From: Acidimicrobiaceae bacterium | GTDB taxonomy: Bacteria; Actinomycetota; Acidimicrobiia; Acidimicrobiales; RAAP-2 | Direction: 5' to 3' | DNA length: 64,000 nucleotides | Assembly: GCA_027315315.1 (NCBI GenBank) | Contig: DAHUYG010000043.1 | Location: 1 to 64,000 of the forward strand | Shown here: piece after piece, positions 1 through 64,000 of the stretch | Layout of the letters: each line of letters opens with the position of its first letter | Numbering within the stretch: position 1 is the stretch's first letter | Program-made: the position numbers and the translations under genes | The notes under the pieces: generated by a model | What the model was told of the DNA's origin: nothing | The model's database searches: none | Seen by the model: the letters and a program-made list of their open reading frames with translations, nothing else

Positions 1-2
1 GG

Positions 3-1009
3 GTGGTGTCGGCGCTCGAGCTGTGCTGGCGGGCGGCCCGGATGCCGGCAGGCAAGCGGCTCGCCCCCATGCTCTGGGTCCTCGTCCCTCTGCTCCGCCG
101 GGACGGCGAGGTGGTCCTGACCGATTCGGAGGCCGACCTCCTCGTGGCAATGAGCCCGGCCACCATCGACCGGCGCCTGGCGGGGGCCAAGGTGTTGGCC
201 GGGTTCCGGGGAGTGAGCCACACCAAGCCAGGTTCCCTCCTCAAGACCCAGATCCCCATCCGGACCTGGTCGGAGTGGGACGAGGACATGCCCGGCTTCG
301 TCGAGATCGACCTGGTGGGCCACGAGGGGGCAACTCCTTCGGCGAGTTCTGCTTCACGCTGACCGTGACCGACGTGGCCACCGGCTGGACCATCAACCGG
401 TCCGTGCGCAACAAATCCGCCATCCGGGTCATCGAGGCCATCGAGCACTGCTGTCGCCAGTTCCCCTTCCCCATCAAGGGCATCGATTCGGACAACGGCT
501 CCGAGTTCATCAACGCCGACCTGCTCGAGTGGTGCGTGGCGAAGAAGGTCACCTTCACCAGGTCCCGGCCGGGCAACAAGAACGACGGCTGCCACGTGGA
601 GCAGAAGAACTGGACCCACGTGCGTGAACTGGTCGGCTACCTGCGCTTCGACACCGAAGCCGAGCTCGAGGTTCTCAACGCGATCTGGATCCTCGAGCAG
701 AACTACACCAACCTGCTCCTCACCCAGCAGAAGCTCGTCACCCGCACCCGGGTCGGCTCCAAGGTCATCAAGCGGCACGACACCGCCCAAAGCCCCTACC
801 AGCGCCTCGGGGCCACCGGAGTGCTCACCCCGTCCAAGAAGGCCGCACTCACGAGGGCCCGCAACACCCTCCGCCCGGGCCATCACCAGGCCGAGATCAC
901 CCGACTCACCACCCAGCTCCAGCGCCTCGCCCTGGCCAAGACCGGACCCCCGCCACGGACCGTCAACCGGGCATTCAACGAGCGTCGCGAGGCGCGGGGT
1001 TCTTCGTGA
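3..1009 (+). pseudogene. DDE (rve-type) transposase, frameshifted and 5'-truncated by the window edge
   Basis: Two reading frames together make one integrase-core transposase. The first (from the window start to about 335) ends its meaningful part at the VEIDLVGHEG segment. The second picks up at GGNSFGEFCFTLTVTD and runs to the stop at 1009. The switch lies in a run of G near 326-330, so a one-base loss would explain it. The catalytic triad is visible: D in EIDLVGH, D in IDSDNGSEF, and E in NDGCHVEQKN with 35 residues between the second D and the E (D35E). The C-terminal part has the long polar tail seen in actinobacterial integrase-type transposases. As written it cannot make one full protein unless programmed frameshifting occurs. 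The 5' end may extend beyond the window. Confidence 0.82.
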
Positions 1010-1050
1010 GGCAACGAATACCCTTGGCGCGGGATTTGACGTGAGGCAAC
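1005..1050 (+). repeat. 11-bp direct repeat beside the transposase, possible element end
   Basis: The 11-mer CGTGAGGCAAC occurs at 1005-1015, overlapping the transposase stop, and again at 1040-1050. It lies between the transposase and leuS, where terminal repeats of an insertion sequence would be expected. The other end of the element is outside the window, so the matching terminal repeat cannot be checked. Confidence 0.4.
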
Positions 1051-1093
1051 AGGGGATGCCAGAGCAACCGTGATGCTGATTTAGCATTCGTCG

Positions 1094-3577
1094 ATGGCAC
1101 GCGCCTACGACGCGGTTGGCGTCGAGAAGAAGTGGCAGGAGCGCTGGCGCGACGACGGCTTCTACGAGGTCGACAACGACGACCCCCGCCCGGCGCACTA
1201 CTCGCTCAGCATGTACCCCTACCCCTCGGGGCCCGCCCACCAGGGCCATGTGCGCAACTACACCTTCGGCGACCTCCTGGTCCGCTTCCGGACCATGCTC
1301 GGCTATTCGGTGCTCTCGCCCTTCGGATTCGACTCCTTCGGCCTTCCGGCCGAGAACGCCGCGATCAAGACCGGGACCCACCCCCGGGTCTTCACCGAGG
1401 AGCGGATTGCCGAGCTGAAGGAGTCGATCATCCGCCTGGGCGCCGTCTACGACTGGCGCCGTGAGGTCCGGAGCCACGACCCGGACTACATCCGCTGGAA
1501 CCAGGTCATCTTCCTCCGGTTCTTGGAGGCCGGCCTCGCCTACCGGGCCAAGGCCGCGGTCAACTGGTGCCCGGGCTGCCAGACCGTGCTCGCCAACGAG
1601 CAGGTGCTGGCCGACGGGCGCTGTGAGCGCTCCGGCGACCTCGTGGAGCGGCGGGACCTCGAGCAGTGGTTCTTCAGGATCACCCAGTACGCCGACGAGC
1701 TCTTGGCGGCGATCGCCCCCCTCGAGTGGCCCGAGAAGGTCAAGACGATGCAGCGGAACTGGATCGGTCGGTCCGAGGGCGCGGAGTTCGACCTCTTCGT
1801 CCAGGGCCCCGACGGCGCCCCCACAGACGTCGCGATACGGGTCTTCACGACCAGACCCGACACGAGCTTCGGGATGACCTACGCCGTGCTCGCCCCCGAG
1901 CACCCGCTCGTCGACGCCCTCACCACCGACGAGCAGCGGGCCGCCGTCGACGAGCTCCGCCAGCGGGCGAGCGGGTCGACCGAGATCGAGCGGACCCGTG
2001 CCGCCGAGGCCGGGGAGGAGCTGACCAAGCGCGGCGCCTTCACCGGAAGCTATGTCCTCAATCCCTTCACCGCCGAGCCGGTGCCCGTCTATGTCGCCGA
2101 CTACGTCCTCATGGGTTACGGCACGGGGGCGATCATGGCCGTGCCGGCCGAGGACGAACGCGACTGGGCCTTCGCCGAGGCGTACGGGCTGCCGATCGTC
2201 CGGACGGTGCAGCCGCCCGAGGGCTTCGCAGGCGGGGCGTACAGCGGGGACGGCGAGAAGATCAACAGCGGCTTCCTCGACGGCCTCGATGTCCCGACCG
2301 CCAAGGCCAGGGCGATCGAGTGGCTCGAGAAGGAGGGCGTGGGCACCAAGAAGGTCAACTTCAGGCTCCGCGACTGGCTCGTCTCACGACAGCGCTTCTG
2401 GGGCTGCCCGATCCCGATCGTGTACTGCGAAGGGGACGGCATCGTCGGCGTCCCCGAGGATCGGCTCCCGGTGCTCGCCCCCGACGACGTCGAGTTCCTG
2501 CCGAGCGGCCAGTCCCCCCTGGCCCTTCACGAGGCCTTCGTGCACACGACCTGTCCGATCTGCGGCGGGCCGGCCCGGCGGGAGACCGACACGATGGACA
2601 CCTTCGTCGACTCGAGCTGGTACTTCCTCCGGTTCTGCAACCCGTGGTACGAGGACGGCCCGGTCGACCCGGCGGCCGCCCGGCGCTGGATGCCCGTCAA
2701 CGAGTACATCGGTGGCATCGAGCACGCCATCTTGCACCTGCTCTACGCGCGCTTCTACGTGCGGGCCCTCATGGACACCGGCCTCATCCCCGAGATCGAG
2801 CGTGAGCCGTTCGCCCACTACTTTGCCCAGGGGATGATCCGCATGGACGGGTCCAAGATGTCCAAGTCCAAGGGGAACCTGATCGCGCCGTCGTCGTACT
2901 TCGAGCGCGTCGGCGCGGACGCGCTCCGGTTCTTCCACCTCTCGGTCGGGCCCCCCGAGCAGGACTTCGACTGGACCGACCAGACCGAGGAGGTCATCGA
3001 TGGCTGTGGCCGTTTCCTCGATCGCCTGTGGGTCTCGCTCGTGGAGGACGCCCCGGCCGGTCGCAGCGGGCCGCTCGAAGAGGCCGACTGGGCACTGCGG
3101 CGCGTCGTGCACCGGAGCATCCGAGCGGTGACGGGCGAGATCGAGCGGTGGTCGTTCAATACCGCCGCCGCCCACTGTCGCGAGCTGCACAACGCGATCC
3201 TTCGCTACGCGCGCGAGGAGCCCGGTCCCCACGCGGAGGTCTTCGACGAGGCGGCCGACACGCTCCTGCTCCTCCTCGCACCGATGATCCCGCACCTGAG
3301 CGCCGAGATCTGGGAACGGCGGCACCCCGGAGCGCCGGGGATCCACGCCCAGCGCTGGCCCTCGTTCGACCCCGAGCTCGTGAAGGAGCGCTCCGTCACG
3401 ATGGTCGTCCAGGTGAACGGCAAGGTACGCGATCGGATCGAGGTCGGCTCGGACACCACGGCCGAGCAGGCCGAGCGCCTGGCGCTGGCCTCACCGAGGG
3501 TGGCCGAGCTCCTCGCAGGGGCCACGCCGCGACGAGTGGTGGTGCGTCCACCGACGCTCGTCAACGTCGTGGCATAA
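1094..3577 (+). CDS. leuS: Leucyl-tRNA synthetase
   Basis: Class I aminoacyl-tRNA synthetase charging tRNA-Leu in the cytoplasm; 827 residues, normal for bacterial LeuRS. The HIGH-type motif is in the PSGPAHQGHVRNYTFGD segment near residue 45. A large CP1 editing region follows. The KMSKS motif (MSKSKGN) is near residue 590, followed by the helical anticodon-binding domain and a C-terminal domain (VVQVNGKVRDRI). The ATG at 1094 gives the conserved N-terminus (YDAVGVEKKWQERW). No convincing Shine-Dalgarno or TANNNT element is seen; the insertion-element remnant ends about 45 bp upstream and may have replaced the native promoter. Confidence 0.97.
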   Translation: MARAYDAVGVEKKWQERWRDDGFYEVDNDDPRPAHYSLSMYPYPSGPAHQGHVRNYTFGDLLVRFRTMLGYSVLSPFGFDSFGLPAENAAIKTGTHPRVFTEERIAELKESIIRLGAVYDWRREVRSHDPDYIRWNQVIFLRFLEAGLAYRAKAAVNWCPGCQTVLANEQVLADGRCERSGDLVERRDLEQWFFRITQYADELLAAIAPLEWPEKVKTMQRNWIGRSEGAEFDLFVQGPDGAPTDVAIRVFTTRPDTSFGMTYAVLAPEHPLVDALTTDEQRAAVDELRQRASGSTEIERTRAAEAGEELTKRGAFTGSYVLNPFTAEPVPVYVADYVLMGYGTGAIMAVPAEDERDWAFAEAYGLPIVRTVQPPEGFAGGAYSGDGEKINSGFLDGLDVPTAKARAIEWLEKEGVGTKKVNFRLRDWLVSRQRFWGCPIPIVYCEGDGIVGVPEDRLPVLAPDDVEFLPSGQSPLALHEAFVHTTCPICGGPARRETDTMDTFVDSSWYFLRFCNPWYEDGPVDPAAARRWMPVNEYIGGIEHAILHLLYARFYVRALMDTGLIPEIEREPFAHYFAQGMIRMDGSKMSKSKGNLIAPSSYFERVGADALRFFHLSVGPPEQDFDWTDQTEEVIDGCGRFLDRLWVSLVEDAPAGRSGPLEEADWALRRVVHRSIRAVTGEIERWSFNTAAAHCRELHNAILRYAREEPGPHAEVFDEAADTLLLLLAPMIPHLSAEIWERRHPGAPGIHAQRWPSFDPELVKERSVTMVVQVNGKVRDRIEVGSDTTAEQAERLALASPRVAELLAGATPRRVVVRPPTLVNVVA

Positions 3578-3587
3578 ATGGAACCCA

Positions 3588-4241
3588 ATGCCTCTGGCCT
3601 CCCAGCAGAGCCTCTTCGCTGAGGACGCCCTCGACGACGAGCCGCCGCCGCTCGCCGCCGAGGCGCCGGCTCGGTCCGAGACTGTCCCGATCGGGGTCCC
3701 CGAGATCGAGATCCGGACCTCCAAGCGCCGTCGGAAGAGCGCCACCGCGTACTGGAGCGGGGGCCGGATCGTCGTGCTGCTCCCGAACCACCTGCGGGGT
3801 AGGGACCGCAAGGAAATGGTCGACTGGCTGGTCGCCCGGGTCCTCTCCCGGCGCCCCGGCGCGGCATCCTCAGACCGGGCACTCCACGAGCGCGCGCTCA
3901 GGCTGGCGGGCCGCTACGTGCCCGGCGCCGAGCCTCTCTCGGTGCGATGGGTCACCAACCAGCACAAGCGCTGGGCCTCGTGCACGGTCGACACGGGCGA
4001 GATCCGCCTCTCGCACCGCCTGCGCGACGTGCCCGAGTGGGTGCTCGACGCCGTGCTGGTCCACGAGCTCGCGCACCTCGTCCATCCGGACCACTCGGCG
4101 CGCTTCCACGCGCTGGCCGACCGCTTCCCGCGCCAGTCCGAGGCGTCCACGTTCCTCGAGGGCTACGCGCTGGGCCTCGACGCGGCCCCGCTGTGCCGCG
4201 GGGCCGATGATGGGCGAGCCGCCCCCGCTACAGCTCCTTGA
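3588..4241 (+). CDS. YgjP-like (DUF45/SprT-like) zinc metallopeptidase
   Basis: 217 residues. The C-terminal half has the hallmark of the YgjP/WLM metallopeptidase group: KRWASCTVDTGEIRLSHRLR, then the zinc site VHELAHLVHPDHSARFH near residues 156-172 (HExxH plus a third His). The N-terminal 60 residues are acidic and Pro/Ala-rich and look disordered. It lies 10 bp after leuS, so co-transcription is likely. Its last 14 bp overlap the convergent gene at 4228-5235. Substrate unknown. Confidence 0.85.
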   Translation: MPLASQQSLFAEDALDDEPPPLAAEAPARSETVPIGVPEIEIRTSKRRRKSATAYWSGGRIVVLLPNHLRGRDRKEMVDWLVARVLSRRPGAASSDRALHERALRLAGRYVPGAEPLSVRWVTNQHKRWASCTVDTGEIRLSHRLRDVPEWVLDAVLVHELAHLVHPDHSARFHALADRFPRQSEASTFLEGYALGLDAAPLCRGADDGRAAPATAP

Positions 4242-5235
4242 ACTTGGCCAGCACCTCGGAGAGCTTGTCCTGCTCCATCCGGTAGGGGGCATAGAAGCTG
4301 AACCGGTCGATGAGGTCGCCGACCCGCTCGCCGACGAGCGCCGGCACCTCCTCGATCGGGGCGACGATCGCGAACGCGTCGAGCATCTCGTCGGTGATGC
4401 GCTCGCCCATCGCCTCCCATTCGCCGCGCTTGGACATGATGTTGAGTTCGTCGCCGACCTCGCCCCAGCCGTGCAACTCGAGCACCGGCCGGTACGCAGG
4501 GGTCGAGCCGTAGAAGGCGATCTGGCGCTTGGTGGCCGTCTTGGCCGCCTCGAACTGCTCGCCCTCTCCGGTGACCACGAAGCCCGGGTAGGCGACGGTC
4601 AGGTCCTTGCGCGTCTTGCCCGCCTTGGCCGCACCGCGCTCGAGCGCGGGGATCGTCACCTCGCGCAGGTAGCGGTGCGTCGTGAAGCCATGGACGATCA
4701 TCCCGTCGCCGGCCTCGCCGGCCACCTCGGTCATGAGCTCGCCGACCGCCGCGAGGATGATCTTGGGGTTGCCGTAGGGGTTCGGTCCGGGGTTGAAGAA
4801 CGGCGTCATCAAGGTGTGGGTGTAGAAGTCGCCGCGGAAGTCGAGCTTGGTGCCGTTGGCCCAGCAGTCCCAGATGGCCCGGATGGCGAAGAGCATCTCG
4901 CGCATGCGGGGCGCCGGGTGCGACCACTCCATGGAGAACCGCTTGGTGATGTGCGGCTTGATCTGGGAGCCGAGACCGAGGATGAACCGCCCGCCCGAGA
5001 GCTCCTGGAGATCGTTGGCCATCATGGCGAGGGTCATCGGGTTGCGTGCGAAGGCGACCGCGATGGCGGTGCCGAGCTCCAGGCGCTCGGTCGCCTGCGA
5101 GGCGATGGCGAGGGGGAGGAAGGGGTCGTGCCCGGTCTCGGCCGACCACGCCCCGTCGTAGCCCAGGGCCTCGACAGCCTGGGCCGATCGGGCCGCGCCC
5201 TCCCTCGTGAACCCGATCCCGCCGTCAATCTTCAT
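4228..5235 (-). CDS. LLM-class F420-dependent oxidoreductase (TIGR03617-like)
   Basis: 335 residues, full length for a luciferase-like monooxygenase-fold enzyme. Recognisable segments are ALGYDGAWSAETGHDPFLPL near the N-terminus, the LGTAIAVAFARNPM strand, SGGRFILGLGSQ, and the cofactor-contacting GNPKIILAAVGELM region. Actinobacterial members usually use reduced F420 rather than FMN, but the cofactor cannot be fixed from sequence. The start has a strong GAGGAGGG ribosome site. It is last in a leftward trio after the phosphotransferase and PAC2 genes and overlaps the end of the metallopeptidase gene tail to tail. Confidence 0.88.
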   Translation of the reverse strand: MKIDGGIGFTREGAARSAQAVEALGYDGAWSAETGHDPFLPLAIASQATERLELGTAIAVAFARNPMTLAMMANDLQELSGGRFILGLGSQIKPHITKRFSMEWSHPAPRMREMLFAIRAIWDCWANGTKLDFRGDFYTHTLMTPFFNPGPNPYGNPKIILAAVGELMTEVAGEAGDGMIVHGFTTHRYLREVTIPALERGAAKAGKTRKDLTVAYPGFVVTGEGEQFEAAKTATKRQIAFYGSTPAYRPVLELHGWGEVGDELNIMSKRGEWEAMGERITDEMLDAFAIVAPIEEVPALVGERVGDLIDRFSFYAPYRMEQDKLSEVLAKFKEL

Positions 5236-5265
5236 CGGTTGTCCCTCCTCGGTACATCGATCGGC

Positions 5266-6150
5266 TCAATGGTCCTCGCCGCGGAGGAATTTCTCCAGTT
5301 CGGCGGCCAGCTCGTCGCCCGAGGGGAGCGTCTCGACCCCGAGCGGGTTGCCCTCGGCGCTGTCGATGGCCTCCTCGAGCTTGTGGACCATCGCGACATG
5401 CTCACGGTTCGACGCGATCACCTCGTCCACCTGGCGGCGCGAGGCGTCCGCCGCCCGGCGCAGCTCCGAGGAGTCGTAGGCGAGCCCGGCAATCGACCCG
5501 AGACCCTCGACCAGTGCGACGCTCGCCTCGGGGAACGCCATCGCCGCGACGTAGTGGGGGACCCGGGCCCACAGCGTGACCATGTCGAGGCCGGCCTCGC
5601 CGAAGCCGATCTCGAGGGCCGAGATCACCCCGGCCGGCACCTCGAGCTCCCCTCGGGTCCGGCCGACCCGGTCGATCAGCTCCGAGGAGGTCGGCGGGGC
5701 GGTCGCGACCAGGCGCACCGGACGCGTGTGGGGCGCGGGGGCCGGGAACGCGCCGAGTCCCACGGCGAGCCGGACCCCGAAGCGCTGCGAGAGCTCGACG
5801 ACGGCGTCGACGAAGCCGCGCCAGTGGAAGTCGGGCTCCGGGCCGACCAGGTACAAGACGTCGTTGCCCGCCGCGTCCTGGGCGGCCCGCAGCTGGGTCT
5901 GGGGCCAGGTGAGCTCGGTGTTCACGCCGTTGACCAGGCGCACGACCGGTCGGCGGGCCCGCTGGTCCAAGAAGTGGTCGCCGTCGAAGGTGGCGACGAG
6001 GTCGCTGCTCGAGGCCGCGAGCACCGCTGCGATCGCCGTGGCCGCCCCGAGACCCGCGTCGACCCAGCCCTCGAGCCCGATCACGAGTGCCGGCCGGTGC
6101 AGCGCGGGTTCCTCGATGATCCGGTAGAGGGGTCGGCCGTCCGGGCTCAT
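5266..6150 (-). CDS. PAC2 family protein (proteasome assembly chaperone-like fold)
   Basis: 294 residues. The start LYRIIEEPALHRPALVIGLEGWVDAG and the later NPLGVETLPSGDELAAELEKFLRGED are typical of the actinobacterial PAC2 family, which shares its fold with eukaryotic proteasome-assembly chaperones; the bacterial role is not established. It sits 10 bp downstream of the phosphotransferase and 30 bp upstream of the LLM oxidoreductase, so a three-gene operon is likely. No proteasome genes are in the window. Confidence 0.85.
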   Translation of the reverse strand: MSPDGRPLYRIIEEPALHRPALVIGLEGWVDAGLGAATAIAAVLAASSSDLVATFDGDHFLDQRARRPVVRLVNGVNTELTWPQTQLRAAQDAAGNDVLYLVGPEPDFHWRGFVDAVVELSQRFGVRLAVGLGAFPAPAPHTRPVRLVATAPPTSSELIDRVGRTRGELEVPAGVISALEIGFGEAGLDMVTLWARVPHYVAAMAFPEASVALVEGLGSIAGLAYDSSELRRAADASRRQVDEVIASNREHVAMVHKLEEAIDSAEGNPLGVETLPSGDELAAELEKFLRGEDH

Positions 6151-6160
6151 CGGGCCCGGG

Positions 6161-7204
6161 TCACCACGCCGCGAGGGTGTCGGCCGCGCTCATCACCATG
6201 CGCCGCACCGTCTCGGGATAACCCTCGAAGCCTCCCGAGTCGCCCCCGCCGGCCCCACCCAGGTAACGCGCGTAGACGCCCTGCATGATGCAGGCCAGCT
6301 TCCACTGCCCGAACGCGGTGTAGAAGGGGAGGGCGGCGAGGTCACGGCCCGACATCTCGGCGTAGCGGTCGAACAACTGTCGCTTGGTGATCATCCCGGG
6401 CGCGGTAGTGGCCGAGATGCCGATGCCTGCCTCGTCCTCGGCCCGGTCGTTCCAGTAGACGCTCAACAACCCGAGGTCGGCCATGGGGTCACCGAGCGTG
6501 CACAGCTCCCAGTCCAAGATGGCCCGGACGTGCCCGGCGTCGTCGAAGACCGTGTTGTCGAGTCGGTAGTCGCCGTGCACGATCCCGAGCCCGATCTGTT
6601 CGGGGATCCGGTCCCGCAGCTCGTCGCCGACCCGTTCGACCAGCCCGCCGTAGTCGTCGCCGTTCACGATCCCGTTGCGGAACTGCTCGCTCCAGCGCTT
6701 GATCTGGCGCTCGATGTAGCCCTCACGGCGAGCCAGGTCGCCCAGCCCGACGTCGTCGGGGTTGATCGCGTGCAGCGCGGCGAGGGTCTCGGCGAGATTG
6801 CGACCGATCTCGGGGCGAACCGACTCCTCGTAGGCCACGACGACCTGCTCGGCGCTGCGCAGGATGTGGCCGTCGACGAACTCCATCACGTAGAAGGGCG
6901 CCTGGTTCACCGAGTCGTCGGTGCAGAGCCCGATCGCGGTGGCGACGGGGATGCCGGCCGGCCCGAGCGCCGAGATGACGCGGTGCTCGCGGCTCATGTC
7001 GTGTGCGGTCGGCAACACGTGGCTGACCGGCGGGCGGCGGAGCGCCCATTGGTGGCCCGCAGCGTCGCTCACCCGGTAGGTGAGGTTCGACCGGCCGCCT
7101 GCGATCAGCTCGAACTCGAGCGGCAGCTCCACATCGGCAACGTGCTCGGTGAACCACTTCGACACGTTCTGCTCATCGATCCCCCGGACTGGCACGAAAC
7201 GCAC
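6161..7204 (-). CDS. Phosphotransferase family protein (APH/ACAD10-like kinase fold)
   Basis: 347 residues. The aminoglycoside-phosphotransferase-like kinase fold is shown by RSNLTYRVSDAAGHQWALRRPP (nucleotide loop), the catalytic-loop motif GIVHGDYRLDNTVFD, and the metal-binding motif AILDWELCTLGDPMADLG. Actinobacterial members near acyl-CoA genes are often annotated as acyl-CoA-dehydrogenase-associated kinases; the substrate here is unknown. GTG start at 7204. First gene of a leftward trio, diverging from the thioredoxin-TPR gene across 91 bp. Confidence 0.88.
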   Translation of the reverse strand: MRFVPVRGIDEQNVSKWFTEHVADVELPLEFELIAGGRSNLTYRVSDAAGHQWALRRPPVSHVLPTAHDMSREHRVISALGPAGIPVATAIGLCTDDSVNQAPFYVMEFVDGHILRSAEQVVVAYEESVRPEIGRNLAETLAALHAINPDDVGLGDLARREGYIERQIKRWSEQFRNGIVNGDDYGGLVERVGDELRDRIPEQIGLGIVHGDYRLDNTVFDDAGHVRAILDWELCTLGDPMADLGLLSVYWNDRAEDEAGIGISATTAPGMITKRQLFDRYAEMSGRDLAALPFYTAFGQWKLACIMQGVYARYLGGAGGGDSGGFEGYPETVRRMVMSAADTLAAW

Positions 7205-7281
7205 AGTAGTTGGTCACCTCAGCGGGGTTCCCGACCGCGGCCACGCCCCGGCCGGGGGCCCGGGATCGCCGAGCGACCGGG

Positions 7282-7287
7282 TAGGGT
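7282..7287 (+). promoter_or_regulatory. -10 element (TAGGGT), leaderless-type
   Basis: TAGGGT fits TANNNT and ends 8 bp before the ATG at 7296, so transcription would begin at or next to the start codon. No Shine-Dalgarno precedes the gene. Confidence 0.5.
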
Positions 7288-7295
7288 CCGAGGTC

Positions 7296-8000
7296 ATGGC
7301 CGACGTCACGGACGCCACCTTCCAGACCGCCGTCATCGAGCGCTCCATGACCGTGCCGGTCGTGGTCGACCTCTGGGCGCCGTGGTGCGGGCCCTGCAAG
7401 ACCCTCGGGCCGATCATCGAGCGGGTGGTCGCGGCCACCGAGGGGGCCGTCGAGCTGGCCAAGGTCAACGTGGACGAGAACCCCCAGGTGGCCGCCAGCT
7501 TCCAGATCCAGTCGATCCCCGCCGTCTACGCCCTACGGGACGGCAAGGTGGTCGACGGGTTCGTCGGGGCGCTCCCCGAAGCCCAGGTGGCCCAGTTCGT
7601 GGCCGGCCTGGCGCCGGCGCCGAGCGAGACCGACCTGCTCGTGGCCAAGGGGGACGAATCCTCGCTGCGCCAGGCGCTCGAGTCCGAGCCGGCGCACCAG
7701 GGCGCGGTGACCGCGCTCGCCCGCCTGCTCGCAGAGCGCGGCGACACCGAGGAGGCGCTCGGTCTCCTGGCCCGCATCCCCGAGAACGCCGAGACCCGGG
7801 CGATCGCCGCCCACGCTCGGCTGACCGAGCGCAACGTGGACGTCACCGACGACGCGACCGCGCTGCTCGACCAGCTGCTCGAGCGGGTGCGCGACGACGA
7901 GGACGCAAGGCAGGAGTTCCTCGACCTGCTGGAGGCCATGGGTCCGGAGGATCCCCGCACCACCCGGTACCGCAAGGCGTTGTCGGCCCGACTGTTCTGA
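7296..8000 (+). CDS. Thioredoxin-domain protein with C-terminal TPR-like region (CnoX/YbbN type)
   Basis: 234 residues. Residues 1-108 form a thioredoxin domain with the redox motif WCGPCK (C31, C34) and the cis-Pro segment IQSIPAVYAL. The rest is helical with TPR-like repeats (HQGAVTALARLLAERGDTEEALGLLARIP), as in CnoX/YbbN chaperedoxins, which protect proteins from oxidation and aggregation. Unlike E. coli YbbN, the CxxC is intact. The ATG at 7296 places the thioredoxin start correctly and overlaps nothing upstream. The stop overlaps the next ATG as ATGA/TGATG. Confidence 0.9.
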   Translation: MADVTDATFQTAVIERSMTVPVVVDLWAPWCGPCKTLGPIIERVVAATEGAVELAKVNVDENPQVAASFQIQSIPAVYALRDGKVVDGFVGALPEAQVAQFVAGLAPAPSETDLLVAKGDESSLRQALESEPAHQGAVTALARLLAERGDTEEALGLLARIPENAETRAIAAHARLTERNVDVTDDATALLDQLLERVRDDEDARQEFLDLLEAMGPEDPRTTRYRKALSARLF

Positions 8001-8833
8001 TGCCCGAGCTGCGGCTCGGGGAGCGGACCTACGACCTGGCGCACCGGGCGCTCGTCATGGGCATCTTGAACCGGACGCCCGACTCCTTCTACGACAGGGG
8101 ACTCACCTATGAGCTCGACGCGCTGTGCCGCCGGGCCGAGCAGCTGGTCGCCGAGGGCGCAGACATCCTGGACGTCGGCGGGGTGAAGGCCGGGCCGGGT
8201 CCCGAGGTGACCGAGACCGAGGAGCTCGACCGCGTGGTCGGCGCGATCGCGATCCTCGCCGGGCGCTTCGACGTCCCGATCTCGGTGGACACCTGGCGTG
8301 CCTCGGTCGCCAAGGAGTCCTACGCCGCCGGGGCGGTGCTCGGGAACGACATCAGCGGGTTCGGGGATCTCGAATACCTGGAGGTGAGCGCGGCTGCCGG
8401 AGCCAGCGTGGTGGCCACCCACATCCGGTTGGCGCCGAGGGTCGCCGATCCCGAGCCTGTCTACGACGACGTCGTGGCCGAGGTCGCGACGTTCCTCGGC
8501 GAACGGGCCGCCAGCGCGCTCGCCGCGGGCATCGACCGGTCCCGGATTATCGTCGACGCCGGCCTCGACCTCGGCAAGACGGCCGACCAGTCGCTCCAGC
8601 TGCTGCGGGCCTCCGACGCGCTCGCCGGGCTCGGCTATCCGCTGCTGCTGTCTGCCTCGAACAAGACGTTCCTCGGCAAGCTCCTCGATCTCGAGATCGA
8701 CCGGCGCCGGGAGGCCTCGCTCGCGGCGGCGGCCCTCGGGATCGCGCGGGGCTGTCGCATCCTCCGGGTCCACGACGTCCGCGCCGCGGTGCGCGTTCGC
8801 GACGTGCTCGGCGCGATCATCGAGCGCAGGTGA
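8000..8833 (+). CDS. folP2: Dihydropteroate synthase paralogue, FolP2 type
   Basis: 277 residues with the pterin-binding TIM-barrel. The first signature reads MGILNRTPDSFYDRG (from residue 20), where genuine DHPS has NVTPDSF; the second reads DVGGVKAGPG, where DHPS has DIGGESTRPG. Both changes match, from memory, the mycobacterial FolP2 group, whose member in M. leprae was reported to lack DHPS activity. SVDTWRA and NDISGFGD segments are present. The ATG overlaps the thioredoxin-TPR stop by one base and the end overlaps holA (GTGA). The enzyme may act on another substrate; sulfonamide-target function should not be assumed. Confidence 0.82.
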   Translation: MPELRLGERTYDLAHRALVMGILNRTPDSFYDRGLTYELDALCRRAEQLVAEGADILDVGGVKAGPGPEVTETEELDRVVGAIAILAGRFDVPISVDTWRASVAKESYAAGAVLGNDISGFGDLEYLEVSAAAGASVVATHIRLAPRVADPEPVYDDVVAEVATFLGERAASALAAGIDRSRIIVDAGLDLGKTADQSLQLLRASDALAGLGYPLLLSASNKTFLGKLLDLEIDRRREASLAAAALGIARGCRILRVHDVRAAVRVRDVLGAIIERR

Positions 8834-9831
8834 GTGCGACCAACGAACCCCACGTCTTTCTCGTGCGCGGCGACGCCCCGGCGCTCGTCGCGCAGGAGGC
8901 CCGGGCGCTGATCGACCGGCTGGTCGCCGAGCGCGAGCCGAGCTTCGTCGTCGAGGAGCACGGCTCCTCGGGGGAGGAGCTCGACGTGCGCGCCGTGGTG
9001 GACGCCTGCCTGACCCCGCCGTTCCTGGGCGACCGCCGGGTGGTGGTGGTGCGCGACGCCGGCCGCATCGGGGCGACGGAGGCGGCCGGGCTCCTGGCCG
9101 CCGTGCACGAGCCCCTCGAGTCCACCTTCCTCGTCCTCGTGGGGGGCGGCGGCACCGTGCCCCAGGCCCTGGTGAAGGCGGTCGGGGCGAAGGGGGAGCT
9201 CCTCGAGGCGAACCCCGGCACCGGGCGGGACCGCACGAGCTGGATGAGCGCGCACCTGCGCGACGGGAGGCTCAAGTTCGACGCGCCGGCCCGGGCGCGG
9301 CTCCAGAGCCATCTCGGCGACGACCTCGGGCGGGTGGCCGGCATCGTCGACTCGCTCGTCTCGGCCTACGGGCCGGGCGCATCGATCAGCGTCGAGGAGC
9401 TCGAGCCTTTCCTCGGCAGCGCGGGGTCGGTGCCGCCCTGGGAGCTGACCGACGCCGTCGACGGCGGGTCGATCCCGACCGCCCTCGCCGCCTTGCGCCG
9501 GATGCTCGACGCCGGCGGGCGGCACCCGACCGAGGTGCTCGGCGTCCTGCACCGCCACTACGCCAACATGCTCCGGCTCGACGGACTGGCCGAGACCGAT
9601 CAGGCCGAGGCGGCCCGCATCCTCGGGGTCCGCAGCCCCTTCGTGGCCAAAAAGGCGATGGAGCAGGGTCGGAGGCTCGGGAGCGAGCGGATCGCCCAGG
9701 CGGTCAAGCTCATGGCCGACGCCGACCTGGACGTGAAGGGCCGGACCGGGCTGCCGCCGGACCTCGTCTTGGAGGTCCTCGTCGCGAGGCTCAGCCGGCT
9801 CTTGCGGGCGCGGCCGATGGCGCGCCGCTAG
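8830..9831 (+). CDS. holA: DNA polymerase III subunit delta
   Basis: 333 residues from a GTG that overlaps the folP2 stop by four bases. Layout matches the clamp-loader delta subunit: N-terminal AAA+-like domain (HVFLVRGDAPALVAQEARALI), the LTPPFLGDRRVVVVRDAG segment, a middle three-helix region, and a C-terminal collar domain (LVLEVLVARLSRL). Delta opens the beta clamp and has no Walker motifs, consistent with what is seen. It faces rpsT tail to tail with 19 bp between, a pairing common in bacteria. Confidence 0.88.
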   Translation: MSATNEPHVFLVRGDAPALVAQEARALIDRLVAEREPSFVVEEHGSSGEELDVRAVVDACLTPPFLGDRRVVVVRDAGRIGATEAAGLLAAVHEPLESTFLVLVGGGGTVPQALVKAVGAKGELLEANPGTGRDRTSWMSAHLRDGRLKFDAPARARLQSHLGDDLGRVAGIVDSLVSAYGPGASISVEELEPFLGSAGSVPPWELTDAVDGGSIPTALAALRRMLDAGGRHPTEVLGVLHRHYANMLRLDGLAETDQAEAARILGVRSPFVAKKAMEQGRRLGSERIAQAVKLMADADLDVKGRTGLPPDLVLEVLVARLSRLLRARPMARR

Positions 9832-9850
9832 GGCGAGGTTGCCGCAGGCC

Positions 9851-10117
9851 TCAGTCGGACTCGGCCCGCAGGGCCCAGATCCGCCGCATGAGGCGGGACT
9901 TGCGATTGGCGGCCTGGTTCTTGTGGATCACCCCGTGGCTGGCCGCCTTGTCGATCCGCTTGACCGCCAGGCGCAGGGAGTCGACCTCTTGGTCGCTGCC
10001 GACCGACTCGAGCGCGGACTTGGTCCTGGTCCGCACCTCGGAGCGCACCGCCTTGTTGCGTAGACGGCGGCGCTCGTTCTGCCGGTTGCGCTTGATCTGG
10101 CTCTTGATGTTGGCCAC
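9851..10117 (-). CDS. rpsT: 30S ribosomal protein S20
   Basis: 88 residues, normal length. The highly basic N-terminus ([20 protein letters not shown]) and the [22 protein letters not shown] segment are diagnostic of S20, which binds 16S rRNA early in 30S assembly. GTG start at 10117. Convergent with holA. Confidence 0.96.
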
Positions 10118-10212
10118 GGAAGTACCCCGGGATCGATGCTGGGTGCCCGGGGCGGGGTGCCTTCGGGCGAGGAGTCATCGTACCAGGTGCCCCGGGTCCC
10201 CCCGGGTCCCCC

Positions 10213-11451
10213 TTAGCGGGGGCGGCCGCCCCCGAGCTCGAGCCGGGCCGCCGCCTTGGGCACGTCGCGGAAGGGCACGTCGCGGTCGGTGGCGAGGTCC
10301 TTTGGAAGCCCGAGGATCCGCTCGGCGATGATGTTGCGCTGGATCTGGTCCGATCCGCCGCCGATCGAGTTCATGAAGGCCATCATCAGGCTGACGTTGG
10401 CGGCGTTGGCGTCGGGGACCTCCGGCCCGTAGAGCGTCCCGGCCGGGCCGAGCAGCGAGTCGGCGAGGCCCGCCGAGGTGTGCAGGAGGCGGGACATGGC
10501 GAGCTTGCCGAGCGATGCCGCCGGCGAGGCGTCGCCCCGGGCCGACTCGGCGGCCGCCCGCTCGCCGTTCCAGGCGATGACCGAGCGCAGGATGAACAGC
10601 TCGGCCAGGGCCTGTCGGACCAGCCGGTCCTCCGAGCGGCCCGTCCGCTGGGCCAACTCGATGAGGTCGATACTTGCCCCCACCGGGAGCCGCCGCTCGT
10701 CGCGACTTCGGGTGCCGGTCGACCCCATCACGATCCGCTCGAAGGCGAGCGCGGTGCGCAGCACCCGCCACCCGTCGTTGAGCTCGCCCACCAGATGGTC
10801 GAGGGGCGCCCGGGCGTCGGTGATGAACACCTCGTTGAACTGGGCGTCCCCTGTCATCTGGCGCAGCGGTCGCACCTCGACGCCGCGCTGGTGCATGGGG
10901 AGGATGAAGTAGCTGATGCCCTGGTGCTTGGGCTGGTCCCAGTCGGTGCGCGCGATGAGCAGGCCGAAGTCGGCCAGCTGGGCGACGGTCGTCCAGACCT
11001 TCTGGCCGTTGAACACCCATTCGTCGCCGTCGCGCTCGGCCCGCGTCTGGAGCGATGCGAGGTCCGAGCCCGCACCCGGCTCGCTGTAGAGGAGGCACGC
11101 CCGGAGGTCCCCCATGAGGATCGGCCGGAGCAGCTGGGCCTTGAGCCCGTCGCTCGCGTGCGCGATGAGCACATTCGCGCCGATCTGCAGCTCGATCTGG
11201 CCGTGCCCGCTCACCACGTCGAGGGCGCCCCACGGCGCCCCCAGCCGGGCGAACTCGCGCGCCACGATCGCCGACTCGGCTCTCGTGTAGCCCCTCCCGA
11301 ACCACCGGGCGGGCCAGCTCGGATACGCCCACCCCCCGTCGACCACGAGCCCCCGCCACTCGCGCCCGTCGAGGGAGGGGTCCCAGTGCTCGCTCAGCCA
11401 GGAACGGACCTCGGCGGTGATCTCGTCGGCTCGATCCTCACGGGTCCCCAT
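10213..11451 (-). CDS. Acyl-CoA dehydrogenase
   Basis: 412 residues, FAD-dependent acyl-CoA dehydrogenase fold. Visible are the FAD/substrate segment [44 protein letters not shown], the [15 protein letters not shown] loop and the C-terminal [20 protein letters not shown] that ends this subfamily. The ATG at 11451 is preceded by a good AAGGAG ribosome site. It diverges from lepA across 105 bp. Substrate chain length is not predictable. Related to the gene at 22399 but clearly a separate paralogue. Confidence 0.92.
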
Positions 11452-11541
11452 CGGATGCTCCTTCACGAAGGACTCGGCCGACCTTACCGACCGCCGCCCG
11501 GCGGCACCGGGCCGGGGCCCGGGAGCGCCCAGGTCGGCCGG

Positions 11542-11547
11542 TACCAT
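11542..11547 (+). promoter_or_regulatory. -10 element (TACCAT) for lepA
   Basis: TACCAT fits TANNNT and ends 9 bp before the GTG at 11557; leaderless lepA transcript inferred. Confidence 0.45.
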
Positions 11548-11556
11548 GGGCGCACC

Positions 11557-13368
11557 GTGTCCCCAGCTTCCGCCAGCGGACCGGTCGCGACGGAGCGAAT
11601 CCGCAACTTCTCGATCATCAGCCACGTTGATCACGGGAAGTCCACGCTTTCGGACCGCATCCTCGAGCTGACCGGTGCCGTCGACCCCCGGCTCATGCGA
11701 GCGCAGTACCTCGACTCGATGGATCTCGAGCGCGAGCGGGGCATCACGATCAAGGCGCAGAACGTCCGGGTGCACCACCGCGGCTACGTGCTGCACCTGA
11801 TCGACACCCCCGGACACGTCGACTTCGGCTACGAGGTCAGCCGCTCGCTGGCTGCCTGCGAGGGCGCTGTGCTCCTCGTCGACGCCTCCCAGGGGATCCA
11901 GGCCCAGACGCTCGCGAACTGCTACCAGGCGATGGAGCACAACCTCGAGATCGTCGCGGTCTTGAACAAGATCGACCTGCCGGCGGCGGACCCCGAGCGT
12001 TGCGCGGCCGAGATCGAACAGGTGCTCGGGATCGGGGCGGCCGAGATCCTCCGGATCTCGGCCAAGACCGGGGAGGGGGTCGACCTCCTGCTCGACGCGG
12101 TGGTCGAGCGGATCCCCGCTCCGGGCGGCGACCGGGACGCGCCGACCCGGGCGCTCATCTTTGACTCCTCCTACGACCAGTACCGGGGGGTGGTCAGCTC
12201 CATTCGGGTGATGGACGGCGTCATCAGGACCGGTGCCCGCCTCCTGTTCATGCAGGCCCGGGCCACCCACGATGCCGAGGAGATCGGGATCCGGACCCCC
12301 GACATCGCCCCGGTCGCCGAGCTCGGCCCCGGGGAGGTCGGCTACCTCATCGCCGGCATCAAGGACGTGGGCGCGGCGCGCTCGGGCGAGACGCTGACGA
12401 GCGCCGAGCGCCCCGCCGCCGAGGCGCTCCCGGGCTACCGGGACCCCAAGCCGATGGTCTTCTGCGGGCTGTATCCGATCGACGGCGACCAGCTGCCCGA
12501 CCTGCGCGACGCGCTCGAGCGCCTCAAGCTCAACGACGCCAGCTTCACCTTCGAGCCGGAGTCCTCCCATGCGCTCGGCTTCGGGTTCCGCTGCGGGTTC
12601 CTCGGCCTGCTCCACATGGAGATCGTCCGCGAGCGCCTGGAACGGGAGTTCGACCTCTCGCTCATCGCGACGGCGCCGTCGGTCGCCTACCGGGTGACGC
12701 TCACCGACGACTCGGTGCTCGACATCGACAATCCGACCGAGCTGCCCGACGCGAGCCGGATCGACCACATCGACGAGCCGATGCTCTCGGCCACCATCCT
12801 CACCCCGAGCGAGTACACCGGCACCGTCATGGAGCTGTGCCAGCTCCGCCGGGGCGAGCTCTCCAAGATGGAGTACCTCTCGCCCGAGCGGGTCGAGCTC
12901 GTCTACAAGATCCCGCTCGCCGAGGTCGTCGTCGACTTCTTCGACCAGCTGAAGAGCCGGACCAAGGGCTACGCAAGCCTCGACTACGAGCCGGCCGGCT
13001 ACCTCAGCGCCAATCTGGTGCGGGTCGAGGTGCTCATCAACCACCAGCCGGTCGACGCGTTCTCGACGATCGTGCACCGCGCCCAGGCCGACACCTACGG
13101 GCGGCGCATGACCGAGAAGCTGCGCGAGATGATCCCCCGCCAGCTCTTCGACGTCCCGATCCAGGCCGCGGTGGGCGGCCGGGTCATCGCCCGCGAGACC
13201 GTGAAGGCGAAGCGCAAGGACGTCTTGGCCAAGTGCTATGGGGGCGACATCACCCGGAAGCGCAAGCTCCTTGAGCGCCAGAAGGAGGGGAAGAAGCGCA
13301 TGAAGAACATCGGGCGCGTCGAGATCCCCCAGGAGGCCTTCATCTCGGCGCTTCGGATGGAGGACTGA
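11557..13368 (+). CDS. lepA: Elongation factor 4 (LepA), translational GTPase
   Basis: 603 residues. G1 HVDHGKST, G2 [11 protein letters not shown]3 DTPGHVDFG and G4 NKIDLPAA are intact. The LepA-specific C-terminus is present ([31 protein letters not shown]). LepA is a ribosome-binding GTPase affecting initiation and elongation under stress. The GTG at 11557 gives 12 residues before the conserved [17 protein letters not shown]. The next gene is hrcA, 140 bp on. In many genomes lepA is followed by hemW, but here hemW is 17 kb away. Confidence 0.97.
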
Positions 13369-13481
13369 GCGTCCGCCGGGATCCCTGGGCCCCCGGCCGA
13401 CCCCGGGTCCCGACGGGATCCCCCCGGGCCGGCGGGGCCGCGAGGGGCGGGACCGCCCGAGCGCAGCGCCCTCGGTTCGAA

Positions 13482-13508
13482 CTGGCAGTCGGTAGACTCA
13501 AGTGCCAG
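13482..13508 (+). promoter_or_regulatory. CIRCE-like operator with -10 element before hrcA
   Basis: The arms CTGGCAGTC (13482-13490) and AAGTGCCAG (13500-13508) form a 7-of-9 inverted repeat with a 9-bp spacer, the geometry of CIRCE (TTAGCACTC-N9-GAGTGCTAA). The spacer contains TAGACT (13493-13498), a TANNNT -10 element 10 bp before the GTG at 13509. An HrcA dimer here would cover the promoter and start, implying autorepression. Confidence 0.6.
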
Positions 13509-14582
13509 GTGCACATGGCCCCCCATTCGCCCCATCCCACGGCGCACGAACGCCCGGCCGAGGAGCTCGATCGTCGCCGGGCCGCGGTCTTGGAGGCGGT
13601 GGTGTCCGAGTACATCGGCACCGCGACCCCGGTCGGGTCGGCCCACGTCGCCCGGGCCCCGGGGGTGAACGTCTCCTCGGCGACGGTCCGCTCGGACATG
13701 GCCGCCCTCGAGCGCGACGGGTACCTGGTACAGCCGCACACGAGCGCCGGGCGGATCCCGACCGACAAGGGGTATCGCTTCTTCGTCGACCATCTCGCGC
13801 CGCCCGGCGTCCTCGGCGCGGCCGAGCGCCATCGCGTCAGGCGGTTCTTCGATCGGGTCCACGGCGAGATGGAGGAGATGCTCGAGCGGGCCTCCACCCT
13901 CCTTTCGCAGCTCACCCCCTATGCGGCCGTCGTCGTCAGCCCCTCGCACGGCTCGGCCACGGTGCGTTCGGTGCAGCTGGTGTCGCTCGCTCCACGCCTC
14001 GTCCTCCTCGTCGTGGTCCTCTCCGACGGTTCGGTCGAGAAGCGCAGCCTGGAGTTCTTCGAGGACCAGGGCGAAGAGGAGCTGGCCCGCGAGGGGGCGG
14101 CGATCCAGCGGGCCGGCATCGGCAGCGATCTCGCCACCGCTGCCACCCTCGTCGGCGCCTCGGGCGCCGGTCCGCGGATCGCCGAGGCCGTCGCTCGCAC
14201 GATGCGCGAGATGGCCGAGGCGGGCGAGAGCGACCAGGTCTACATGGGCGGCCCGTCGCGGCTGGCCGAGTCCTTCGAGGCGGTCGAGACGGTCCGCTCG
14301 GTCCTGGGCATCCTCGAGAAGCAGCTCGTGGTGGTGACCCTCCTGCGCGACGTGCTCGACCGGGGGCTGTCCGTCGCCATCGGGACCGAGCACGGCTACG
14401 AGCCCCTGGCCTCCTGCGCGGTGGTCGTCGCCCCGGTGATCATCGGCGACCACGAGAGCGGCGCGGTCGGCCTCCTCGGGCCGACCCGCATGGACTACCG
14501 CCAGGCGTTGTCGGCGGCGAACCTGGTGAGCGCCGAGCTGAGCGAACGCATGAACCGGAGGAGCGGCCGTGGCGACGATTGA
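13509..14582 (+). CDS. hrcA: Heat-inducible transcription repressor HrcA
   Basis: 357 residues from the GTG (355 from the ATG at 13515). The N-terminal winged helix includes VVSEYIGTATPVGSAHVA and the HrcA signature SSATVRSDMAALERDGYLVQPHTSAGRIPTDKGYR, split here only by wording. The C-terminal GAF-like dimerisation domain ends with IGTEHGYEPLASCAVVVAPV. HrcA represses chaperone genes by binding CIRCE; a CIRCE-like site abuts the start. The end overlaps dnaJ by 14 bp. Confidence 0.95.
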   Translation: MHMAPHSPHPTAHERPAEELDRRRAAVLEAVVSEYIGTATPVGSAHVARAPGVNVSSATVRSDMAALERDGYLVQPHTSAGRIPTDKGYRFFVDHLAPPGVLGAAERHRVRRFFDRVHGEMEEMLERASTLLSQLTPYAAVVVSPSHGSATVRSVQLVSLAPRLVLLVVVLSDGSVEKRSLEFFEDQGEEELAREGAAIQRAGIGSDLATAATLVGASGAGPRIAEAVARTMREMAEAGESDQVYMGGPSRLAESFEAVETVRSVLGILEKQLVVVTLLRDVLDRGLSVAIGTEHGYEPLASCAVVVAPVIIGDHESGAVGLLGPTRMDYRQALSAANLVSAELSERMNRRSGRGDD

Positions 14583-15708
14583 CGGCCTGGACCTCTACGA
14601 GCTGTTGGGGGTCTCTTCGAAGGCGACCGACGAGGAGATCAAGCGGGCCTACCGCAAGAAGGCCCGCGAGCTGCATCCCGACGCGAACGGCGGCGACCAG
14701 GCGGCCGAGGCGCGCTTCAAGGAGGTGAGCCTCGCCTACGAGGTGTTGCGCGACCCCGAGCGCCGCGCCCGCTACGACCGCTTCGGGCCGGCCGGGGTCT
14801 TCGGGCAGGCCGGTGCGGGTCCCGGTGGCATGCCCTTCGACTTCGAGGCCGGGCTGAGCGACATCTTCGAGGCGTTCTTCGGGTCCATGGGAGCGAGGGG
14901 GGCGGGCCGCCGTGGCCCCATGCCCGGCTCGGACGCCGAGATCGGGCTTCGGCTGAGCTTCCTCGAGGCCGCGTTCGGGGCAGAGAAGGAGATCTCGGTC
15001 CGCCTGCCGGTCACCTGCGACAACTGCGGCGGGTCGGGGGCCGCCCCCGGCACCCAGGCGGTGCGCTGCCCGGACTGCCAGGGGGCCGGCGAGACGCGCC
15101 GTATCCGCCAATCGCTGCTCGGCCAGGTGGTCACCTCGGTCGCGTGCGGTCGCTGCCAGGGGACCGGCGAGCTCACGCCGACACCCTGCCCGTCGTGCGG
15201 CGGCGAGGGTCGGCGGATGGAGCAGCGGAGCTTCACCGTCGAGGTGCCCGCGGGGGTTGAGGACGGCTCGACCCTGCGCCTGGCCGAACGGGGCCCGGCC
15301 GGTCCCCGGGGCGGCCCCAACGGCTCGCTCTTCGTCCAGCTCGAGGTCGAGCCGGACGACCGGTTCCAACGCATGGGTGACGACGTGCACACCTCGGTCC
15401 ACGTCGGCATGGCCCAGGCCGCCCTCGGGGCCAAGGTGGCGGTCCCCACGCTCGAGGAGCCCCACGAGGTCACCGTCGAGCCCGGCACCCAGAGCGGCCA
15501 CGTCGTGCGCCTAAAGGGCGGCGGCGTCCCGCACCTGCGTGGTCGCGGGCGGGGCGACCTCTATGTGCACATCGTCGTCGACACCCCGACCGAGCTCAGC
15601 GCGAAGCAAGAGGAATTGCTCGCCCAGCTGGCGGCCGAGCGCGGCGAGGAGATCCATCCCGAGGCCGGCGAGGGGGTCTTCCATCGCATCCGCTCGGTCT
15701 TCGGCTGA
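14569..15708 (+). CDS. dnaJ: Chaperone protein DnaJ (Hsp40)
   Basis: 379 residues. J domain at 1-70 with HPD at 36-38; a Gly/Phe linker; a central zinc region (about 150-213) with four CxxCxGxG repeats (CDNCGGSG, CPDCQGAG, CGRCQGTG, CPSCGGEG); then two beta-barrel substrate domains. It stimulates DnaK ATPase and holds unfolded clients. The GTG start has a GGAGGAG ribosome site inside hrcA, so translation is probably coupled. dnaK and grpE are not in the window, as is usual for the DnaJ2 paralogue that travels with hrcA. Confidence 0.96.
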   Translation: MATIDGLDLYELLGVSSKATDEEIKRAYRKKARELHPDANGGDQAAEARFKEVSLAYEVLRDPERRARYDRFGPAGVFGQAGAGPGGMPFDFEAGLSDIFEAFFGSMGARGAGRRGPMPGSDAEIGLRLSFLEAAFGAEKEISVRLPVTCDNCGGSGAAPGTQAVRCPDCQGAGETRRIRQSLLGQVVTSVACGRCQGTGELTPTPCPSCGGEGRRMEQRSFTVEVPAGVEDGSTLRLAERGPAGPRGGPNGSLFVQLEVEPDDRFQRMGDDVHTSVHVGMAQAALGAKVAVPTLEEPHEVTVEPGTQSGHVVRLKGGGVPHLRGRGRGDLYVHIVVDTPTELSAKQEELLAQLAAERGEEIHPEAGEGVFHRIRSVFG

Positions 15709-15773
15709 ACGTTGCCGACGGGCCGGCCGCACGCCGAGCGCCGCCCACCCATCCACCCCACGGACCCCGCTCG

Positions 15774-16295
15774 ATGTCACCGGACCAAGCGTCTGAGCCC
15801 CGACGGGCGCTGGTGCGCGCCGCCGAGCGGGGCGACCTCGCCCCGCTGCTCGGGCTCTATCGACAGCTGGCCGGGGACCGCCCGGCATCGATGCCGGCGT
15901 CGATGGAGGAGGCCGGCCCGCTCTTCGACGCGATCGTCGCCGATCCGGGCCGCTCGCTCCTCGTCGCCACGGTCGAGGGCGCGCTCGCCGGCACCGCGGA
16001 CGTGGTGATCGTCGGGAACCTGACGCACCACGCGAGGCCCTGGGCGGCGGTCGAGAACGTGGTCGTCGACGAGGCGCACCGGCGCCGCGGCGTCGGACGG
16101 TCGCTCATGTCCGGGGTCGTGCGCCGGTGCGCGGCGTCGAACTGCTACAAGATCCAGCTGCTCTCGCGCAACGAGCGCCACGAGGCCCACGACTTCTATC
16201 GAAGCCTCGGCTTCGAGTCCTCCGCCGAGGGGTTCCGCCTCTACCTCGACGAGGCCCCGGGCCCCGCGGTCTCCGAGCCGGGCCCGCGCCGGTGA
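15774..16295 (+). CDS. GNAT family N-acetyltransferase
   Basis: 173 residues. Acetyl-CoA binding motif A is VENVVVDEAHRRRGVGRSLM (R/Q-x-x-G-x-G as RRGVG); motif B is NERHEAHDFYRSLGFESS. This arrangement resembles small-molecule or amino-acid acetyltransferases of the GNAT superfamily. Substrate unknown. Its stop overlaps the rsmE GTG by four bases, so it is co-translated with rsmE. Confidence 0.88.
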   Translation: MSPDQASEPRRALVRAAERGDLAPLLGLYRQLAGDRPASMPASMEEAGPLFDAIVADPGRSLLVATVEGALAGTADVVIVGNLTHHARPWAAVENVVVDEAHRRRGVGRSLMSGVVRRCAASNCYKIQLLSRNERHEAHDFYRSLGFESSAEGFRLYLDEAPGPAVSEPGPRR

Positions 16296-17005
16296 GCGCC
16301 GGGCGCCGCAGCGCCGCCCAGGTCTTCGTCGAGGATCCCGCAGCGCCCGAGCTCTCGGCGGACGACGCGCACCACCTGCTCCGGGTGCTCCGGCTCGCTC
16401 CGGGCGAGCTCGTGGTGGCGGCCGACGGCCGCGGCACCACCGTGGTGTGCACCTTCACCGAAGACGGCCGGCTCCTCGAGCCCGCCGCGCCGGCGACCCA
16501 CGTCTCGCGGCCCCATCCGCCCGTCACCGTCGGCTTCGCGCCGGTGAAGGGGGACCGGCCCGAGTGGGTGGTCCAGAAGCTGACCGAGCTGGGCGTCGAC
16601 CGGATCGTGCTGCTCTCGGCCGAGCGATCCGTCGTGCGCTGGTCCGAGGGGCGCCTGGGCCACGCGATGGCCCGCCTCGGGCGGGTCTCCAGGGAGGCAG
16701 CGGCGCAGAGCCGCCGGGCGTGGTTGCCCGAGCTCGAGGCGCCCATGCCGCTCGGCGCGCTGGCGGCGGGGATCGAGGATCTGGCCGTCGCCGAGATCGA
16801 CGGGGAGCCCCCCTCTACCGGGCATATGGCGATCGCGGTCGGGCCCGAGGGTGGGTGGGGCGACGCCGAGCGCTCGCTCGGGCTGCCCCGCGTTCGGCTC
16901 GGCGACGCCGTGCTGCGGGCCGAGACCGCCGCGCTGGCCGCCGCCACGCTGCTCACGGGGCTGCGCGCCGGTCTCGTCGAGCCGGCCCCGAGGGACCGTC
17001 GGTGA
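16292..17005 (+). CDS. rsmE: 16S rRNA m3U1498 methyltransferase RsmE
   Basis: 237 residues. SPOUT-fold SAM-dependent methyltransferase: N-terminal PUA-like part (ADDAHHLLRVLRLAPGELVVAADG), then KGDRPEWVVQKLTELGVDRI, the SAM knot VGPEGGWGDAE near residue 183 and LGDAVLRAETAALAA. It modifies U1498 in the 30S decoding region. GTG start overlaps the GNAT stop. Pairing with dnaJ upstream is common in bacteria. Confidence 0.94.
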   Translation: MSAGRRSAAQVFVEDPAAPELSADDAHHLLRVLRLAPGELVVAADGRGTTVVCTFTEDGRLLEPAAPATHVSRPHPPVTVGFAPVKGDRPEWVVQKLTELGVDRIVLLSAERSVVRWSEGRLGHAMARLGRVSREAAAQSRRAWLPELEAPMPLGALAAGIEDLAVAEIDGEPPSTGHMAIAVGPEGGWGDAERSLGLPRVRLGDAVLRAETAALAAATLLTGLRAGLVEPAPRDRR

Positions 17006-17026
17006 CGGCCGGCCGGGCGCTTCTCG

Positions 17027-17032
17027 TAGGCT
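17027..17032 (+). promoter_or_regulatory. -10 element (TAGGCT) before a five-codon upstream frame
   Basis: TAGGCT ends 9 bp before the ATG at 17042. A transcript from here would begin essentially at that ATG. Confidence 0.45.
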
Positions 17033-17041
17033 TGGGACCGA

Positions 17042-17059
17042 ATGGAAGACCGAAGCTGA
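17042..17059 (+). CDS. Five-codon leader frame (MEDRS) coupled to the HTH gene
   Basis: ATG GAA GAC CGA AGC TGA. The final A of the TGA is the first base of the downstream ATG (TGATG), the coupling geometry used between true genes elsewhere in this window. It is placed as the leaderless product of the TAGGCT promoter. It may serve only to deliver ribosomes to the HTH start, which has no clear Shine-Dalgarno. Chance occurrence is possible. Confidence 0.35.
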   Translation: MEDRS

Positions 17060-17292
17060 TGGCCGACGGCGTCCGGTGGCTCAGCACCAAGGAGGCCTCG
17101 TCCCGGCTCGGCGTCACGCTGCGTAGCCTGTATCGCTTCATCGACGAGGGTGCGCTCAGCGCATACCGCTTCGGGCGCGTCATCCGGCTGATGGAGAGCG
17201 ATCTCGATGCGTTCATCGAGTCCCGGCGGATCGAGCCCGGGACCCTCGAACACCTGTACCCGGCGCGCAAGGGGGCCGGCAACGATGGATGA
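17059..17292 (+). CDS. Small helix-turn-helix DNA-binding protein (excisionase/MerR-like HTH_17)
   Basis: 77 residues with a single winged-helix of the excisionase type: WLSTKEASSRLGVTLRSLYR (recognition helices) and LSAYRFGRVIRLMESDLDAFIESRR (wing and third helix). Despite the family name, its place among housekeeping genes suggests a chromosomal regulator, similar in size to BldC-type proteins. It has its own promoter inside the rsmE-HIT gap, and its end overlaps the HIT gene by 8 bp. Target unknown. Confidence 0.82.
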   Translation: MADGVRWLSTKEASSRLGVTLRSLYRFIDEGALSAYRFGRVIRLMESDLDAFIESRRIEPGTLEHLYPARKGAGNDG

Positions 17293-17635
17293 CTGTCTGT
17301 TCTGCGAAATCGTGGCGGGCCGGGTGCCCGCCGAGGTGGTCCACGAGACCGAGCGCACCGTCGCGTTCAGCGACATCAACCCCGTGGCACCGGTGCACGT
17401 CCTCGTGGTGCCCCGCCAACACATCACCAACGCCTCGACGGTCGAGCTCGAGCACGCAGAGGACCTGATCGCCATGATCGTGGCCGCCCGCGACGTTGCG
17501 AGGGCCGAGGGCATCGGGGGAGAGGAGCGTGGGTACCGACTCGTCTTCAACGTCGGGCGGGACTCCAACAACTCGGTGGCCCACCTCCACCTCCACGTGA
17601 TCGGCGGTCGCCCGATGGGCTGGCCCCCCGGGTGA
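17285..17635 (+). CDS. HIT family nucleotide-binding protein (Hint-like)
   Basis: 116 residues. CLFCEIVAGRVPAEVVHET at the N-terminus and the histidine triad HLHLHV near residue 101 identify a Hint-branch HIT protein, which hydrolyses adenosine phosphoramidates. The N-terminal CxxC suggests zinc binding. Its ATG lies inside the HTH gene and its stop overlaps phoH (GTGA), so it is part of the same operon. Confidence 0.93.
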   Translation: MDDCLFCEIVAGRVPAEVVHETERTVAFSDINPVAPVHVLVVPRQHITNASTVELEHAEDLIAMIVAARDVARAEGIGGEERGYRLVFNVGRDSNNSVAHLHLHVIGGRPMGWPPG

Positions 17636-18657
17636 GCGCGACCGGCCGCACCCCGAGCGAGGAGCTCGACGAGACCCTCGAGGAGCTGTCGGGCCCGGCG
17701 CACGCCGAGCTGCTGGTCAGCCACAACCACCTGATGCCCGGGCTCCTCGGCGCCCACGACGAGCTGTTGCGCGTCATCGAGGCCGCGTTCTCCGACACCC
17801 GCATCACCGTGCAGGGCAACCGGATCGTGGCCGAGGGGCCCGAGGCCGCCCGGGTCGTCGGGCTCTTCGACGAGCTGGTCCAGGTGCTCCAGTCGGGCCA
17901 GGGGCTCGACGCGGCGAAGGTCGCGAGGACCGTCGACATGGTCCGAGAGGACCTCTCGCCCGCCGAGGTCCTGAACGCGCAGATCCTCCGCTCGGCCAAG
18001 GGCCGGACCATCCGTCCGCGCTCGGCGGGCCAGAAGCGCTACACCGACGCCATCGCCGAGCACGTGGTGACGATCGGCATCGGCCCTGCCGGGACCGGCA
18101 AGTCGTACCTGGCGGTCGCCCTCGCCGTGCAGGCGCTCCAGTCGCGCCAGGTCAAGCGGATCATCCTCACCCGCCCGGCGGTGGAGGCGGGCGAGCGCCT
18201 CGGCTTCCTCCCGGGCGACCTCATGGCCAAGGTCGACCCCTACCTGCGCCCGCTCTATGACGCGCTGTTCGACCTGCTCGACCCCGAGGGCGCCCAGCGG
18301 CTGCTCGACCGGGGCACGATCGAGGTCGCCCCGCTCGCCTTCATGCGGGGCCGCACGCTCAACTCGTCGTTCATCATCTTGGACGAGGCGCAGAACACGA
18401 CGCCCGAGCAGATGAAGATGTTCCTCACGAGGATCGGCTTCGGCTCCAAGTGCGTCGTGACGGGCGACGTCACCCAGATCGACGTGGCCGGCGGGCGCTC
18501 GGGCCTGGTCGGCCTGGAGGACGTCTTGAGCGGGGTCGAGAACGTCGCCTTCGTGCACCTCAACCGGGGCGACGTCGTGCGGCACAAGATCGTGGCCGAC
18601 ATCATCGACGCCTACGAGCACGCCGAACGGCGCGGGTCGCGCACCGATGGCCGTTGA
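17632..18657 (+). CDS. phoH: PhoH family ATPase
   Basis: 341 residues. An N-terminal KH-like segment precedes the ATPase core with Walker A GPAGTGKS near residue 152, LTRPAVEAGERLGFLPGDL, and Walker B SFIILDEAQNTT near residue 248, then VVTGDVTQID. PhoH-like proteins are predicted RNA-associated ATPases and are typically followed by ybeY, as here (11-bp overlap). GTG start overlaps the HIT stop. Confidence 0.94.
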   Translation: MSATGRTPSEELDETLEELSGPAHAELLVSHNHLMPGLLGAHDELLRVIEAAFSDTRITVQGNRIVAEGPEAARVVGLFDELVQVLQSGQGLDAAKVARTVDMVREDLSPAEVLNAQILRSAKGRTIRPRSAGQKRYTDAIAEHVVTIGIGPAGTGKSYLAVALAVQALQSRQVKRIILTRPAVEAGERLGFLPGDLMAKVDPYLRPLYDALFDLLDPEGAQRLLDRGTIEVAPLAFMRGRTLNSSFIILDEAQNTTPEQMKMFLTRIGFGSKCVVTGDVTQIDVAGGRSGLVGLEDVLSGVENVAFVHLNRGDVVRHKIVADIIDAYEHAERRGSRTDGR

Positions 18658-19150
18658 CGTCTTCGCCGCCGACGAGCAGTCCGACGCCCCGGTCGAGCTC
18701 GAGCGTTGGAGCACGCTCGCCCGGGCCGTGCTCGAGGCGCGCGGGGTCCGGGGCGGGGCCGAGGTCTCGCTGCTGTTCGTCGACGAGGAGGCGATCGCGG
18801 CGCTGAACGAGCGGTTCGTGGACCGCCGGGGTCCGACCGACGTGCTCGCCTTCCCGGTCGAGGACGACCCGGTGTCCGCCGGGCGGTTCCCCGACATGGG
18901 GGGCAGCGGCCCGGGGGCCGACCCCGAGGACCGGCCGCCTCTCCTGCTCGGCGACGTCGTGGTCTGCCCGGTGGTCGCCGAGCGCAACGCGAGGGACCGC
19001 TCGATCCCCTACGACGACGAGATCGCCCTCCTCATCGTCCACGGGATCCTCCACCTCCTCGGCATGGACCATCAGCTCGACGCCGAGGCCGAGGAGATGG
19101 AGGCCCTAGAGCGCGAGCTGCTCGCGAAGTTTCACGCGGGCTCGGCGTGA
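18647..19150 (+). CDS. ybeY: Endoribonuclease YbeY
   Basis: 167 residues. The zinc motif HGILHLLGMDH (H-x3-H-x5-H) is near residues 132-142, and RGPTDVLAFPVED matches the conserved substrate-cleft segment. YbeY takes part in 16S rRNA 3'-end maturation and ribosome quality control. A 20-residue Gly/Pro/Asp-rich insertion follows the TDVLAFP segment and is longer than in E. coli. Stop overlaps the next ATG by one base. Confidence 0.94.
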   Translation: MAVDVFAADEQSDAPVELERWSTLARAVLEARGVRGGAEVSLLFVDEEAIAALNERFVDRRGPTDVLAFPVEDDPVSAGRFPDMGGSGPGADPEDRPPLLLGDVVVCPVVAERNARDRSIPYDDEIALLIVHGILHLLGMDHQLDAEAEEMEALERELLAKFHAGSA

Positions 19151-20451
19151 TGCTCGCGGCATCGGGCTGGCGGGCCTCGGACGGCGCGCTGCTGGCGGTG
19201 ATCGTCGTGCTCCTCGTCGGCTCGGGGGTCCTGGCGCTGGCCGAGACCAGCCTCGTGCGGACGAGCCGGGTGAAGGCCAAGGCGCTCGCCGACCAGCACC
19301 GCCGTGGGGCGCGTCCGTTGGTGCGCCTGGTCGAGCGGCCCGAGCGCTTCTTGAACCCGATCCTGCTCCTCGTCCTCATCTGCCAGCTGGTCTCGGCCAC
19401 CCTGGTCGGGGTGCTGGCCGAGCAGTGGTTCGGCCCGATCGGGGTCGTGATCGGGACCGTCTTCGAGGTCGTCGTGATCTTCGTGCTCTTCGAGGCGGTG
19501 CCGAAGAACTGGGCGGTCCACAACCCCGAGCGGGCCGCCCTGTTCAGCGCGCCGCTGGTCGCCGGCCTCGTGCGGTTCCCCCCGGTGCGCGTCGCCTCCA
19601 AGGTCCTGATCGGGCTGGCCAACGCGCTCATCGGTCGCCGGGGCGACGGCCCGGCGCAGAACGTGACCGAGTCCGAGCTCCTGGCCATGGCGGACGTGGC
19701 GCACGCCGAGGAGGTGATCGAGACCTCCGAGCGGGCGTTCATCCACTCGATCATCGACTTCGGCGACACCGTGGTGCGCGAGGTCATGGTCCCGCGACCC
19801 GACATGGTCACCGTCGAGGACGACGCCAGCGTCGCCGAGGCGCTGCGCCGGGCACTGGCCGCCGGCTACAGCCGGCTTCCCGTGTACCACGAGAACGTCG
19901 ACGACGTGATCGGCGTCGCGTACGCGAAGGACCTCATGCAGAGCGAGCAGACCGGCCGGGGGCCCGAGGCCGTGCGGGGCCATGTGCGCGAGGCCCACTT
20001 CGTGCCCGAGACCAAGCGCGTTGCCTCGATGCTGCGCGAGATGCAGGACGCCAAGTTCCACCTGGCCGTCGTGGTCGACGAGTACGGCGGGACGGTCGGG
20101 CTGGTGACGATGGAGGACCTGATCGAGGAGCTCGTGGGCGAGATCGTCGACGAGTACGACGTCGACGAGCCGGCCGTCGAGCGCCTGGAGGGGGGCGGCA
20201 TCGTCGTCGCCGGCCGGATGCCCGTCGACGACGCCGCCGAGCTCCTCGGCACCGAGCTGCCCGAGGGCGGCTGGGACAGCGTGGGCGGGCTGTTCTTGGA
20301 CATGGCGGGGCGGGTGCCCGAGGAGGGCGAGTCGGTCACGGTCGACGGCCTGCGCCTCGTGGCCGAGCGGGTGCAGGGCCGGCGGATCGCGCGGGTCCGC
20401 ATCGAGGCGCTGCCGGTGGCCGCCGGCGGGCCCGACGGCGCCGGCGACTGA
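19150..20451 (+). CDS. CNNM/CBS-domain transporter-associated protein (CorC/HlyC family)
   Basis: 433 residues. The N-terminal DUF21/CNNM region has four hydrophobic segments (from LLAVIVVLLVGSGVLALAET to VVVIFVLFEAVPKNWAV). Two CBS domains follow (MVPRPDMVTVEDDASVAEAL; HLAVVVDEYGGTVGLVTMED), then a CorC_HlyC domain (GRMPVDDAAELLG). Family members are implicated in Mg2+/Co2+ efflux or regulation. The ybeY-corC-era order is classic. A GTG lies one codon upstream of the chosen ATG. Confidence 0.92.
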   Translation: MLAASGWRASDGALLAVIVVLLVGSGVLALAETSLVRTSRVKAKALADQHRRGARPLVRLVERPERFLNPILLLVLICQLVSATLVGVLAEQWFGPIGVVIGTVFEVVVIFVLFEAVPKNWAVHNPERAALFSAPLVAGLVRFPPVRVASKVLIGLANALIGRRGDGPAQNVTESELLAMADVAHAEEVIETSERAFIHSIIDFGDTVVREVMVPRPDMVTVEDDASVAEALRRALAAGYSRLPVYHENVDDVIGVAYAKDLMQSEQTGRGPEAVRGHVREAHFVPETKRVASMLREMQDAKFHLAVVVDEYGGTVGLVTMEDLIEELVGEIVDEYDVDEPAVERLEGGGIVVAGRMPVDDAAELLGTELPEGGWDSVGGLFLDMAGRVPEEGESVTVDGLRLVAERVQGRRIARVRIEALPVAAGGPDGAGD

Positions 20452-20452
20452 G

Positions 20453-21343
20453 GTGCACAGCGGCTTCGTGGCCATCGTCGGGCGCCCCAACGTCGGCAAG
20501 TCGACGCTGCTCAACCGGCTGGTCGGCACCAAGGTCTCGATCACCTCCTCGCGGCCGAACACGACGCGCTTCACCGTGCGCGGCGTGCTGCACCGCGACG
20601 ACGCCCAGGCGGTGTTCGTGGACACCCCGGGCCTCCACAAGCCCCGCAACGCACTGGGCGGGCGCCTGAACGAGGCCGCCATGGCGTCCCTCCACGACGT
20701 CGACGTGGCGATCGCGGTGCTCGACGCGACGGCGCGCATCGGGCCGGGCGACCGGCGCGTGCTGGCCGGTGCGCTCGGGGCGACGGCCGGCCCGCAGGGC
20801 GAGGGCGGCCCCCTCGTGGTGGTCAACAAGATCGACCGGGCGCGTCCCGGACAGGTCCTCGAGCGGCTCCAGGAGGGCTGCGACGCCGTCGAGGAGCTCG
20901 GGGGGCCCGGTGCCTCGAGCGCCCAGTACTTCCCGCTATCCGCCACGACCGGCCAGGGGGTCGAGGCGCTGGTCGAGGCGGTCCTCGAGCGCCTGCCCGA
21001 GGGCCCCCCCTACTTCCCGCCCGACATGGTGAGTGACCTCCCCGAGCCCATTGCGGTCGCCGAGCTCGTGCGCGAGCAGCTGCTGCGCCACGCCCGCGAG
21101 GAGCTGCCCCACTCGATCGCGTGCGTGGTGAGCGAGTGGGAGTGGCCCCGGATCCGCTGCGAGATCCTGGTCGAGCGGGAGTCCCAGAAGGGGATCGTCA
21201 TCGGGGCGGGCGGTGAGGTGCTGAAGGCGGTGGGCACCGCGGTGCGGGCCCAGCTCCCAGATGGCGCCTACGTCGAGCTCTTCGTGCGGGTCGAGCCGCA
21301 CTGGCCCCAGCGCGCCGATGCCCTCGACCGCCTCGGGTACTGA
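20453..21343 (+). CDS. era: GTPase Era
   Basis: 296 residues. G1 GRPNVGKS (10-17), G2 in TTRFTVRG, G3 DTPGLHKP, G4 NKIDRA, and a C-terminal KH domain with VIGAGGEVLKAVGTAVR that binds the 3' end of 16S rRNA. Era is needed for 30S maturation. GTG start, 1 bp after the corC stop. An insertion (GATAGPQGEGG) precedes G4. Stop lies 12 bp from the convergent enoyl-CoA hydratase. Confidence 0.95.
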   Translation: MHSGFVAIVGRPNVGKSTLLNRLVGTKVSITSSRPNTTRFTVRGVLHRDDAQAVFVDTPGLHKPRNALGGRLNEAAMASLHDVDVAIAVLDATARIGPGDRRVLAGALGATAGPQGEGGPLVVVNKIDRARPGQVLERLQEGCDAVEELGGPGASSAQYFPLSATTGQGVEALVEAVLERLPEGPPYFPPDMVSDLPEPIAVAELVREQLLRHAREELPHSIACVVSEWEWPRIRCEILVERESQKGIVIGAGGEVLKAVGTAVRAQLPDGAYVELFVRVEPHWPQRADALDRLGY

Positions 21344-21355
21344 GTCCCCGGGTAC

Positions 21356-22177
21356 TCAGGCGCCGCCCGGGGGGCCGAGGGAGGGCGGCTCGCCGAGCGG
21401 AGGGAAGTTCGGCACCCGGCGCTCCACGAAGCTGGCCACCCCCTCTGGGAAGTCCGGCCCGCGCAGCGACTCGGCCATGAGCTCGTTGCTCTCGGCCACG
21501 GCGCGCTCGAACCCGGCGTCGAGGTGGCGGTAGACCTGGAGCTTCATCGCCGCCATCGAGGTGGGCGAGCAGTGCGTGGCGAGCTCCCGGGCGTAGGCGA
21601 GCGCCTCGGCGAGGAGCCGCTCACCGGGCACCACCCGGTCGACGAGCCCCATGGCGAGGGCCTCCTCGGCGAGGACCACGCGGCCGGACAAGAGGAGGTC
21701 CAAGGCCCGGCTCGGTCCGACCAGCCGGGGCAGGATCCAGGAGATCCCGTGCTCGGCGACGAGGCCGCGCCGGGCGAACGCGGTGGTCAGCTTGGCGCCG
21801 GCCGCCGCGAAGCGCACGTCGCACATGAGCGCCTGGACGAGCCCGATGCCGGCGCAGGCCCCGTTGATGGCGGCGATGATCGGCTTGGGGATCCCGAGGG
21901 GCAGCGACTGGGGCCGGTGCTCGCCCGGGGGCAGCCCGCCGCTGCGCGCGATCTCCCCGAGGTCGTCCATGTCGGCCCCGGCACAAAACCCGCGTCCGGC
22001 GCCGGTGAGGACGATGGCCCGGACCGCGGGGTCCGAGGCGGCGTCCTCGAGCAGGTCGAAGTAGCGCCGCTCGATCGCCGAGGACCAGGCGTTCAGGCGC
22101 TCGGGCCGATGCAGGGTGAAGAGCGCCACCCCCCGGTCGAGCTCGTGGAGGACGGGCTCGCTCTGCGATGCGGTCAT
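21356..22177 (-). CDS. Enoyl-CoA hydratase/isomerase family protein
   Basis: 273 residues, crotonase fold. Oxyanion-hole segments are GAGRGFCAGADMDD and PIIAAINGACAGIGL; the catalytic-loop region is ARRGLVAEHGISWILPRLVG, where E of AEHG aligns with a crotonase glutamate. It could be a hydratase or isomerase acting on acyl-CoA. It is divergent from the acyl-CoA dehydrogenase at 22399 across 221 bp holding a palindrome. A GGGGG-rich ribosome site precedes the ATG. Confidence 0.9.
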   Translation of the reverse strand: MTASQSEPVLHELDRGVALFTLHRPERLNAWSSAIERRYFDLLEDAASDPAVRAIVLTGAGRGFCAGADMDDLGEIARSGGLPPGEHRPQSLPLGIPKPIIAAINGACAGIGLVQALMCDVRFAAAGAKLTTAFARRGLVAEHGISWILPRLVGPSRALDLLLSGRVVLAEEALAMGLVDRVVPGERLLAEALAYARELATHCSPTSMAAMKLQVYRHLDAGFERAVAESNELMAESLRGPDFPEGVASFVERRVPNFPPLGEPPSLGPPGGA

Positions 22178-22315
22178 GGGGCCCCCTTTTGTCGCGCTCC
22201 CCACACGATCGGCCCAACGGCGGCCGGCCGCAACCCCTCGGGCACCCCGACGCGCACCGGCGCCCGGGCCGGGGAGACCGGCGCTTGCCAGTCGGGGCCC
22301 GGAGTGGGAACGTTC

Positions 22316-22327
22316 CCTAACGCGTCG
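22316..22327. promoter_or_regulatory. 12-bp perfect palindrome, candidate operator
   Basis: GGGAACGTTCCC lies in the 221-bp gap between two divergent acyl-CoA genes, 72 bp before the dehydrogenase start. Its position and symmetry suit a dimeric TetR-type repressor of lipid or acyl-CoA catabolism, but no such regulator is in the window. Confidence 0.4.
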
Positions 22328-22398
22328 GCGCCCCTCGTGGACGACGGCGCGCCGTCCGGCGCCGTGGGGGGCCGGGCACCGGGACCGAAAGGAGCCCC

Positions 22399-23706
22399 AT
22401 GGCATCGGGTGACACCGATCAGCTCCGCGAGGAGGTCAGCGCCTTCCTCGACGAGCAGTGGGACCTCGACCTCACCGTCGGCGAGTGGTGGGAGCGGCTC
22501 GCCCGCTCCGGTTGGGGCTTCCCGACCTGGCCGACCGAGTGGTTCGGCAAGGGGCTCGACACCGACCAGCTGCCAGTCCTCGACGCCCTGTTCAAGGAGC
22601 GGGGCGTGCTCGGCGCACCGGGGGGGCTCGGCCAGATGATGGGCGGTCCGGTGCTGATGCGCCACGCGAGCCGCGAGCAGCAGGAGCGCCACCTGTGGAA
22701 CCTGGCGGCCGGGGTCGAGTCGTGGTGCCAGTTCTTCAGCGAACCCGGCTCGGGCTCGGACCTCGCGAGCGCCCAGACCCGCGCCGTGCGCGACGGGGAC
22801 GAGTGGATCGTGAACGGACAGAAGGTGTGGACGTCGGGGGCGAGGACGGCGGACCGGGGGATGCTGGTCGCCCGGGTCAACATGGACGCGCCGAAGCACG
22901 CCGGGCTCGGGTACTTCATCATCGAGGTGGACCAGCCCGGCATCGACGTCCGCCCGCTCAAGCAGATGACCGGCGAGGCGCACTTCAACGAGGTCTTCTT
23001 CACCGACGCCCGGGTGCCCGACGCCGAGCTCATCGGGCGTCCGGGCGACGGCTGGGCCGCCGCGGTCACCACGCTCGCGTTCGAGCGCAGCGGCCGGGCC
23101 GGGGTGGTCGGTGCGGGGTTCGGGCGGGACACCGAGGTGCGCACCCGCCGCTCGGAGCTGCGCGCCCGCAGGCTGGGCGACGTCCTCGAGCGCTCCGGGG
23201 CGCGCCCGACCTCCTTCGACGCCCGCAACCCGGGCATCTCGGGTCGCCTGTCGCCGGTGTCACTCATCAAGGAGCCGGGCGCCAACCGCTCCGATCCGCT
23301 TCGCCAGGACGTCACCCGCTACTACGTCCAGATCCGGGTGAACGCGATGAACCAGCAGCGGGCCCGGGCCGCTGCGGAGGCCGGACGGGGGGCCGGCCCG
23401 GCCAGCTCGATCACCAAGCTCGCCCGGTCGGTCGCCACCCGCATCAATCGCGACGTCGGCCCGGCCATCCTCGGCGCCGGCGGCATGCTCATGGGCCCCG
23501 ATGCGCCGATGGGCGGGGCCGTCGCTCAGTCGACGCTCGCCGCACCCTCGAGCTCGATCGCCGGGGGCACCGACGAGATCCAGCACAACATCCTGGGCGA
23601 GCGGGTGCTGGGGCTGCCCCGCGAGCCCCAGGTCGACCGCGACGTGCCCTTCAAGGACCTGAAGGTGGGCACCATCCGTACCGAGGCACAGAGGGGGGAG
23701 TCATGA
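22399..23706 (+). CDS. Acyl-CoA dehydrogenase
   Basis: 435 residues. FAD and substrate motifs CQFFSEPGSGSDLASAQTRA, IVNGQKVWTSGARTADRGML and KQMTGEAHFNEVFFTDA are present, with C-terminal GGTDEIQHNILGERVLGLP. GAAAGGAG precedes the ATG. An insertion (about residues 235-320, Arg-rich) separates the middle and C-terminal domains and is longer than in the paralogue at 10213. The end overlaps the next gene by four bases (ATGA). Confidence 0.92.
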   Translation: MASGDTDQLREEVSAFLDEQWDLDLTVGEWWERLARSGWGFPTWPTEWFGKGLDTDQLPVLDALFKERGVLGAPGGLGQMMGGPVLMRHASREQQERHLWNLAAGVESWCQFFSEPGSGSDLASAQTRAVRDGDEWIVNGQKVWTSGARTADRGMLVARVNMDAPKHAGLGYFIIEVDQPGIDVRPLKQMTGEAHFNEVFFTDARVPDAELIGRPGDGWAAAVTTLAFERSGRAGVVGAGFGRDTEVRTRRSELRARRLGDVLERSGARPTSFDARNPGISGRLSPVSLIKEPGANRSDPLRQDVTRYYVQIRVNAMNQQRARAAAEAGRGAGPASSITKLARSVATRINRDVGPAILGAGGMLMGPDAPMGGAVAQSTLAAPSSSIAGGTDEIQHNILGERVLGLPREPQVDRDVPFKDLKVGTIRTEAQRGES

Positions 23707-24629
23707 CCGACACGGCCACCGAGGGGATCCGGGAGATCGACGGCTACCTGGTCGGCCCGCTGCGCACGCCGCGCAACCGGGCCTCGACCGCCTGGCGGGC
23801 CCGGGCCGGAGCGGCCGAGGGGCCCGCGCCCGACCCCCGCCACAACATCCACGACGATGCCACCGCGCAGGCGCTCGGGTTCCGGGGCGGCACCATCGCC
23901 GGCTCGATCCACCTCGACCAGTTCCCGCCGCTGCTCATGGCGGCCTTCGGCCGGCGGTGGTTCGAGCGCGGGTCGATCTCGCTCGCCTTCAAGAACGCGA
24001 CCATCGACGCCGAGCCGGTGCTCGCCATGCTGCGGGCGCCCGGCGGGGCGTCCCAGGTCAAGGCGCGCATGGAGCGCGAGGACGGCCTGCTCGTGGCCGA
24101 GGGGACGGCAGGGTGCGACGAGCACGAGCCCACCCACCTGCACGCGCTCGACCTGCGGCCGAGCCCGCCCGGGGAGCTCCGGCTCCTGGCCGGCGTCCGC
24201 CCGGGCGACCCCATCCGCCGGCGCAGCTTCGTCGCCGAGTCGGGGTCCCAGCGCGAGCGGATCGAGACGGGCGCCCTGACAGAGCCGCTCGACTTCTACG
24301 TCGGCCCCTCCCCGTGGGGACCGCCCATCGTCAACCCCTCGGCGATCGTCCAGCACCTCCGCAACGGGGCGGAGGACTTCGGGCCGCACATCAAGGACGC
24401 GGTCGGGCTCTTCAGCGCGATCGAGCTGCGGTTCTCCGACGGCCCGCTGCGTTGCGACACCCCCTACAGCCTCTCGGGCGAGGTGGTGGCGGTCGGGGCA
24501 AGCCCGAAGACCGAGTACGTCTGGTTCGACAGCCACGCGAGCGGCGAGGACGGCTCGGTCGTCGTCTCCATGCGGATGCAGCTGCGCTGGATGAAGGCGT
24601 CTTCCTCCCTCTACGCACAGGCGCGCTGA
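23703..24629 (+). CDS. Unknown protein, probable double-hotdog (MaoC-like) fold
   Basis: 308 residues, not recognised with certainty. RHNIHDDATAQALGFRGGTIAGSIHLDQFPPLL resembles the hydratase-2/MaoC start (D-x4-H-x-G region), and the LSLAFKNATIDAEPVLAMLR stretch looks like a hotdog strand pair. The second half has GPPIVNPSAIVQHLRNGA. It is translationally coupled on both sides with an acyl-CoA dehydrogenase and a CoA transferase, so a role on a CoA thioester is likely. No signal peptide or membrane segment. Confidence 0.7.
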   Translation: MTDTATEGIREIDGYLVGPLRTPRNRASTAWRARAGAAEGPAPDPRHNIHDDATAQALGFRGGTIAGSIHLDQFPPLLMAAFGRRWFERGSISLAFKNATIDAEPVLAMLRAPGGASQVKARMEREDGLLVAEGTAGCDEHEPTHLHALDLRPSPPGELRLLAGVRPGDPIRRRSFVAESGSQRERIETGALTEPLDFYVGPSPWGPPIVNPSAIVQHLRNGAEDFGPHIKDAVGLFSAIELRFSDGPLRCDTPYSLSGEVVAVGASPKTEYVWFDSHASGEDGSVVVSMRMQLRWMKASSSLYAQAR

Positions 24630-25840
24630 TGCCGGGCGCGCTCGAGGGCGTGCGCGTCCTCGAGTTCTCCGAGATGATCGCGGCGCCCTTCGCCGGGATG
24701 CACCTCGGCGACCTCGGGGCCGACGTGATCAAGGTGGAGCCCCCCGAGGGCGACCCGTGGCGCCACAGCCTCGAGTTCGCCCCCAACGAGAGCCGGACCT
24801 TCCTCTCGCTCAACCGCAACAAGCGCGGGCTCACCCTCGACCTCAAGCAGCCCGAGGCCCAAGGGGTGGTCCGGCGCATCGTGCCGAGCATGGACGTGGT
24901 GATCGTGAACTACCGGCCCGACGTGCCCAAGCGCCTCGGCATCGACTACGAATCCCTGGCCGAGCTGCATTCGGGCCTCATCTACGTGCAGAACACCGCG
25001 ATGGGGACCCGGGGCGAGCAGCGCCACCGCCCGGGCTACGACCTGATCGCCCAGGCGGTCACCGGCCTCATGGTGACCGGGGGCCGGATCGACGACGACG
25101 GCGTGCCGATGCCCCTCACGCCGGCCATCGGCGACTACGGGACCGGCCTCGTGCTCGCCCTCGCCATCTGCGCCGCGCTGTTCGCGAGGGAGCGCACCGG
25201 CCAGGGCCAGAAGGTGGAGACGACGCTGCTCGCCACGTCGCTCGCGTTCCAGACGGCGTCGTTCATGCGCACCGAGGTCACGAGTGCGGCGAGCGAGGCC
25301 AGCGTCGCCGCCTCGGGCGCCGAGGCCCGGGCCATGAACGCCTACTACCGCGTGTACCGCACGAGGGACTCCATGGTGGCCGTGGCGTGCCTGACGCCGG
25401 TCCTGCGGCGCAAGATGGCCCAGGCGATCGGGGTGGACGACGTGCGCCACGAGCGCAAGATCCCCCGTGACTCGCCGGAGGGCAAGGAGGCCGCCTTCGC
25501 CTTCACGGCGGCGGCCATCGAACGCTTCGCCGAGCGGACCACCGAGGAGTGGATGGCCCGCTTCGACGCTGCGGGGGTGCCCGCGGCCCCGGTGCGCTCG
25601 GTGGCCGAGCTCTTGGACGATCCCCAGGTGGCGGCGAACGACCTCGTCGTCGGCTTCGAGCACCCGGCCGCCGGCCGGGTGGAGATGGTCGGGCCGGTCA
25701 TGCAGATGGCGAAGACCCCGGCGACGGTTCGCCGCCCACCGCCCACCCTCGGCCAGCACAACGAGGAGATCCTCGTCGAGTTCGGGTACTCCGGGGCCGA
25801 GATCGCCTCGCTCCGGGCGAGCGGCGCGCTGGCCCACTGA
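24629..25840 (+). CDS. CaiB/BaiF family (class III) CoA transferase
   Basis: 403 residues. Family features: GVRVLEFSEMIAAPFAGMHLGDLGADVIKVEPP, SLNRNKRGLTLDLK, the expected nucleophile region TPAIGDYGTGLVLALAI (Asp in GDYGTG), and the C-terminal GVPAAPVRSVAELLDDPQV. It moves CoA between carboxylic acids. ATG overlaps the previous stop (TGATG). Acid substrate unknown; context suggests activation of an acid degraded by the two upstream enzymes. Confidence 0.92.
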   Translation: MPGALEGVRVLEFSEMIAAPFAGMHLGDLGADVIKVEPPEGDPWRHSLEFAPNESRTFLSLNRNKRGLTLDLKQPEAQGVVRRIVPSMDVVIVNYRPDVPKRLGIDYESLAELHSGLIYVQNTAMGTRGEQRHRPGYDLIAQAVTGLMVTGGRIDDDGVPMPLTPAIGDYGTGLVLALAICAALFARERTGQGQKVETTLLATSLAFQTASFMRTEVTSAASEASVAASGAEARAMNAYYRVYRTRDSMVAVACLTPVLRRKMAQAIGVDDVRHERKIPRDSPEGKEAAFAFTAAAIERFAERTTEEWMARFDAAGVPAAPVRSVAELLDDPQVAANDLVVGFEHPAAGRVEMVGPVMQMAKTPATVRRPPPTLGQHNEEILVEFGYSGAEIASLRASGALAH

Positions 25841-25859
25841 GCCAGGCGGGGGTCGCGGC

Positions 25860-27845
25860 TCAGCGCGCCAGGGACTCGGCCAAGAACCGCTCGACCTCGC
25901 CCCGGTCGGTGGTGCGCCGCATCGGGGGGAGCGCGGCGAGCAGCGCCGAGCGGTATCCGGCCGTGGCGAGCCTCGAGTCGAGCACCGCGACCACGCCCCG
26001 GTCCTCGGCCGTCCTGATCAGGCGGCCGGCGCCCTGGGCGAGGAGGGTCGCCGCCCGCGCCACGTCGACCTCGGCGAAGGCGGCATCGCCGGCCCGCTCC
26101 CGTCGGGCGTCGAAGAGCGGGTCGCCGGGCCGGGGGAAGGGGAGCCGGTCGACCGTGACGAGCGAGAGCGAGCGGCCCGGGATGTCGATGCCCTGCCAGA
26201 ACCCGAGGGTGGCGAAGAGGCACGAGGACTCCTCGGCGGCGAACAGCTCGACCAGGCGGGGCTTGGGCAGCTCGCCCTGCACGAGGATGCGGAAGGGGAC
26301 CGCACCGCTGAGCGCCTTGGCCGCCGCCTCGGTCGCCCGCCGGCTGGTGAACAGGGCGAGCGTCCGCCCGCCGGCGGCGCGGATGAGCGCCTCGAGCTCG
26401 CGCAAGACGGCGGGCTCGGACTCCGGGCGCCGGCGGTCGGGGAGGTGGCGCGCCACGTAGAGGAGGGCATGGTTGGAGAAGTCGAAGGGGCTGCCGACGT
26501 CGATGCGCGTCGCCCCGTGGCCCTCGAGCCCGAGTCGGCGCTCGATCCCGGGCGGGACGGTGGCGCTCGTGAGCACGGCGGTCACCTCGCCCCAGAGCGA
26601 GGCCGCGAGCTCCGGTGCCACGTCGACGGGGGAGAGGCGGAGCACCGCGGCGCGCCGGTCGCCGTCAACCCAGGCCACCTCGCCATCGCCCGGCTCGCTC
26701 AGCCGGGCGAGATCTGAGGCGATGTGGCCGGCGGCGCTGAGCGCGCGCGGGACCGCCCCGTCGTTGTCGTGCGCGCCCTCAGCGGCGCGCAGGCGTGCGG
26801 TCAGCTCGTCGACGCGGCTGCGCGCCAGGACCAGGAGGTCGGCCACGTCGCGGTCCGGGCGCGACGCCTCGGGGCCGAGCGACAGTCGGGTGCCGGCGTG
26901 GGCCGCGAGCACCGACTGCATCCGCTCGGCGATCTGCACCACCGCGTCGGCCACGGGGGCCTCCTCGGACTCGAGCAGGGCCCGCGACGCCGCCCCGAGG
27001 GCCCGGAAGCGACCCGGTGCGAGTTCCACGCCGAGGCTCGAGGTCATGATCTCCTCGAGCTCGTGGGCCTCGTCGAAGACCACCACGTCGTGGGGCGGGA
27101 GCAGGGTGGCGCCGGCCGCGAGGTGCGATCCGTACAGGTGGGTGTTGACGACCACGACGTCGGCCGCCTCGGCGGCGTCGCGGGCGGCCTCGGCGAAGCA
27201 GCGGTTGCCCGACGGGCAGCGGAAGGCCCCGGGGCACTCGCGCGGACCGACGCTGACCGACGACCAGGCCCGCGGCGAGGGCTCGAAGGGGAGGTCGGCC
27301 CGGTCCCCCGAGCTCGTGGTGGCCGACCACCGCAGGATGCGCCGGAGCTGGGCGCCCAGCCGGCCCGAGTCGACCTCGAGGGCCGACTCGCCCTCGACCT
27401 CGCTCAGCTCGGCGAAGTGCTGCTGCTCCCGGCCCTCCTCGAGCTCGCTCAGGCGCTGGCGGCACAGGTAGTTGGACCGCCCCTTCAGGACCGCCCAGGC
27501 GAAGGGGCCCTCGACCGCCCGCTCGACGAGCGGCAGGTCCTTCCTCGCCAGCTGGTCCTGGAGGGCCTTGGTGGCGGTGGCCACGACGACGTGGCGGCCC
27601 GAGTCGACCACCGGGGCCAGGTAGGCGAGCGACTTGCCCGTCCCGGTACCGGCCTGGACCACGAGATGGGTCCCGGTGCGGATGGCCCGCGCCACGCTCG
27701 CTGCCATCTCCTCTTGGCCAGGCCGCTCCTCGCCGCCCCCCGCCATCGCGGCGACGATGCGGGCCAGCAGGCGCCGAGCGGCCCGCTCGGGGGCCTCGAC
27801 GCTTGGGGTGGTGGCGGGACGGGTCCGGTCGGCTCCCTCCTCCAC
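25860..27845 (-). CDS. dinG: ATP-dependent DNA helicase, DinG/XPD type with Fe-S cluster
   Basis: 661 residues. Walker A AGTGTGKS (65-72), DEAH at 258-261 (VVVFDEAHELEE) and later motifs (LFTSRRATEAAAKAL; LATLGFWQGIDIPG; GAGRLIRT). Four cysteines C128, C204, C210 and C216 match the 4Fe-4S domain of DinG/XPD helicases. It likely resolves R-loops or G4 structures. GTG start chosen because TACCGT sits 7 bp before it; a longer open frame upstream is antisense to uppS and rejected. Confidence 0.92.
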   Translation of the reverse strand: MEEGADRTRPATTPSVEAPERAARRLLARIVAAMAGGGEERPGQEEMAASVARAIRTGTHLVVQAGTGTGKSLAYLAPVVDSGRHVVVATATKALQDQLARKDLPLVERAVEGPFAWAVLKGRSNYLCRQRLSELEEGREQQHFAELSEVEGESALEVDSGRLGAQLRRILRWSATTSSGDRADLPFEPSPRAWSSVSVGPRECPGAFRCPSGNRCFAEAARDAAEAADVVVVNTHLYGSHLAAGATLLPPHDVVVFDEAHELEEIMTSSLGVELAPGRFRALGAASRALLESEEAPVADAVVQIAERMQSVLAAHAGTRLSLGPEASRPDRDVADLLVLARSRVDELTARLRAAEGAHDNDGAVPRALSAAGHIASDLARLSEPGDGEVAWVDGDRRAAVLRLSPVDVAPELAASLWGEVTAVLTSATVPPGIERRLGLEGHGATRIDVGSPFDFSNHALLYVARHLPDRRRPESEPAVLRELEALIRAAGGRTLALFTSRRATEAAAKALSGAVPFRILVQGELPKPRLVELFAAEESSCLFATLGFWQGIDIPGRSLSLVTVDRLPFPRPGDPLFDARRERAGDAAFAEVDVARAATLLAQGAGRLIRTAEDRGVVAVLDSRLATAGYRSALLAALPPMRRTTDRGEVERFLAESLAR

Positions 27846-27852
27846 GCGAAGG

Positions 27853-27858
27853 ACGGTA
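27853..27858 (-). promoter_or_regulatory. -10 element (TACCGT) for the dinG-like gene
   Basis: Read on the minus strand, TACCGT ends 7 bp before the GTG at 27845. Divergent partner of the uppS promoter 50 bp away. Confidence 0.45.
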
Positions 27859-27905
27859 CAGGGCGGGGGCGACCGGGCGGGCGCACGGCGGGCGAGGTCC
27901 CGGGA

Positions 27906-27911
27906 TAGTTT
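27906..27911 (+). promoter_or_regulatory. -10 element (TAGTTT) for uppS
   Basis: TAGTTT ends 6 bp before the ATG at 27918; leaderless uppS-recO transcript inferred. Confidence 0.45.
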
Positions 27912-27917
27912 CGACCC

Positions 27918-28727
27918 ATGATCCGGCGGGCGGTTCGAACGGGCGCGGCCGGGAGCCCGACCAGCGAGAACGGGGCGAGATCGTTCCTGCTCGACGGGCC
28001 GGCCGATCCGGTCCCCGCCGAGTTGGACCGGCGCAGCCTCCCGGCCCACGTCGCGTGCGTCATGGACGGCAACGGGCGCTGGGCGGCCGCCCGGGGGCTG
28101 GCCCGCACCGACGGGCACATCGCGGGCGAGGAGGCGCTGTTCAACGTGGTCGACGGCGCCCTCGAGATCGGCCTTCGCTGGCTGACCGTCTACGCCTTCA
28201 GCACGGAGAACTGGCGCCGCCCCCCCGACGAGGTCCGGTTCCTCATGAACTTCAACGAGAACCTGCTCTCGCGCCGCCGCGACGAGCTGCACCGCCGCGG
28301 GGTCCGCATCCGCTTCGCCGGCCGGGCCGACCGTCGGATCCCGAGGCACGTGCGCCGGGCCATGGACGAGGCCACCGAGCTCACGGAGCGCAACCGGACC
28401 ATGACGCTCACGCTGGCCTTCAACTACGGCGGGCGGGCCGAGATCGTCGACGCCGTGCGGGCGCTCGTCGCCGACGGGGTCTCGCCCGGCCGCGTCACCG
28501 AGAAGGCGATCGCCTCCAGGATGTACTTCCCCGACATGCCCGATCCCGACCTCGTCATCCGCACCTCGGGCGAGTTCCGGCTGTCGAACTTCTTGCTGTG
28601 GGAGCTCGCCTACAGCGAGCTCGTGTTCTCGGAGCTGTTGTGGCCCGACTTCCGCAGCGCGCATCTCTACGAGGCGATCGTCGACTTCCAGCGACGCACC
28701 CGGCGCTACGGCGGGGTCGACTCGTGA
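27918..28727 (+). CDS. uppS: Isoprenyl (undecaprenyl) diphosphate synthase
   Basis: 269 residues. cis-Prenyltransferase signature VMDGNGRWAAARGLARTDGH with catalytic D50; YAFSTENWRRPPDEVRFLM; C-terminal DLVIRTSGEFRLSNFLLWELAYSE split across the RTSGE motif. Makes the polyprenyl carrier for peptidoglycan and glycan synthesis. An extra 40 N-terminal residues precede the core. Product chain length cannot be told. GTGA overlap with the next gene. Confidence 0.95.
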   Translation: MIRRAVRTGAAGSPTSENGARSFLLDGPADPVPAELDRRSLPAHVACVMDGNGRWAAARGLARTDGHIAGEEALFNVVDGALEIGLRWLTVYAFSTENWRRPPDEVRFLMNFNENLLSRRRDELHRRGVRIRFAGRADRRIPRHVRRAMDEATELTERNRTMTLTLAFNYGGRAEIVDAVRALVADGVSPGRVTEKAIASRMYFPDMPDPDLVIRTSGEFRLSNFLLWELAYSELVFSELLWPDFRSAHLYEAIVDFQRRTRRYGGVDS

Positions 28728-28942
28728 TCTTCACGCGCATCGCCTGGGTGCTCGGCCTCGCGATCTTCGCCGCGATGTGCTGGCTCGCCGTCGACGGCTT
28801 CAAGCCGGTCGTCCCGTTCCTCGTGACCGCGGTCGTGCTCGTCGCCCTGGTGGGCGGCGGCAACGTGATCGGGGGACGCTCCTCCTACGGCGGGGGCCGG
28901 GGGGCGCAGCCGCGCGACCCGGGCGCCAGCGGCCCGCCGTGA
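28724..28942 (+). CDS. Small two-helix membrane protein of unknown function
   Basis: 72 residues. Two hydrophobic segments (IAWVLGLAIFAAMCWLAV and VVPFLVTAVVLVALVGGGNVI) are followed by a Gly/Arg-rich cytoplasmic-looking tail. GTG start overlaps the uppS stop and its stop overlaps recO, so it is a genuine operon member. No family recognised. Confidence 0.75.
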   Translation: MIFTRIAWVLGLAIFAAMCWLAVDGFKPVVPFLVTAVVLVALVGGGNVIGGRSSYGGGRGAQPRDPGASGPP

Positions 28943-29673
28943 GCCTGTACCGGGACAACGGCGTCGTCCTGCGCACCTACAAGATGGGCGAGGCCGACCG
29001 GATCGTCGTGCTCTTGACCGAGCACCACGGCAAGGTGCGGGCGGTCGCCAAGGGGGTGCGGCGGACCTCGAGCAAGTTCGGCGCCCGCCTCGAGCCGCTG
29101 TCCAATGCGGCGCTCCTCATGTGGCACGGCCGGGGTGAGCTCGACATCGTGAACCAGGCCGAGGTGATCGACCACTTCCGGCCGGTGCGCGAGGACCTGA
29201 CCAAGATGACCCAGGGCCTCTCCATGCTCGAGTCGGTCGATCAGCTGGCCCAGGAGGCCCACGCCGATCCCCGCCTCTACACGATGCTCGTCGGGGCGCT
29301 CCGGGTCCTGGCCGACGCGGGCGGCGACTCGAGCCTCGTGCCCGCCGCCTTCTTCTTGAAGGCCCTCGTCTTGGAGGGCGCCGCACCCGTCCTTGGGGGG
29401 TGTGGGTCCTGCGGTCGCCCCGACACCGAGGTCGAGCTCGTCGCCTTCGACCTCCTCGAGGGCGGCGCGCTCTGTCGCAGCTGCCGGCGCGGCCGACCGA
29501 TCAGCGAGGACGCGCTCGTCTTGATGCGGCGGATCCTGGGCGGCGAGCTCGCCACGGCGCTGAGGGAGCGCGCGCCGGCTGGCGCGCCCGAGGTCGTGGC
29601 GCTCGCCACCGAGGCGATGGAGTCCCACCTCGATCGCCGCCTGCGCACCGTGCACAGCGCGTACGGGCTCTGA
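28939..29673 (+). CDS. recO: DNA repair protein RecO
   Basis: 244 residues. N-terminal OB fold (LYRDNGVVLRTYKMGEADRIVVLLT), KGVRRTSSKFGARLEPLS, helical region, and a zinc finger with CGSCGR and CRSC pairs (about residues 155-182). RecO loads RecA onto SSB-coated DNA with RecR. GTG start overlaps the previous stop. Sits eight bases ahead of a GNAT gene. Confidence 0.94.
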   Translation: MSLYRDNGVVLRTYKMGEADRIVVLLTEHHGKVRAVAKGVRRTSSKFGARLEPLSNAALLMWHGRGELDIVNQAEVIDHFRPVREDLTKMTQGLSMLESVDQLAQEAHADPRLYTMLVGALRVLADAGGDSSLVPAAFFLKALVLEGAAPVLGGCGSCGRPDTEVELVAFDLLEGGALCRSCRRGRPISEDALVLMRRILGGELATALRERAPAGAPEVVALATEAMESHLDRRLRTVHSAYGL

Positions 29674-29680
29674 TCGGCGA

Positions 29681-30202
29681 GTGGCACCCGGCACGCCCAA
29701 CGTCGCGCTCGTCGCCTGGGCCGAGGGCGACGCTCCGCTGCTTGAGCGCCTCCTCGGCGACCCCTCCATGATGGAGCACCTGGGAGGCCCCGAGAGCGCC
29801 GAGCAGATCGAGGGCCGGCACCGCCGCTACGCCGCGGACCCCGGGCGCCTGTACAAGGTGGTCGCCGACGGGGAGGACGCCGGCTGGGTCGGCTACTGGG
29901 AGCGGGCCTGGCGCGGCGAAACGGTCTTCGAGATGGGCTGGGCCGCGCCGCCCGAGCACCAGGGCCGGGGGGTCGCCTCGCAGGCCGTCGGCCTGACCCT
30001 CGCGAGGGGATGCGCAAAGGAGGTGCCGAGGCACCCGGTGCACGCCTTCTCGAACCTCGACAACGCTGCGTCCAACGCGCTCTGTCGGCGGGCCGGCTTC
30101 AGGCTCCTCGGCCCGTGCCGGTTCGAGTACCCGCCCGGTCGATGGATCGAGTGCAACGACTGGGTGATGGACCGCTCCGGGTGGATGGCCGCCTCGCCGT
30201 GA
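29681..30202 (+). CDS. GNAT family N-acetyltransferase (RimJ/RimL-like)
   Basis: 173 residues. VFEMGWAAPPEHQGRGVASQAVGLTL holds the acetyl-CoA loop (QGRGVA), followed by VHAFSNLDNAASNALCRRAGF typical of the RimJ/RimL-like branch that can act on protein N-termini or small molecules. GTG start. Stop overlaps hemW by four bases. Confidence 0.87.
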   Translation: MAPGTPNVALVAWAEGDAPLLERLLGDPSMMEHLGGPESAEQIEGRHRRYAADPGRLYKVVADGEDAGWVGYWERAWRGETVFEMGWAAPPEHQGRGVASQAVGLTLARGCAKEVPRHPVHAFSNLDNAASNALCRRAGFRLLGPCRFEYPPGRWIECNDWVMDRSGWMAASP

Positions 30203-31314
30203 GCGGCCTCGGCGTGTACCTGCACGTGCCGTTCTGCCGGCGGCGATGCGACTACTGCGCGTTCGCGACCTACACCGATCGGGACCACCTGCTCGGGGCG
30301 TACGCGGCGGCGCTTCGCGACGACGTCGGCCGGGCGGTCGCCGAGGGCGCCCTCGTCGCGGCCGCCGCGGTGTTCGTGGGCGGGGGCACCCCCTCGCGCC
30401 TGCCCGCGGAGGAGCTCTGCTCGGTCCTCGCCGCCATCCCGAGGGCCCCGGGCGCCGAGGTGAGCGTCGAGTGCAACCCCGAGGACGTGACGCCCGGGCG
30501 CCTGGCCGCCTACCGCGACGCCGGGGTGAGCCGCATCTCGCTCGGCGTCCAGGCCCGGGCGCCCCACGTGCTCGCCTCGCTCGGGCGGCACCACGCCTGG
30601 GAGGAGGCCGTGGCGGCGGCCGGGCTCGTCGCAGCGGCCGGCTTCTCCAGCTGGAACGTCGATCTCATCTACGGCGCCGCCGCCGAGAGCGACGAGGACT
30701 GGGCCGACGCCCTGGCAGGCGTGCTCGGCCTGCCCGAGGCGCCGCCGCACCTGAGCGCGTACGCGCTGACGGTCGAGCCGGGGACCCCGCTGGCCGCGGA
30801 CCCCTCCCGCCACCCCGACGACGACGTCCAGGCCCGCCGCTACGCGCTGGCCGACGAGGTCCTCTCGGGCGCCGGGTACCGGTGGGAGGAGATCTCCAAC
30901 TGGGCCCGGCCGGGTCACCGCTGCGCCTACAACAACATCGCCTGGGCGGGCGGGGACTACCTCGGCTTCGGCTCGGCGGCCCACTCGCATCGCGACGGGC
31001 GGCGCTGGTGGAACGTGCGCACGCCCGAGCGATACGTGGCCGCGGTGGATTCGGGGCGATCCCCGGTGCGCGGCGAGGAGCTGCTCGGTCCCGAGCAGCG
31101 GGCCTTCGAGCGCCTGGCCCTCGCGTTGCGCACCGCATCGGGGGTTCCCGCCTCGGCCCTCGAGTGGGCGCCCGGGCTCGACGGGCTCGTCGAGCGGCGC
31201 GCCGGCCGCTTCGTGCTCACCGTCGCCGGCCGGATGCTCGCGAGCGAGGTGTCGATGCGGCTGCGCCCGCTTTCCGAGGGGCATCCCGGGCCAGCCGGTA
31301 TCCTGCCCCGATGA
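30199..31314 (+). CDS. hemW: Radical SAM heme chaperone HemW (coproporphyrinogen III oxidase-like)
   Basis: 371 residues. The cluster motif is C13-x3-C17-x2-C20 (VPFCRRRCDYCAF), followed by GGGTPSRLP, VECNPEDVT, RISLGVQA and NVDLIYG. The CxxxCxxC followed by AF rather than the HemN CxC pattern indicates HemW. It binds heme and hands it to respiratory enzymes. GTG start; the end overlaps glyS (ATGA). Confidence 0.92.
   Translation: MSGLGVYLHVPFCRRRCDYCAFATYTDRDHLLGAYAAALRDDVGRAVAEGALVAAAAVFVGGGTPSRLPAEELCSVLAAIPRAPGAEVSVECNPEDVTPGRLAAYRDAGVSRISLGVQARAPHVLASLGRHHAWEEAVAAAGLVAAAGFSSWNVDLIYGAAAESDEDWADALAGVLGLPEAPPHLSAYALTVEPGTPLAADPSRHPDDDVQARRYALADEVLSGAGYRWEEISNWARPGHRCAYNNIAWAGGDYLGFGSAAHSHRDGRRWWNVRTPERYVAAVDSGRSPVRGEELLGPEQRAFERLALALRTASGVPASALEWAPGLDGLVERRAGRFVLTVAGRMLASEVSMRLRPLSEGHPGPAGILPR
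31299..31304 (+). promoter_or_regulatory. -10 element (TATCCT) for glyS
   Basis: TATCCT lies inside the hemW end and stops 6 bp before the ATG at 31311, giving glyS a possible leaderless promoter of its own. Confidence 0.4.
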
Positions 31315-32639
31315 CCTCGGGCGCTGCGTCGGGTGCGCCGGCACGCGATCTCATGGAGAAGGTCGTCAACCTCGCAAAGCGCCGCGGGTTGATCTTCCCC
31401 TCGGCCGAAATCTACGGGGGGTTCCGGTCGACCTACGACTACGGCCCCCTCGGGGTCAACATGCTGCGCAACGTGAAGGACGCCTGGTGGCGCTCCATGG
31501 TGGTGATGCGCGACGACGTCGTCGGGATCGACGCCGCCATCCTGTCGCCGGCCGCCGTCTGGGCGGCCTCGGGCCACCTCGAGAACTTCACCGACCCCCT
31601 GGTCGACTGCCGCAACTGCCACGAGCGCTGGCGGGCCGACAAGATCGAGGGCGTCTGCCCGAACTGCGGGTCGACCGACTTCACCGAGCCGCGGTCGTTC
31701 AACCTCATGTTCAAGACCCACGCCGGGCCGGTCGAGAGCGAGGGCACGGTCGCCTACCTGCGCCCCGAGACCGCCCAGGGCATGTTCACCAACTTCGCCA
31801 ACGTGCTCACGACGACCCGCAAGAAGCCCCCCTTCGGGATCGCCCAGGTCGGCAAGTCCTTCCGCAACGAGATCACGCCCCAGAACTTCGTCTTTCGGAC
31901 CCGCGAGTTCGAGCAGATGGAGATGGAGTACTTCGTGCCGCCGGCCGAGGCCGCCAAGTGGTTCGACTACTGGGTGGAGACCCGCGTCGCATGGTTCTTG
32001 GACCTCGGGATGCCCGAGCACCTGCTGCGGGTCCGCCGCCACGAGCCCGACGAGCTGTCGCACTACTCGTCGCAGACCGTCGACCTGGAATTCCTCTTCC
32101 CCTGGGGCTGGGACGAGCTCGAGGGCATCGCCAACCGGGGTGACTTCGACCTCCAGGCACACGCCCGCGCCTCGGGCGAGCGCCTGGAGTACTTCGAGCA
32201 ATCGACCGGCGAGCGCTACGTCCCCCACGTGATCGAGCCCGCCCTCGGGGCGACCCGGGCGATGATGGCGTTCCTCCTCGCCTCCTACGACGAGGACGAG
32301 GTGGCGGGGGAGAGCCGGACGGTGCTGCACCTCGACTGGCGCCTCGCGCCGATCCAGGTCGCCGTGCTGCCGCTGTCGAGGAAGGAGGAGCTCGACGGGC
32401 TGTCGCGTCAGGTCCTCGGGATGCTCCAGCCCCACTACATGTGCGACTTCGACACCACCCAGTCGATCGGGCGCCGCTACCGTCGCCAGGACGAGGTCGG
32501 GACGCCGTGGTGCGTCACCATCGACTTCGATTCCCTCGTCGATCGGGCGGTGACCGTGCGAGACCGCGACACGACCGAGCAGGTGCGTGTCCCGATCGAC
32601 GGGCTGCTGGCCGAGCTCGCCTCGAGGAGGGGCGCCTAA
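31311..32639 (+). CDS. glyS: Glycyl-tRNA synthetase (single-chain, alpha2 type)
   Basis: 442 residues. Class II synthetase: RGLIFPSAEIYGGFRSTYDYGPLG start, a zinc-knuckle-like insert (CRNCHERW and CPNCGSTDF), motif 2 FRNEITPQNFVFRTREFEQ, motif 3 GWDELEGIANRGDFDL and EPALGATRAMMAFLL, then the anticodon-binding domain. This is the eukaryote/archaea-like homodimer rather than glyQ/glyS alpha-beta. Followed by a 139-bp gap and the convergent ABC genes. Confidence 0.96.
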   Translation: MTSGAASGAPARDLMEKVVNLAKRRGLIFPSAEIYGGFRSTYDYGPLGVNMLRNVKDAWWRSMVVMRDDVVGIDAAILSPAAVWAASGHLENFTDPLVDCRNCHERWRADKIEGVCPNCGSTDFTEPRSFNLMFKTHAGPVESEGTVAYLRPETAQGMFTNFANVLTTTRKKPPFGIAQVGKSFRNEITPQNFVFRTREFEQMEMEYFVPPAEAAKWFDYWVETRVAWFLDLGMPEHLLRVRRHEPDELSHYSSQTVDLEFLFPWGWDELEGIANRGDFDLQAHARASGERLEYFEQSTGERYVPHVIEPALGATRAMMAFLLASYDEDEVAGESRTVLHLDWRLAPIQVAVLPLSRKEELDGLSRQVLGMLQPHYMCDFDTTQSIGRRYRRQDEVGTPWCVTIDFDSLVDRAVTVRDRDTTEQVRVPIDGLLAELASRRGA

Positions 32640-32778
32640 CCGGACCCTCGGGCCCGATCCCGGCCAGAGGACCCCGCCGTCCCGTCCGGCGCGGCCCGAA
32701 TCACGATTCGGCGCACCGCTGGCCGCCGGCTCTGCACGCTCGCCCGGCGCGACGGCGACGACCAGCGGCGCCCCCGGC

Positions 32779-33603
32779 TCAGGCGATTCGCGTGTAGCGC
32801 CGCACCGCCAGTGGCGCGAGCACGGCCACCAGTCCGAAGCTCCACGCGAGGGCCACGAGCACGTGGGTCTCGGTCGGACCGCCGTCCATGAGGGCCCGGC
32901 AGGCGTCGACGACCGCGCTCACCGGTTGGTTCTTGGCGAAGGCCTGCAGCCAGCCGGGCATGCTCCCGACCGGCACGAAGGCCGAGGAGGCGAAGGTGAA
33001 GGGCAAGAGGATGGGGATGGTGGCCAGCTGCGCGGTCTCGGGGTTGCGCACGAGCAAACCGACGAGTGCGAACCCCCAGCTGAGCGCCCACGAGAAGAGG
33101 AGCAGGAGCCCGAAGCCGGCCAGGAACCCGAGCGCGCTCGTCTGCACCCGGAAGCCGACAGCGAAGCCGAGCGCGGTCATCAAGGCGACCGAGAACACGT
33201 TGCGGGTGAGATCCGACACCGTCCGGCCGGTCACCACCGCCGAGCGCGCCATGGGGAGCGCCCTGAAGCGCTCGATGACGCCCTTCTGGAGGTCCTCGGC
33301 CATCCCGATCGCCGAGACCATGGCGCCGAAGCTGACGGTCTGGACGAAGATGCCGGGCATGAGGAAGTCGACGTAGGAGCCGTGCACGCCGGCGATCGCC
33401 CCGCCGAACACGTAGCGGAAGAGCAAGACGAGCAGCATCGGCTGGATCGCCGAGAACACGATCGACTCGGGCATCCGCACCATGGAGGCCAAGAACCGCC
33501 ATGCGATGGTGAGGGTGTCGTCGGCCAGCCACCGGAGGCGCTCGAGGCGGGGCGTCGGGCCGAGGGCCGCCGCGAGGTCGCTCGGTGCCGTGGCGCTCGT
33601 CAT
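32779..33603 (-). CDS. ABC-2 type transporter permease (DrrB-like)
   Basis: 274 residues with about six membrane segments (for example PMLLVLLFRYVFGG, FLMPGIFVQTVSFG, ALGFLAGFGLLLLFSWALSW). EDLQKGVIERFRALPMARSAVVTGR is the family's conserved cytoplasmic loop. Its ATG overlaps the upstream ATPase stop by four bases (ATGA), so the two form one exporter of the daunorubicin-resistance type. Substrate unknown. Confidence 0.92.
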   Translation of the reverse strand: MTSATAPSDLAAALGPTPRLERLRWLADDTLTIAWRFLASMVRMPESIVFSAIQPMLLVLLFRYVFGGAIAGVHGSYVDFLMPGIFVQTVSFGAMVSAIGMAEDLQKGVIERFRALPMARSAVVTGRTVSDLTRNVFSVALMTALGFAVGFRVQTSALGFLAGFGLLLLFSWALSWGFALVGLLVRNPETAQLATIPILLPFTFASSAFVPVGSMPGWLQAFAKNQPVSAVVDACRALMDGGPTETHVLVALAWSFGLVAVLAPLAVRRYTRIA

Positions 33604-34592
33604 GTCGCGGCCGGCGCCGCCGCCAGGGGTCGGGCCCCCGGCTCGGCCTCGGCCTTGCGCCCGGTCAGGCGGAGGAAGACGTCGTCGAGGCTCGGCTGGC
33701 GCAGCTCGAGTCCGAGCACCGCGATGCCCGCGGCGTCGAGGGCCCGCATGGCCTCGCTGCCGGCCCTCGGGCCGTTGTCCACGTTGAGCTCGACCACGTG
33801 GTCCTCGACCGTCGGCGGCCGGCTCCCCACCGTCTCGAGCAGCGCCGCGGCGTCCCGGGCCCGCTCGTGGTCCTCGAGCGTGACGAGGAGCACGGTCGCG
33901 CCGAGCTCGGCCTTGAGCGCAGCCGGTGTGCCCTCGGCGATGACCCGGCCGTGGTCGACGACGATCACCCTGTCGGCCAGCCGGTCCGCCTCCTCCAGGT
34001 ACTGGGTGGTGAGGAGCACCGTCGTGCCGGCCCGGGCCAGACGCTCGGTCCAGGTCCACATGTCCTGGCGGGTGTGGGGGTCGAGGCCCGTCGTCGGCTC
34101 GTCGAAGAACAGGACGGGGGGCTGGGCGACCAGCGCCGCCGCCAGGTCGAGCCGCCGGCGCATGCCGCCCGAGTAGGTCTTGAGCGGGCGGGTGGCAGCG
34201 TGGGTGAGCTCGAACTGCTCGAGGAGCTCGTCGGCCCGGCGCCGGGCCGGTCCCCGCCCCATGTGGCTGAGCCGCCCGATCATCTGCAGGTTCTGGCGGC
34301 CCGAGAGGTTCTCGTCGACCGCGGCGTTCTGCCCGGCCAGGCCGATGATGCGACGGACGGCGGCCGGATCGCCCCCGACGTCGATGCCGAGGATGGCGGC
34401 GCGCCCCGAATCGGGGCGGATCACGGTCGAGAGGATCCGCACGGCGGTCGTCTTGCCGGCACCGTTTGGGCCGAGCACCCCCAAGATGGTGCCCGTCCCG
34501 GCCTCGAAGCTGAGGCCGTCGAGGGCGCGGACCCGGCCCCTGGCGAAGACCTTGACGAGGTCGTGCACCTCGATCGCCGGCCGTTCGGGCAC
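33600..34592 (-). CDS. ABC transporter ATP-binding protein (DrrA-like)
   Basis: 330 residues. Walker A GPNGAGKTT (41-49), Q-loop GLAGQNAAVDENLSG, signature YSGGMRRRLDLA near residue 138, Walker B PPVLFFDEPTTGLDP, H-loop VLLTTQYLEEA. The long C-terminal domain (VEDHVVELNVDNGP to LRQPSLDDVFLRLTG) marks the DrrA subfamily. Partner of the permease just downstream; divergent from ppdK. Confidence 0.93.
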   Translation of the reverse strand: MPERPAIEVHDLVKVFARGRVRALDGLSFEAGTGTILGVLGPNGAGKTTAVRILSTVIRPDSGRAAILGIDVGGDPAAVRRIIGLAGQNAAVDENLSGRQNLQMIGRLSHMGRGPARRRADELLEQFELTHAATRPLKTYSGGMRRRLDLAAALVAQPPVLFFDEPTTGLDPHTRQDMWTWTERLARAGTTVLLTTQYLEEADRLADRVIVVDHGRVIAEGTPAALKAELGATVLLVTLEDHERARDAAALLETVGSRPPTVEDHVVELNVDNGPRAGSEAMRALDAAGIAVLGLELRQPSLDDVFLRLTGRKAEAEPGARPLAAAPAAT

Positions 34593-34671
34593 CGCCTGAG
34601 ACTACGGCCGGGCGCCCGTCGACCCGCAACACGACCGGCCGGTCGCTCCGGTTGGGTCGTTGGGGGCCCGG

Positions 34672-34677
34672 TAAGGT
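34672..34677 (+). promoter_or_regulatory. -10 element (TAAGGT) for ppdK, leadered transcript
   Basis: TAAGGT lies 37 bp before the ATG at 34715, leaving room for a roughly 30-nt leader with the ribosome site GACGAGGAGA (34701-34710). This contrasts with the leaderless pattern of most neighbours. Confidence 0.45.
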
Positions 34678-34714
34678 GAACGATCCCGGCCGGGCAGCCA
34701 GACGAGGAGATCCG

Positions 34715-37684
34715 ATGCCCTACGTCTTTGACTTCGACCACGCGCACCGTCGTCCGCCGATGGACATGAAGGACCTGCTCGGGGGCAAGGGGGCAAACCT
34801 GGCCGAGATGACCTCGGTGCTCGGGCTGCCGGTGCCCCCCGGGTTCACGATCACCACCGACGCGTGCCGGGCCTACATGGCCGAGGGTTGGCCCTCGGGC
34901 CTCGACGCCGAGGTGCGCCGGGCGCGTCGGCGCTTGGAGCGGGCGATGGGCAAGGTCATCGGCGAGCCGAGCGATCCGCTCCTTGTCTCGGTCCGCTCGG
35001 GGGCCAAGTTCTCGATGCCCGGCATGATGGACACGGTCCTCAACCTCGGCCTGAACGACGAGTCGGTGAAGGGTCTGGCCGACCAGACGAGCGACGAGCG
35101 CTTCGCCTACGACTCCTACCGGCGGTTCGTCTCCATGTACGGGCGCATCGTCTTGGACCTTCCGGGCGAGGAGTTCGACACGCTGTTCGAGGCGGCCAAG
35201 GAGAAGTCCGGCACCACCTCGGACGCCCAGGTGCCGACGGCGCTGCTGGTCGGGCTCGTCGAGGACTACAAGGCCCTCGTCCAAGCGCGCTGCGGCCACC
35301 CATTTCCCCAGGACCCCGAGGAGCAGCTGCGCGGCGCCATCGAGGCGGTGTTCCGCAGTTGGAACGGCGCCCGGGCCCGGGCCTATCGCGAGCGCGAGCA
35401 CATCGCGCACGACCTCGGGACCGCTGTCAACGTCCAGGCCATGGTCTTTGGCAACCGCGACGACCGCTCGGGGACCGGCGTGGGCTTCACCCGGGACCCG
35501 GCCACCGGGGCGAGCGGCGCATACGGCGACTTCCTCGTGAACGCGCAGGGCGAGGACGTCGTGGCCGGCATCCGCAACACCGAGCCCCTCTCGGCGCTCG
35601 AGCGGCAGTTCCCCGACGTCTACCGCCAGCTGATGGCGATCTTCTCCCGCCTCGAGCGCCACTACCGCGACATGTGCGACACGGAGTTCACGATCGAGCA
35701 GAGCCGGCTCTGGATGCTCCAGACCCGCGTCGGGAAGCGCACCGGCCGGGCCGCCTTGCGCATGGCGGTCGAGATGACCAAAGAGCGGGCCATCCGGCTC
35801 ACCAAGGCCGAGGCGGTGCAGCGCATCACCGAGGACCACCTCGAGTCGGTCCTCCACCCCCAGTTCGCCGAGGGGGCCGCGCGCAAGATCTTCGCCAAGG
35901 GACTCGGCGCGTCGCCGGGCGCCGCGGTTGGCCGGGCCTACTTCTCGGCCGACGACGCGGCGGCGGCGGCCCGCAACGGCGAGCCGGTGATCCTGGTGCG
36001 CTCGGAGACCTCGCCCGACGACGTCCACGGGATGCTGGCGTCCCAGGGGATCCTGACCGCACGCGGCGGGCTGGTGAGCCACGCCGCGGTCGTGGCCCGG
36101 GGCTGGGGCAAGCCGGCCGTCGTCGGCGCCGAGGCCCTGCGCATCGGGGACCGTTCCGTCTCGGTGGGCAACGTCAAGGTCGTCGAGGGTGACTGGCTCT
36201 CGATCGACGGGACCAACGGCACCGTCGCGCTCGGCCAGGTGCCCCTCACCGAGGCCGAGCCGAGCGAGGAGTTCCTCACGATCCTCGACTGGGCCGACCA
36301 GCTGCGCCGCGGACACCTCAAGGTCCGGACCAACGCTGACACCGGTGCCGACGCCGCCAACGCGCGGCGGTTGGGCGCCGAGGGCATCGGGCTCTGCCGG
36401 ACCGAGCACATGTTCCTGGCCGAGGACCGGCTGCCCATCGTCCGGCGGATGATCCTGGCCGACACCCCCGATGAGGAGGAGGCGGCGCTCGAGGAGCTGC
36501 GGGTCGCGCAACGGGTCGACTTCGTCGAGATCCTGGAGGCCATGGACGGCCTGCCGGTCACAGTCCGGCTCCTCGACCCGCCGCTGCACGAGTTCCTGCC
36601 CTCGACCCAGGAGCTCGCCATCAAGGAGGCGACGGTCGGACTCGACGACGAGGAACGGCGGCTCTTCGAGGCGGCCAAGTCCTGGCAGGAGGCCAATCCG
36701 ATGCTCGGCACCCGTGGGGTGCGACTCGGGGTCATCAAGCCCGGCCTCTACGCCATGCAGGTGAGCGCGCTCATGGAGGCCGCGACCCAACGGGTGAGCG
36801 AGGGCGGGCATCCGATCATCGAGGTGATGATCCCGCTCACCGTCTCGGGCCCCGAGCTCGCGCTCGCCCGCAGCTGGGTCGAGGGTGCCATCGCGGCCGA
36901 GCTCAACGCGCCCGGGCGGCGGCGCGCTCGCTCGGTGGAGGTGAGCATCGGCACGATGATCGAGACGCCCCGCGCCGCGCTGCGCGCTGGCGAGCTTGCC
37001 AAGTACGCCGAGTTCTTCTCCTTCGGGACCAACGACCTCACCCAGATGACCTTCGGGTTCAGCCGCGACGATGTCGAGGGTCGCATGATGTCCGCCTACC
37101 TCGAAGAGGGGCTCCTGCCCCGCAACCCCTTCGAGGTGGTCGACGCCCCGGGCGTGGGCGAGCTCGTCCGCATGGGGGTCGAGCGCGGGCGGGCTGTCCG
37201 ACCGGACCTCAAGATCGGCGTCTGCGGCGAGCACGGCGGTGATCCGGAGTCGATCGCCACCTTCTATTCGGCCGGACTCGACTACGTCAGCTGCTCGCCC
37301 TTCCGGGTGCCCGTGGCACGGCTCGCGGCAGCGCAGGCCGTGTTGGCCGCCGCGCCACCGGCACCGGCCCGCCGGGAGCCGGCGAGGGCGGCGAGGCGCC
37401 CCGCGGTCAAGAGGGTTCCGGCCAAGAAGACCGCCCCGGTCAAGAAGACCGCCACGGCCAAGAAGACCGCCACGGCCAAGAAGACCGCCCCGGCCAAGAA
37501 GGCTGCCACGGCCAAGAAGGCTGCCACGGCCAAGAAGACCGCCCCGGCCAAGAAGGCCGCTGCGGGCCGAGTCGCGGCCCGATCGACGGCAGCCCGGGGG
37601 AGGGCGGCGTCCGCCCGAGGAGCCAAGAAGTCGACGAAGAAGGCGTCGGGCGCCCGGGGACCAGCCAGGCGCCGGCGGGGCTAG
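34715..37684 (+). CDS. ppdK: Pyruvate phosphate dikinase with histone-H1-like Ala/Lys tail
   Basis: 989 residues; bacterial PPDK is usually near 870-890. The core is complete: N-terminal ATP-grasp domain (GGKGANLAEM; VRSGAKFSMPGMMDTVLNLG), phosphohistidine domain with GGLVSHAAVVARG (His near 456), and PEP/pyruvate barrel ending with GVCGEHGGDP (Cys near 837). It interconverts pyruvate, ATP and Pi with PEP, AMP and PPi. After residue 875 comes an extra tail of about 110 residues, almost only Ala, Lys, Arg, Pro and Thr, containing eight hexapeptides of the AKKTAP type (903-950). The tail is in frame and ends at a normal stop; it resembles histone H1 or mycobacterial HupB tails. dnaG and rpoD follow. 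Confidence 0.95.
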   Translation: MPYVFDFDHAHRRPPMDMKDLLGGKGANLAEMTSVLGLPVPPGFTITTDACRAYMAEGWPSGLDAEVRRARRRLERAMGKVIGEPSDPLLVSVRSGAKFSMPGMMDTVLNLGLNDESVKGLADQTSDERFAYDSYRRFVSMYGRIVLDLPGEEFDTLFEAAKEKSGTTSDAQVPTALLVGLVEDYKALVQARCGHPFPQDPEEQLRGAIEAVFRSWNGARARAYREREHIAHDLGTAVNVQAMVFGNRDDRSGTGVGFTRDPATGASGAYGDFLVNAQGEDVVAGIRNTEPLSALERQFPDVYRQLMAIFSRLERHYRDMCDTEFTIEQSRLWMLQTRVGKRTGRAALRMAVEMTKERAIRLTKAEAVQRITEDHLESVLHPQFAEGAARKIFAKGLGASPGAAVGRAYFSADDAAAAARNGEPVILVRSETSPDDVHGMLASQGILTARGGLVSHAAVVARGWGKPAVVGAEALRIGDRSVSVGNVKVVEGDWLSIDGTNGTVALGQVPLTEAEPSEEFLTILDWADQLRRGHLKVRTNADTGADAANARRLGAEGIGLCRTEHMFLAEDRLPIVRRMILADTPDEEEAALEELRVAQRVDFVEILEAMDGLPVTVRLLDPPLHEFLPSTQELAIKEATVGLDDEERRLFEAAKSWQEANPMLGTRGVRLGVIKPGLYAMQVSALMEAATQRVSEGGHPIIEVMIPLTVSGPELALARSWVEGAIAAELNAPGRRRARSVEVSIGTMIETPRAALRAGELAKYAEFFSFGTNDLTQMTFGFSRDDVEGRMMSAYLEEGLLPRNPFEVVDAPGVGELVRMGVERGRAVRPDLKIGVCGEHGGDPESIATFYSAGLDYVSCSPFRVPVARLAAAQAVLAAAPPAPARREPARAARRPAVKRVPAKKTAPVKKTATAKKTATAKKTAPAKKAATAKKAATAKKTAPAKKAAAGRVAARSTAARGRAASARGAKKSTKKASGARGPARRRRG
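37421..37564 (+). repeat. Eight tandem 18-bp units within ppdK
   Basis: Units start at 37421, 37439, 37457, 37475, 37493, 37511, 37529 and 37547, each close to GCCAAGAAGACCGCCACG. They encode the hexapeptides (A/V)KK(T/A)A(P/T/A). Near identity at DNA level, including third positions, suggests recent expansion by slippage, so copy number may vary between strains. Confidence 0.93.
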
Positions 37685-37713
37685 AACCGGCTCGCGCGCT
37701 CTGGACCCCGCGG

Positions 37714-37719
37714 TACGGT
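37714..37719 (+). promoter_or_regulatory. -10 element (TACGGT) for dnaG-rpoD
   Basis: TACGGT ends 6 bp before the GTG at 37726, in the 41-bp ppdK-dnaG gap. Confidence 0.45.
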
Positions 37720-37725
37720 CCGACT

Positions 37726-39612
37726 GTGGCCATCCCCGACGAAGAGGTCGCCCAGGTCCGGGCGGCCACCGACATCGTCGGGCTGATCGGCGAACACGCC
37801 GCGCTGCGCCAACAGGGGCGGCGCTGGGTCGGCCTGTGCCCGTTCCACGGTGAGAAGACCCCGTCGTTCAGCGTCAACGGTGAGGAGGGTCTCTACTACT
37901 GCTTCGGCTGCCAGGCCTCTGGCGACGCGATCAGCTTCGTGCGGGCCACCGAGATGCTCGACTTTGCCGACGCCGTCCGGCGGCTGGCCGAGCGGGCCGG
38001 CATCACGCTGCACGAGACGAGCGGACGCGGGGTCGACACGCGCTGGCGGGGCGAGATGCTCGACGCCATGGAGCGAGCGGTGGCCTGGTACCACGAGCGG
38101 CTCCTCTCCGCGCCCGACGCGGGCCCGGCGCGCGAGTACCTCCGCTCCCGTGGCTACGACGGCGACATCGTCCGCCGCTTCCGCCTCGGTTGGGCGCCCG
38201 ACGACTGGGACGCCCTCAGCACCGCGCTCAAGCTCTCCGAGCGCGTGCTCACGGCGACGGGCCTCGGCTTCGTCAACCGGCGGGGCCGACGCCAGGACGC
38301 CTTCAGGGGTCGCATCATCTTCCCGATCTGCGATCCATCGGGGCACCCGGTGGCCCTCGGGGGCAGGATCCTGCCGCCTCGGGGCGCGGCGCCCGCCGAC
38401 CCCGGGCGGGGCCCCGAGCCCAAGTACAAGAACTCCCAGGAGACCGCCATCTACTCCAAGCGGCGCACCCTCTATGGGCTCAACTGGGCGAAGAAGGACA
38501 TCGTGGCGACGGGCGAGGTTGTGGTGTGCGAGGGCTACACCGACGTCATCGGGTTCTTCCAGGCCGGCGTCGAGCGGGCCGTTGCCACGTGCGGCACGGC
38601 GTTGGCGGAGGAGCACTTCAGGCTGTTGCGCAACTTCGGGCGCCGGATCGTGCTCGCCTATGACGCCGACAGCGCGGGGGAGAGCGCGACGGCACGCGTC
38701 TATGAGTGGGAGCGCCGCCACGAGGTCGACGTGGTGGTGGCCGCGCTCCCGCCGGGTACCGACCCCGGTGAGCTCGCTTCCAAGGACCCGGCGGCCCTCG
38801 CCGAGGCGGTCCGGTCGAGCCGGCCGTTCCTTCAGTTCCGCCTGGACCGGGTGCTCCAGGCGGCGGATCTCGCGACCCCCGAGGGGCGGGCCAAGGCGGC
38901 CGACGCCGCCATCAACGTCGTGGCCGAGCACCCCGACGATCTCGTGCGGGACCAGTACGCGATGACCGTCTCGGACTGGTGCCGCCTCGACCCCGAGGTC
39001 GTGCGGCGCCGGCTGCACGAAGCGCGACGGCGGCCGCGCCGGGACGAGTCGAGGGCCCCCGAGCCGAGGAGGCGGCCGCCCGAGCGTGCCGAGGGGGCTC
39101 CGCCCGAGCCCGACGAGCGACCCGACGAGCGCCGGGTTGAGCGGCCACTCGACCCCTCGGCCCGGCCCGGTATGGAGGCCCTGCGCCTGGCGGTCCACCG
39201 GCCCGATTCGGTCGCCGACCGCCTCGAGGCGGTCCTCTTCGGCGACGAGGTCCAGCGGCGGGCCTTCGTGGCCCTCACGGAGTCCGACAGCCTCCACGAC
39301 GCCATCGACGCAGCGCCCCCGGACGTCGCCGACCTGCTCCGACGGATCGCAGTCGAAGAGCCGCTCGTCTCGGCCGACTCGCTCGGCGATCCCGGCGACG
39401 CCGTGGTCACCCAGCTCGTTCGGGAGGCCGCCCGTCGAGCCCTGGCCGAGCTGCAGGTCGAGGCCCGCACCGCCCCCTCGGGCCTCGACGGCGCACTGGC
39501 CCAAACTGCGCGCGTGAAGTTGTGGTTGGAGGAGCTGGGCGACCCTTCCGATGGCAGCGAGGCCTCGCGGCGGTTGCTAGCGTGGCTCCTCGAAAGGCGT
39601 CGGGAGGATTGA
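37726..39612 (+). CDS. dnaG: DNA primase DnaG
   Basis: 628 residues. Zinc-binding domain with C38, H41, C59 and C62 ([11 protein letters not shown] and CFGCQ), then the RNA polymerase domain ([19 protein letters not shown]) and TOPRIM core ([27 protein letters not shown]). An Arg/Pro/Glu-rich linker (about 430-475) leads to the C-terminal helicase-binding domain. It primes replication. GTG start; stop overlaps rpoD by one base (TGATG), preserving the dnaG-rpoD part of the macromolecular-synthesis operon. Confidence 0.96.
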
Positions 39613-40991
39613 TGGCTGGGCGGGCCCCACGCAAGACCCCGAGCGATGCAAGGGCGTCACGGGGCACCACCCATATCAACGGATCGGCCGACGCCATGAC
39701 CCCGCTGCCAGCGGGGGTGGAACTCGCAGAGTTCGAAGCCGTGCTCCAGCGCGGCCGTGAGCGAGGCGTGCTGACACAGGACGATCTCGTCGAGGTCGTG
39801 CGTGAGGTGGAGTTGAGCCCCGAGGTGATCGACCTGCTCGTGGAGCGGGTCAGCGCAGCGGGAGTCGCCTTCGAGAGCGAGGACCAGAACGGTGTGGCCG
39901 CTGAGGATGGAGTCGAGGACCTCGACGGCAAGCGGCCGGCCCCCAAGAGGCGGCCGGTGACGAGCGCGCCGGGCGCACGGGAACCCGCCTCGGCCAACGG
40001 CACCCGCCGCGCTGCGAGGTCACGGTCCCAGTCGGGCGGGGAGTACTACGGCTCGGGGGCGGCCGAGGACCCGGTCCACACCTATTTGAAGGAGATCGGC
40101 AAGGTCGAGCTGCTGAGCGCTGAGCTCGAGGTGGAGACGGCCAAGCGTATCGAGGAGGGGCTCGCAGCGGCGGCCCGACTCGCGGCGCTCGAAGGCGTGG
40201 GCGACGGCGAGGCCGAGCCCAGCACCGACCCGGTGCGCGATCGCCGTCTCGTGCGCAAGGGACACCAGGCCAAGGAGGTCCTGATCGAGGCGAACCTGCG
40301 CCTCGTGGTCTCGATCGCGAAGCGCTACCGCAACCGGGGTCTCGCCTTCTTGGACCTCATCCAGGAGGGCAACCTCGGCCTCATGCGGGCAGTCGAGAAG
40401 TTCGACTACACGAAGGGCTTCAAGTTTTCGACGTATGCCACGTGGTGGATCCGCCAGGCCATCACCCGGGCCATCGCCGATCAGGCCCGGACGATCAGGA
40501 TTCCCGTGCACATGGTCGAGACCATCAACAAGGTCGTGTGGGCGCAGCGCCAGCTGCTCCAGGAGCTCGGACGGGAGCCGACGGCCGAGGAGATCGCGGC
40601 ACGGGTCGAATTCCCGATCGAGCGGGTCCGCGAGATCCAGCGCATCAATCAGGACACGGTCTCCCTCGAACAGCCGGTGGGTGACGAGGACGACTTCAGC
40701 CTTTCGGACCTCATCGAAGATCGCGCCGCGGTGGTTCCCGACGATGCCGCGACCAGAGCCATGCTCGACCAGGCGGTGAAGGATGCGCTCGGCTATCTCT
40801 CGCATCGCGAGCAGGACGTGGTCCGCATGCGCTTCGGGCTCGAGGACGGCAAAATCCGCACACTCGAAGAGGTCGGGAAGGCCTTCGGGGTGACCCGGGA
40901 ACGGGTTCGCCAGATCGAGTCCAAGACCCTGGCCAAGCTCCGCCGTCCCGACGCCGCGTATCTGTTGCGCGACTATCTCGAAGAGGCCTGA
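39612..40991 (+). CDS. rpoD: Primary sigma factor RpoD/SigA
   Basis: 459 residues. Region 1.1-like N-terminus ([20 protein letters not shown]), region 1.2 ([18 protein letters not shown]), region 2 with [20 protein letters not shown] and the -10-recognition segment [18 protein letters not shown], region 3, and region 4 with [19 protein letters not shown] binding the -35 box. A 100-residue low-complexity stretch separates 1.1 from 1.2, as usual in actinobacteria. The ATG at 39612 overlaps the dnaG stop; a slightly longer upstream frame inside dnaG is not used. Confidence 0.96.
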
Positions 40992-41014
40992 CCCCAGGCG
41001 GCGGCAGCGGGGTC
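40990..41014 (+). terminator. Possible hairpin after rpoD
   Basis: GACCCC (40990-40995) and GGGGTC (41009-41014) form a 6-bp stem with a 13-nt GC-rich loop directly at the rpoD stop. There is no T run, so its terminator role is uncertain. Confidence 0.3.
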
Positions 41015-41020
41015 GGGTGC

Positions 41021-41026
41021 TAACGT
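41021..41026 (+). promoter_or_regulatory. -10 element (TAACGT) for tRNA-Asn
   Basis: TAACGT ends 14 bp before the mature tRNA 5' end, giving a short precursor leader. Confidence 0.45.
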
Positions 41027-41040
41027 CGGTCGCTCAACCT

Positions 41041-41112
<72 letters not shown>

Positions 41113-41354
41113 CTTTCGTCGTCCTCCGCCCTGGTCAGCGGCGTGGTCGCTCGGCCCGCCTCCCTGTTGAAGTCCGTCCTGCGCGCAGGAGTGCCGTCGG
41201 TCGTCCTTCGGTCTTCAGGCGCAGAGCCGGACAGGTCGATGGTCTCATCGCGTTGGCCAACAGAGTGCCCGTCTCTCCTCTGGAGCTCACCGTGTCCAGT
41301 TCGCATGCGGTGTCCCGAGCCATCGGGCTTCGAGCAGAGGGGCTGCTTTGGCCT

Positions 41355-41768
41355 TCAGTCGATGCTGCCGGCGGGAACCACCCACGCACTCGGCTGACCC
41401 GTCACCTTCGAGATCAGGTCGAAGTCCGCATCGTAGTGAAGCAGGATTAACCGACTCTGTTCGGCCGCGGCAGCGATCAAGAGATCGGGTATCTTTCGCC
41501 CGCGTTGGCTCCGTGAGGCGAGGAGCCGTTGCACCTGTCTGGCGCGCTGTATGTGCTCGGCGGCGGTCTCGACCAATTCGAACACCGACAGATCGGCCAT
41601 GTCCTGGTCCCATTCGCGGGTATTGCGGCTGCCATAGCCAACTTCTAGGTCGGTGATGCCGGCCCGTCCTATCCGGCCAGCCTCGGCAAGGGGGTCGACA
41701 ACGGAGCGGACTGCCGGCTCGCGCAAACGGCTGATCACACTCGAATCGATCAAGTGGGTCAGCGCCAC
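41355..41768 (-). CDS. vapC: VapC-type PIN-domain toxin ribonuclease
   Basis: 137 residues. PIN acidic residues are visible: D8 in LIDSSVISRL, E in AGITDLEVGYG, D in RKIPDLLIAAAAEQ and D in HYDADFDLI. Length and order match VapC toxins, which cleave tRNA or rRNA. It starts 10 bp inside the end of the antitoxin gene on the same strand, the standard antitoxin-first layout. Confidence 0.92.
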   Translation of the reverse strand: MALTHLIDSSVISRLREPAVRSVVDPLAEAGRIGRAGITDLEVGYGSRNTREWDQDMADLSVFELVETAAEHIQRARQVQRLLASRSQRGRKIPDLLIAAAAEQSRLILLHYDADFDLISKVTGQPSAWVVPAGSID

Positions 41769-41953
41769 GCTTGCTCACGAGGAGGTGACCCACGACGGCC
41801 CAGGCGGTCCAGAGCTGCCCGTACCCTCGAATCTCGCCCGGATCCGGCCCGTCTGAGTGCTTCGTTGACGGTCTCCTTCATGGTCGCCGTTCCGAGTTCC
41901 GCCTGGGCCGCCACGAGTGCGCTCTCATCGATGTCAACCAAGTGCTTCGACAC
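41759..41953 (-). CDS. vapB: VapB-type antitoxin (ribbon-helix-helix/Arc-like)
   Basis: 64 residues. LVDIDESALVAAQAELGTATMKETVNEALRRA is the typical actinobacterial VapB start, giving a ribbon-helix-helix DNA-binding fold; the basic C-terminus would wrap the VapC active site. GTG start with a TATACT -10 element (minus strand, 41965-41960) six bases upstream. The paired repeats over this promoter suggest autorepression by the VapBC complex. Confidence 0.88.
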   Translation of the reverse strand: MSKHLVDIDESALVAAQAELGTATMKETVNEALRRAGSGRDSRVRAALDRLGRRGSPPREQAWR

Positions 41954-41959
41954 GCCCTA

Positions 41960-41990
41960 AGTATATATGCCCTCCATTCTCGTATATCCA
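41960..41990 (-). promoter_or_regulatory. vapBC promoter with two GTATAT repeats (candidate operator)
   Basis: GTATAT occurs at 41961-41966 and 41982-41987, exactly 21 bp apart (two helical turns), in an AT-rich patch unusual for this window. It overlaps the TATACT -10 element of vapB, fitting cooperative binding by ribbon-helix-helix dimers. Confidence 0.5.
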
Positions 41991-42019
41991 CCTTTCGACA
42001 CATCCAGAGGAGCCAGGCG

Positions 42020-42046
42020 CGTTCTCCCTGAGCCTCTCGGAGAACG
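42020..42046. repeat. REP-like palindrome between vapBC and the methyltransferase
   Basis: CGTTCTCC (42020-42027) and GGAGAACG (42039-42046) are perfect 8-bp arms around an 11-nt centre that itself contains GAG/CTC. The central CCTGAGCC resembles the core of intergenic palindromic repeats common in GC-rich bacteria. No second copy was noticed in this window. Confidence 0.4.
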
Positions 42047-42116
42047 GTCGAGGGAAATCGGTCTTGGTGTTGGCGACGAGTCGATGGACTCCGACCGCCT
42101 GGCAGACTGCGACACG

Positions 42117-42968
42117 ATGGCACCGGACGAGCCGAACGATCACCGATGGGAAGACTGGACCTGGGACGAAACGGTCTTCAGGGGAACCGCCGCCTACTAC
42201 CGCAAGGGCCGTGAACCCTATTCCCGGGGCCTTGGCCAGGCCCTGGCGGAACGGATCGACCTCGCGGGTCCGAGCCGATTGCTCGATGTCGGATGTGGCC
42301 CTGGCATCGTGGCCCTCCTCTTCGCCTCGCTCTTCGAACGCGTCGTCGGCCTCGATCCGGATCCCGACATGTTGCACGAGGCCCGCCGGGTGGCGGACGA
42401 GACCCAGGTTGTCAACGCCACATGGGTGCAGATGCGGGCCGAGGATCTCCCCGGATCCTTCGGCACCTTTAGGGTCATTACCTTCGCTCAGTCCTTCCAC
42501 TGGATGGATCGCCCGCGAGTGGCGAGCGCTGCTCGCCAAATGGTCGAATCCGACGGCGCAGTCGTGCAGATCGACGTGCTCGCTGACCGCCGCCCGCCCG
42601 ATGGCCCGCATCCTGGCGTCCCGGAGGCCGCCATCGACGAACTGCGTCGTCGATGGCTCGGAACCGACAGAAGGGCTGGTCAGGGCTTTCGCAACACATC
42701 GCCAAGCGAAGAGGACGAGGTGTTTCGAGCGGCCGGGTTTGCGCCAGAGGAAATCGTGATCGTTCCCGACCGTCGAATCCTCGAACGCTCGGTCGATGAC
42801 GTAGTGGCCCGTGTGCTCTCTACTTCGTCGACGGCACCACATCTCTTCGGCGACCGTCTAGACGAGTTCGTCAACGACCTGCGCGGACTCTTGCTCTCGC
42901 ATTCGCCCGGGGGATACTTCAGTGTCGCCCTCTCCGACAACCGCCTCCTCATCCGCCGGCCGATCTGA
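42117..42968 (+). CDS. Class I SAM-dependent methyltransferase
   Basis: 283 residues from this ATG; 42084 is an alternative giving 11 more. Motif I is SRLLDVGCGPGIVALLFA near residue 54; motif II is RVVGLDPDPDMLHEAR; then RAEDLPGSFGTFRVITFAQSFHWMD (the FHW motif of methyltransferase-11-like proteins). Substrate unknown. The frame runs back to 41967, inside the vapBC operator, which argues against that start. Codon use is slightly less GC-biased than in the core genes. Confidence 0.85.
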   Translation: MAPDEPNDHRWEDWTWDETVFRGTAAYYRKGREPYSRGLGQALAERIDLAGPSRLLDVGCGPGIVALLFASLFERVVGLDPDPDMLHEARRVADETQVVNATWVQMRAEDLPGSFGTFRVITFAQSFHWMDRPRVASAARQMVESDGAVVQIDVLADRRPPDGPHPGVPEAAIDELRRRWLGTDRRAGQGFRNTSPSEEDEVFRAAGFAPEEIVIVPDRRILERSVDDVVARVLSTSSTAPHLFGDRLDEFVNDLRGLLLSHSPGGYFSVALSDNRLLIRRPI

Positions 42969-43223
42969 CTGCGCCCTCCGGCTCAAGCGTCGGTTCGAGG
43001 TCAGCCAGGTTCTCGGCACGGCTGTCTCGTGCAAACTGCCCCACAGGTCGAAGGAGGGTCGCTCGCCTCGTTGGCGGTGCACAGCGAGCCTGCCCGTCGC
43101 CTGACATGGGCATGACCACGGCACCGAGCTCTTCAGTTCATGAGATTGGATGCGCCCGTGTTGGCCAACGCTTCTGGCTCGGGCCCGAGACGACGGAACG
43201 TAGCCAGGCAACCCGTGTCGTGC

Positions 43224-45380
43224 TCAGGGCGCCGGCGCGCCTACGAGTCGAAGGCCTTCGGGCACACCGCGCACGGTCACGCTGTTTCCGACTGCTTCGA
43301 TGGACAGACGCGCACTGGCGAGAAGGAGGTTCTCTACCGAGACCCGGCCGAAGGACTCAGGGATGTGTGCCGCGCATGCGACAACCCGATCGGGAATCGA
43401 AGGCTCCAGACGCAACAGCGTTGTGCGCAGCAGCGAGAAGGGCGACGCTGCGGCCCAGGCCTGGGGCGCGCACGCCGCCGGGTACGGAATCGGCATCGGG
43501 AACTGGTCACGATCGAACCCGCAGAAAAGTTCGGGGAGGCGGCCGCCAAACGCCTCGGCTGCCTGGAAGATCCCCAATGCGAGCGTCTGGGCCTCTTCGA
43601 GGAACCCGTAGCGGGTGAGCCCGGCAGCACAGATGGCGCTGTCGTGCGGCCACACCGAGCCATTGTGGTAGCTCACCGGGTTGTACCTGCTCATCGAATT
43701 TGCGAGTGTGCGGATCCCCCATCCCGTGAACATCTCGGGGCCACAGAGCCGCTCGACGGTCCTGTGCGCCTTGTCCTCATCGACGATGCCGCTCCACAAG
43801 CAGTGGCCGATGTTCGATGTGAGCGAATCGATGGGCCGCTTCTCCCGATCCAGCCCCATTGCGTAGTAGCCCTCTGACTCGAGCCAGAATGTCTCGTTGA
43901 ACGACTCTTTGAGGTGCGCTCCCGCCGAGGCGTAAACCTGGGCCACAGAGATGTCTCCGAGCCTTTGTGCGATCTCGGCGCGCGCGATGTAAGCGGCGTA
44001 GACGTATCCTTGCACCTCACTGAGGGCGATTGGGGTCTCGGCCAGCGTGCCGTCGGCGAAGCTCACCGCGTCGAAAGAGTCCTTCCATCCCTGGTTCACG
44101 AGTCCTCGAGGGGTCGCGCGTTGGTACTCGACGAAGCCGTCCCGGTCTCGGTCGCCATACTCCTCAATCCATGCAAGCGCTCGGTCGGCGTGCGGAAGCA
44201 GCTCTTCCAAGACGTCTTGCCCGACGCCCCAGCGATTGAGCTCACCAAGGGCGACGACGAAAAGCGGCGTCGAGTCGATCGAGCCGTAGTAGATGGAACC
44301 CGTCCTGGCGTCGGCCGCCGTGGTGAGACCTCGGCGCATTTCGTGGAGAATCTTGCCCGGCTCCTCTTCGCTGAGCTCGTCGATCCGCTCACCCTGCATC
44401 CGGGCCAGTGTGAGCAGTGTGCCCGTGGCGAGATTCGGGTCCAGGCCGAGCGTCATCATCGACGCGATGAGCGAGTCTCGACCGAACAGTGTCATGAACC
44501 ATGGGGCACCTGCCGCGATCACCGAGCGGTTCGGGTGTTCAGGGTCAACGATCCGTAGCGAGCCCAAGTCCTGCTCGCTTTGGGTGAACGTCGCGTTCAG
44601 GGCCCTATCGTCGGTCCGCACCCGGGTCGCGGTCCGCTCCCACGCCAGCAGCTGCGCCACGGGGGTCGAGCGCTCCTCGGGGTTGTCGCCGTTGTAACTG
44701 AGCTCGATCGCCTCTCCATTGACCTTGAGGCGGAATTCGATCGTCGAACGCCAGGCTGAGGAGGGCAATATGACGAGATCGAGGAGGGCTAGGCCGGGGA
44801 TCAAGCGTGAGCCCTCGGGGAAGGCAACCTCGAGGCCCCGGCTGATCTCACCCTCCCGGTAGGTAAAGCGCATCAGGGAACCACTCACCTCGATGAGGCG
44901 TTCTCCGTGATCTTGGACACGGTTCTCTTTGACCTCGAACAGGTGAGCAAAATCGGCGTCGAGTTCGAACCCGATCGTGCACGACACCGCCTCTCGACCG
45001 AGGTTCTGCAGCGTGATGTCCTCGCGCATTCCGTTGCCGACATAGCGGTCCCGCAAGACCAGCAGGGTGCTGTCGGCCTCCCCGGATTGGGGCTGGCCCC
45101 GCGAGACAAAGGTTGCGGCAAACGGATGGCGAGGGAGCAGGCCGAGGCTCTGCGGGCGTTGCTGATCGAGGTGTAGGCGCCAAGTCGAAACGAAGCGGGT
45201 ATCTTCGAAGAACAGACCCTCGACACGACCTGGTTCGATATCACCATCCGACGAGGCGATGGAGAACGAAGTCCCCTCGATCAGGGTCACCGATCCTCCA
45301 GCCTGATCCTTCATTGCGGATTCGCCGTGGAAGATCCATGGATCGGAAACTCCAAGATTGCCGTCGCTTCTGGTCGTCAA
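43224..45380 (-). CDS. Glycogen debranching-like enzyme (amylo-alpha-1,6-glucosidase family, GDE_N_bis)
   Basis: 718 residues from a TTG whose TTGA overlaps the stop of the upstream glycosyltransferase. That start keeps the conserved SDPWIFHGESA; the ATG at 45314 would lose it. The N-terminal beta-rich domain (VTLIEGTSFSIASSDGDI; GLFFEDTRFVSTW) precedes an alpha/alpha six-barrel with AAGAPWFMTLFGRDSLIASM, YYGSIDSTPLFVVAL, NQGWKDSFDAV and SYHNGSVWPHDSAI, the acid residues of GH63/GDE-like glucosidases. Probably trims an alpha-glucan or glucosyl solute made with its partner glycosyltransferase. Confidence 0.87.
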   Translation of the reverse strand: MTTRSDGNLGVSDPWIFHGESAMKDQAGGSVTLIEGTSFSIASSDGDIEPGRVEGLFFEDTRFVSTWRLHLDQQRPQSLGLLPRHPFAATFVSRGQPQSGEADSTLLVLRDRYVGNGMREDITLQNLGREAVSCTIGFELDADFAHLFEVKENRVQDHGERLIEVSGSLMRFTYREGEISRGLEVAFPEGSRLIPGLALLDLVILPSSAWRSTIEFRLKVNGEAIELSYNGDNPEERSTPVAQLLAWERTATRVRTDDRALNATFTQSEQDLGSLRIVDPEHPNRSVIAAGAPWFMTLFGRDSLIASMMTLGLDPNLATGTLLTLARMQGERIDELSEEEPGKILHEMRRGLTTAADARTGSIYYGSIDSTPLFVVALGELNRWGVGQDVLEELLPHADRALAWIEEYGDRDRDGFVEYQRATPRGLVNQGWKDSFDAVSFADGTLAETPIALSEVQGYVYAAYIARAEIAQRLGDISVAQVYASAGAHLKESFNETFWLESEGYYAMGLDREKRPIDSLTSNIGHCLWSGIVDEDKAHRTVERLCGPEMFTGWGIRTLANSMSRYNPVSYHNGSVWPHDSAICAAGLTRYGFLEEAQTLALGIFQAAEAFGGRLPELFCGFDRDQFPMPIPYPAACAPQAWAAASPFSLLRTTLLRLEPSIPDRVVACAAHIPESFGRVSVENLLLASARLSIEAVGNSVTVRGVPEGLRLVGAPAP

Positions 45381-46435
45381 GCGGCACCTTCCATGACCAT
45401 CTCGAGTGGCACGCCCGCCGTCTTTTCCACCGCTCGCTCGTACACGGCGACATGGGCTTCTACCATGCGCTCCGAGGAGAAAAGTGCCTCCACCCGCTTT
45501 CGACAACTCGAGCGGTCGATCTCGTGCACGCGCCCGAGCGCTTCAACGAGGCCCGCCCTGTCAGAGCGCACAAATCCCACCACGCCGTCTTCGACGATCT
45601 CGGGCGCCGCTCCGTAGTGCGAACTGAGGACCGGGGTGCCGCAGGCCAGGGCCTCGATCATCACCATGCCGAAGGGCTCTGCCCAGGCAATCGGATTGAG
45701 GAGGCATTCGGCCTCAGATAGCAGTTCCACCTTTTCTTGCCGACCGAGCTCGCCGACGTAGCTCACGTCGGTCCCGAGTAACGGACGCACCATCGTCTCG
45801 AAGTAGGCGCGCTCGTCTGGTTCGCGCATCTTTGCCGCGATCAAGAGCGGAAATCCCGCTCGTCGCGCAATCTCGGCTGCAACGTGGGGGGCCTTGCTCG
45901 GATGCATCCTTCCGAGGAAGACCGCGTAGCCACCCCCGCCGATGCCGACCGGGAAGTCGGCGGTATGGACGCCGTGGTGGATCACCGCTTCGATTGGCAC
46001 GGAAGGTGCCGTGGAAGCCTGGTGATGGGATATCGCGATCACGGGCACACGCTGGGCGACCGCCCGATAGAGATCGATGAGGGCCACGTTGAATGGCCCG
46101 TGGTTGGTCGTTACGACCGGCAGCCCAGGGAACGCAGCCGAGTAGAGCGGGCCGACAAGGGTGTGGTCGTGCACGACGTCGACACCCCTCAGCGCCTCGT
46201 ATGCGCTAATGACATGGCGGATCTCGTCGACGCTGCTACCAGCGCCGACGCCGACGGCACGCGCAAAGACCGAGGATCGTTCCACCGGCGAGGTGCTGTC
46301 TCCCGTGGTGCACAAGAGGACATCGTGTCCCGCGGCGTCCAGGCCTCGTGCCAGGGTGTCGAGGACGTTCTCTGTGCCGCCGTAGGCGGGAGGCGGCACG
46401 GGCAGCCAAGGCGGTGCGATGATCGCGATACGCAC
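45377..46435 (-). CDS. Glycosyltransferase family 4
   Basis: 352 residues. GT-B fold: N-terminal AIIAPPWLPVPPPAYGGTENVL with the acceptor-side glycine loop, DVVHDHTLVGP, VVTTNHGPF; donor domain VFLGRMHPSKAPH and the E-x7-E motif in EPFGMVMIEALACGTPVL. Members of this type often use UDP- or ADP-glucose; the substrate is not fixed. It is directly upstream of, and overlaps by four bases, the debranching-like gene. Confidence 0.9.
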   Translation of the reverse strand: MRIAIIAPPWLPVPPPAYGGTENVLDTLARGLDAAGHDVLLCTTGDSTSPVERSSVFARAVGVGAGSSVDEIRHVISAYEALRGVDVVHDHTLVGPLYSAAFPGLPVVTTNHGPFNVALIDLYRAVAQRVPVIAISHHQASTAPSVPIEAVIHHGVHTADFPVGIGGGGYAVFLGRMHPSKAPHVAAEIARRAGFPLLIAAKMREPDERAYFETMVRPLLGTDVSYVGELGRQEKVELLSEAECLLNPIAWAEPFGMVMIEALACGTPVLSSHYGAAPEIVEDGVVGFVRSDRAGLVEALGRVHEIDRSSCRKRVEALFSSERMVEAHVAVYERAVEKTAGVPLEMVMEGAA

Positions 46436-46708
46436 CGTCAGCGACTCGCGTCGAGTGTCGTTTCAATGCGTGCGATGCAAGGGGTGACGCGGCATTTCGG
46501 AGCACCGGGTTCCATGAAGCCCAACCAATCTCCTCCGATGATGCGGAGGCGCACAGGCTCTGAGTGGAACCAGGCCAAGCCTACAGCGTGGGCGAGACAT
46601 CCGCCGCGGGGTTGTCAGGAGCCATGCGATGGCGTTTGGACGCGACGAGGCGTGTTGGTCCCGTCGCGTCGATCAGCACACGAGGGCCCTTTCAAGCGTC
46701 AGAAGGGC

Positions 46709-47761
46709 TCAGCCGCCGGTAACGGAGGCCTCGGGCAGGGGTTTTGTTAGAGCGGCCTCGAGGGCGGTCGCCTTGAGATTGCGGATGATCGACCGGAACG
46801 AACCCGAAAAACTGGTCTCGCAATAGCCGAACTCACTCGCCATGCAGAACTCTCGTACGAGTGCCTGAGCGTGCCTCAGGTTGGGCCGGGGCATGGTGGG
46901 GAACAGATGATGCTCGATCTGATAGTTGAGGCCCCCGAGCAGAAGCGTGGTCACCCGCCCGCCGGCGATGTTCCGGGCGGTCACCACTTGGCGCTGGGCA
47001 AAGTCCATCTCGGCGTTGTCTGGGATGATGGGCATCGCCTTGTGGTTCGGCGCGAAGGTGCAACCGAGGTACACAGAGAACACCGCCTGTTGCACGGCGA
47101 TGAAGGCGAGCGCCTTCAGTGGGCTGAGCACCAGCGCGACCACCGTCAGGTAGAGCGCCAAGTGCAGAGTGATCAGGAGACCTTCGACGGCGGCCGAACG
47201 ATCGCGTCGGCGGAGGAGGTGCTGGACCCCCGATACGTGCAGGCCGACGCTTCGGAGCACCATGAGGGGAAAGAAGAGTTGGGCCTGCCAGCGCGCAAGG
47301 AGCCGCGCCGGGTTCCAACGCCCCGCCCTTTGCCCCTCTGAGGGCAAAGCGATGAGGCCATCACCGATATCGGGGTCGCGGCCCACCTCGTTCGGGTGGG
47401 CGTGGTGAGCATTGTGTTTGGGAACCCACCATCCGTAACACAACCCGATCAGGACATTCCCGACCGCGAGCCCGAGAAGCCTGTTTGCCCGTCGGGATCC
47501 GAAGACCTGATGGTGTCCTGCATCGTGTCCGATAAAGCCCAGCTGGGTGTACATCACTCCCAGATACACAGCGAGTCCGAGCGTCGCCCACGAATTGCCC
47601 ACGATGACAAAAGCCGCCCATCCGATTGCCAACGCTGCGATCGTCAGAGTGATCTTTACGAAGTAGTAGCGCCGTCGCGGGTTCAAATGGCCCGCAGCGC
47701 GGACCCGCAATGCAAGATCGCGGAATTCGGACCTCGGAGCGCTGATGCGTGTCGTCGTCAC
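46709..47761 (-). CDS. Membrane fatty acid desaturase (acyl-CoA desaturase type)
   Basis: 350 residues from a GTG at 47761. Three histidine boxes: HDAGHH (79-84), HNAHHAH (116-122), and QIEHHLF near residue 280, with about four membrane segments between. The QxxHH third box places it with front-end/linoleoyl-type desaturases that bind two iron ions and insert a cis double bond using electrons from a separate reductase. The frame extends to 47893 but those residues look unlike the family. Confidence 0.9.
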   Translation of the reverse strand: MTTTRISAPRSEFRDLALRVRAAGHLNPRRRYYFVKITLTIAALAIGWAAFVIVGNSWATLGLAVYLGVMYTQLGFIGHDAGHHQVFGSRRANRLLGLAVGNVLIGLCYGWWVPKHNAHHAHPNEVGRDPDIGDGLIALPSEGQRAGRWNPARLLARWQAQLFFPLMVLRSVGLHVSGVQHLLRRRDRSAAVEGLLITLHLALYLTVVALVLSPLKALAFIAVQQAVFSVYLGCTFAPNHKAMPIIPDNAEMDFAQRQVVTARNIAGGRVTTLLLGGLNYQIEHHLFPTMPRPNLRHAQALVREFCMASEFGYCETSFSGSFRSIIRNLKATALEAALTKPLPEASVTGG

Positions 47762-48474
47762 GAGCCCTCTTTCCGAAGTCGTCGGAGAGCGCCACCGAGG
47801 TCTGGAGCAACGCCAAACCGAAACCCTAGCCACCCTAGCCCGGTTCCTGGGCCGCTCCGCTTCGGATGGAGGGTCACTTTGAACGGCGTCCACCGGTGGT
47901 CATCGGGACACCCCCAACCTGGGACGGCGCGGGTGCTTCGTGTTCCTGGCAGATCCCCCGGTGTACAAGGCTCCGGCGCCCCAGGAGGGAGGCTCTCGCC
48001 TGGCGATCGGATGCTCGTTTGGGGCGTCTGCTCGGTCACCGGATCGACTCGAGCCCAAGTCGCCAAACGTGATTGCACGCAAAATCAAAAGCGGGCGGTT
48101 CGAGTCCACTATGGCGTGGGCGATCCTGGAGGCCCTGTCGCGGAGCCACCTCGGCAACGTGCCCGAGCGACCCCAGGTTCCCGGCCTCCATCGCCCTTGC
48201 TGCCGCCGCTGAATCCGGGGGCGACGGCGCCGTCGGGCACATCGAAGAGCCGCAATCCCGACTGCGAGCAGACTTCGTCGGGCGCCGCTTTCGTGGGGCA
48301 TTGCCGCCGCCGCTCACTGGATGGAATGATCTCTGGGTCAAGATGCACTCGGGGCGCGCGCGGCGCGCGCGTCCATGAACGGTCTGCCCGCAGACCCGTC
48401 GACTGAATGGCCCTCAGTTGGACGCGTCGATGTGCACTACCGTGCGTGGACTCGGGCTGATCGCTCGGTGCGCT
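47762..48474. other. 713-bp stretch without a recognisable gene
   Basis: Between the desaturase and the next tRNA no open frame has recognisable protein features or a sensible start. The stretch includes a pure GC alternation around 48354-48371 (repeated GCGCGC) and a GGTTCGAGTCC motif near 48099 that resembles a tRNA T-loop but cannot be folded into a tRNA. It may hold decayed sequence. Confidence 0.6.
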
Positions 48475-48547
48475 GGGGCCGTAGCTCAGTGGTTAGAGCA
48501 GGGGACTCATAATCCCTCGGTCGCAGGTTCGATCCCTGCCGGCCCCA
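48475..48547 (+). tRNA. tRNA with CAT anticodon (tRNA-Ile2 or elongator Met)
   Basis: Acceptor GGGGCCG/CGGCCCC, D arm AGCTCAGTGGTTAGAGC, anticodon stem GGGGA/TCCCT with loop CTCATAA, T arm GCAGG-TTCGATC-CCTGC, discriminator A. The D-loop (AGTGG rather than AGTTGG) and variable loop resemble E. coli tRNA-Ile2, which needs lysidine at C34; an initiator is excluded because the anticodon stem lacks three G-C pairs. CCA is not encoded. Confidence 0.93.
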
Positions 48548-48602
48548 CCTTCCCGACGTCGGATGGCCTCCAAGCGCCCGGGAAGTTCGCCCGTGCTTGG
48601 CG

Positions 48603-49394
48603 TCAGGCTCGGGCGAACATCCGCGCAAGCGTCCCTTCGAACAGCTCGAGACCGTCGAGCCCCGGAAGACGATCGAACTGGCGGTCGATACGCCTTGCGA
48701 CCTCGAGTCCCTGATCGTCCCCGAACAAATGACTCGCGAGGAACCGGACCTCGGACTTCGGCATCACCCCCGAGCCGACCGGCGCCCACCAACGACGCAG
48801 CAACTGGCGCGTCAGGCGCTGTGCGGACGGGCTGGCGGCGAGGCGCGTGTGCGCCTGGCTGGCGTAGAAGTCGATATGGCGACCCTCTTGGCGCATGATC
48901 CGCCGGAGTAGCTCGGTCAGCACGGGGTGCTGAGCCTTCTCGATCAGCCGCCCGTAGCCGGCCTGCGTGGTCCACTCGTTGAGGGCTCCCCACGCCATGT
49001 GCACGGCGGGAAGGTGTCTGGTGAGGGCGGAGACGGCACTGAAGACGGCCGGCCGAATCGAGTCGTTCCTCGACAGCTTCTGCCGCATGGTCGACAGGCG
49101 CGACGCTCCGGACTCCTCGCCGTGCGCCTCGAGAACCTGCGCGATGGCTTGGCCGTGCCAGTGCTCTTCGTAGGACCAGCACGCGAGAAAGGCGGTGATC
49201 TCCGGGTCGCGGTGCGCCCGGGTGACGAGGATGTCCCGGAGATAGCAGATGGTGTGGCCCTCGACGTCATGCATGTAGCGCAGACAGCGCAGCGATGAAG
49301 GATCGAGGGGCCGGGACCCGAAGGCACCGAAGTCGATGTCTTGCGTCTCGAGACGGGCGGATCGCTCGATAAGGGTTGCGACGTTGGTTCGCAT
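48603..49394 (-). CDS. Ferritin-like di-iron protein (acyl-ACP desaturase-like)
   Basis: 263 residues, mostly helical. Carboxylate and histidine ligands of a four-helix di-iron site are visible: E45 in HDVEGHTIC, E77 and H80 in SYEEHWHG, a Glu in LNEWTTQAGY, and E-x-x-H in RQEGRHIDFYASQ. This is the pattern of soluble acyl-ACP desaturases and related oxygenases. Shorter than plant desaturases. Located across a tRNA from a membrane desaturase. Confidence 0.75.
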   Translation of the reverse strand: MRTNVATLIERSARLETQDIDFGAFGSRPLDPSSLRCLRYMHDVEGHTICYLRDILVTRAHRDPEITAFLACWSYEEHWHGQAIAQVLEAHGEESGASRLSTMRQKLSRNDSIRPAVFSAVSALTRHLPAVHMAWGALNEWTTQAGYGRLIEKAQHPVLTELLRRIMRQEGRHIDFYASQAHTRLAASPSAQRLTRQLLRRWWAPVGSGVMPKSEVRFLASHLFGDDQGLEVARRIDRQFDRLPGLDGLELFEGTLARMFARA

Positions 49395-49531
49395 ATCTGG
49401 TATTCGGAATCAGCCGGCAATCCGGATCGCGATCACTGCGACTTTCCGCAGGATCGCCGATCCGGGAGTGCCAATTTGGCCCGTCGAGTACCTGTTGTCG
49501 GCGCGGCCGGCCATCGGTTCGTCCCCGCTGC

Positions 49532-50950
49532 TCAGGCGCCGGCGGCAAACCCCTGATGGGGGAGCCCGAGATACGGGAAGCTGGTCATATAGCTCTCGGT
49601 CCCCTTGGCCGCGGTGTCGGTCGCTCCCGAGGTCAGCCCGTCGGTGACCGCCATGGCCGCAGCGTCGGGAGTGAAGCTCTTGTCCACGAGGGCCAAGGTC
49701 ACCCCGGCAACGGCACGCAGGGCGATCGTCACGACGTCATCGAACACCCGGCGACCGTTGGGGTACCCGGCCGCGTCGTTCCCGAGCAGCCCGAGGTTGT
49801 TCGGCGCCGTCGTCGTCGGAGGGATCGCGGTGTTCAGCCGGAGAAGATCGGCTTGGGTCGTTCCCATGGAGTTCTGGAACCCCGTGACGACGCCGCTCGG
49901 CAGACCGGTGAGGAAGATGGCCACCAGGTCGGCCCGGTCAGGATTGGCCTTGTTGTAGGCCGCGAGGTTCGGGAAGACGCCCGGATACAGCACCGGCAGC
50001 AGCTGCGCGAGCTCGGGGTTCTTCACCGCGGCGACGAACTGCTTGTCGGCCGCGGGGGGTTGGGAGTTCCAGTAGTCCTTCTTCGACATGGGGACGACAA
50101 CCTCGTTCACGAGGGGATTCCCCAGCCTCGAGACCTGGACCCACGGGCCCGATTCGACGTTGGTGCCCTTGTCGGGGTTGAGCACGCGGGCCTTCTGGCG
50201 GCTGGCAGTCGTCCACACGCCGATGACCGAGTCGGCCGAGCTCGCCGACGTCGGCGCGGCACCGTGCTTGGTGAGGTCCGTCTTTGGGACCTGGATGGCG
50301 ATCGAGTGCACGTTCACGCCGGCGGTCGAGTTCACGCCGGCCGCCATCGCCCCGAGCCCGGTCCCCGCGAGGCCGAACGTCGCGTGGTCGGCCTCGAAGG
50401 GCCGCAGATTTCCGAGATCGAAGATTGACCCGAGGTCGACGTAGAAGCCTTCGGCGCGCTGACCGGCGAAGACCTGGCGGTTGCCGGGGAGCGCGTGGAC
50501 GGCGGCACTCGCCAGCGAGGCATAGTCCGGGGTCGAGAGCGGCCCGATGTTGCAAGGGGGGCAGGCAAGACCGGAACCGAGGACCTCGCGTTGGCCGCCG
50601 GCTACTCGGGTCACGCTGTAGTGCTGGCGCCGGCTCCAGCTCGACGACGTGAGCGAGGTGATGGGGCCGGTGTTGTAGAGAAAGGTCTCGGGGTTTGTGA
50701 TCGTCGTCGTGAAGCGGAACTCGTAGGCGACCTCGGCCTTGCCGTCCCCGTTGTTGTCGATGTTGATCGCATAGAGGACGTCGTCGCCGAATTCGTAGAA
50801 GTTCGGGCCTCCGTCGGGATTCTCGAGCGGCACGTAGTTCGCGATGACCGTTACCGTGTCAGGTTGATCGGGGCTGACGAATGCATACAGATCGGTGCTG
50901 TCGGCAACGGGATCCTTGGAGATCTCCGGCGCTTCTCGGTGCGAGGACAT
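49532..50950 (-). CDS. DUF4331 domain protein
   Basis: 472 residues. The N-terminal SSHREAPEISKDPVADSTDLYAFVSPD and the NIDNNGDGKAEVAYEFRF strand are diagnostic of DUF4331. Function unknown; the fold is likely beta-propeller-like. It starts directly with SSHREAP and has no signal peptide, unlike many relatives. AGAGGTG ribosome site seven bases before the ATG. A longer upstream frame is antisense to the divergent Tat-signal gene and is rejected. Confidence 0.88.
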   Translation of the reverse strand: MSSHREAPEISKDPVADSTDLYAFVSPDQPDTVTVIANYVPLENPDGGPNFYEFGDDVLYAINIDNNGDGKAEVAYEFRFTTTITNPETFLYNTGPITSLTSSSWSRRQHYSVTRVAGGQREVLGSGLACPPCNIGPLSTPDYASLASAAVHALPGNRQVFAGQRAEGFYVDLGSIFDLGNLRPFEADHATFGLAGTGLGAMAAGVNSTAGVNVHSIAIQVPKTDLTKHGAAPTSASSADSVIGVWTTASRQKARVLNPDKGTNVESGPWVQVSRLGNPLVNEVVVPMSKKDYWNSQPPAADKQFVAAVKNPELAQLLPVLYPGVFPNLAAYNKANPDRADLVAIFLTGLPSGVVTGFQNSMGTTQADLLRLNTAIPPTTTAPNNLGLLGNDAAGYPNGRRVFDDVVTIALRAVAGVTLALVDKSFTPDAAAMAVTDGLTSGATDTAAKGTESYMTSFPYLGLPHQGFAAGA

Positions 50951-51017
50951 TGCATCACCTCTGGCGGGTTGTAGGAGCCGATTTGCCGCGCCGATGACGA
51001 CGACGGCCGGGTTGTCA

Positions 51018-51049
51018 TGCATCCGTAGCGGCGAGCGGGTTTGGATGCA
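51018..51049. promoter_or_regulatory. 7-bp inverted repeat in a divergent promoter region
   Basis: TGCATCC (51018-51024) and GGATGCA (51043-51049) face each other across 18 bp, in the 199-bp gap between the divergent DUF4331 and Tat-signal genes. Candidate shared operator. Confidence 0.35.
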
Positions 51050-51149
51050 CACGATCGCGACTTTTTTGTCGTCGAGATGCAATCCAGGGGTTGCGACCGC
51101 ACCGAAGTAGTTGCATGCGAATGCCGCTTCGAGCGAGAAGGTGTGAACA

Positions 51150-51446
51150 GTGTCCGAACTGAGTCGCCGGGCGTTTCTCATTCGGGGCTCGCTGGGAGCG
51201 GCGGCGGTGGCCGTCGCCTCGGCCATGCCGAGTCTGCCCTCCGTGGTCGGGAGTGCCGAAGAAGACGCCCCCGCCGTCCAGGACGCGGCGACCACCGCGG
51301 GCGACCAGTTGCCCTCGGTCGGTCAGCCCCTCATCGCGCACGTGACCGACCTGCGATCGGGTGCGATCAGCCTCTTCATGGGGGAACACGAGTTCACGGT
51401 CAGCGACCCGGGATTGGCCGGGCGCCTCTTCGGCGCAGCGAAGTGA
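51150..51446 (+). CDS. Small exported protein with Tat signal peptide
   Basis: 98 residues. SRRAFLIRGSLGAAAVAVASA is a twin-arginine signal with cleavage expected near the ASAMP segment. The mature part is about 70 residues, acidic then beta-rich (PLIAHVTDLRSGAISLFMGEHEFTV), with no recognised cofactor site. GAGAAGG ribosome site, GTG start. Stop overlaps the next GTG by four bases. Its Tat signal and a nearby tatA make a functional link plausible. Confidence 0.82.
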   Translation: MSELSRRAFLIRGSLGAAAVAVASAMPSLPSVVGSAEEDAPAVQDAATTAGDQLPSVGQPLIAHVTDLRSGAISLFMGEHEFTVSDPGLAGRLFGAAK

Positions 51447-51790
51447 CCGATCCACGACCCGAGGAGGTTGTCGGTCCGAGCTCGGGTCCGGTCCTCCTCG
51501 ATATCGGCGGCCGCTTCGGTGGGCTCGTCCTGCGGGTGCCCCGCGAGCTCGACGGAACCGAGATCGAGATCCGGCGCCCGTCGGAGCCCTGGACGGGGCG
51601 CCATGTGGGAGTCCGAGCCCGACCCATGGCCGGCCCCGACGTCTTCGCCGCAGTATTCGGGCCCCTGGAGGAGGGTTCCTACGAGCTTCGGAGGCGGGCC
51701 GCGCCGCACGATTTCACGCGGCATCGCGTTCGGGTGGTCGGCGGCCAGGTCGCGGACACGAGCTGGCCCGCTCGGCACGCGACGAGGTAG
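51443..51790 (+). CDS. Conserved small cytoplasmic protein of unknown function
   Basis: 115 residues. SSGPVLLDIGGRFGGLVLRVPREL and GSYELRRRAAPHDFTRHRVRVVGGQVAD make a compact beta-rich protein; RHVGVRARPMAGPDVFAAVFGPLEEG lies between. No signal peptide. Similar small proteins are found next to Tat-signal partners in actinobacteria, from memory, without known function. Coupled to the Tat-signal gene. Confidence 0.75.
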   Translation: MTDPRPEEVVGPSSGPVLLDIGGRFGGLVLRVPRELDGTEIEIRRPSEPWTGRHVGVRARPMAGPDVFAAVFGPLEEGSYELRRRAAPHDFTRHRVRVVGGQVADTSWPARHATR

Positions 51791-51847
51791 CGCACGGCCG
51801 CAGATGGACTGCGGCCGCTGATGGACTAGGGAAGAGAGGAGCAAAAA

Positions 51848-52069
51848 ATGCTTGGGGAGATCTTCGGTCTCGATGGCATCGTCGTATTGGTGGTCGTGGT
51901 CGTCGTGCTCTTCGGGGGCACGCAGATCCCGAAGCTCGCCCGGTCGTTGGGCTCCGCGCAGCGCGAGTTCAAGTCGGGCCAGCGCGAGGGGTCGACGACC
52001 GAGGTCCCTGCCGAGGCGTCGGATGCCGGGCCCAGCAAGCCCCCGGTCGGCCACCTCAACTCGCCATGA
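51848..52069 (+). CDS. tatA: Twin-arginine translocase subunit TatA
   Basis: 73 residues. One N-terminal membrane helix (IFGLDGIVVLVVVVVVLF), the FGGTQIPKLARSLGSAQREFK hinge and amphipathic helix, and a short acidic tail. TatA oligomers form the Tat pore with TatC, which is not in the window. The G-T-Q-I-P variant of the usual FG-xx-(K/R)LP motif is noted. A GAGAGGAGC ribosome site precedes the ATG. Confidence 0.9.
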   Translation: MLGEIFGLDGIVVLVVVVVVLFGGTQIPKLARSLGSAQREFKSGQREGSTTEVPAEASDAGPSKPPVGHLNSP

Positions 52070-52095
52070 CCAGCCCCGAGAGGGGCCTGAGCCGC

Positions 52096-52101
52096 TAGCG
52101 T
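52096..52101 (+). promoter_or_regulatory. -10 element (TAGCGT) for the VOC gene
   Basis: TAGCGT ends 6 bp before the GTG at 52108. Confidence 0.42.
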
Positions 52102-52107
52102 CGGTGC

Positions 52108-52605
52108 GTGGGTTCGTGCGCGTGCTGCGGGGAGACCGATGTCGAGCGGACGGTGCAGCTGTACTCGCATCCCGATATCGCCATCTGCTTTGGGTGCCTC
52201 GATTGGCTCAACATGCGCAGAGAAGCGAAGCGGGCTGCGGTCGATCCCATTCGGGTTGCCGGCGCCGATCCGATCTTCGTGGTGGCGGATGTGGCCCGTG
52301 CGAAGGTCCACTACGAGAGGCTGGGCTTCTCGTCCTTCGACCACGACGAGACGTACGCCTTTGCGCACCGCGGGGGCCTGACCATCCATCTCCGACGCTC
52401 CGAGACACCGGGTTTCGGCGGCCCCGGGTCCATCTACCTCCACGTGGACGACGCCGATGCGCTGGCCTCGTCGTGGCGCTTGGCCGGCCTCGAGGTGCAC
52501 GGACCAGAGGACACCGACTACGAAAGGCGCGAGGGGTCGCACGTCGATCCCGACGGCAACCGAATCCGGTTCGGTTCGCCGCTCAGATCCCACTCGGCGG
52601 GTTGA
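52108..52605 (+). CDS. VOC (glyoxalase/bleomycin-resistance) family protein with N-terminal Cys cluster
   Basis: 165 residues. Residues 1-35 have a zinc-ribbon-like cluster (C4, C6, C7 and C27-x2-C30). A single VOC domain follows: DPIFVVADVARAKVHYERLGF, YAFAHRGGLTIHLRRSE, and YLHVDDADALASSWRLAGLEV ending in DPDGNRIRFGSP. The partial metal-ligand set suggests a fosfomycin/bleomycin-type binding protein or dioxygenase relative; activity unknown. Confidence 0.83.
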   Translation: MGSCACCGETDVERTVQLYSHPDIAICFGCLDWLNMRREAKRAAVDPIRVAGADPIFVVADVARAKVHYERLGFSSFDHDETYAFAHRGGLTIHLRRSETPGFGGPGSIYLHVDDADALASSWRLAGLEVHGPEDTDYERREGSHVDPDGNRIRFGSPLRSHSAG

Positions 52606-52626
52606 GGCCCGGGATCCGGTCGATCC

Positions 52627-52654
52627 TCATCCGGCTCACCCAATGGCTCCGAAA
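52627..52654 (+). promoter_or_regulatory. Candidate SigK-type promoter before the ECF sigma gene
   Basis: TCATCC (52627-52632), 16 bp, then CCGAAA (52649-52654) resembles the mycobacterial SigK consensus CCATCC-N16/17-CCGAATA, 11 bp before the sigma start. Suggests autoregulation. Confidence 0.35.
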
Positions 52655-52665
52655 AACAGACGCAT

Positions 52666-53244
52666 ATGGACTACGCATCGGCCGGTGACGGAGCGCTCGT
52701 GGCGGCCATTGGGCGCTGGCAGGACGCCGCCTTGGCCGAGGTGTTCCGGCGCCACAGCGGGGCCGTCAACGGTCTCGCCCGCCGCGTGCTCAACTCGGCG
52801 AACCTGGCCGACGAGGTGACCCAGGAGGTCTTCCTTGCCCTGTGGCGCGAACCCGAGGCCTTCGACGTCGGGCGGGCACCGCTGCGTACCTTGCTCTTGA
52901 CCAAGACCCACGGGCGAGCGGTCGACCTCGTGCGGGCCGAGACCGCCCGCCACGCCCGGGAGGAGCGGACGGCGTCGGACCGTGCGAGCGCCGGCTACGA
53001 CCTCGAACGATACGTGGCCGACCTCGCCGTCGCCGAGCAGGTCAAGGCCGCCGTCGAGACCCTTCCCGACGGCGAGCGCCAGGCCATTGAGCTCGCATAT
53101 TTCGGGGGCCGCACCTACCGCGACGTCGCGGCGGTCCTCGGCGAGCCCGAGGGCACCATCAAGTCCAGGATCCGATCGGGGCTGCGCCACCTCCGGATCC
53201 TCTTGGTCGAGCACGGCGTGGAGTCACCATGGACCGATTCGTGA
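52666..53244 (+). CDS. ECF sigma factor (SigK-like)
   Basis: 192 residues. Region 2 covers AEVFRRHSGAVNGLARRVL to TQEVFLALWREPEAFD; region 4 is GERQAIELAYFGGRTYRDVAAVL with GTIKSRIRSGLRHLR as recognition helix. The downstream anti-sigma gene begins 16 bp inside this gene, so the two are translated together. This pair arrangement and the partner's RskA-like tail suggest the SigK/RskA group. Confidence 0.92.
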   Translation: MDYASAGDGALVAAIGRWQDAALAEVFRRHSGAVNGLARRVLNSANLADEVTQEVFLALWREPEAFDVGRAPLRTLLLTKTHGRAVDLVRAETARHAREERTASDRASAGYDLERYVADLAVAEQVKAAVETLPDGERQAIELAYFGGRTYRDVAAVLGEPEGTIKSRIRSGLRHLRILLVEHGVESPWTDS

Positions 53245-54020
53245 GCCACGACGACCTCATGGAATCGCTCGGCGCATACGCGCTCGACGCCCTCGATCCC
53301 GATGAGATGGCGACCCTGCAACGACATCTAGGCGAATGTCCGCGCTGTGCAGCCGAGGTCCTCGAGCACCAAAACGTCGCCGCGCTGCTCGGCAATGTCG
53401 GGGGGGAAACGCCGGCGCATCTCTGGGACGCCATCGCCGACCGGCTGGAGACGGATCAGGCGCGGGGCCCCGATCCGTTGCCCTCGATCGGGGGGCCGAG
53501 ATCCTCGCGCGGTTCGGAGCGCATGCGCTGGACCGCTCAGGTGGTCAAGCGGCCTTGGGTGCTCGTCGCAGCGGCTGCGGTCGTGGCCATCGCGATCTTG
53601 AGCCTGCAGGTGTCGAACCTGAACAACCGGGTCGGCACGCTCAATTCGCTCGGCTCGGAGCGGAACCTCGGTCAACTCGCGCAGGGCGCCCTGGCGAATC
53701 CGGACGCCCAGAGGGTGACCCTCACGAGCGCGACGACCGGGCGCCCGGCGGCCGAGGTGGTCGTCCTGCCATCGGGGAGCGCCTATCTCGTGAACGAGGC
53801 GCTGCCGGCGCTGCCGAGCAGCGAGACGTACCAGCTGTGGGGGAAGGCGGACGGACAGCTGATCTCCCTCGGCGTGTTGGGCAATGCGCCCCGGACCGTG
53901 GCGTTCACCCTCCGGGCGTCCTCTGCCTACGCCGACTACCTGTTGACGGCAGAGCGCGCCGGAGGAGTCGTCCAGACGACACACCGACCCCTGGCGAGCG
54001 GCGGGGCGGTGGTCCGCTAG
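53229..54020 (+). CDS. Anti-sigma factor with zinc-binding domain (RskA-like)
   Basis: 263 residues. The N-terminal zinc anti-sigma motif is H33-x3-C37-x2-C40 (RHLGECPRCAAEV). One membrane helix near 103-122 (WVLVAAAAVVAIAILSL) leads to an extracytoplasmic RskA C-domain (LPALPSSETYQLWGKADGQLISLG). It would hold the ECF factor at the membrane until released by proteolysis or redox change. Its TAG stop shares the palindrome CTAG with the stop of the convergent FkbM gene. Confidence 0.92.
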   Translation: MDRFVSHDDLMESLGAYALDALDPDEMATLQRHLGECPRCAAEVLEHQNVAALLGNVGGETPAHLWDAIADRLETDQARGPDPLPSIGGPRSSRGSERMRWTAQVVKRPWVLVAAAAVVAIAILSLQVSNLNNRVGTLNSLGSERNLGQLAQGALANPDAQRVTLTSATTGRPAAEVVVLPSGSAYLVNEALPALPSSETYQLWGKADGQLISLGVLGNAPRTVAFTLRASSAYADYLLTAERAGGVVQTTHRPLASGGAVVR

Positions 54021-55075
54021 CGGGCTGCGGGCCAGGCCACCAGGTTGAGGTGGCCCTCGGGCGACCGCTCGTAGCGCTCGAGGATCTCGCTCACCGAAGA
54101 GGCCCGTCGTCGCTCCGGGGGGCCGTCGACGACCCCGATGAGGTAGCCGAGCTCCTCGAGGAGCTCGAGCACCTCGCGCCCGGTCATCTGGGAGACGGCC
54201 TCGAGGGCCGGCGGCGAGAATTCGAGGACGACGGTGGGCCGGGACCGCGCGAGCACGCCCCGCCCACCCCGGAGCACGACGCCCTCGGCCCCCTCGGCGT
54301 CGACCTTGAGCGCGTCGACGCGCCCGTCTCCGAGCTCGCGATCGAGGGTAGACACGCGCACGAGATCGTGGTTCGCGAGCTCCTTCGGATCGCCGCCGAA
54401 GCGTGAGACGACGCCGTTGGCGCCCGAACGGCTGTAGGCGAACAGCCCCGGTTCGGCCCCGAGCGCCAGCTGACGGACGTCGGCCGAGGTCACGCCGTTG
54501 GCCGCGAGGTTGAAGAGCAGCAGCGACTGGTTCTGAGGGCCGGGCTCGAACGCAATGACGCTTCCGCCCGGGCCCACGCGGCGCCCCAGCCGGGTGGAGA
54601 AGTATCCGAAGGAGGCGCCCACGTCTACGAACGTGTCGCCGCCCTCGAGCGCGTGTTCGAGGGCGCCGAGGACCTCGGGCTCGTAACCGCCCGGGCGCGA
54701 GAGATGCGGCCCGATGGCGAAGTCCTCGGCGTCGACCCGGAAGGCGTAGTCGTCGACCACGACCTCGACGGGAGCGGATCCGGTTCCCGGGTCGAGCTGG
54801 CGGGCGCGGTACTCGGGCGAGCTCAAGAAGTGCTTCACGAGCTCGTCGGTCGTCATCCCCCGCTCGATCAGGCTGAGAAAGTCGAGCGCCCCTCGCCGGT
54901 CGGGGGTCCGCCCGAGCAACAATCGGTAACAGGCCCGGAGGTCGGCCGGGGTTGCGAGCCGGGTCCCTCCGAGCAGTCGGCGGGCCGCCGAGCGTGCCGC
55001 GACCCGGGCTCGAAAGGGCACGGCGCGCCGTGCGGCACTGGCGGCGCGCCGGCGGAACTCGGCCGATGAAGCCAT
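54017..55075 (-). CDS. FkbM family methyltransferase with N-terminal DUF4214
   Basis: 352 residues. Residues about 40-92 are a DUF4214 unit (CYRLLLGRTPDRRGALDFLS...FLSSPEYRAR). The FkbM domain follows: GDTFVDVGASFGYFSTRLGR (motif I), VIAFEPGPQNQSLLLFNLAANG, DALKVDAEGAEGVVL. Such proteins methylate sugars in cell-surface glycans. It is 12 bp downstream of the LPFTG surface-protein gene on the same strand, so the two are likely co-transcribed. Confidence 0.9.
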   Translation of the reverse strand: MASSAEFRRRAASAARRAVPFRARVAARSAARRLLGGTRLATPADLRACYRLLLGRTPDRRGALDFLSLIERGMTTDELVKHFLSSPEYRARQLDPGTGSAPVEVVVDDYAFRVDAEDFAIGPHLSRPGGYEPEVLGALEHALEGGDTFVDVGASFGYFSTRLGRRVGPGGSVIAFEPGPQNQSLLLFNLAANGVTSADVRQLALGAEPGLFAYSRSGANGVVSRFGGDPKELANHDLVRVSTLDRELGDGRVDALKVDAEGAEGVVLRGGRGVLARSRPTVVLEFSPPALEAVSQMTGREVLELLEELGYLIGVVDGPPERRRASSVSEILERYERSPEGHLNLVAWPAAR

Positions 55076-55087
55076 CGCGGCGGCATG

Positions 55088-58000
55088 CTAACGCCGCCGG
55101 AGGAGCACCCCCCGTCGCCGGCGCCGAGCGCGACGCTCGAGGAGCATCGCGCCGAGACCGAGGGCGGTCATTCCCGCTCCTACCCCGCCGACGACCAGCG
55201 CCTGGAATCCGGTGAAGGGCAGGGTGCCCGTCATCGGCACCTCCGGCACCGCGATCGTGGCCGACGCGACCGGTGAGTCTGTGGTGAGCACGGCGGTGCA
55301 GTGGAACGCCGAATCGGCCTGGTAAGCGGCCGGCGCGTCCAGCTCGTGCAGGCACCACGAGTAACCGGCCGGGACCGCGAACGTCAGCACCCCCCGGGCG
55401 TCGGTCGTCCCCTCCGCCCAGAAGCGGTCGCCGGCGGGGACGACGGCCCCCGCCGGAGGGGAGGCGGGGAGCCCCGGCGGTGTCGCCTGCTCGGCCAGGA
55501 CCTCGTAGGTCGCGCCGGGGATCACGGTGTCGGGTTGCCGGGAGTCGTACTTGTAGGCCGTGATGTGGACGGTGGCCAGCTGCTCGGGCACGGCGATCGT
55601 GGTGGTGGCGGCGGGGGACTGCGCGCTCAGGATCCCGCTGCAGTGCAGCGCCGGATCGAGCACGTAGTCGGCCGGCGCCGACACCTCGAGGACGCACCAC
55701 GCGTACCCGGCCGGCACGGTGAAGGTCAAACGCCCGTCGGCGCCGGTGGTCCCGCGGGCGTACCAGGTGTCGCCCTTCTCGCTCGCGGCGTTCCCGGGCG
55801 GCGATCCGCTGACCCCGCTCGGTGGGGGTGGCCCCTCGACGTAGAGGTCGTAGGTCGCCCCCGGGATGCCGGTATCGGGGGTGAGGGAGTTGTACTTGAA
55901 GACCGAGAGCGCAAGGGTCTGCTCGGAATCGGCGAAGAAGAGCGTGGTCACCGGGGCGGGAACCGCTGTCGAGCCGTTCAGCACGCCGGTGCACTTCGAA
56001 GCGGAATCGGCCGAGTAGTTGGGCGGCGCCTGGGTCTCGAGCGCGCAGTAGGCGTATCCGGGCAACTGCAGCGGGAAGGTGGCACTCCCGTCGGCGCCGG
56101 TCGTGACGGAGGCCACGAGGGTGCCCCCGCTCGGCGCACCGGGATCCGGGAACGGCGTCGCGAAGTCCGACGGCGCGCTCGGCATGCGGTAGAGGTCGAA
56201 GACCGCCCCCGGGAGGCCGACGGCCGGGTTGGCGGCGTCGAACTTCCGTACGGCGATGGAGACAAACTCGCCGGCATCGCTGACCGTGATGGGTTGGTTG
56301 GCCTGTTGGTCGTCGGCCGTGAAGCAGCCGTTCGCTCCACCCTCGAGCCCGGGCGGGGCGGTGGTCTCGGCCCAGCAGTAGCGGGAGCCTGAGGCGAGGT
56401 CGGGGGGCGTGAGACAGCTCCCGGAGGCATCGGTCACGCACCGGCCGACCGACGGGCCGCCCGGGCTGCCAGCGAAGAGCGCGATGACCACGCCGGAGAG
56501 CACCAGCTCCGCCGGGTTGACGTTGCCGGTGGCGATCTTCTGGAAGAGCGCCTGCACCAAGCGGGGATCGCCGAAGCTGACCGAACCCGATTCGCCGGGG
56601 ACGAGATCGACCACCTGGGTGTCGGGGTCCGGAAGTGCGTAGCCGGGCGGAGCCGCGGTCTCGGTCACCCGGTAGCGACCGGGGAGCAGCGCGCCCGCTC
56701 CGTCGTTGCCCGCCGGGGCGCACGATCCCGATGCACCGGTCGTGCAGGTGCCGAGGTCGCTCCCGAACACCCCGTCGTTGGTCGGATCGTAGGCGACGTC
56801 GAAGACCGCCCCGGCGAGGGGCGCGCCGCTCGTGGCGTCGGTCTTCTCGATCCTGAGGCTCGCGGGGACGGCATGATCCTCCTCGGCGCCGGTGAACGAG
56901 GCCACCGTGTTCGTCCCGGCGACCACCGAGATGCTCTGGTCGGGTGCGGTCGCATAGCCCGACGGTGCCGACACCTCGCGCACCGTGTACTGGCCGGCGG
57001 CGAGCTGGGGGGACGTGGGCGTCGTGCCGTCGCCCGCTGTGGTGAGCGATGCCACGACCGTCGAGCCATTGAGCACGTCGAACACCGCCCCGGCGACGGG
57101 GTAGTAGGCGGTGTCGTCACCCGCCTTCAGGATCGACAGCGTCCCGGTCGTGGGCAGGGCCATCAGGTGGGACACGAAGCCGGCACTGGCCGGCGCGGAG
57201 AAGGCCGCCAGACCCTGCGCGCTGGGTTCCTTCGCGCTCGGCTCGAAGAAGTCGAGACCGAACTGGCCGATCCCGCCCGAGACCGATGCGCTCACGGTGA
57301 CCTCGCCCCCCGCGCGGGCGAAGATCGGGGCGCTGAGCGTGCCGGTGGCGTCGGTCGACTCGGTGACGGTGCTCGGTCCGGAGACCGAGTCGAAGCTTCC
57401 CCCGCTGATGGAGAGCTCCACCGGCAGGCCGACGACTGGGTCGTTGGACCCCGGGAACTGCGCGTGCAACCCGTAGGTGGCCTGCCCGCTGAAGCTCGAC
57501 CCGCCACCCATCAGCCCCCCGATGAGGCTCGGGTCACCCATCGCGCCAGCGGCCTCGAGGTACCAACCGTCGAGGGCCTGGTACGCAGCCAGCACCCCGG
57601 GATCCATGGCCGGGACGGGGCTGCCCCAGAGGGTCGCGTCGTAGAGCAGCTTCCCGGCGACGGCGGCCTGATCCGCCGTGAACTGGCCGGGCGACCCGCC
57701 CCACCAGCCGAGCGCCTGCGCCTCGCTGAAGGCGAAGCCGAGCGGGCCCGCCCCGCTGGTGTCCGCACCCCCGGGCGCGCCGGAGGGCTGGTACGCGTAG
57801 TCCGGGGCGGGGTAGTCGCCGCCGCTCGCGGGCGGATCGGCGCAGAACCCCCAGCCCTCGTCGGTCGGGAAGCCCGGCCCATAGGACCCGTACCAGGTGT
57901 TTGCGCCCGAGTAGGTCGCGCAGAAGCCGGCGAAGGGAAACGGCGGGCCGCCGACGCTGCAGGGGGCCGGGCCGTCGGCGAAGGCCGGCTTCGCCCCGCC

Positions 58001-58135
58001 GAGCCAGACCGGGGCGCTCGAGGGGGTGGCGCCGATCACGACGAGCAACGCGGCGCCGACCCGACGCAAGCGCGCCCTCGGCCGACGGCTCCCCTGGCGT
58101 CGAAGGTGTCGGCGAGGGGATCGGTGGTGGCGCAT
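55088..58135 (-). CDS. LPFTG-anchored surface protein with six SpaA/prealbumin-like repeats
   Basis: 1015 residues. Basic N-terminus and hydrophobic signal (RVGAALLVVIGATP), an N-terminal thioester-adhesin-like region (about 50-200) including WGFCADPP, then six repeats each starting with a Lys-containing strand and ending with a Glu-containing (E-x-x-A-P) strand. The repeats run from LSILKAGDD to VHITAYKYD. The end has LPFTG at 972-976, a membrane helix and an Arg-rich tail, the sortase-sorting arrangement. Repeats 3-6 carry a Cys just before the Glu and a second Cys about 15 residues later. No sortase is in the window. Confidence 0.92.
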   Translation of the reverse strand: MRHHRSPRRHLRRQGSRRPRARLRRVGAALLVVIGATPSSAPVWLGGAKPAFADGPAPCSVGGPPFPFAGFCATYSGANTWYGSYGPGFPTDEGWGFCADPPASGGDYPAPDYAYQPSGAPGGADTSGAGPLGFAFSEAQALGWWGGSPGQFTADQAAVAGKLLYDATLWGSPVPAMDPGVLAAYQALDGWYLEAAGAMGDPSLIGGLMGGGSSFSGQATYGLHAQFPGSNDPVVGLPVELSISGGSFDSVSGPSTVTESTDATGTLSAPIFARAGGEVTVSASVSGGIGQFGLDFFEPSAKEPSAQGLAAFSAPASAGFVSHLMALPTTGTLSILKAGDDTAYYPVAGAVFDVLNGSTVVASLTTAGDGTTPTSPQLAAGQYTVREVSAPSGYATAPDQSISVVAGTNTVASFTGAEEDHAVPASLRIEKTDATSGAPLAGAVFDVAYDPTNDGVFGSDLGTCTTGASGSCAPAGNDGAGALLPGRYRVTETAAPPGYALPDPDTQVVDLVPGESGSVSFGDPRLVQALFQKIATGNVNPAELVLSGVVIALFAGSPGGPSVGRCVTDASGSCLTPPDLASGSRYCWAETTAPPGLEGGANGCFTADDQQANQPITVSDAGEFVSIAVRKFDAANPAVGLPGAVFDLYRMPSAPSDFATPFPDPGAPSGGTLVASVTTGADGSATFPLQLPGYAYCALETQAPPNYSADSASKCTGVLNGSTAVPAPVTTLFFADSEQTLALSVFKYNSLTPDTGIPGATYDLYVEGPPPPSGVSGSPPGNAASEKGDTWYARGTTGADGRLTFTVPAGYAWCVLEVSAPADYVLDPALHCSGILSAQSPAATTTIAVPEQLATVHITAYKYDSRQPDTVIPGATYEVLAEQATPPGLPASPPAGAVVPAGDRFWAEGTTDARGVLTFAVPAGYSWCLHELDAPAAYQADSAFHCTAVLTTDSPVASATIAVPEVPMTGTLPFTGFQALVVGGVGAGMTALGLGAMLLERRARRRRRGVLLRRR

Positions 58136-58239
58136 GGTCCGCGGTGTCTAGCGATCCGCCTTCCCCCCGCTGATCCCCTTCGGCCTCCCCTGTCCGACCC
58201 GGGCGCGTGTGGTCACCTCGCGACTGAGCGCGCCGTCGG

Positions 58240-58245
58240 TACGCT
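58240..58245 (+). promoter_or_regulatory. -10 element (TACGCT) for the PH/SHOCT gene
   Basis: TACGCT ends 7 bp before the GTG at 58253. Confidence 0.42.
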
Positions 58246-58252
58246 GATCGCG

Positions 58253-58966
58253 GTGCCGATCTCGACCGAACTCCTCGACGGCGACGAGGACGTCCTGGTC
58301 GACCTGCGGCCGCACTGGGTGGTCTTCTTCGGGCCCCTGGTGCTCACGGCGGTCGCCGTTGCAGTGGTCGTCCTCATCGCGCAACAGTTCCCCAAGGCGC
58401 CGGTCGCCCTTGGTTGGCTCCTCGCAGCCCTCGTCGCCGTGCCGGCGGCCTGGTTCGTCGCCCGCCTGGCGCGCTGGTTCGGCACGAGCCTCGTCGTCAC
58501 CGATCGAAGGATCGTGATGCGCAGTGGAGTGCTCGGACGTCGCATCGTGAACCTCCGCCTCCAGCGCGTCGTGGATACCCACTGCACGCAGCGTCCGCTC
58601 GAGCGCCTCATCGGATCGGGGACGCTCGTCTTCGAGGTGGAGGGGGACGAGGGCGGACTCGCCCTCGATGACGTCCGGCGGCCCCGCGCCCTGCAGCGCG
58701 TCATCAACCGGCAGCTTGGCGAGATCGACGCTGGCTGGCGGGAGCGCCAAGGTTGGTCGCGGGCGCCCTCCCGCGTCGTGGACCGGCGCGACCGTCTCGA
58801 GTCGACCGATTGGACCCCGCCGAAGGGGGTGCCCTCGGTTCGTCGTGGTCCCGAGGAGGCTTCCATCCCGGACCAGCTGGTGGCCCTCGACCGCCTCCGT
58901 CGCCAGGGCATCGTCTCGGACCAGGAGTTCGCCGAGAAGAAGGCGGAGCTTCTTCGGCGATTCTGA
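58253..58966 (+). CDS. Membrane protein with bacterial PH domain and SHOCT tail
   Basis: 237 residues. Two membrane helices (VVFFGPLVLTAVAVAVVVLI and LGWLLAALVAVPAAWFVA), then a bPH2 domain (TSLVVTDRRIVMRSGVLGRRIVNLRLQRVVDT), and a C-terminal SHOCT motif (LVALDRLRRQGIVSDQEFAEKKAELL). The combination suggests a membrane-anchored scaffold that oligomerises; function unknown. GTG start placed by the promoter and the hydrophobic segment. Confidence 0.85.
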   Translation: MPISTELLDGDEDVLVDLRPHWVVFFGPLVLTAVAVAVVVLIAQQFPKAPVALGWLLAALVAVPAAWFVARLARWFGTSLVVTDRRIVMRSGVLGRRIVNLRLQRVVDTHCTQRPLERLIGSGTLVFEVEGDEGGLALDDVRRPRALQRVINRQLGEIDAGWRERQGWSRAPSRVVDRRDRLESTDWTPPKGVPSVRRGPEEASIPDQLVALDRLRRQGIVSDQEFAEKKAELLRRF

Positions 58967-58988
58967 CGAGCCGACGCATCGGCTTGGC

Positions 58989-58994
58989 TACCGT
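58989..58994 (+). promoter_or_regulatory. -10 element (TACCGT) for the zinc-ribbon gene
   Basis: TACCGT ends 6 bp before the GTG at 59001. Confidence 0.45.
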
Positions 58995-59000
58995 GGGGGT

Positions 59001-59240
59001 GTGACGACCCGCTACCGCTGCTCCGCCTGTGGGAACCTGACCCGCTTCGACGTCACCGCCACCCGGACCACCCGTGCGTTCCACCACTTCGCCATCGGCG
59101 GGGAGCTGGTGGTCGAGGACGAGGAGGTCCTGGAGGAGCAGGTGCACGAGGTCGCATGCCGCTGGTGCGGTCACGGCCGGTCGATCGAGGTGATCGAGGG
59201 CCATGACGCCGAGGACGCGGCCCGGTCCACGCATCGGTGA
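59001..59240 (+). CDS. Small zinc-ribbon protein
   Basis: 79 residues with two Cys pairs, YRCSACGNLTRFD and VACRWCGHG, about 45 residues apart, enough for one zinc site. The segment between is rich in Glu and Val. No family recognised. Leaderless promoter upstream; GTGA overlap with the next gene. Confidence 0.75.
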   Translation: MTTRYRCSACGNLTRFDVTATRTTRAFHHFAIGGELVVEDEEVLEEQVHEVACRWCGHGRSIEVIEGHDAEDAARSTHR

Positions 59241-59710
59241 GCGCGCCCGGACGCCGGCCGGAACTCTCCGACCTCGTCCAGATCCCGAGGTCCCTCGACC
59301 CCCGGCCATCGGCTGGCAGCCCGGTCATCGGACACACGCCCGAGGGTCACCCGGTCGAGATCGCCGTCACCGGACGCTGGACGCTGCTGCTCTTCCTCTC
59401 GAGCTCCTGTGACGGTTGCCTCGCGCTCTGGGAGTCCTTCGCTCCGAATGGCGGGTCGCTCGAGGAGCTGTCGGTGGTCTTCGTGACGAGGGCCGTCCCG
59501 GTGGAGGACGCGGGCGCCGTCGCCCGCCTCCGAGGCGCGGCGCCGGTCGTGATGTCGGAGGGGGCGTGGCGCGACTACGAGGTGCACTCCGGGCCGTTCT
59601 TCGTCGCACTCGACCCGGGGGGGCGCGTCGCCACCGAGGGTGTCGCGTGGTCCGACAGCCAGATCCGATCGGCGCTGACGGCGGCCGGCGCGCCAAGCCC
59701 GGCTCGCTGA
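59237..59710 (+). CDS. Thioredoxin-like protein with CDGC motif
   Basis: 157 residues. WTLLLFLSSSCDGCLALWESF has the position and hydrophobic lead of a thioredoxin active site, with CDGC in place of CGPC; SGPFFVALDPGGRVATEGVAWS matches the cis-Pro and following strand (as GPFF). No signal peptide or membrane helix, so cytoplasmic. GTG overlaps the zinc-ribbon stop; TGATG overlap with yjbQ. Confidence 0.75.
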   Translation: MSAPGRRPELSDLVQIPRSLDPRPSAGSPVIGHTPEGHPVEIAVTGRWTLLLFLSSSCDGCLALWESFAPNGGSLEELSVVFVTRAVPVEDAGAVARLRGAAPVVMSEGAWRDYEVHSGPFFVALDPGGRVATEGVAWSDSQIRSALTAAGAPSPAR

Positions 59711-60114
59711 TGGACAGCGAGCTGATCGAGGTCCACACCGGGAGCCGAAAGGTCACCGATCTCACCGCTTTCATCCGGCGGTTCTGCTCGGGGCGCGGGG
59801 ACGGGCTGTGTCATGTCTTCCTGCCGCACGCCACGGCCGGGCTCGGGATCATGGAGCTCGGGTCGGGGAGCGAGACCGACCTCGAGGCCCTCATCGACCG
59901 CGTCTTGCCCCGAGACGACCGCTATCGGCATCGCCACGGCTCGACCGGTCACGGCGCCGACCACCTCCTCCCGGTCCTCGTCCAGCCGTCGCTCATGGTG
60001 CCCGTGCTCTCGGGGACCCCGCAGCTCGGCACCTGGCAGTCGGTCGTCCTCGTCGACCCCAACGTGGACAATCCCGTCCGTTCCCTCCGGCTGTCGTTCC
60101 TGGGGGATCGTTGA
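59710..60114 (+). CDS. yjbQ: YjbQ/UPF0047 family protein (thiamine-phosphate synthase-like)
   Basis: 134 residues. Family signature residues are seen in CHVFLPHATAGLGIMELGSG and RHRHGSTGHGADHLLPVL, and in GTWQSVVLVDPNVDNPVR. E. coli YjbQ has weak thiamine phosphate synthase activity; the true function is uncertain. TGATG overlap with the thioredoxin-like gene. Confidence 0.92.
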   Translation: MDSELIEVHTGSRKVTDLTAFIRRFCSGRGDGLCHVFLPHATAGLGIMELGSGSETDLEALIDRVLPRDDRYRHRHGSTGHGADHLLPVLVQPSLMVPVLSGTPQLGTWQSVVLVDPNVDNPVRSLRLSFLGDR

Positions 60115-60187
60115 TCGCTCCTGTCACAGCCTCCCGTCATGCTGTCGCCAACAGCGCAGGTGATGATGACGAGAGAGGCAGGAACAC

Positions 60188-60391
60188 ATGTCGGGACCCA
60201 CGATCACGATCGACTGCGACGAATGCACGCTGCAGCACACCTCGGCGTGTGACGACTGCCTCGTCAGCTTCCTCCTCGAGCGCGACCCGACGGACGCGGT
60301 GGTCATCGACGCCGCCGAGGCGCGCGCGGTCCGCCTTCTCGAGCGGGCCGGGCTCGTCCCGAACCTGCGCTTCGACGCCAGGGCCGGATAG
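60188..60391 (+). CDS. Small protein with two Cys pairs, unknown function
   Basis: 67 residues. CDECTLQHTSACDDC near residues 10-24 gives two CxxC pairs in a compact N-terminus, probably a metal site; the rest is an Ala/Arg-rich helix. GAGGCAGGAA precedes the ATG. It lies between yjbQ and the glycosyltransferase. No family recognised. Confidence 0.72.
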   Translation: MSGPTITIDCDECTLQHTSACDDCLVSFLLERDPTDAVVIDAAEARAVRLLERAGLVPNLRFDARAG

Positions 60392-60427
60392 GGCGCGAAC
60401 ACGGCGCCCCTCGGACACGAACGCGTC

Positions 60428-61570
60428 GTGAGGACGCTGCTCGTCACCAACGACTTCCCGCCCAAGCTTGGCGGGATCCAGACGTATCTCTGGGAGCTCT
60501 GGCGTCGGCTCGATCCATCGTCGACCGAGGTGCTCACGGCACGCTCGCACCCCGACCACGAGCGCTTCGACGCCGAGGCGGCGCGCCTCGGGCTGCGCAT
60601 CCGCCGGGTGGGGGGGCGGATCCTCTTCTTCCCTTCCCCGCTCGCCCTGCGCCGGATCAAAGACGCGTGCCGGGAGTTCGATCCGGACCTCGTGCTGCTC
60701 GATCCGGTGTGGCCGCTCGGGATGCTCGGGCCCCGGCTCGGGGTCCCCTACGGGGTGGTGGTGCACGGCGCGGAGCTCGCCATACCGGCCCGGTTGCCGG
60801 TCGTCCGCCGACAGCTCGCAGCGACCCTTCGGGGCGCCGCGCTCGTCGTGTCGGCGGGCCACTACCCGCTGTTGGCTGCCCAACGCGCCACCCGCAGCGC
60901 GCTCGGGCGGGTGGTCGAGATCCCCCCCGGCGTCGACTGCGAGAGGTTCGCCGGACCCGAGGACCACGATCGTGGATCCTTGCGGCGCCGGCTCGGGTTG
61001 CCGGAGGACGCGTTGGTGGTCTCGAGCGTCAGCCGGCTGGTCCCCCGCAAGGGGATGGACGTCCTGATCGACGCGGCGTCCCGGCTCCGCCCGGACCACG
61101 GGCGGCTGTTGGTCGCCATCGCGGGCGGGGGACGAGACGAGCGCCGGCTCGGGCGTGCGGTGGCGCGGCTCGACGCGCCGGTGCGCCTCATGGGCAGGGT
61201 GTCCGAGGAGGACAAGGCGGCGTTGCTCGCCGCGAGCGACGTGTTCGTCATGGCGTGCCGCAATCGCTGGGGCGGATTGGAGCAGGAGGGCTTCGGGATC
61301 GTGTTCCTGGAGGCGGCGGCCTCGGGGATCGCGCAGGTCGCCGGGGACAGCGGGGGAGCGGCCGAGGCCGTCGTCGACGGCGAGACCGGGATCGTGGTCC
61401 GGACTCCGCGGGACCCGGCGGCGCTCGCCTCGGCGCTCGCGAGGCTGCTCGACGACGAGGAGCTCCGCCTCGCCATGGGCCGAAGCGCCCGGGAACGGGC
61501 GCGAGCGTGCTTCGACTACGGGATTCTCGCTCCTAGGCTGGCCGAGGCGCTCGATCAGGTGGGAGGCTGA
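60428..61570 (+). CDS. Glycosyltransferase family 4 (PimB'-like mannosyltransferase)
   Basis: 380 residues from a GTG. TNDFPPKLGGIQTYLWEL at the N-terminus is the acceptor-loop signature of mycobacterial/corynebacterial PimB'; VVHGAELAIP, SRLVPRKGMDVLIDA, and the donor motif QEGFGIVFLEAAASG follow. PimB' adds the second mannose to phosphatidylinositol monomannoside using GDP-mannose. The downstream SRPBCC protein matches the context of the mycobacterial locus as I recall it. A different lipid or sugar acceptor remains possible. Confidence 0.82.
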   Translation: MRTLLVTNDFPPKLGGIQTYLWELWRRLDPSSTEVLTARSHPDHERFDAEAARLGLRIRRVGGRILFFPSPLALRRIKDACREFDPDLVLLDPVWPLGMLGPRLGVPYGVVVHGAELAIPARLPVVRRQLAATLRGAALVVSAGHYPLLAAQRATRSALGRVVEIPPGVDCERFAGPEDHDRGSLRRRLGLPEDALVVSSVSRLVPRKGMDVLIDAASRLRPDHGRLLVAIAGGGRDERRLGRAVARLDAPVRLMGRVSEEDKAALLAASDVFVMACRNRWGGLEQEGFGIVFLEAAASGIAQVAGDSGGAAEAVVDGETGIVVRTPRDPAALASALARLLDDEELRLAMGRSARERARACFDYGILAPRLAEALDQVGG

Positions 61571-61623
61571 CCGCCGACCGGCCGGGCCACGACGCGCCCA
61601 GCATCTGGTGGCAAGGAGGAACG

Positions 61624-62067
61624 GTGGCCGAGCAGGCGACGGAGAGCATCGTGGTGTCTGCGACGCCCGACCGGTGCTTCGCGGTCGCCGACGACATCGA
61701 GCGCTACCCGGAGTGGATCGCCGGCATCAAGCAGGTGACGGTCCACGAGCGCGACGAGCAGAACCGCCCGTCGCTCGTCTCGTTCCGGGCCGCCGCATTC
61801 GGTCGGAGCACCAGCTACACGCTCGCCTACGACCACCGCGAGGCACCTCGGGTGCTTGCGTGGCACCTGACCAAGGGGGACATCACGACGCGGCTCGACG
61901 GCCGCTACGAGTTCGTGCCGACCGACGACGGCGCGACCGAGGTGCTGTACCACCTGGAGGTCGAGTTCCGGGTGCCGATCCCGGGGTTCATCAAGATGCG
62001 GGCCCAGAGCCGGATCTTGTCGACCGCGCTGCGCGAGCTGAAGGCCCGGGTCGAGTCCTCGGCGTGA
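61624..62067 (+). CDS. SRPBCC (polyketide cyclase/START-like) protein
   Basis: 147 residues. SIVVSATPDRCFAVADDIERYPEWI is the actinobacterial SRPBCC start, followed by a long beta sheet and the C-terminal helix IKMRAQSRILSTALRELKARV. Predicted hydrophobic ligand binding, likely a lipid. AAGGAGG ribosome site. Its stop overlaps the ROK gene (GTGA). Linked to the PimB'-like gene upstream. Confidence 0.88.
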   Translation: MAEQATESIVVSATPDRCFAVADDIERYPEWIAGIKQVTVHERDEQNRPSLVSFRAAAFGRSTSYTLAYDHREAPRVLAWHLTKGDITTRLDGRYEFVPTDDGATEVLYHLEVEFRVPIPGFIKMRAQSRILSTALRELKARVESSA

Positions 62068-63071
62068 GCGACGCCGGCCGGGTCGGCGCCACGATCGGCG
62101 TCGACATCGGCGGCACCCAGGTGCACGGGGTGCTGCTCGGCGGGGACGGTGCGGTCCTCGCCGAGGCCAGGGTGCCGACCCCCCAGCCCGAGACCGACGA
62201 CGTGGCCGTTCCCGATGCAGCCGGCCACGACGTGGCCGAAGCAGTCCTGGCCGTGGTGCGCGAGCTGCGGGCCGCCGGGGGGGCCCAGCCGCCACGCCGG
62301 GTCGGGATCGGGGCGCCGGGGATGGTCGATCGCGAGGGCATCCTGCGCTTCGCACCCAATCTTCCCGGTGCTTCGGGCGCGGACCTCGGCGGGCTCGTCT
62401 CGGAGGGCATCGGCGACCTGCTGGTCGACGTCGAGAACGACGCCAACTGCGCTGCCTTGGCCGAGCGCCGCTTTGGGTCGCTTCGCGACGTCGAGCACGG
62501 GATGATGGTGACCCTCGGCACCGGCATCGGCGTGGGCCTCGTTGTCGGGGGTCGCGTCGAGATCGGCGCATCGGGGTTCGCCGGCGAGGCTGGCCACATG
62601 ATCGTCGATCCCGCCGGCCCGCCATGCCCGTGCGGGCGTCGGGGGTGCTGGGAGCGCTACGCGTCGGGGGGTGGGCTCGGGCGCCTGGCCCGGGAGGCGG
62701 CGTATGCGGGCCGCCTGGCCCACGTGGTCGCCACGGTGGGCGGCGACCCCGAGAACGTGCACGGCGAGGACATCTCCACGGCGGCGCTCGGGGGCGACGA
62801 GGGTGCGCTCGGGGTGCTCGACGAGCTCGGCTGGTGGTTGGCGCTCGGGCTGGCGAACCTCGTGACGGTGGTCGATCCCGAGCGCATCGCGATCGGCGGC
62901 GGCCTGGGCGAGGCGGGCCACCTGTTGCTCGAGCCGACCAGACGGGCATTCGGAGCACTGATCGAGGGCGGCCCGTTCCGCCCGCCCATCGAGGTCGTTG
63001 GCGCGGCCCTCGGGGAGCGGGCCGGGGCGATCGGTGCGGGGCTCATGGCCCGGGCGGACCGATCGCCGTGA
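62064..63071 (+). CDS. ROK family sugar kinase (glucokinase-like)
   Basis: 335 residues. ATP phosphate-binding IGVDIGGTQVHGVLL, catalytic region LVDVENDANCAALAE, the glucose-binding GFAGEAGHMIV and the ROK zinc motif CPCGRRGCWERYASG are complete. These fit actinobacterial ATP-dependent or polyphosphate glucokinases. GTG start overlaps the SRPBCC stop. Confidence 0.93.
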   Translation: MSDAGRVGATIGVDIGGTQVHGVLLGGDGAVLAEARVPTPQPETDDVAVPDAAGHDVAEAVLAVVRELRAAGGAQPPRRVGIGAPGMVDREGILRFAPNLPGASGADLGGLVSEGIGDLLVDVENDANCAALAERRFGSLRDVEHGMMVTLGTGIGVGLVVGGRVEIGASGFAGEAGHMIVDPAGPPCPCGRRGCWERYASGGGLGRLAREAAYAGRLAHVVATVGGDPENVHGEDISTAALGGDEGALGVLDELGWWLALGLANLVTVVDPERIAIGGGLGEAGHLLLEPTRRAFGALIEGGPFRPPIEVVGAALGERAGAIGAGLMARADRSP

Positions 63072-63787
63072 GCCGGACCTGCCGCGTCGGGGTGATGGTG
63101 CCGACCTTCCGGGACTCGCCCGCCGATGCCCTCGCCCTCGCCCTCGAGGCCGAGGAGCTCGGCATCGACGGGGTGTTCGCCTACGACCACCTCTGGCCGA
63201 TGGGCCGACCCGACCGTCCCGCGCTCGCGCCGTTCCCGGTGCTCGGGGCGATCGCCGTCGAGACGAGCCGCATCCGTCTCGGCACCCTCGTGGCGCGGGT
63301 CGGCGTCGTCCCCGACGAGGTGCTCGTCTCGGAGTTCCTTGCCCTCGACCGGCTGGCCCCCGGGAGGGTCATCGCGGCCCTCGGGACCGGCGACCACCTG
63401 AGCTTCAACGAGAACCGCGCCTATGGGCTCGGGGTCGGCCCCGCCGCGGAGCGCCGCGCTGCGCTCGGCGCGTGCGCGGCGGCGCTTTGTGGGTTCGGGC
63501 TCGAGGTGTGGGTCGGTGGTCTCTCGAGGCCGACGATCGCGGTGGCCGAGTCCGCCGGGGTGAGCGCCAACTTCTGGCAGGTTCCGGTCGAAAGGGTCGC
63601 CGAGGAGGCGGCCCGTGGTCCGGTCACCTGGGCCGGGATGGCCGATCCGGAGGGCGAGAGCGCAGCGGTGGGGACCGACGAGCTCGACGCGTTGGTCGGC
63701 GCCCTCGCGGCGGCCGGCGCCTCGTGGGTCGTGTTCGGGTGGCCGGTCGACCTCGCGGCCCTCGCTGGGGTGGCCGGCGGTCGCTGA
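63068..63787 (+). CDS. LLM-class (F420-type) oxidoreductase, short form
   Basis: 239 residues, shorter than the usual 280-340. [37 protein letters not shown] and [41 protein letters not shown] are the first half of the fold; the second half is compact ([21 protein letters not shown]). The missing length falls in the middle strand-helix units. GTG start overlaps the ROK stop. Possibly a partner subunit or non-catalytic relative. Confidence 0.82.
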
Positions 63788-63843
63788 GGGCGAGTTCGGC
63801 GGGCCACCTGGGCCAAGGTCTTCGGCCGGGGGCAGCGGCCCGG

Positions 63844-63849
63844 TACCCT
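63844..63849 (+). promoter_or_regulatory. -10 element (TACCCT) for the aminotransferase
   Basis: TACCCT ends 8 bp before the ATG at 63858. Confidence 0.45.
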
Positions 63850-63857
63850 TGGGGGCC

Positions 63858-64000
63858 ATGGAGTTCCGCCGAATCAACGGGCTGCCGCCCTACGTCTTCG
63901 CCACGATCAACGACCTGAAGCTTGAGATTCGGCGAGCAGGCCGCGACGTCATCGACCTCGGGTTCGGCAACCCCGACCTCCCCTCGCCCGACGTGGCGGT
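63858..64000 (+). CDS. Aminotransferase class I/II, N-terminal part (cut by window edge)
   Basis: The visible 47 residues ([24 protein letters not shown] and [19 protein letters not shown]) match the N-terminus of AlaC/LL-diaminopimelate-type PLP aminotransferases, where GNPD is the substrate-contact loop. The PLP lysine lies beyond the window, so the substrate cannot be judged. Confidence 0.85.

Follow-up and report, generated by a model that had tools for sequence, protein, structure and literature searches.

Disulfides in described isopeptide-bonded domains

In CnaB domains, an isopeptide bond joins a lysine of the first strand to an asparagine or aspartate of the last strand, with a glutamate acting as the catalyst, and the two bonded strands are adjacent. 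Several domains of this type also carry a disulfide. In the crystal structure of the C domain of FimP from Actinomyces oris, the disulfide is C385-C449 and the glutamate of the catalytic triad is E452; in that of domain D3 of SpaD from Corynebacterium diphtheriae, the disulfide is C352-C402 and the catalytic glutamate is E406. An analogous disulfide, partly formed, is present in SpaA of C. diphtheriae. A 2025 survey (PMC12617251) predicted disulfides in 41.3% of the isopeptide domains of Actinomycetota and found them prevalent in the families SpaA_2, SpaA_3 and SpaA_4. The combination of isopeptide and disulfide, which a sequence-only reading of the locus described here had called unusual, is therefore an established one. 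It also occurs in single CLIPPER (DUF11) domains, although these have a CnaA-like fold and place the disulfide in the last strand, in a CTTC motif. A complete triad does not guarantee a bond, as the N domain of FimP and domain D1 of SpaD show: such a domain may still bond slowly or never.

The protein described here resembles SpaA, SpaD and FimP in its CnaB-type domains, in the predicted pairing of isopeptide and disulfide in its repeats R3 and R4, and in its LPXTG-type anchor. However, those three proteins, among them the major pilins SpaA and SpaD, form pilus shafts, carry a pilin motif and have no tandem run of such domains. A tandem CnaB stalk, like that of the present protein, is found in the TIE protein of Bacillus anthracis (6fwv).

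Architecture of the surface protein

The window is the whole stretch of DNA that was analysed, 64,000 nucleotides from a 2.47 Mb MAG of an uncultured actinobacterium of the Acidimicrobiaceae. It encodes a sortase-anchored SpaA-repeat surface protein of 1015 residues at 55088..58135 on the minus strand, the strand of all features of this gene given below. The open reading frame, its coordinates and the count of six SpaA-type repeats are as first read from the sequence, and both Pfam SpaA (1e-47) and a repeat profile agree. PF17802 (SpaA, prealbumin-like) matched the whole protein in five stretches with 160.6 bits, against a cut-off of 23.1, and when repeats were searched one by one it matched 32 of 36 (E up to 0.1); a profile made from the repeats themselves recovered all six. 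Full-length orthologues, 64-76% identical, are present in MAGs of the same genus, titled mostly Acidimicrobiaceae. R5-R6 had no match in phage and plasmid collections.

The protein begins with a putative Sec signal peptide (residues 1-53, 57977..58135), arginine-rich and then hydrophobic, with a predicted cleavage site after AFA. An N-terminal domain follows (57532..57976, limits approximate), in which C59, C72 and C98, an odd number of cysteines, are invariant in an alignment of 16 relatives. This domain matched no Pfam or PDB profile, and its structure model is unreliable (pLDDT about 30-50). By eye it looks like a degenerate thioester domain; a reading as a thioester domain (TED) was rejected, as the 16 sequences contain no invariant Gln and no conserved Cys-Gln pair. 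At the junction with the repeats lies a weak Big_1-like Ig domain (57270..57531, limits approximate), recognized as a better-modelled beta segment and by PF02369 at 21.4 bits, under the cut-off of 34.9.

The six repeats occupy 56867..57151 (R1), 56561..56866 (R2), 56273..56560 (R3), 55922..56272 (R4), 55580..55921 (R5) and 55226..55579 (R6). They are followed by an LPFTG sorting motif (residues 972-976, 55208..55222), a C-terminal hydrophobic segment (55139..55201) and an Arg-rich tail. The major-pilin model SpaH/EbpB (NF033902) scored 92 bits, below its curated cut-off of 95, and a search of the protein for the pilin motif WxxxVxVYPK found no YPK.

Cysteine pairs of R3-R6

Each of R3-R6 carries a cysteine exactly three residues before its catalytic glutamate (Glu-3: C587, C697, C814 and C928, ahead of Glu590, Glu700, Glu817 and Glu931) and a second one at Glu+14 in R3 (C604) or at Glu+15 in R4-R6 (C715, C832, C946). 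R1 and R2 have a cysteine at neither position. The sequence-only reading had correctly given all four repeats a cysteine before the glutamate and another about 15 residues after it, but had let the first spacing vary from two to four residues, when it is always three. Only 15 of the 1015 residues of the protein are cysteines, and all 12 in the repeat region fall in pairs. The remaining pairs there are C-x7-C motifs, similar to C-x-T-x4-G-x-C, in R2 (C464/C472, 56720-56746, minus) and R3 (C566/C574, 56414-56440, minus), and each probably forms a beta-hairpin disulfide.

Among relatives, the second cysteine is kept in 62 of 62 domains (R3, 12/12; R4, 14/14; R5 and R6 pooled, 36/36) that had been picked by a C-x-x-E motif, so that the first cysteine and the glutamate are present by selection while the second cysteine and the other residues are not. 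Across 198 distinct SpaA-like domains taken from the family, the order and the phylum, 62 have both cysteines, none has the Glu-3 cysteine alone, four have the downstream cysteine alone and 132 have neither (Fisher p 4e-47, a value that ignores descent). A descent-aware comparison, on a tree built with the cysteines masked, yielded four independent contrasts with branch support, which all agreed in direction (p 0.125, underpowered); the unsupported tree gave 11. In two genomes of one genus (L018 and L020), R3 lacks both cysteines. Since the second cysteine is invariant in relatives and the Glu-3 cysteine never stands alone among the 198 domains, the two cysteines of R3-R6 very likely form a disulfide.

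The register of this pair differs from those described. The disulfide-bonded cysteine lies three residues before the catalytic glutamate in FimP (C449/E452) and four in SpaD (C402/E406), and the Glu-3 cysteine here matches the former. In FimP and SpaD, however, the partner is upstream (C385 and C352), whereas in R3-R6 it lies at Glu+14/15, and no upstream-strand partner was found in R4-R6. The prealbumin-like SpaA_2, SpaA_3 and SpaA_4 domains resemble R3-R6 in having a cysteine at about Glu+13 to +17, but from their sequences its partner appears to lie shortly ahead of the acceptor Asn (V-x-C-x-F-x-N); a Glu-3 cysteine is almost never present. R3-R6 have no cysteine shortly before the acceptor, and the three families had no match in the genome itself. 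A further upstream cysteine in SpaA_4 loci was considered as a partner and rejected, as it is part of the preceding domain. Judged by sequence, R3-R6 would combine one cysteine position from each type, making this a third disulfide register for SpaA-type domains after the SpaD/FimP and SpaA_2/3/4 types. No earlier description of a Glu-3/Glu+15 pair was found in the open-access literature searched, which is weak evidence; what looks new here is this register, its tandem repetition and the conserved glutamate acceptor described below.

Isopeptide triad and acceptor position

The acceptor column was located by alignment and by its spacing from the Lys of the next repeat, about 11 residues. Lysine is rare in the protein (11 of 1015 residues), and the first-strand lysines of the repeats account for six of these. 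In R1 (K337, E387), the candidate acceptor is D420, and this column varies between D, E and N among relatives. R2 aligns with all three residues present (K431, E492, D523). In R3 (K533, E590, D620) and R4 (K631, E700, D736), the triad is invariant in all relatives tallied, 12 of 12 and 14 of 14, as are the four cysteines of R3 and the two of R4. The glutamate of the E-x-x-A-P strand, first taken for the bonded residue, is the catalyst, and the bond would run from Lys to the Asn/Asp of the last strand.

R5 (K747, E817) and R6 (K862, E931) have a glutamate in the acceptor position, Glu851 (codon 55583-55585, minus) and Glu965 (55241-55243, minus). Among the 36 pooled R5 and R6 domains of relatives, 35 have Glu here and one has Asp, and the Lys, the catalytic Glu and both cysteines are present in all 36. 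With Glu rather than Asn or Asp in the acceptor column of 35 of 36 domains, we do not count R5 and R6 among the canonical CnaB isopeptide domains, nor is a Lys-Asn/Asp bond of the usual kind to be expected in them. We dropped the simpler view that R5 and R6 have no acceptor at all, as aligning on the Lys of the next repeat places the glutamate in that column. In Cys-pair domains outside the family, the acceptor is Asp in L035 and L069 and Asn in L042. As such domains may carry Asp or Asn, the glutamate of R5 and R6 looks derived; L031, a member of a different family in the order, has it as well.

With the full Lys-Glu-Asp triad invariant in R3 and R4, an isopeptide and a disulfide together are credible in these two repeats. 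The original proposal of both bonds in one domain, made for all four Cys-pair repeats, is thus partly supported: with Glu as their acceptor, R5 and R6 are not credible cases. The acceptor of SpaD is Asn, that of R3 and R4 Asp. Two points count against the isopeptide in R3 and R4: an Asp acceptor needs the right pocket in order to react, and the complete triads of the FimP N domain and SpaD D1 bond slowly or never.

Fold of R4

R4 was modelled with AlphaFold2 from 36 alignment rows, single repeats pooled from six proteins. The model (pLDDT 85.7, pTM 0.79) adopts a CnaB fold, with TIE (6fwv) as the best structural match (Z 13.6, 1.3 Å), SpaD D3 at Z 10.9 and FimP at Z 9.9. C697 and E700 share the strand at model residues 75-81, and C715 belongs to a bridge of two residues (93-94). 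The counterparts of these elements in transthyretin-like folds, strands E and F, adjoin in one sheet, which makes a C697-C715 pairing in R4 plausible.

Proposed organization of the stalk

The reading we favour, and consider reasonably probable, is that of a wall-anchored stalk in which R3 and R4 hold both an isopeptide and a disulfide, while R5 and R6 hold the disulfide and most likely no canonical isopeptide. After the signal peptide, an N-terminal head would be carried on the weak Ig-like domain and the six CnaB/SpaA repeats down to the LPFTG wall anchor. In R3-R6, the disulfide would tie the strand of the catalytic Glu to the one after it, closing a loop of 17-18 residues around this Glu and its Ala-Pro turn. 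R3 and R4 would also have a Lys-Asp isopeptide linking the first and last strands, so that both sheets of the sandwich would have a covalent lock of their own. R5 and R6 are the repeats nearest the wall and have Glu in place of Asp/Asn; in them, the disulfide would be the main covalent brace, most likely accompanied by a buried Lys-Glu-Glu cluster. Because an isopeptide already joins the two load-carrying strands, the disulfide probably confers heat or protease resistance, or holds the catalytic Glu, rather than adding tensile strength.

The conserved glutamate of R5 and R6 is the question of main interest, and one rival reading turns on it: all four Cys-pair repeats would be doubly bonded, R5 and R6 through an autocatalytic Lys-Glu (gamma-glutamyl) isopeptide. 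A merely lost acceptor should drift, and this residue is Glu in all but one of the 36 domains (that one Asp), beside a Lys and a catalytic Glu that never vary; the recurrence of Glu in L031, from a different family of the order, points the same way. The CnaB bonds described are, however, Lys-Asn and Lys-Asp only, glutamate is longer by one carbon, and burial in a Lys-Glu-Glu salt-bridge cluster would account for its conservation equally well. We rate this reading of all four repeats as unlikely, and a Lys-Glu isopeptide beside the new-register disulfide in R5 and R6 is in itself improbable; if real, it would be a bond type undescribed for CnaB domains. No report of one was found in the open-access literature searched, which is weak evidence.

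The opposite possibility is that the cysteine pair substitutes for the isopeptide in all four repeats, none of which would then form one. R5 and R6, lacking a canonical acceptor, fit this idea, but R3 (12/12) and R4 (14/14) retain Lys, Glu and Asp beside the pair, and SpaD and FimP carry both bonds within one domain, leaving it an unlikely account. More improbable still is that the two cysteines are unpaired within the domain and serve as metal ligands or in intermolecular disulfides. The Glu-3 cysteine probably faces outward, as such roles would suggest; yet the two cysteines of each domain, 17-18 residues apart, are present or missing together, no conserved metal ligands were noticed near them, and the Glu-3 position of FimP sits in an intradomain disulfide.

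Under the favoured arrangement, a full triad with a disulfide (R3, R4) stands next to a disulfide with a Glu acceptor (R5, R6) in one natural stalk, so that the role of each bond, and Glu as a possible acceptor, could be tested inside a single protein. Domains of the R3-R6 type could also serve as tag/catcher scaffolds.

Genomic context

A single sortase was found in the genome (MAG about 92% complete), and it is of class F, whereas pilus sortases are of class C. Given this one class F sortase and the missing pilin motif, the protein more likely stands as a singly anchored stalk than as a pilus shaft. At L003:162-1989 (+), the sortase gene has as its neighbour a gene for a surface protein that is rich in Cys and carries a GVDTG-type sorting signal and repeats of Gln-Cys-Asn-Gly.

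In Actinomyces oris, VKOR restores the oxidised state of MdbA, the oxidase that folds pilins (PMC9974433). The genome has one VKOR gene, and the gene immediately before it encodes a DUF929 protein with a CPFC motif (L004:300-1974, +). A search of the MAG for a DsbA/MdbA-like Thioredoxin_4 protein found none at E up to 0.001. We infer that VKOR and the CPFC-motif DUF929 protein could oxidise the repeat cysteines.

A membrane-protein gene lies upstream, beside the surface-protein gene, in all five named relatives. On the other side, a gene for an FkbM-family methyltransferase with a DUF4214-like stretch (54017-55075, minus) begins 12 bases past the surface-protein gene, and divergent genes for a sigma factor and an RskA-like anti-sigma factor lie further downstream (52666-54020, plus). 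The methyltransferase gene and the sigma/anti-sigma pair are syntenic downstream of the surface-protein gene in three of the five relatives.
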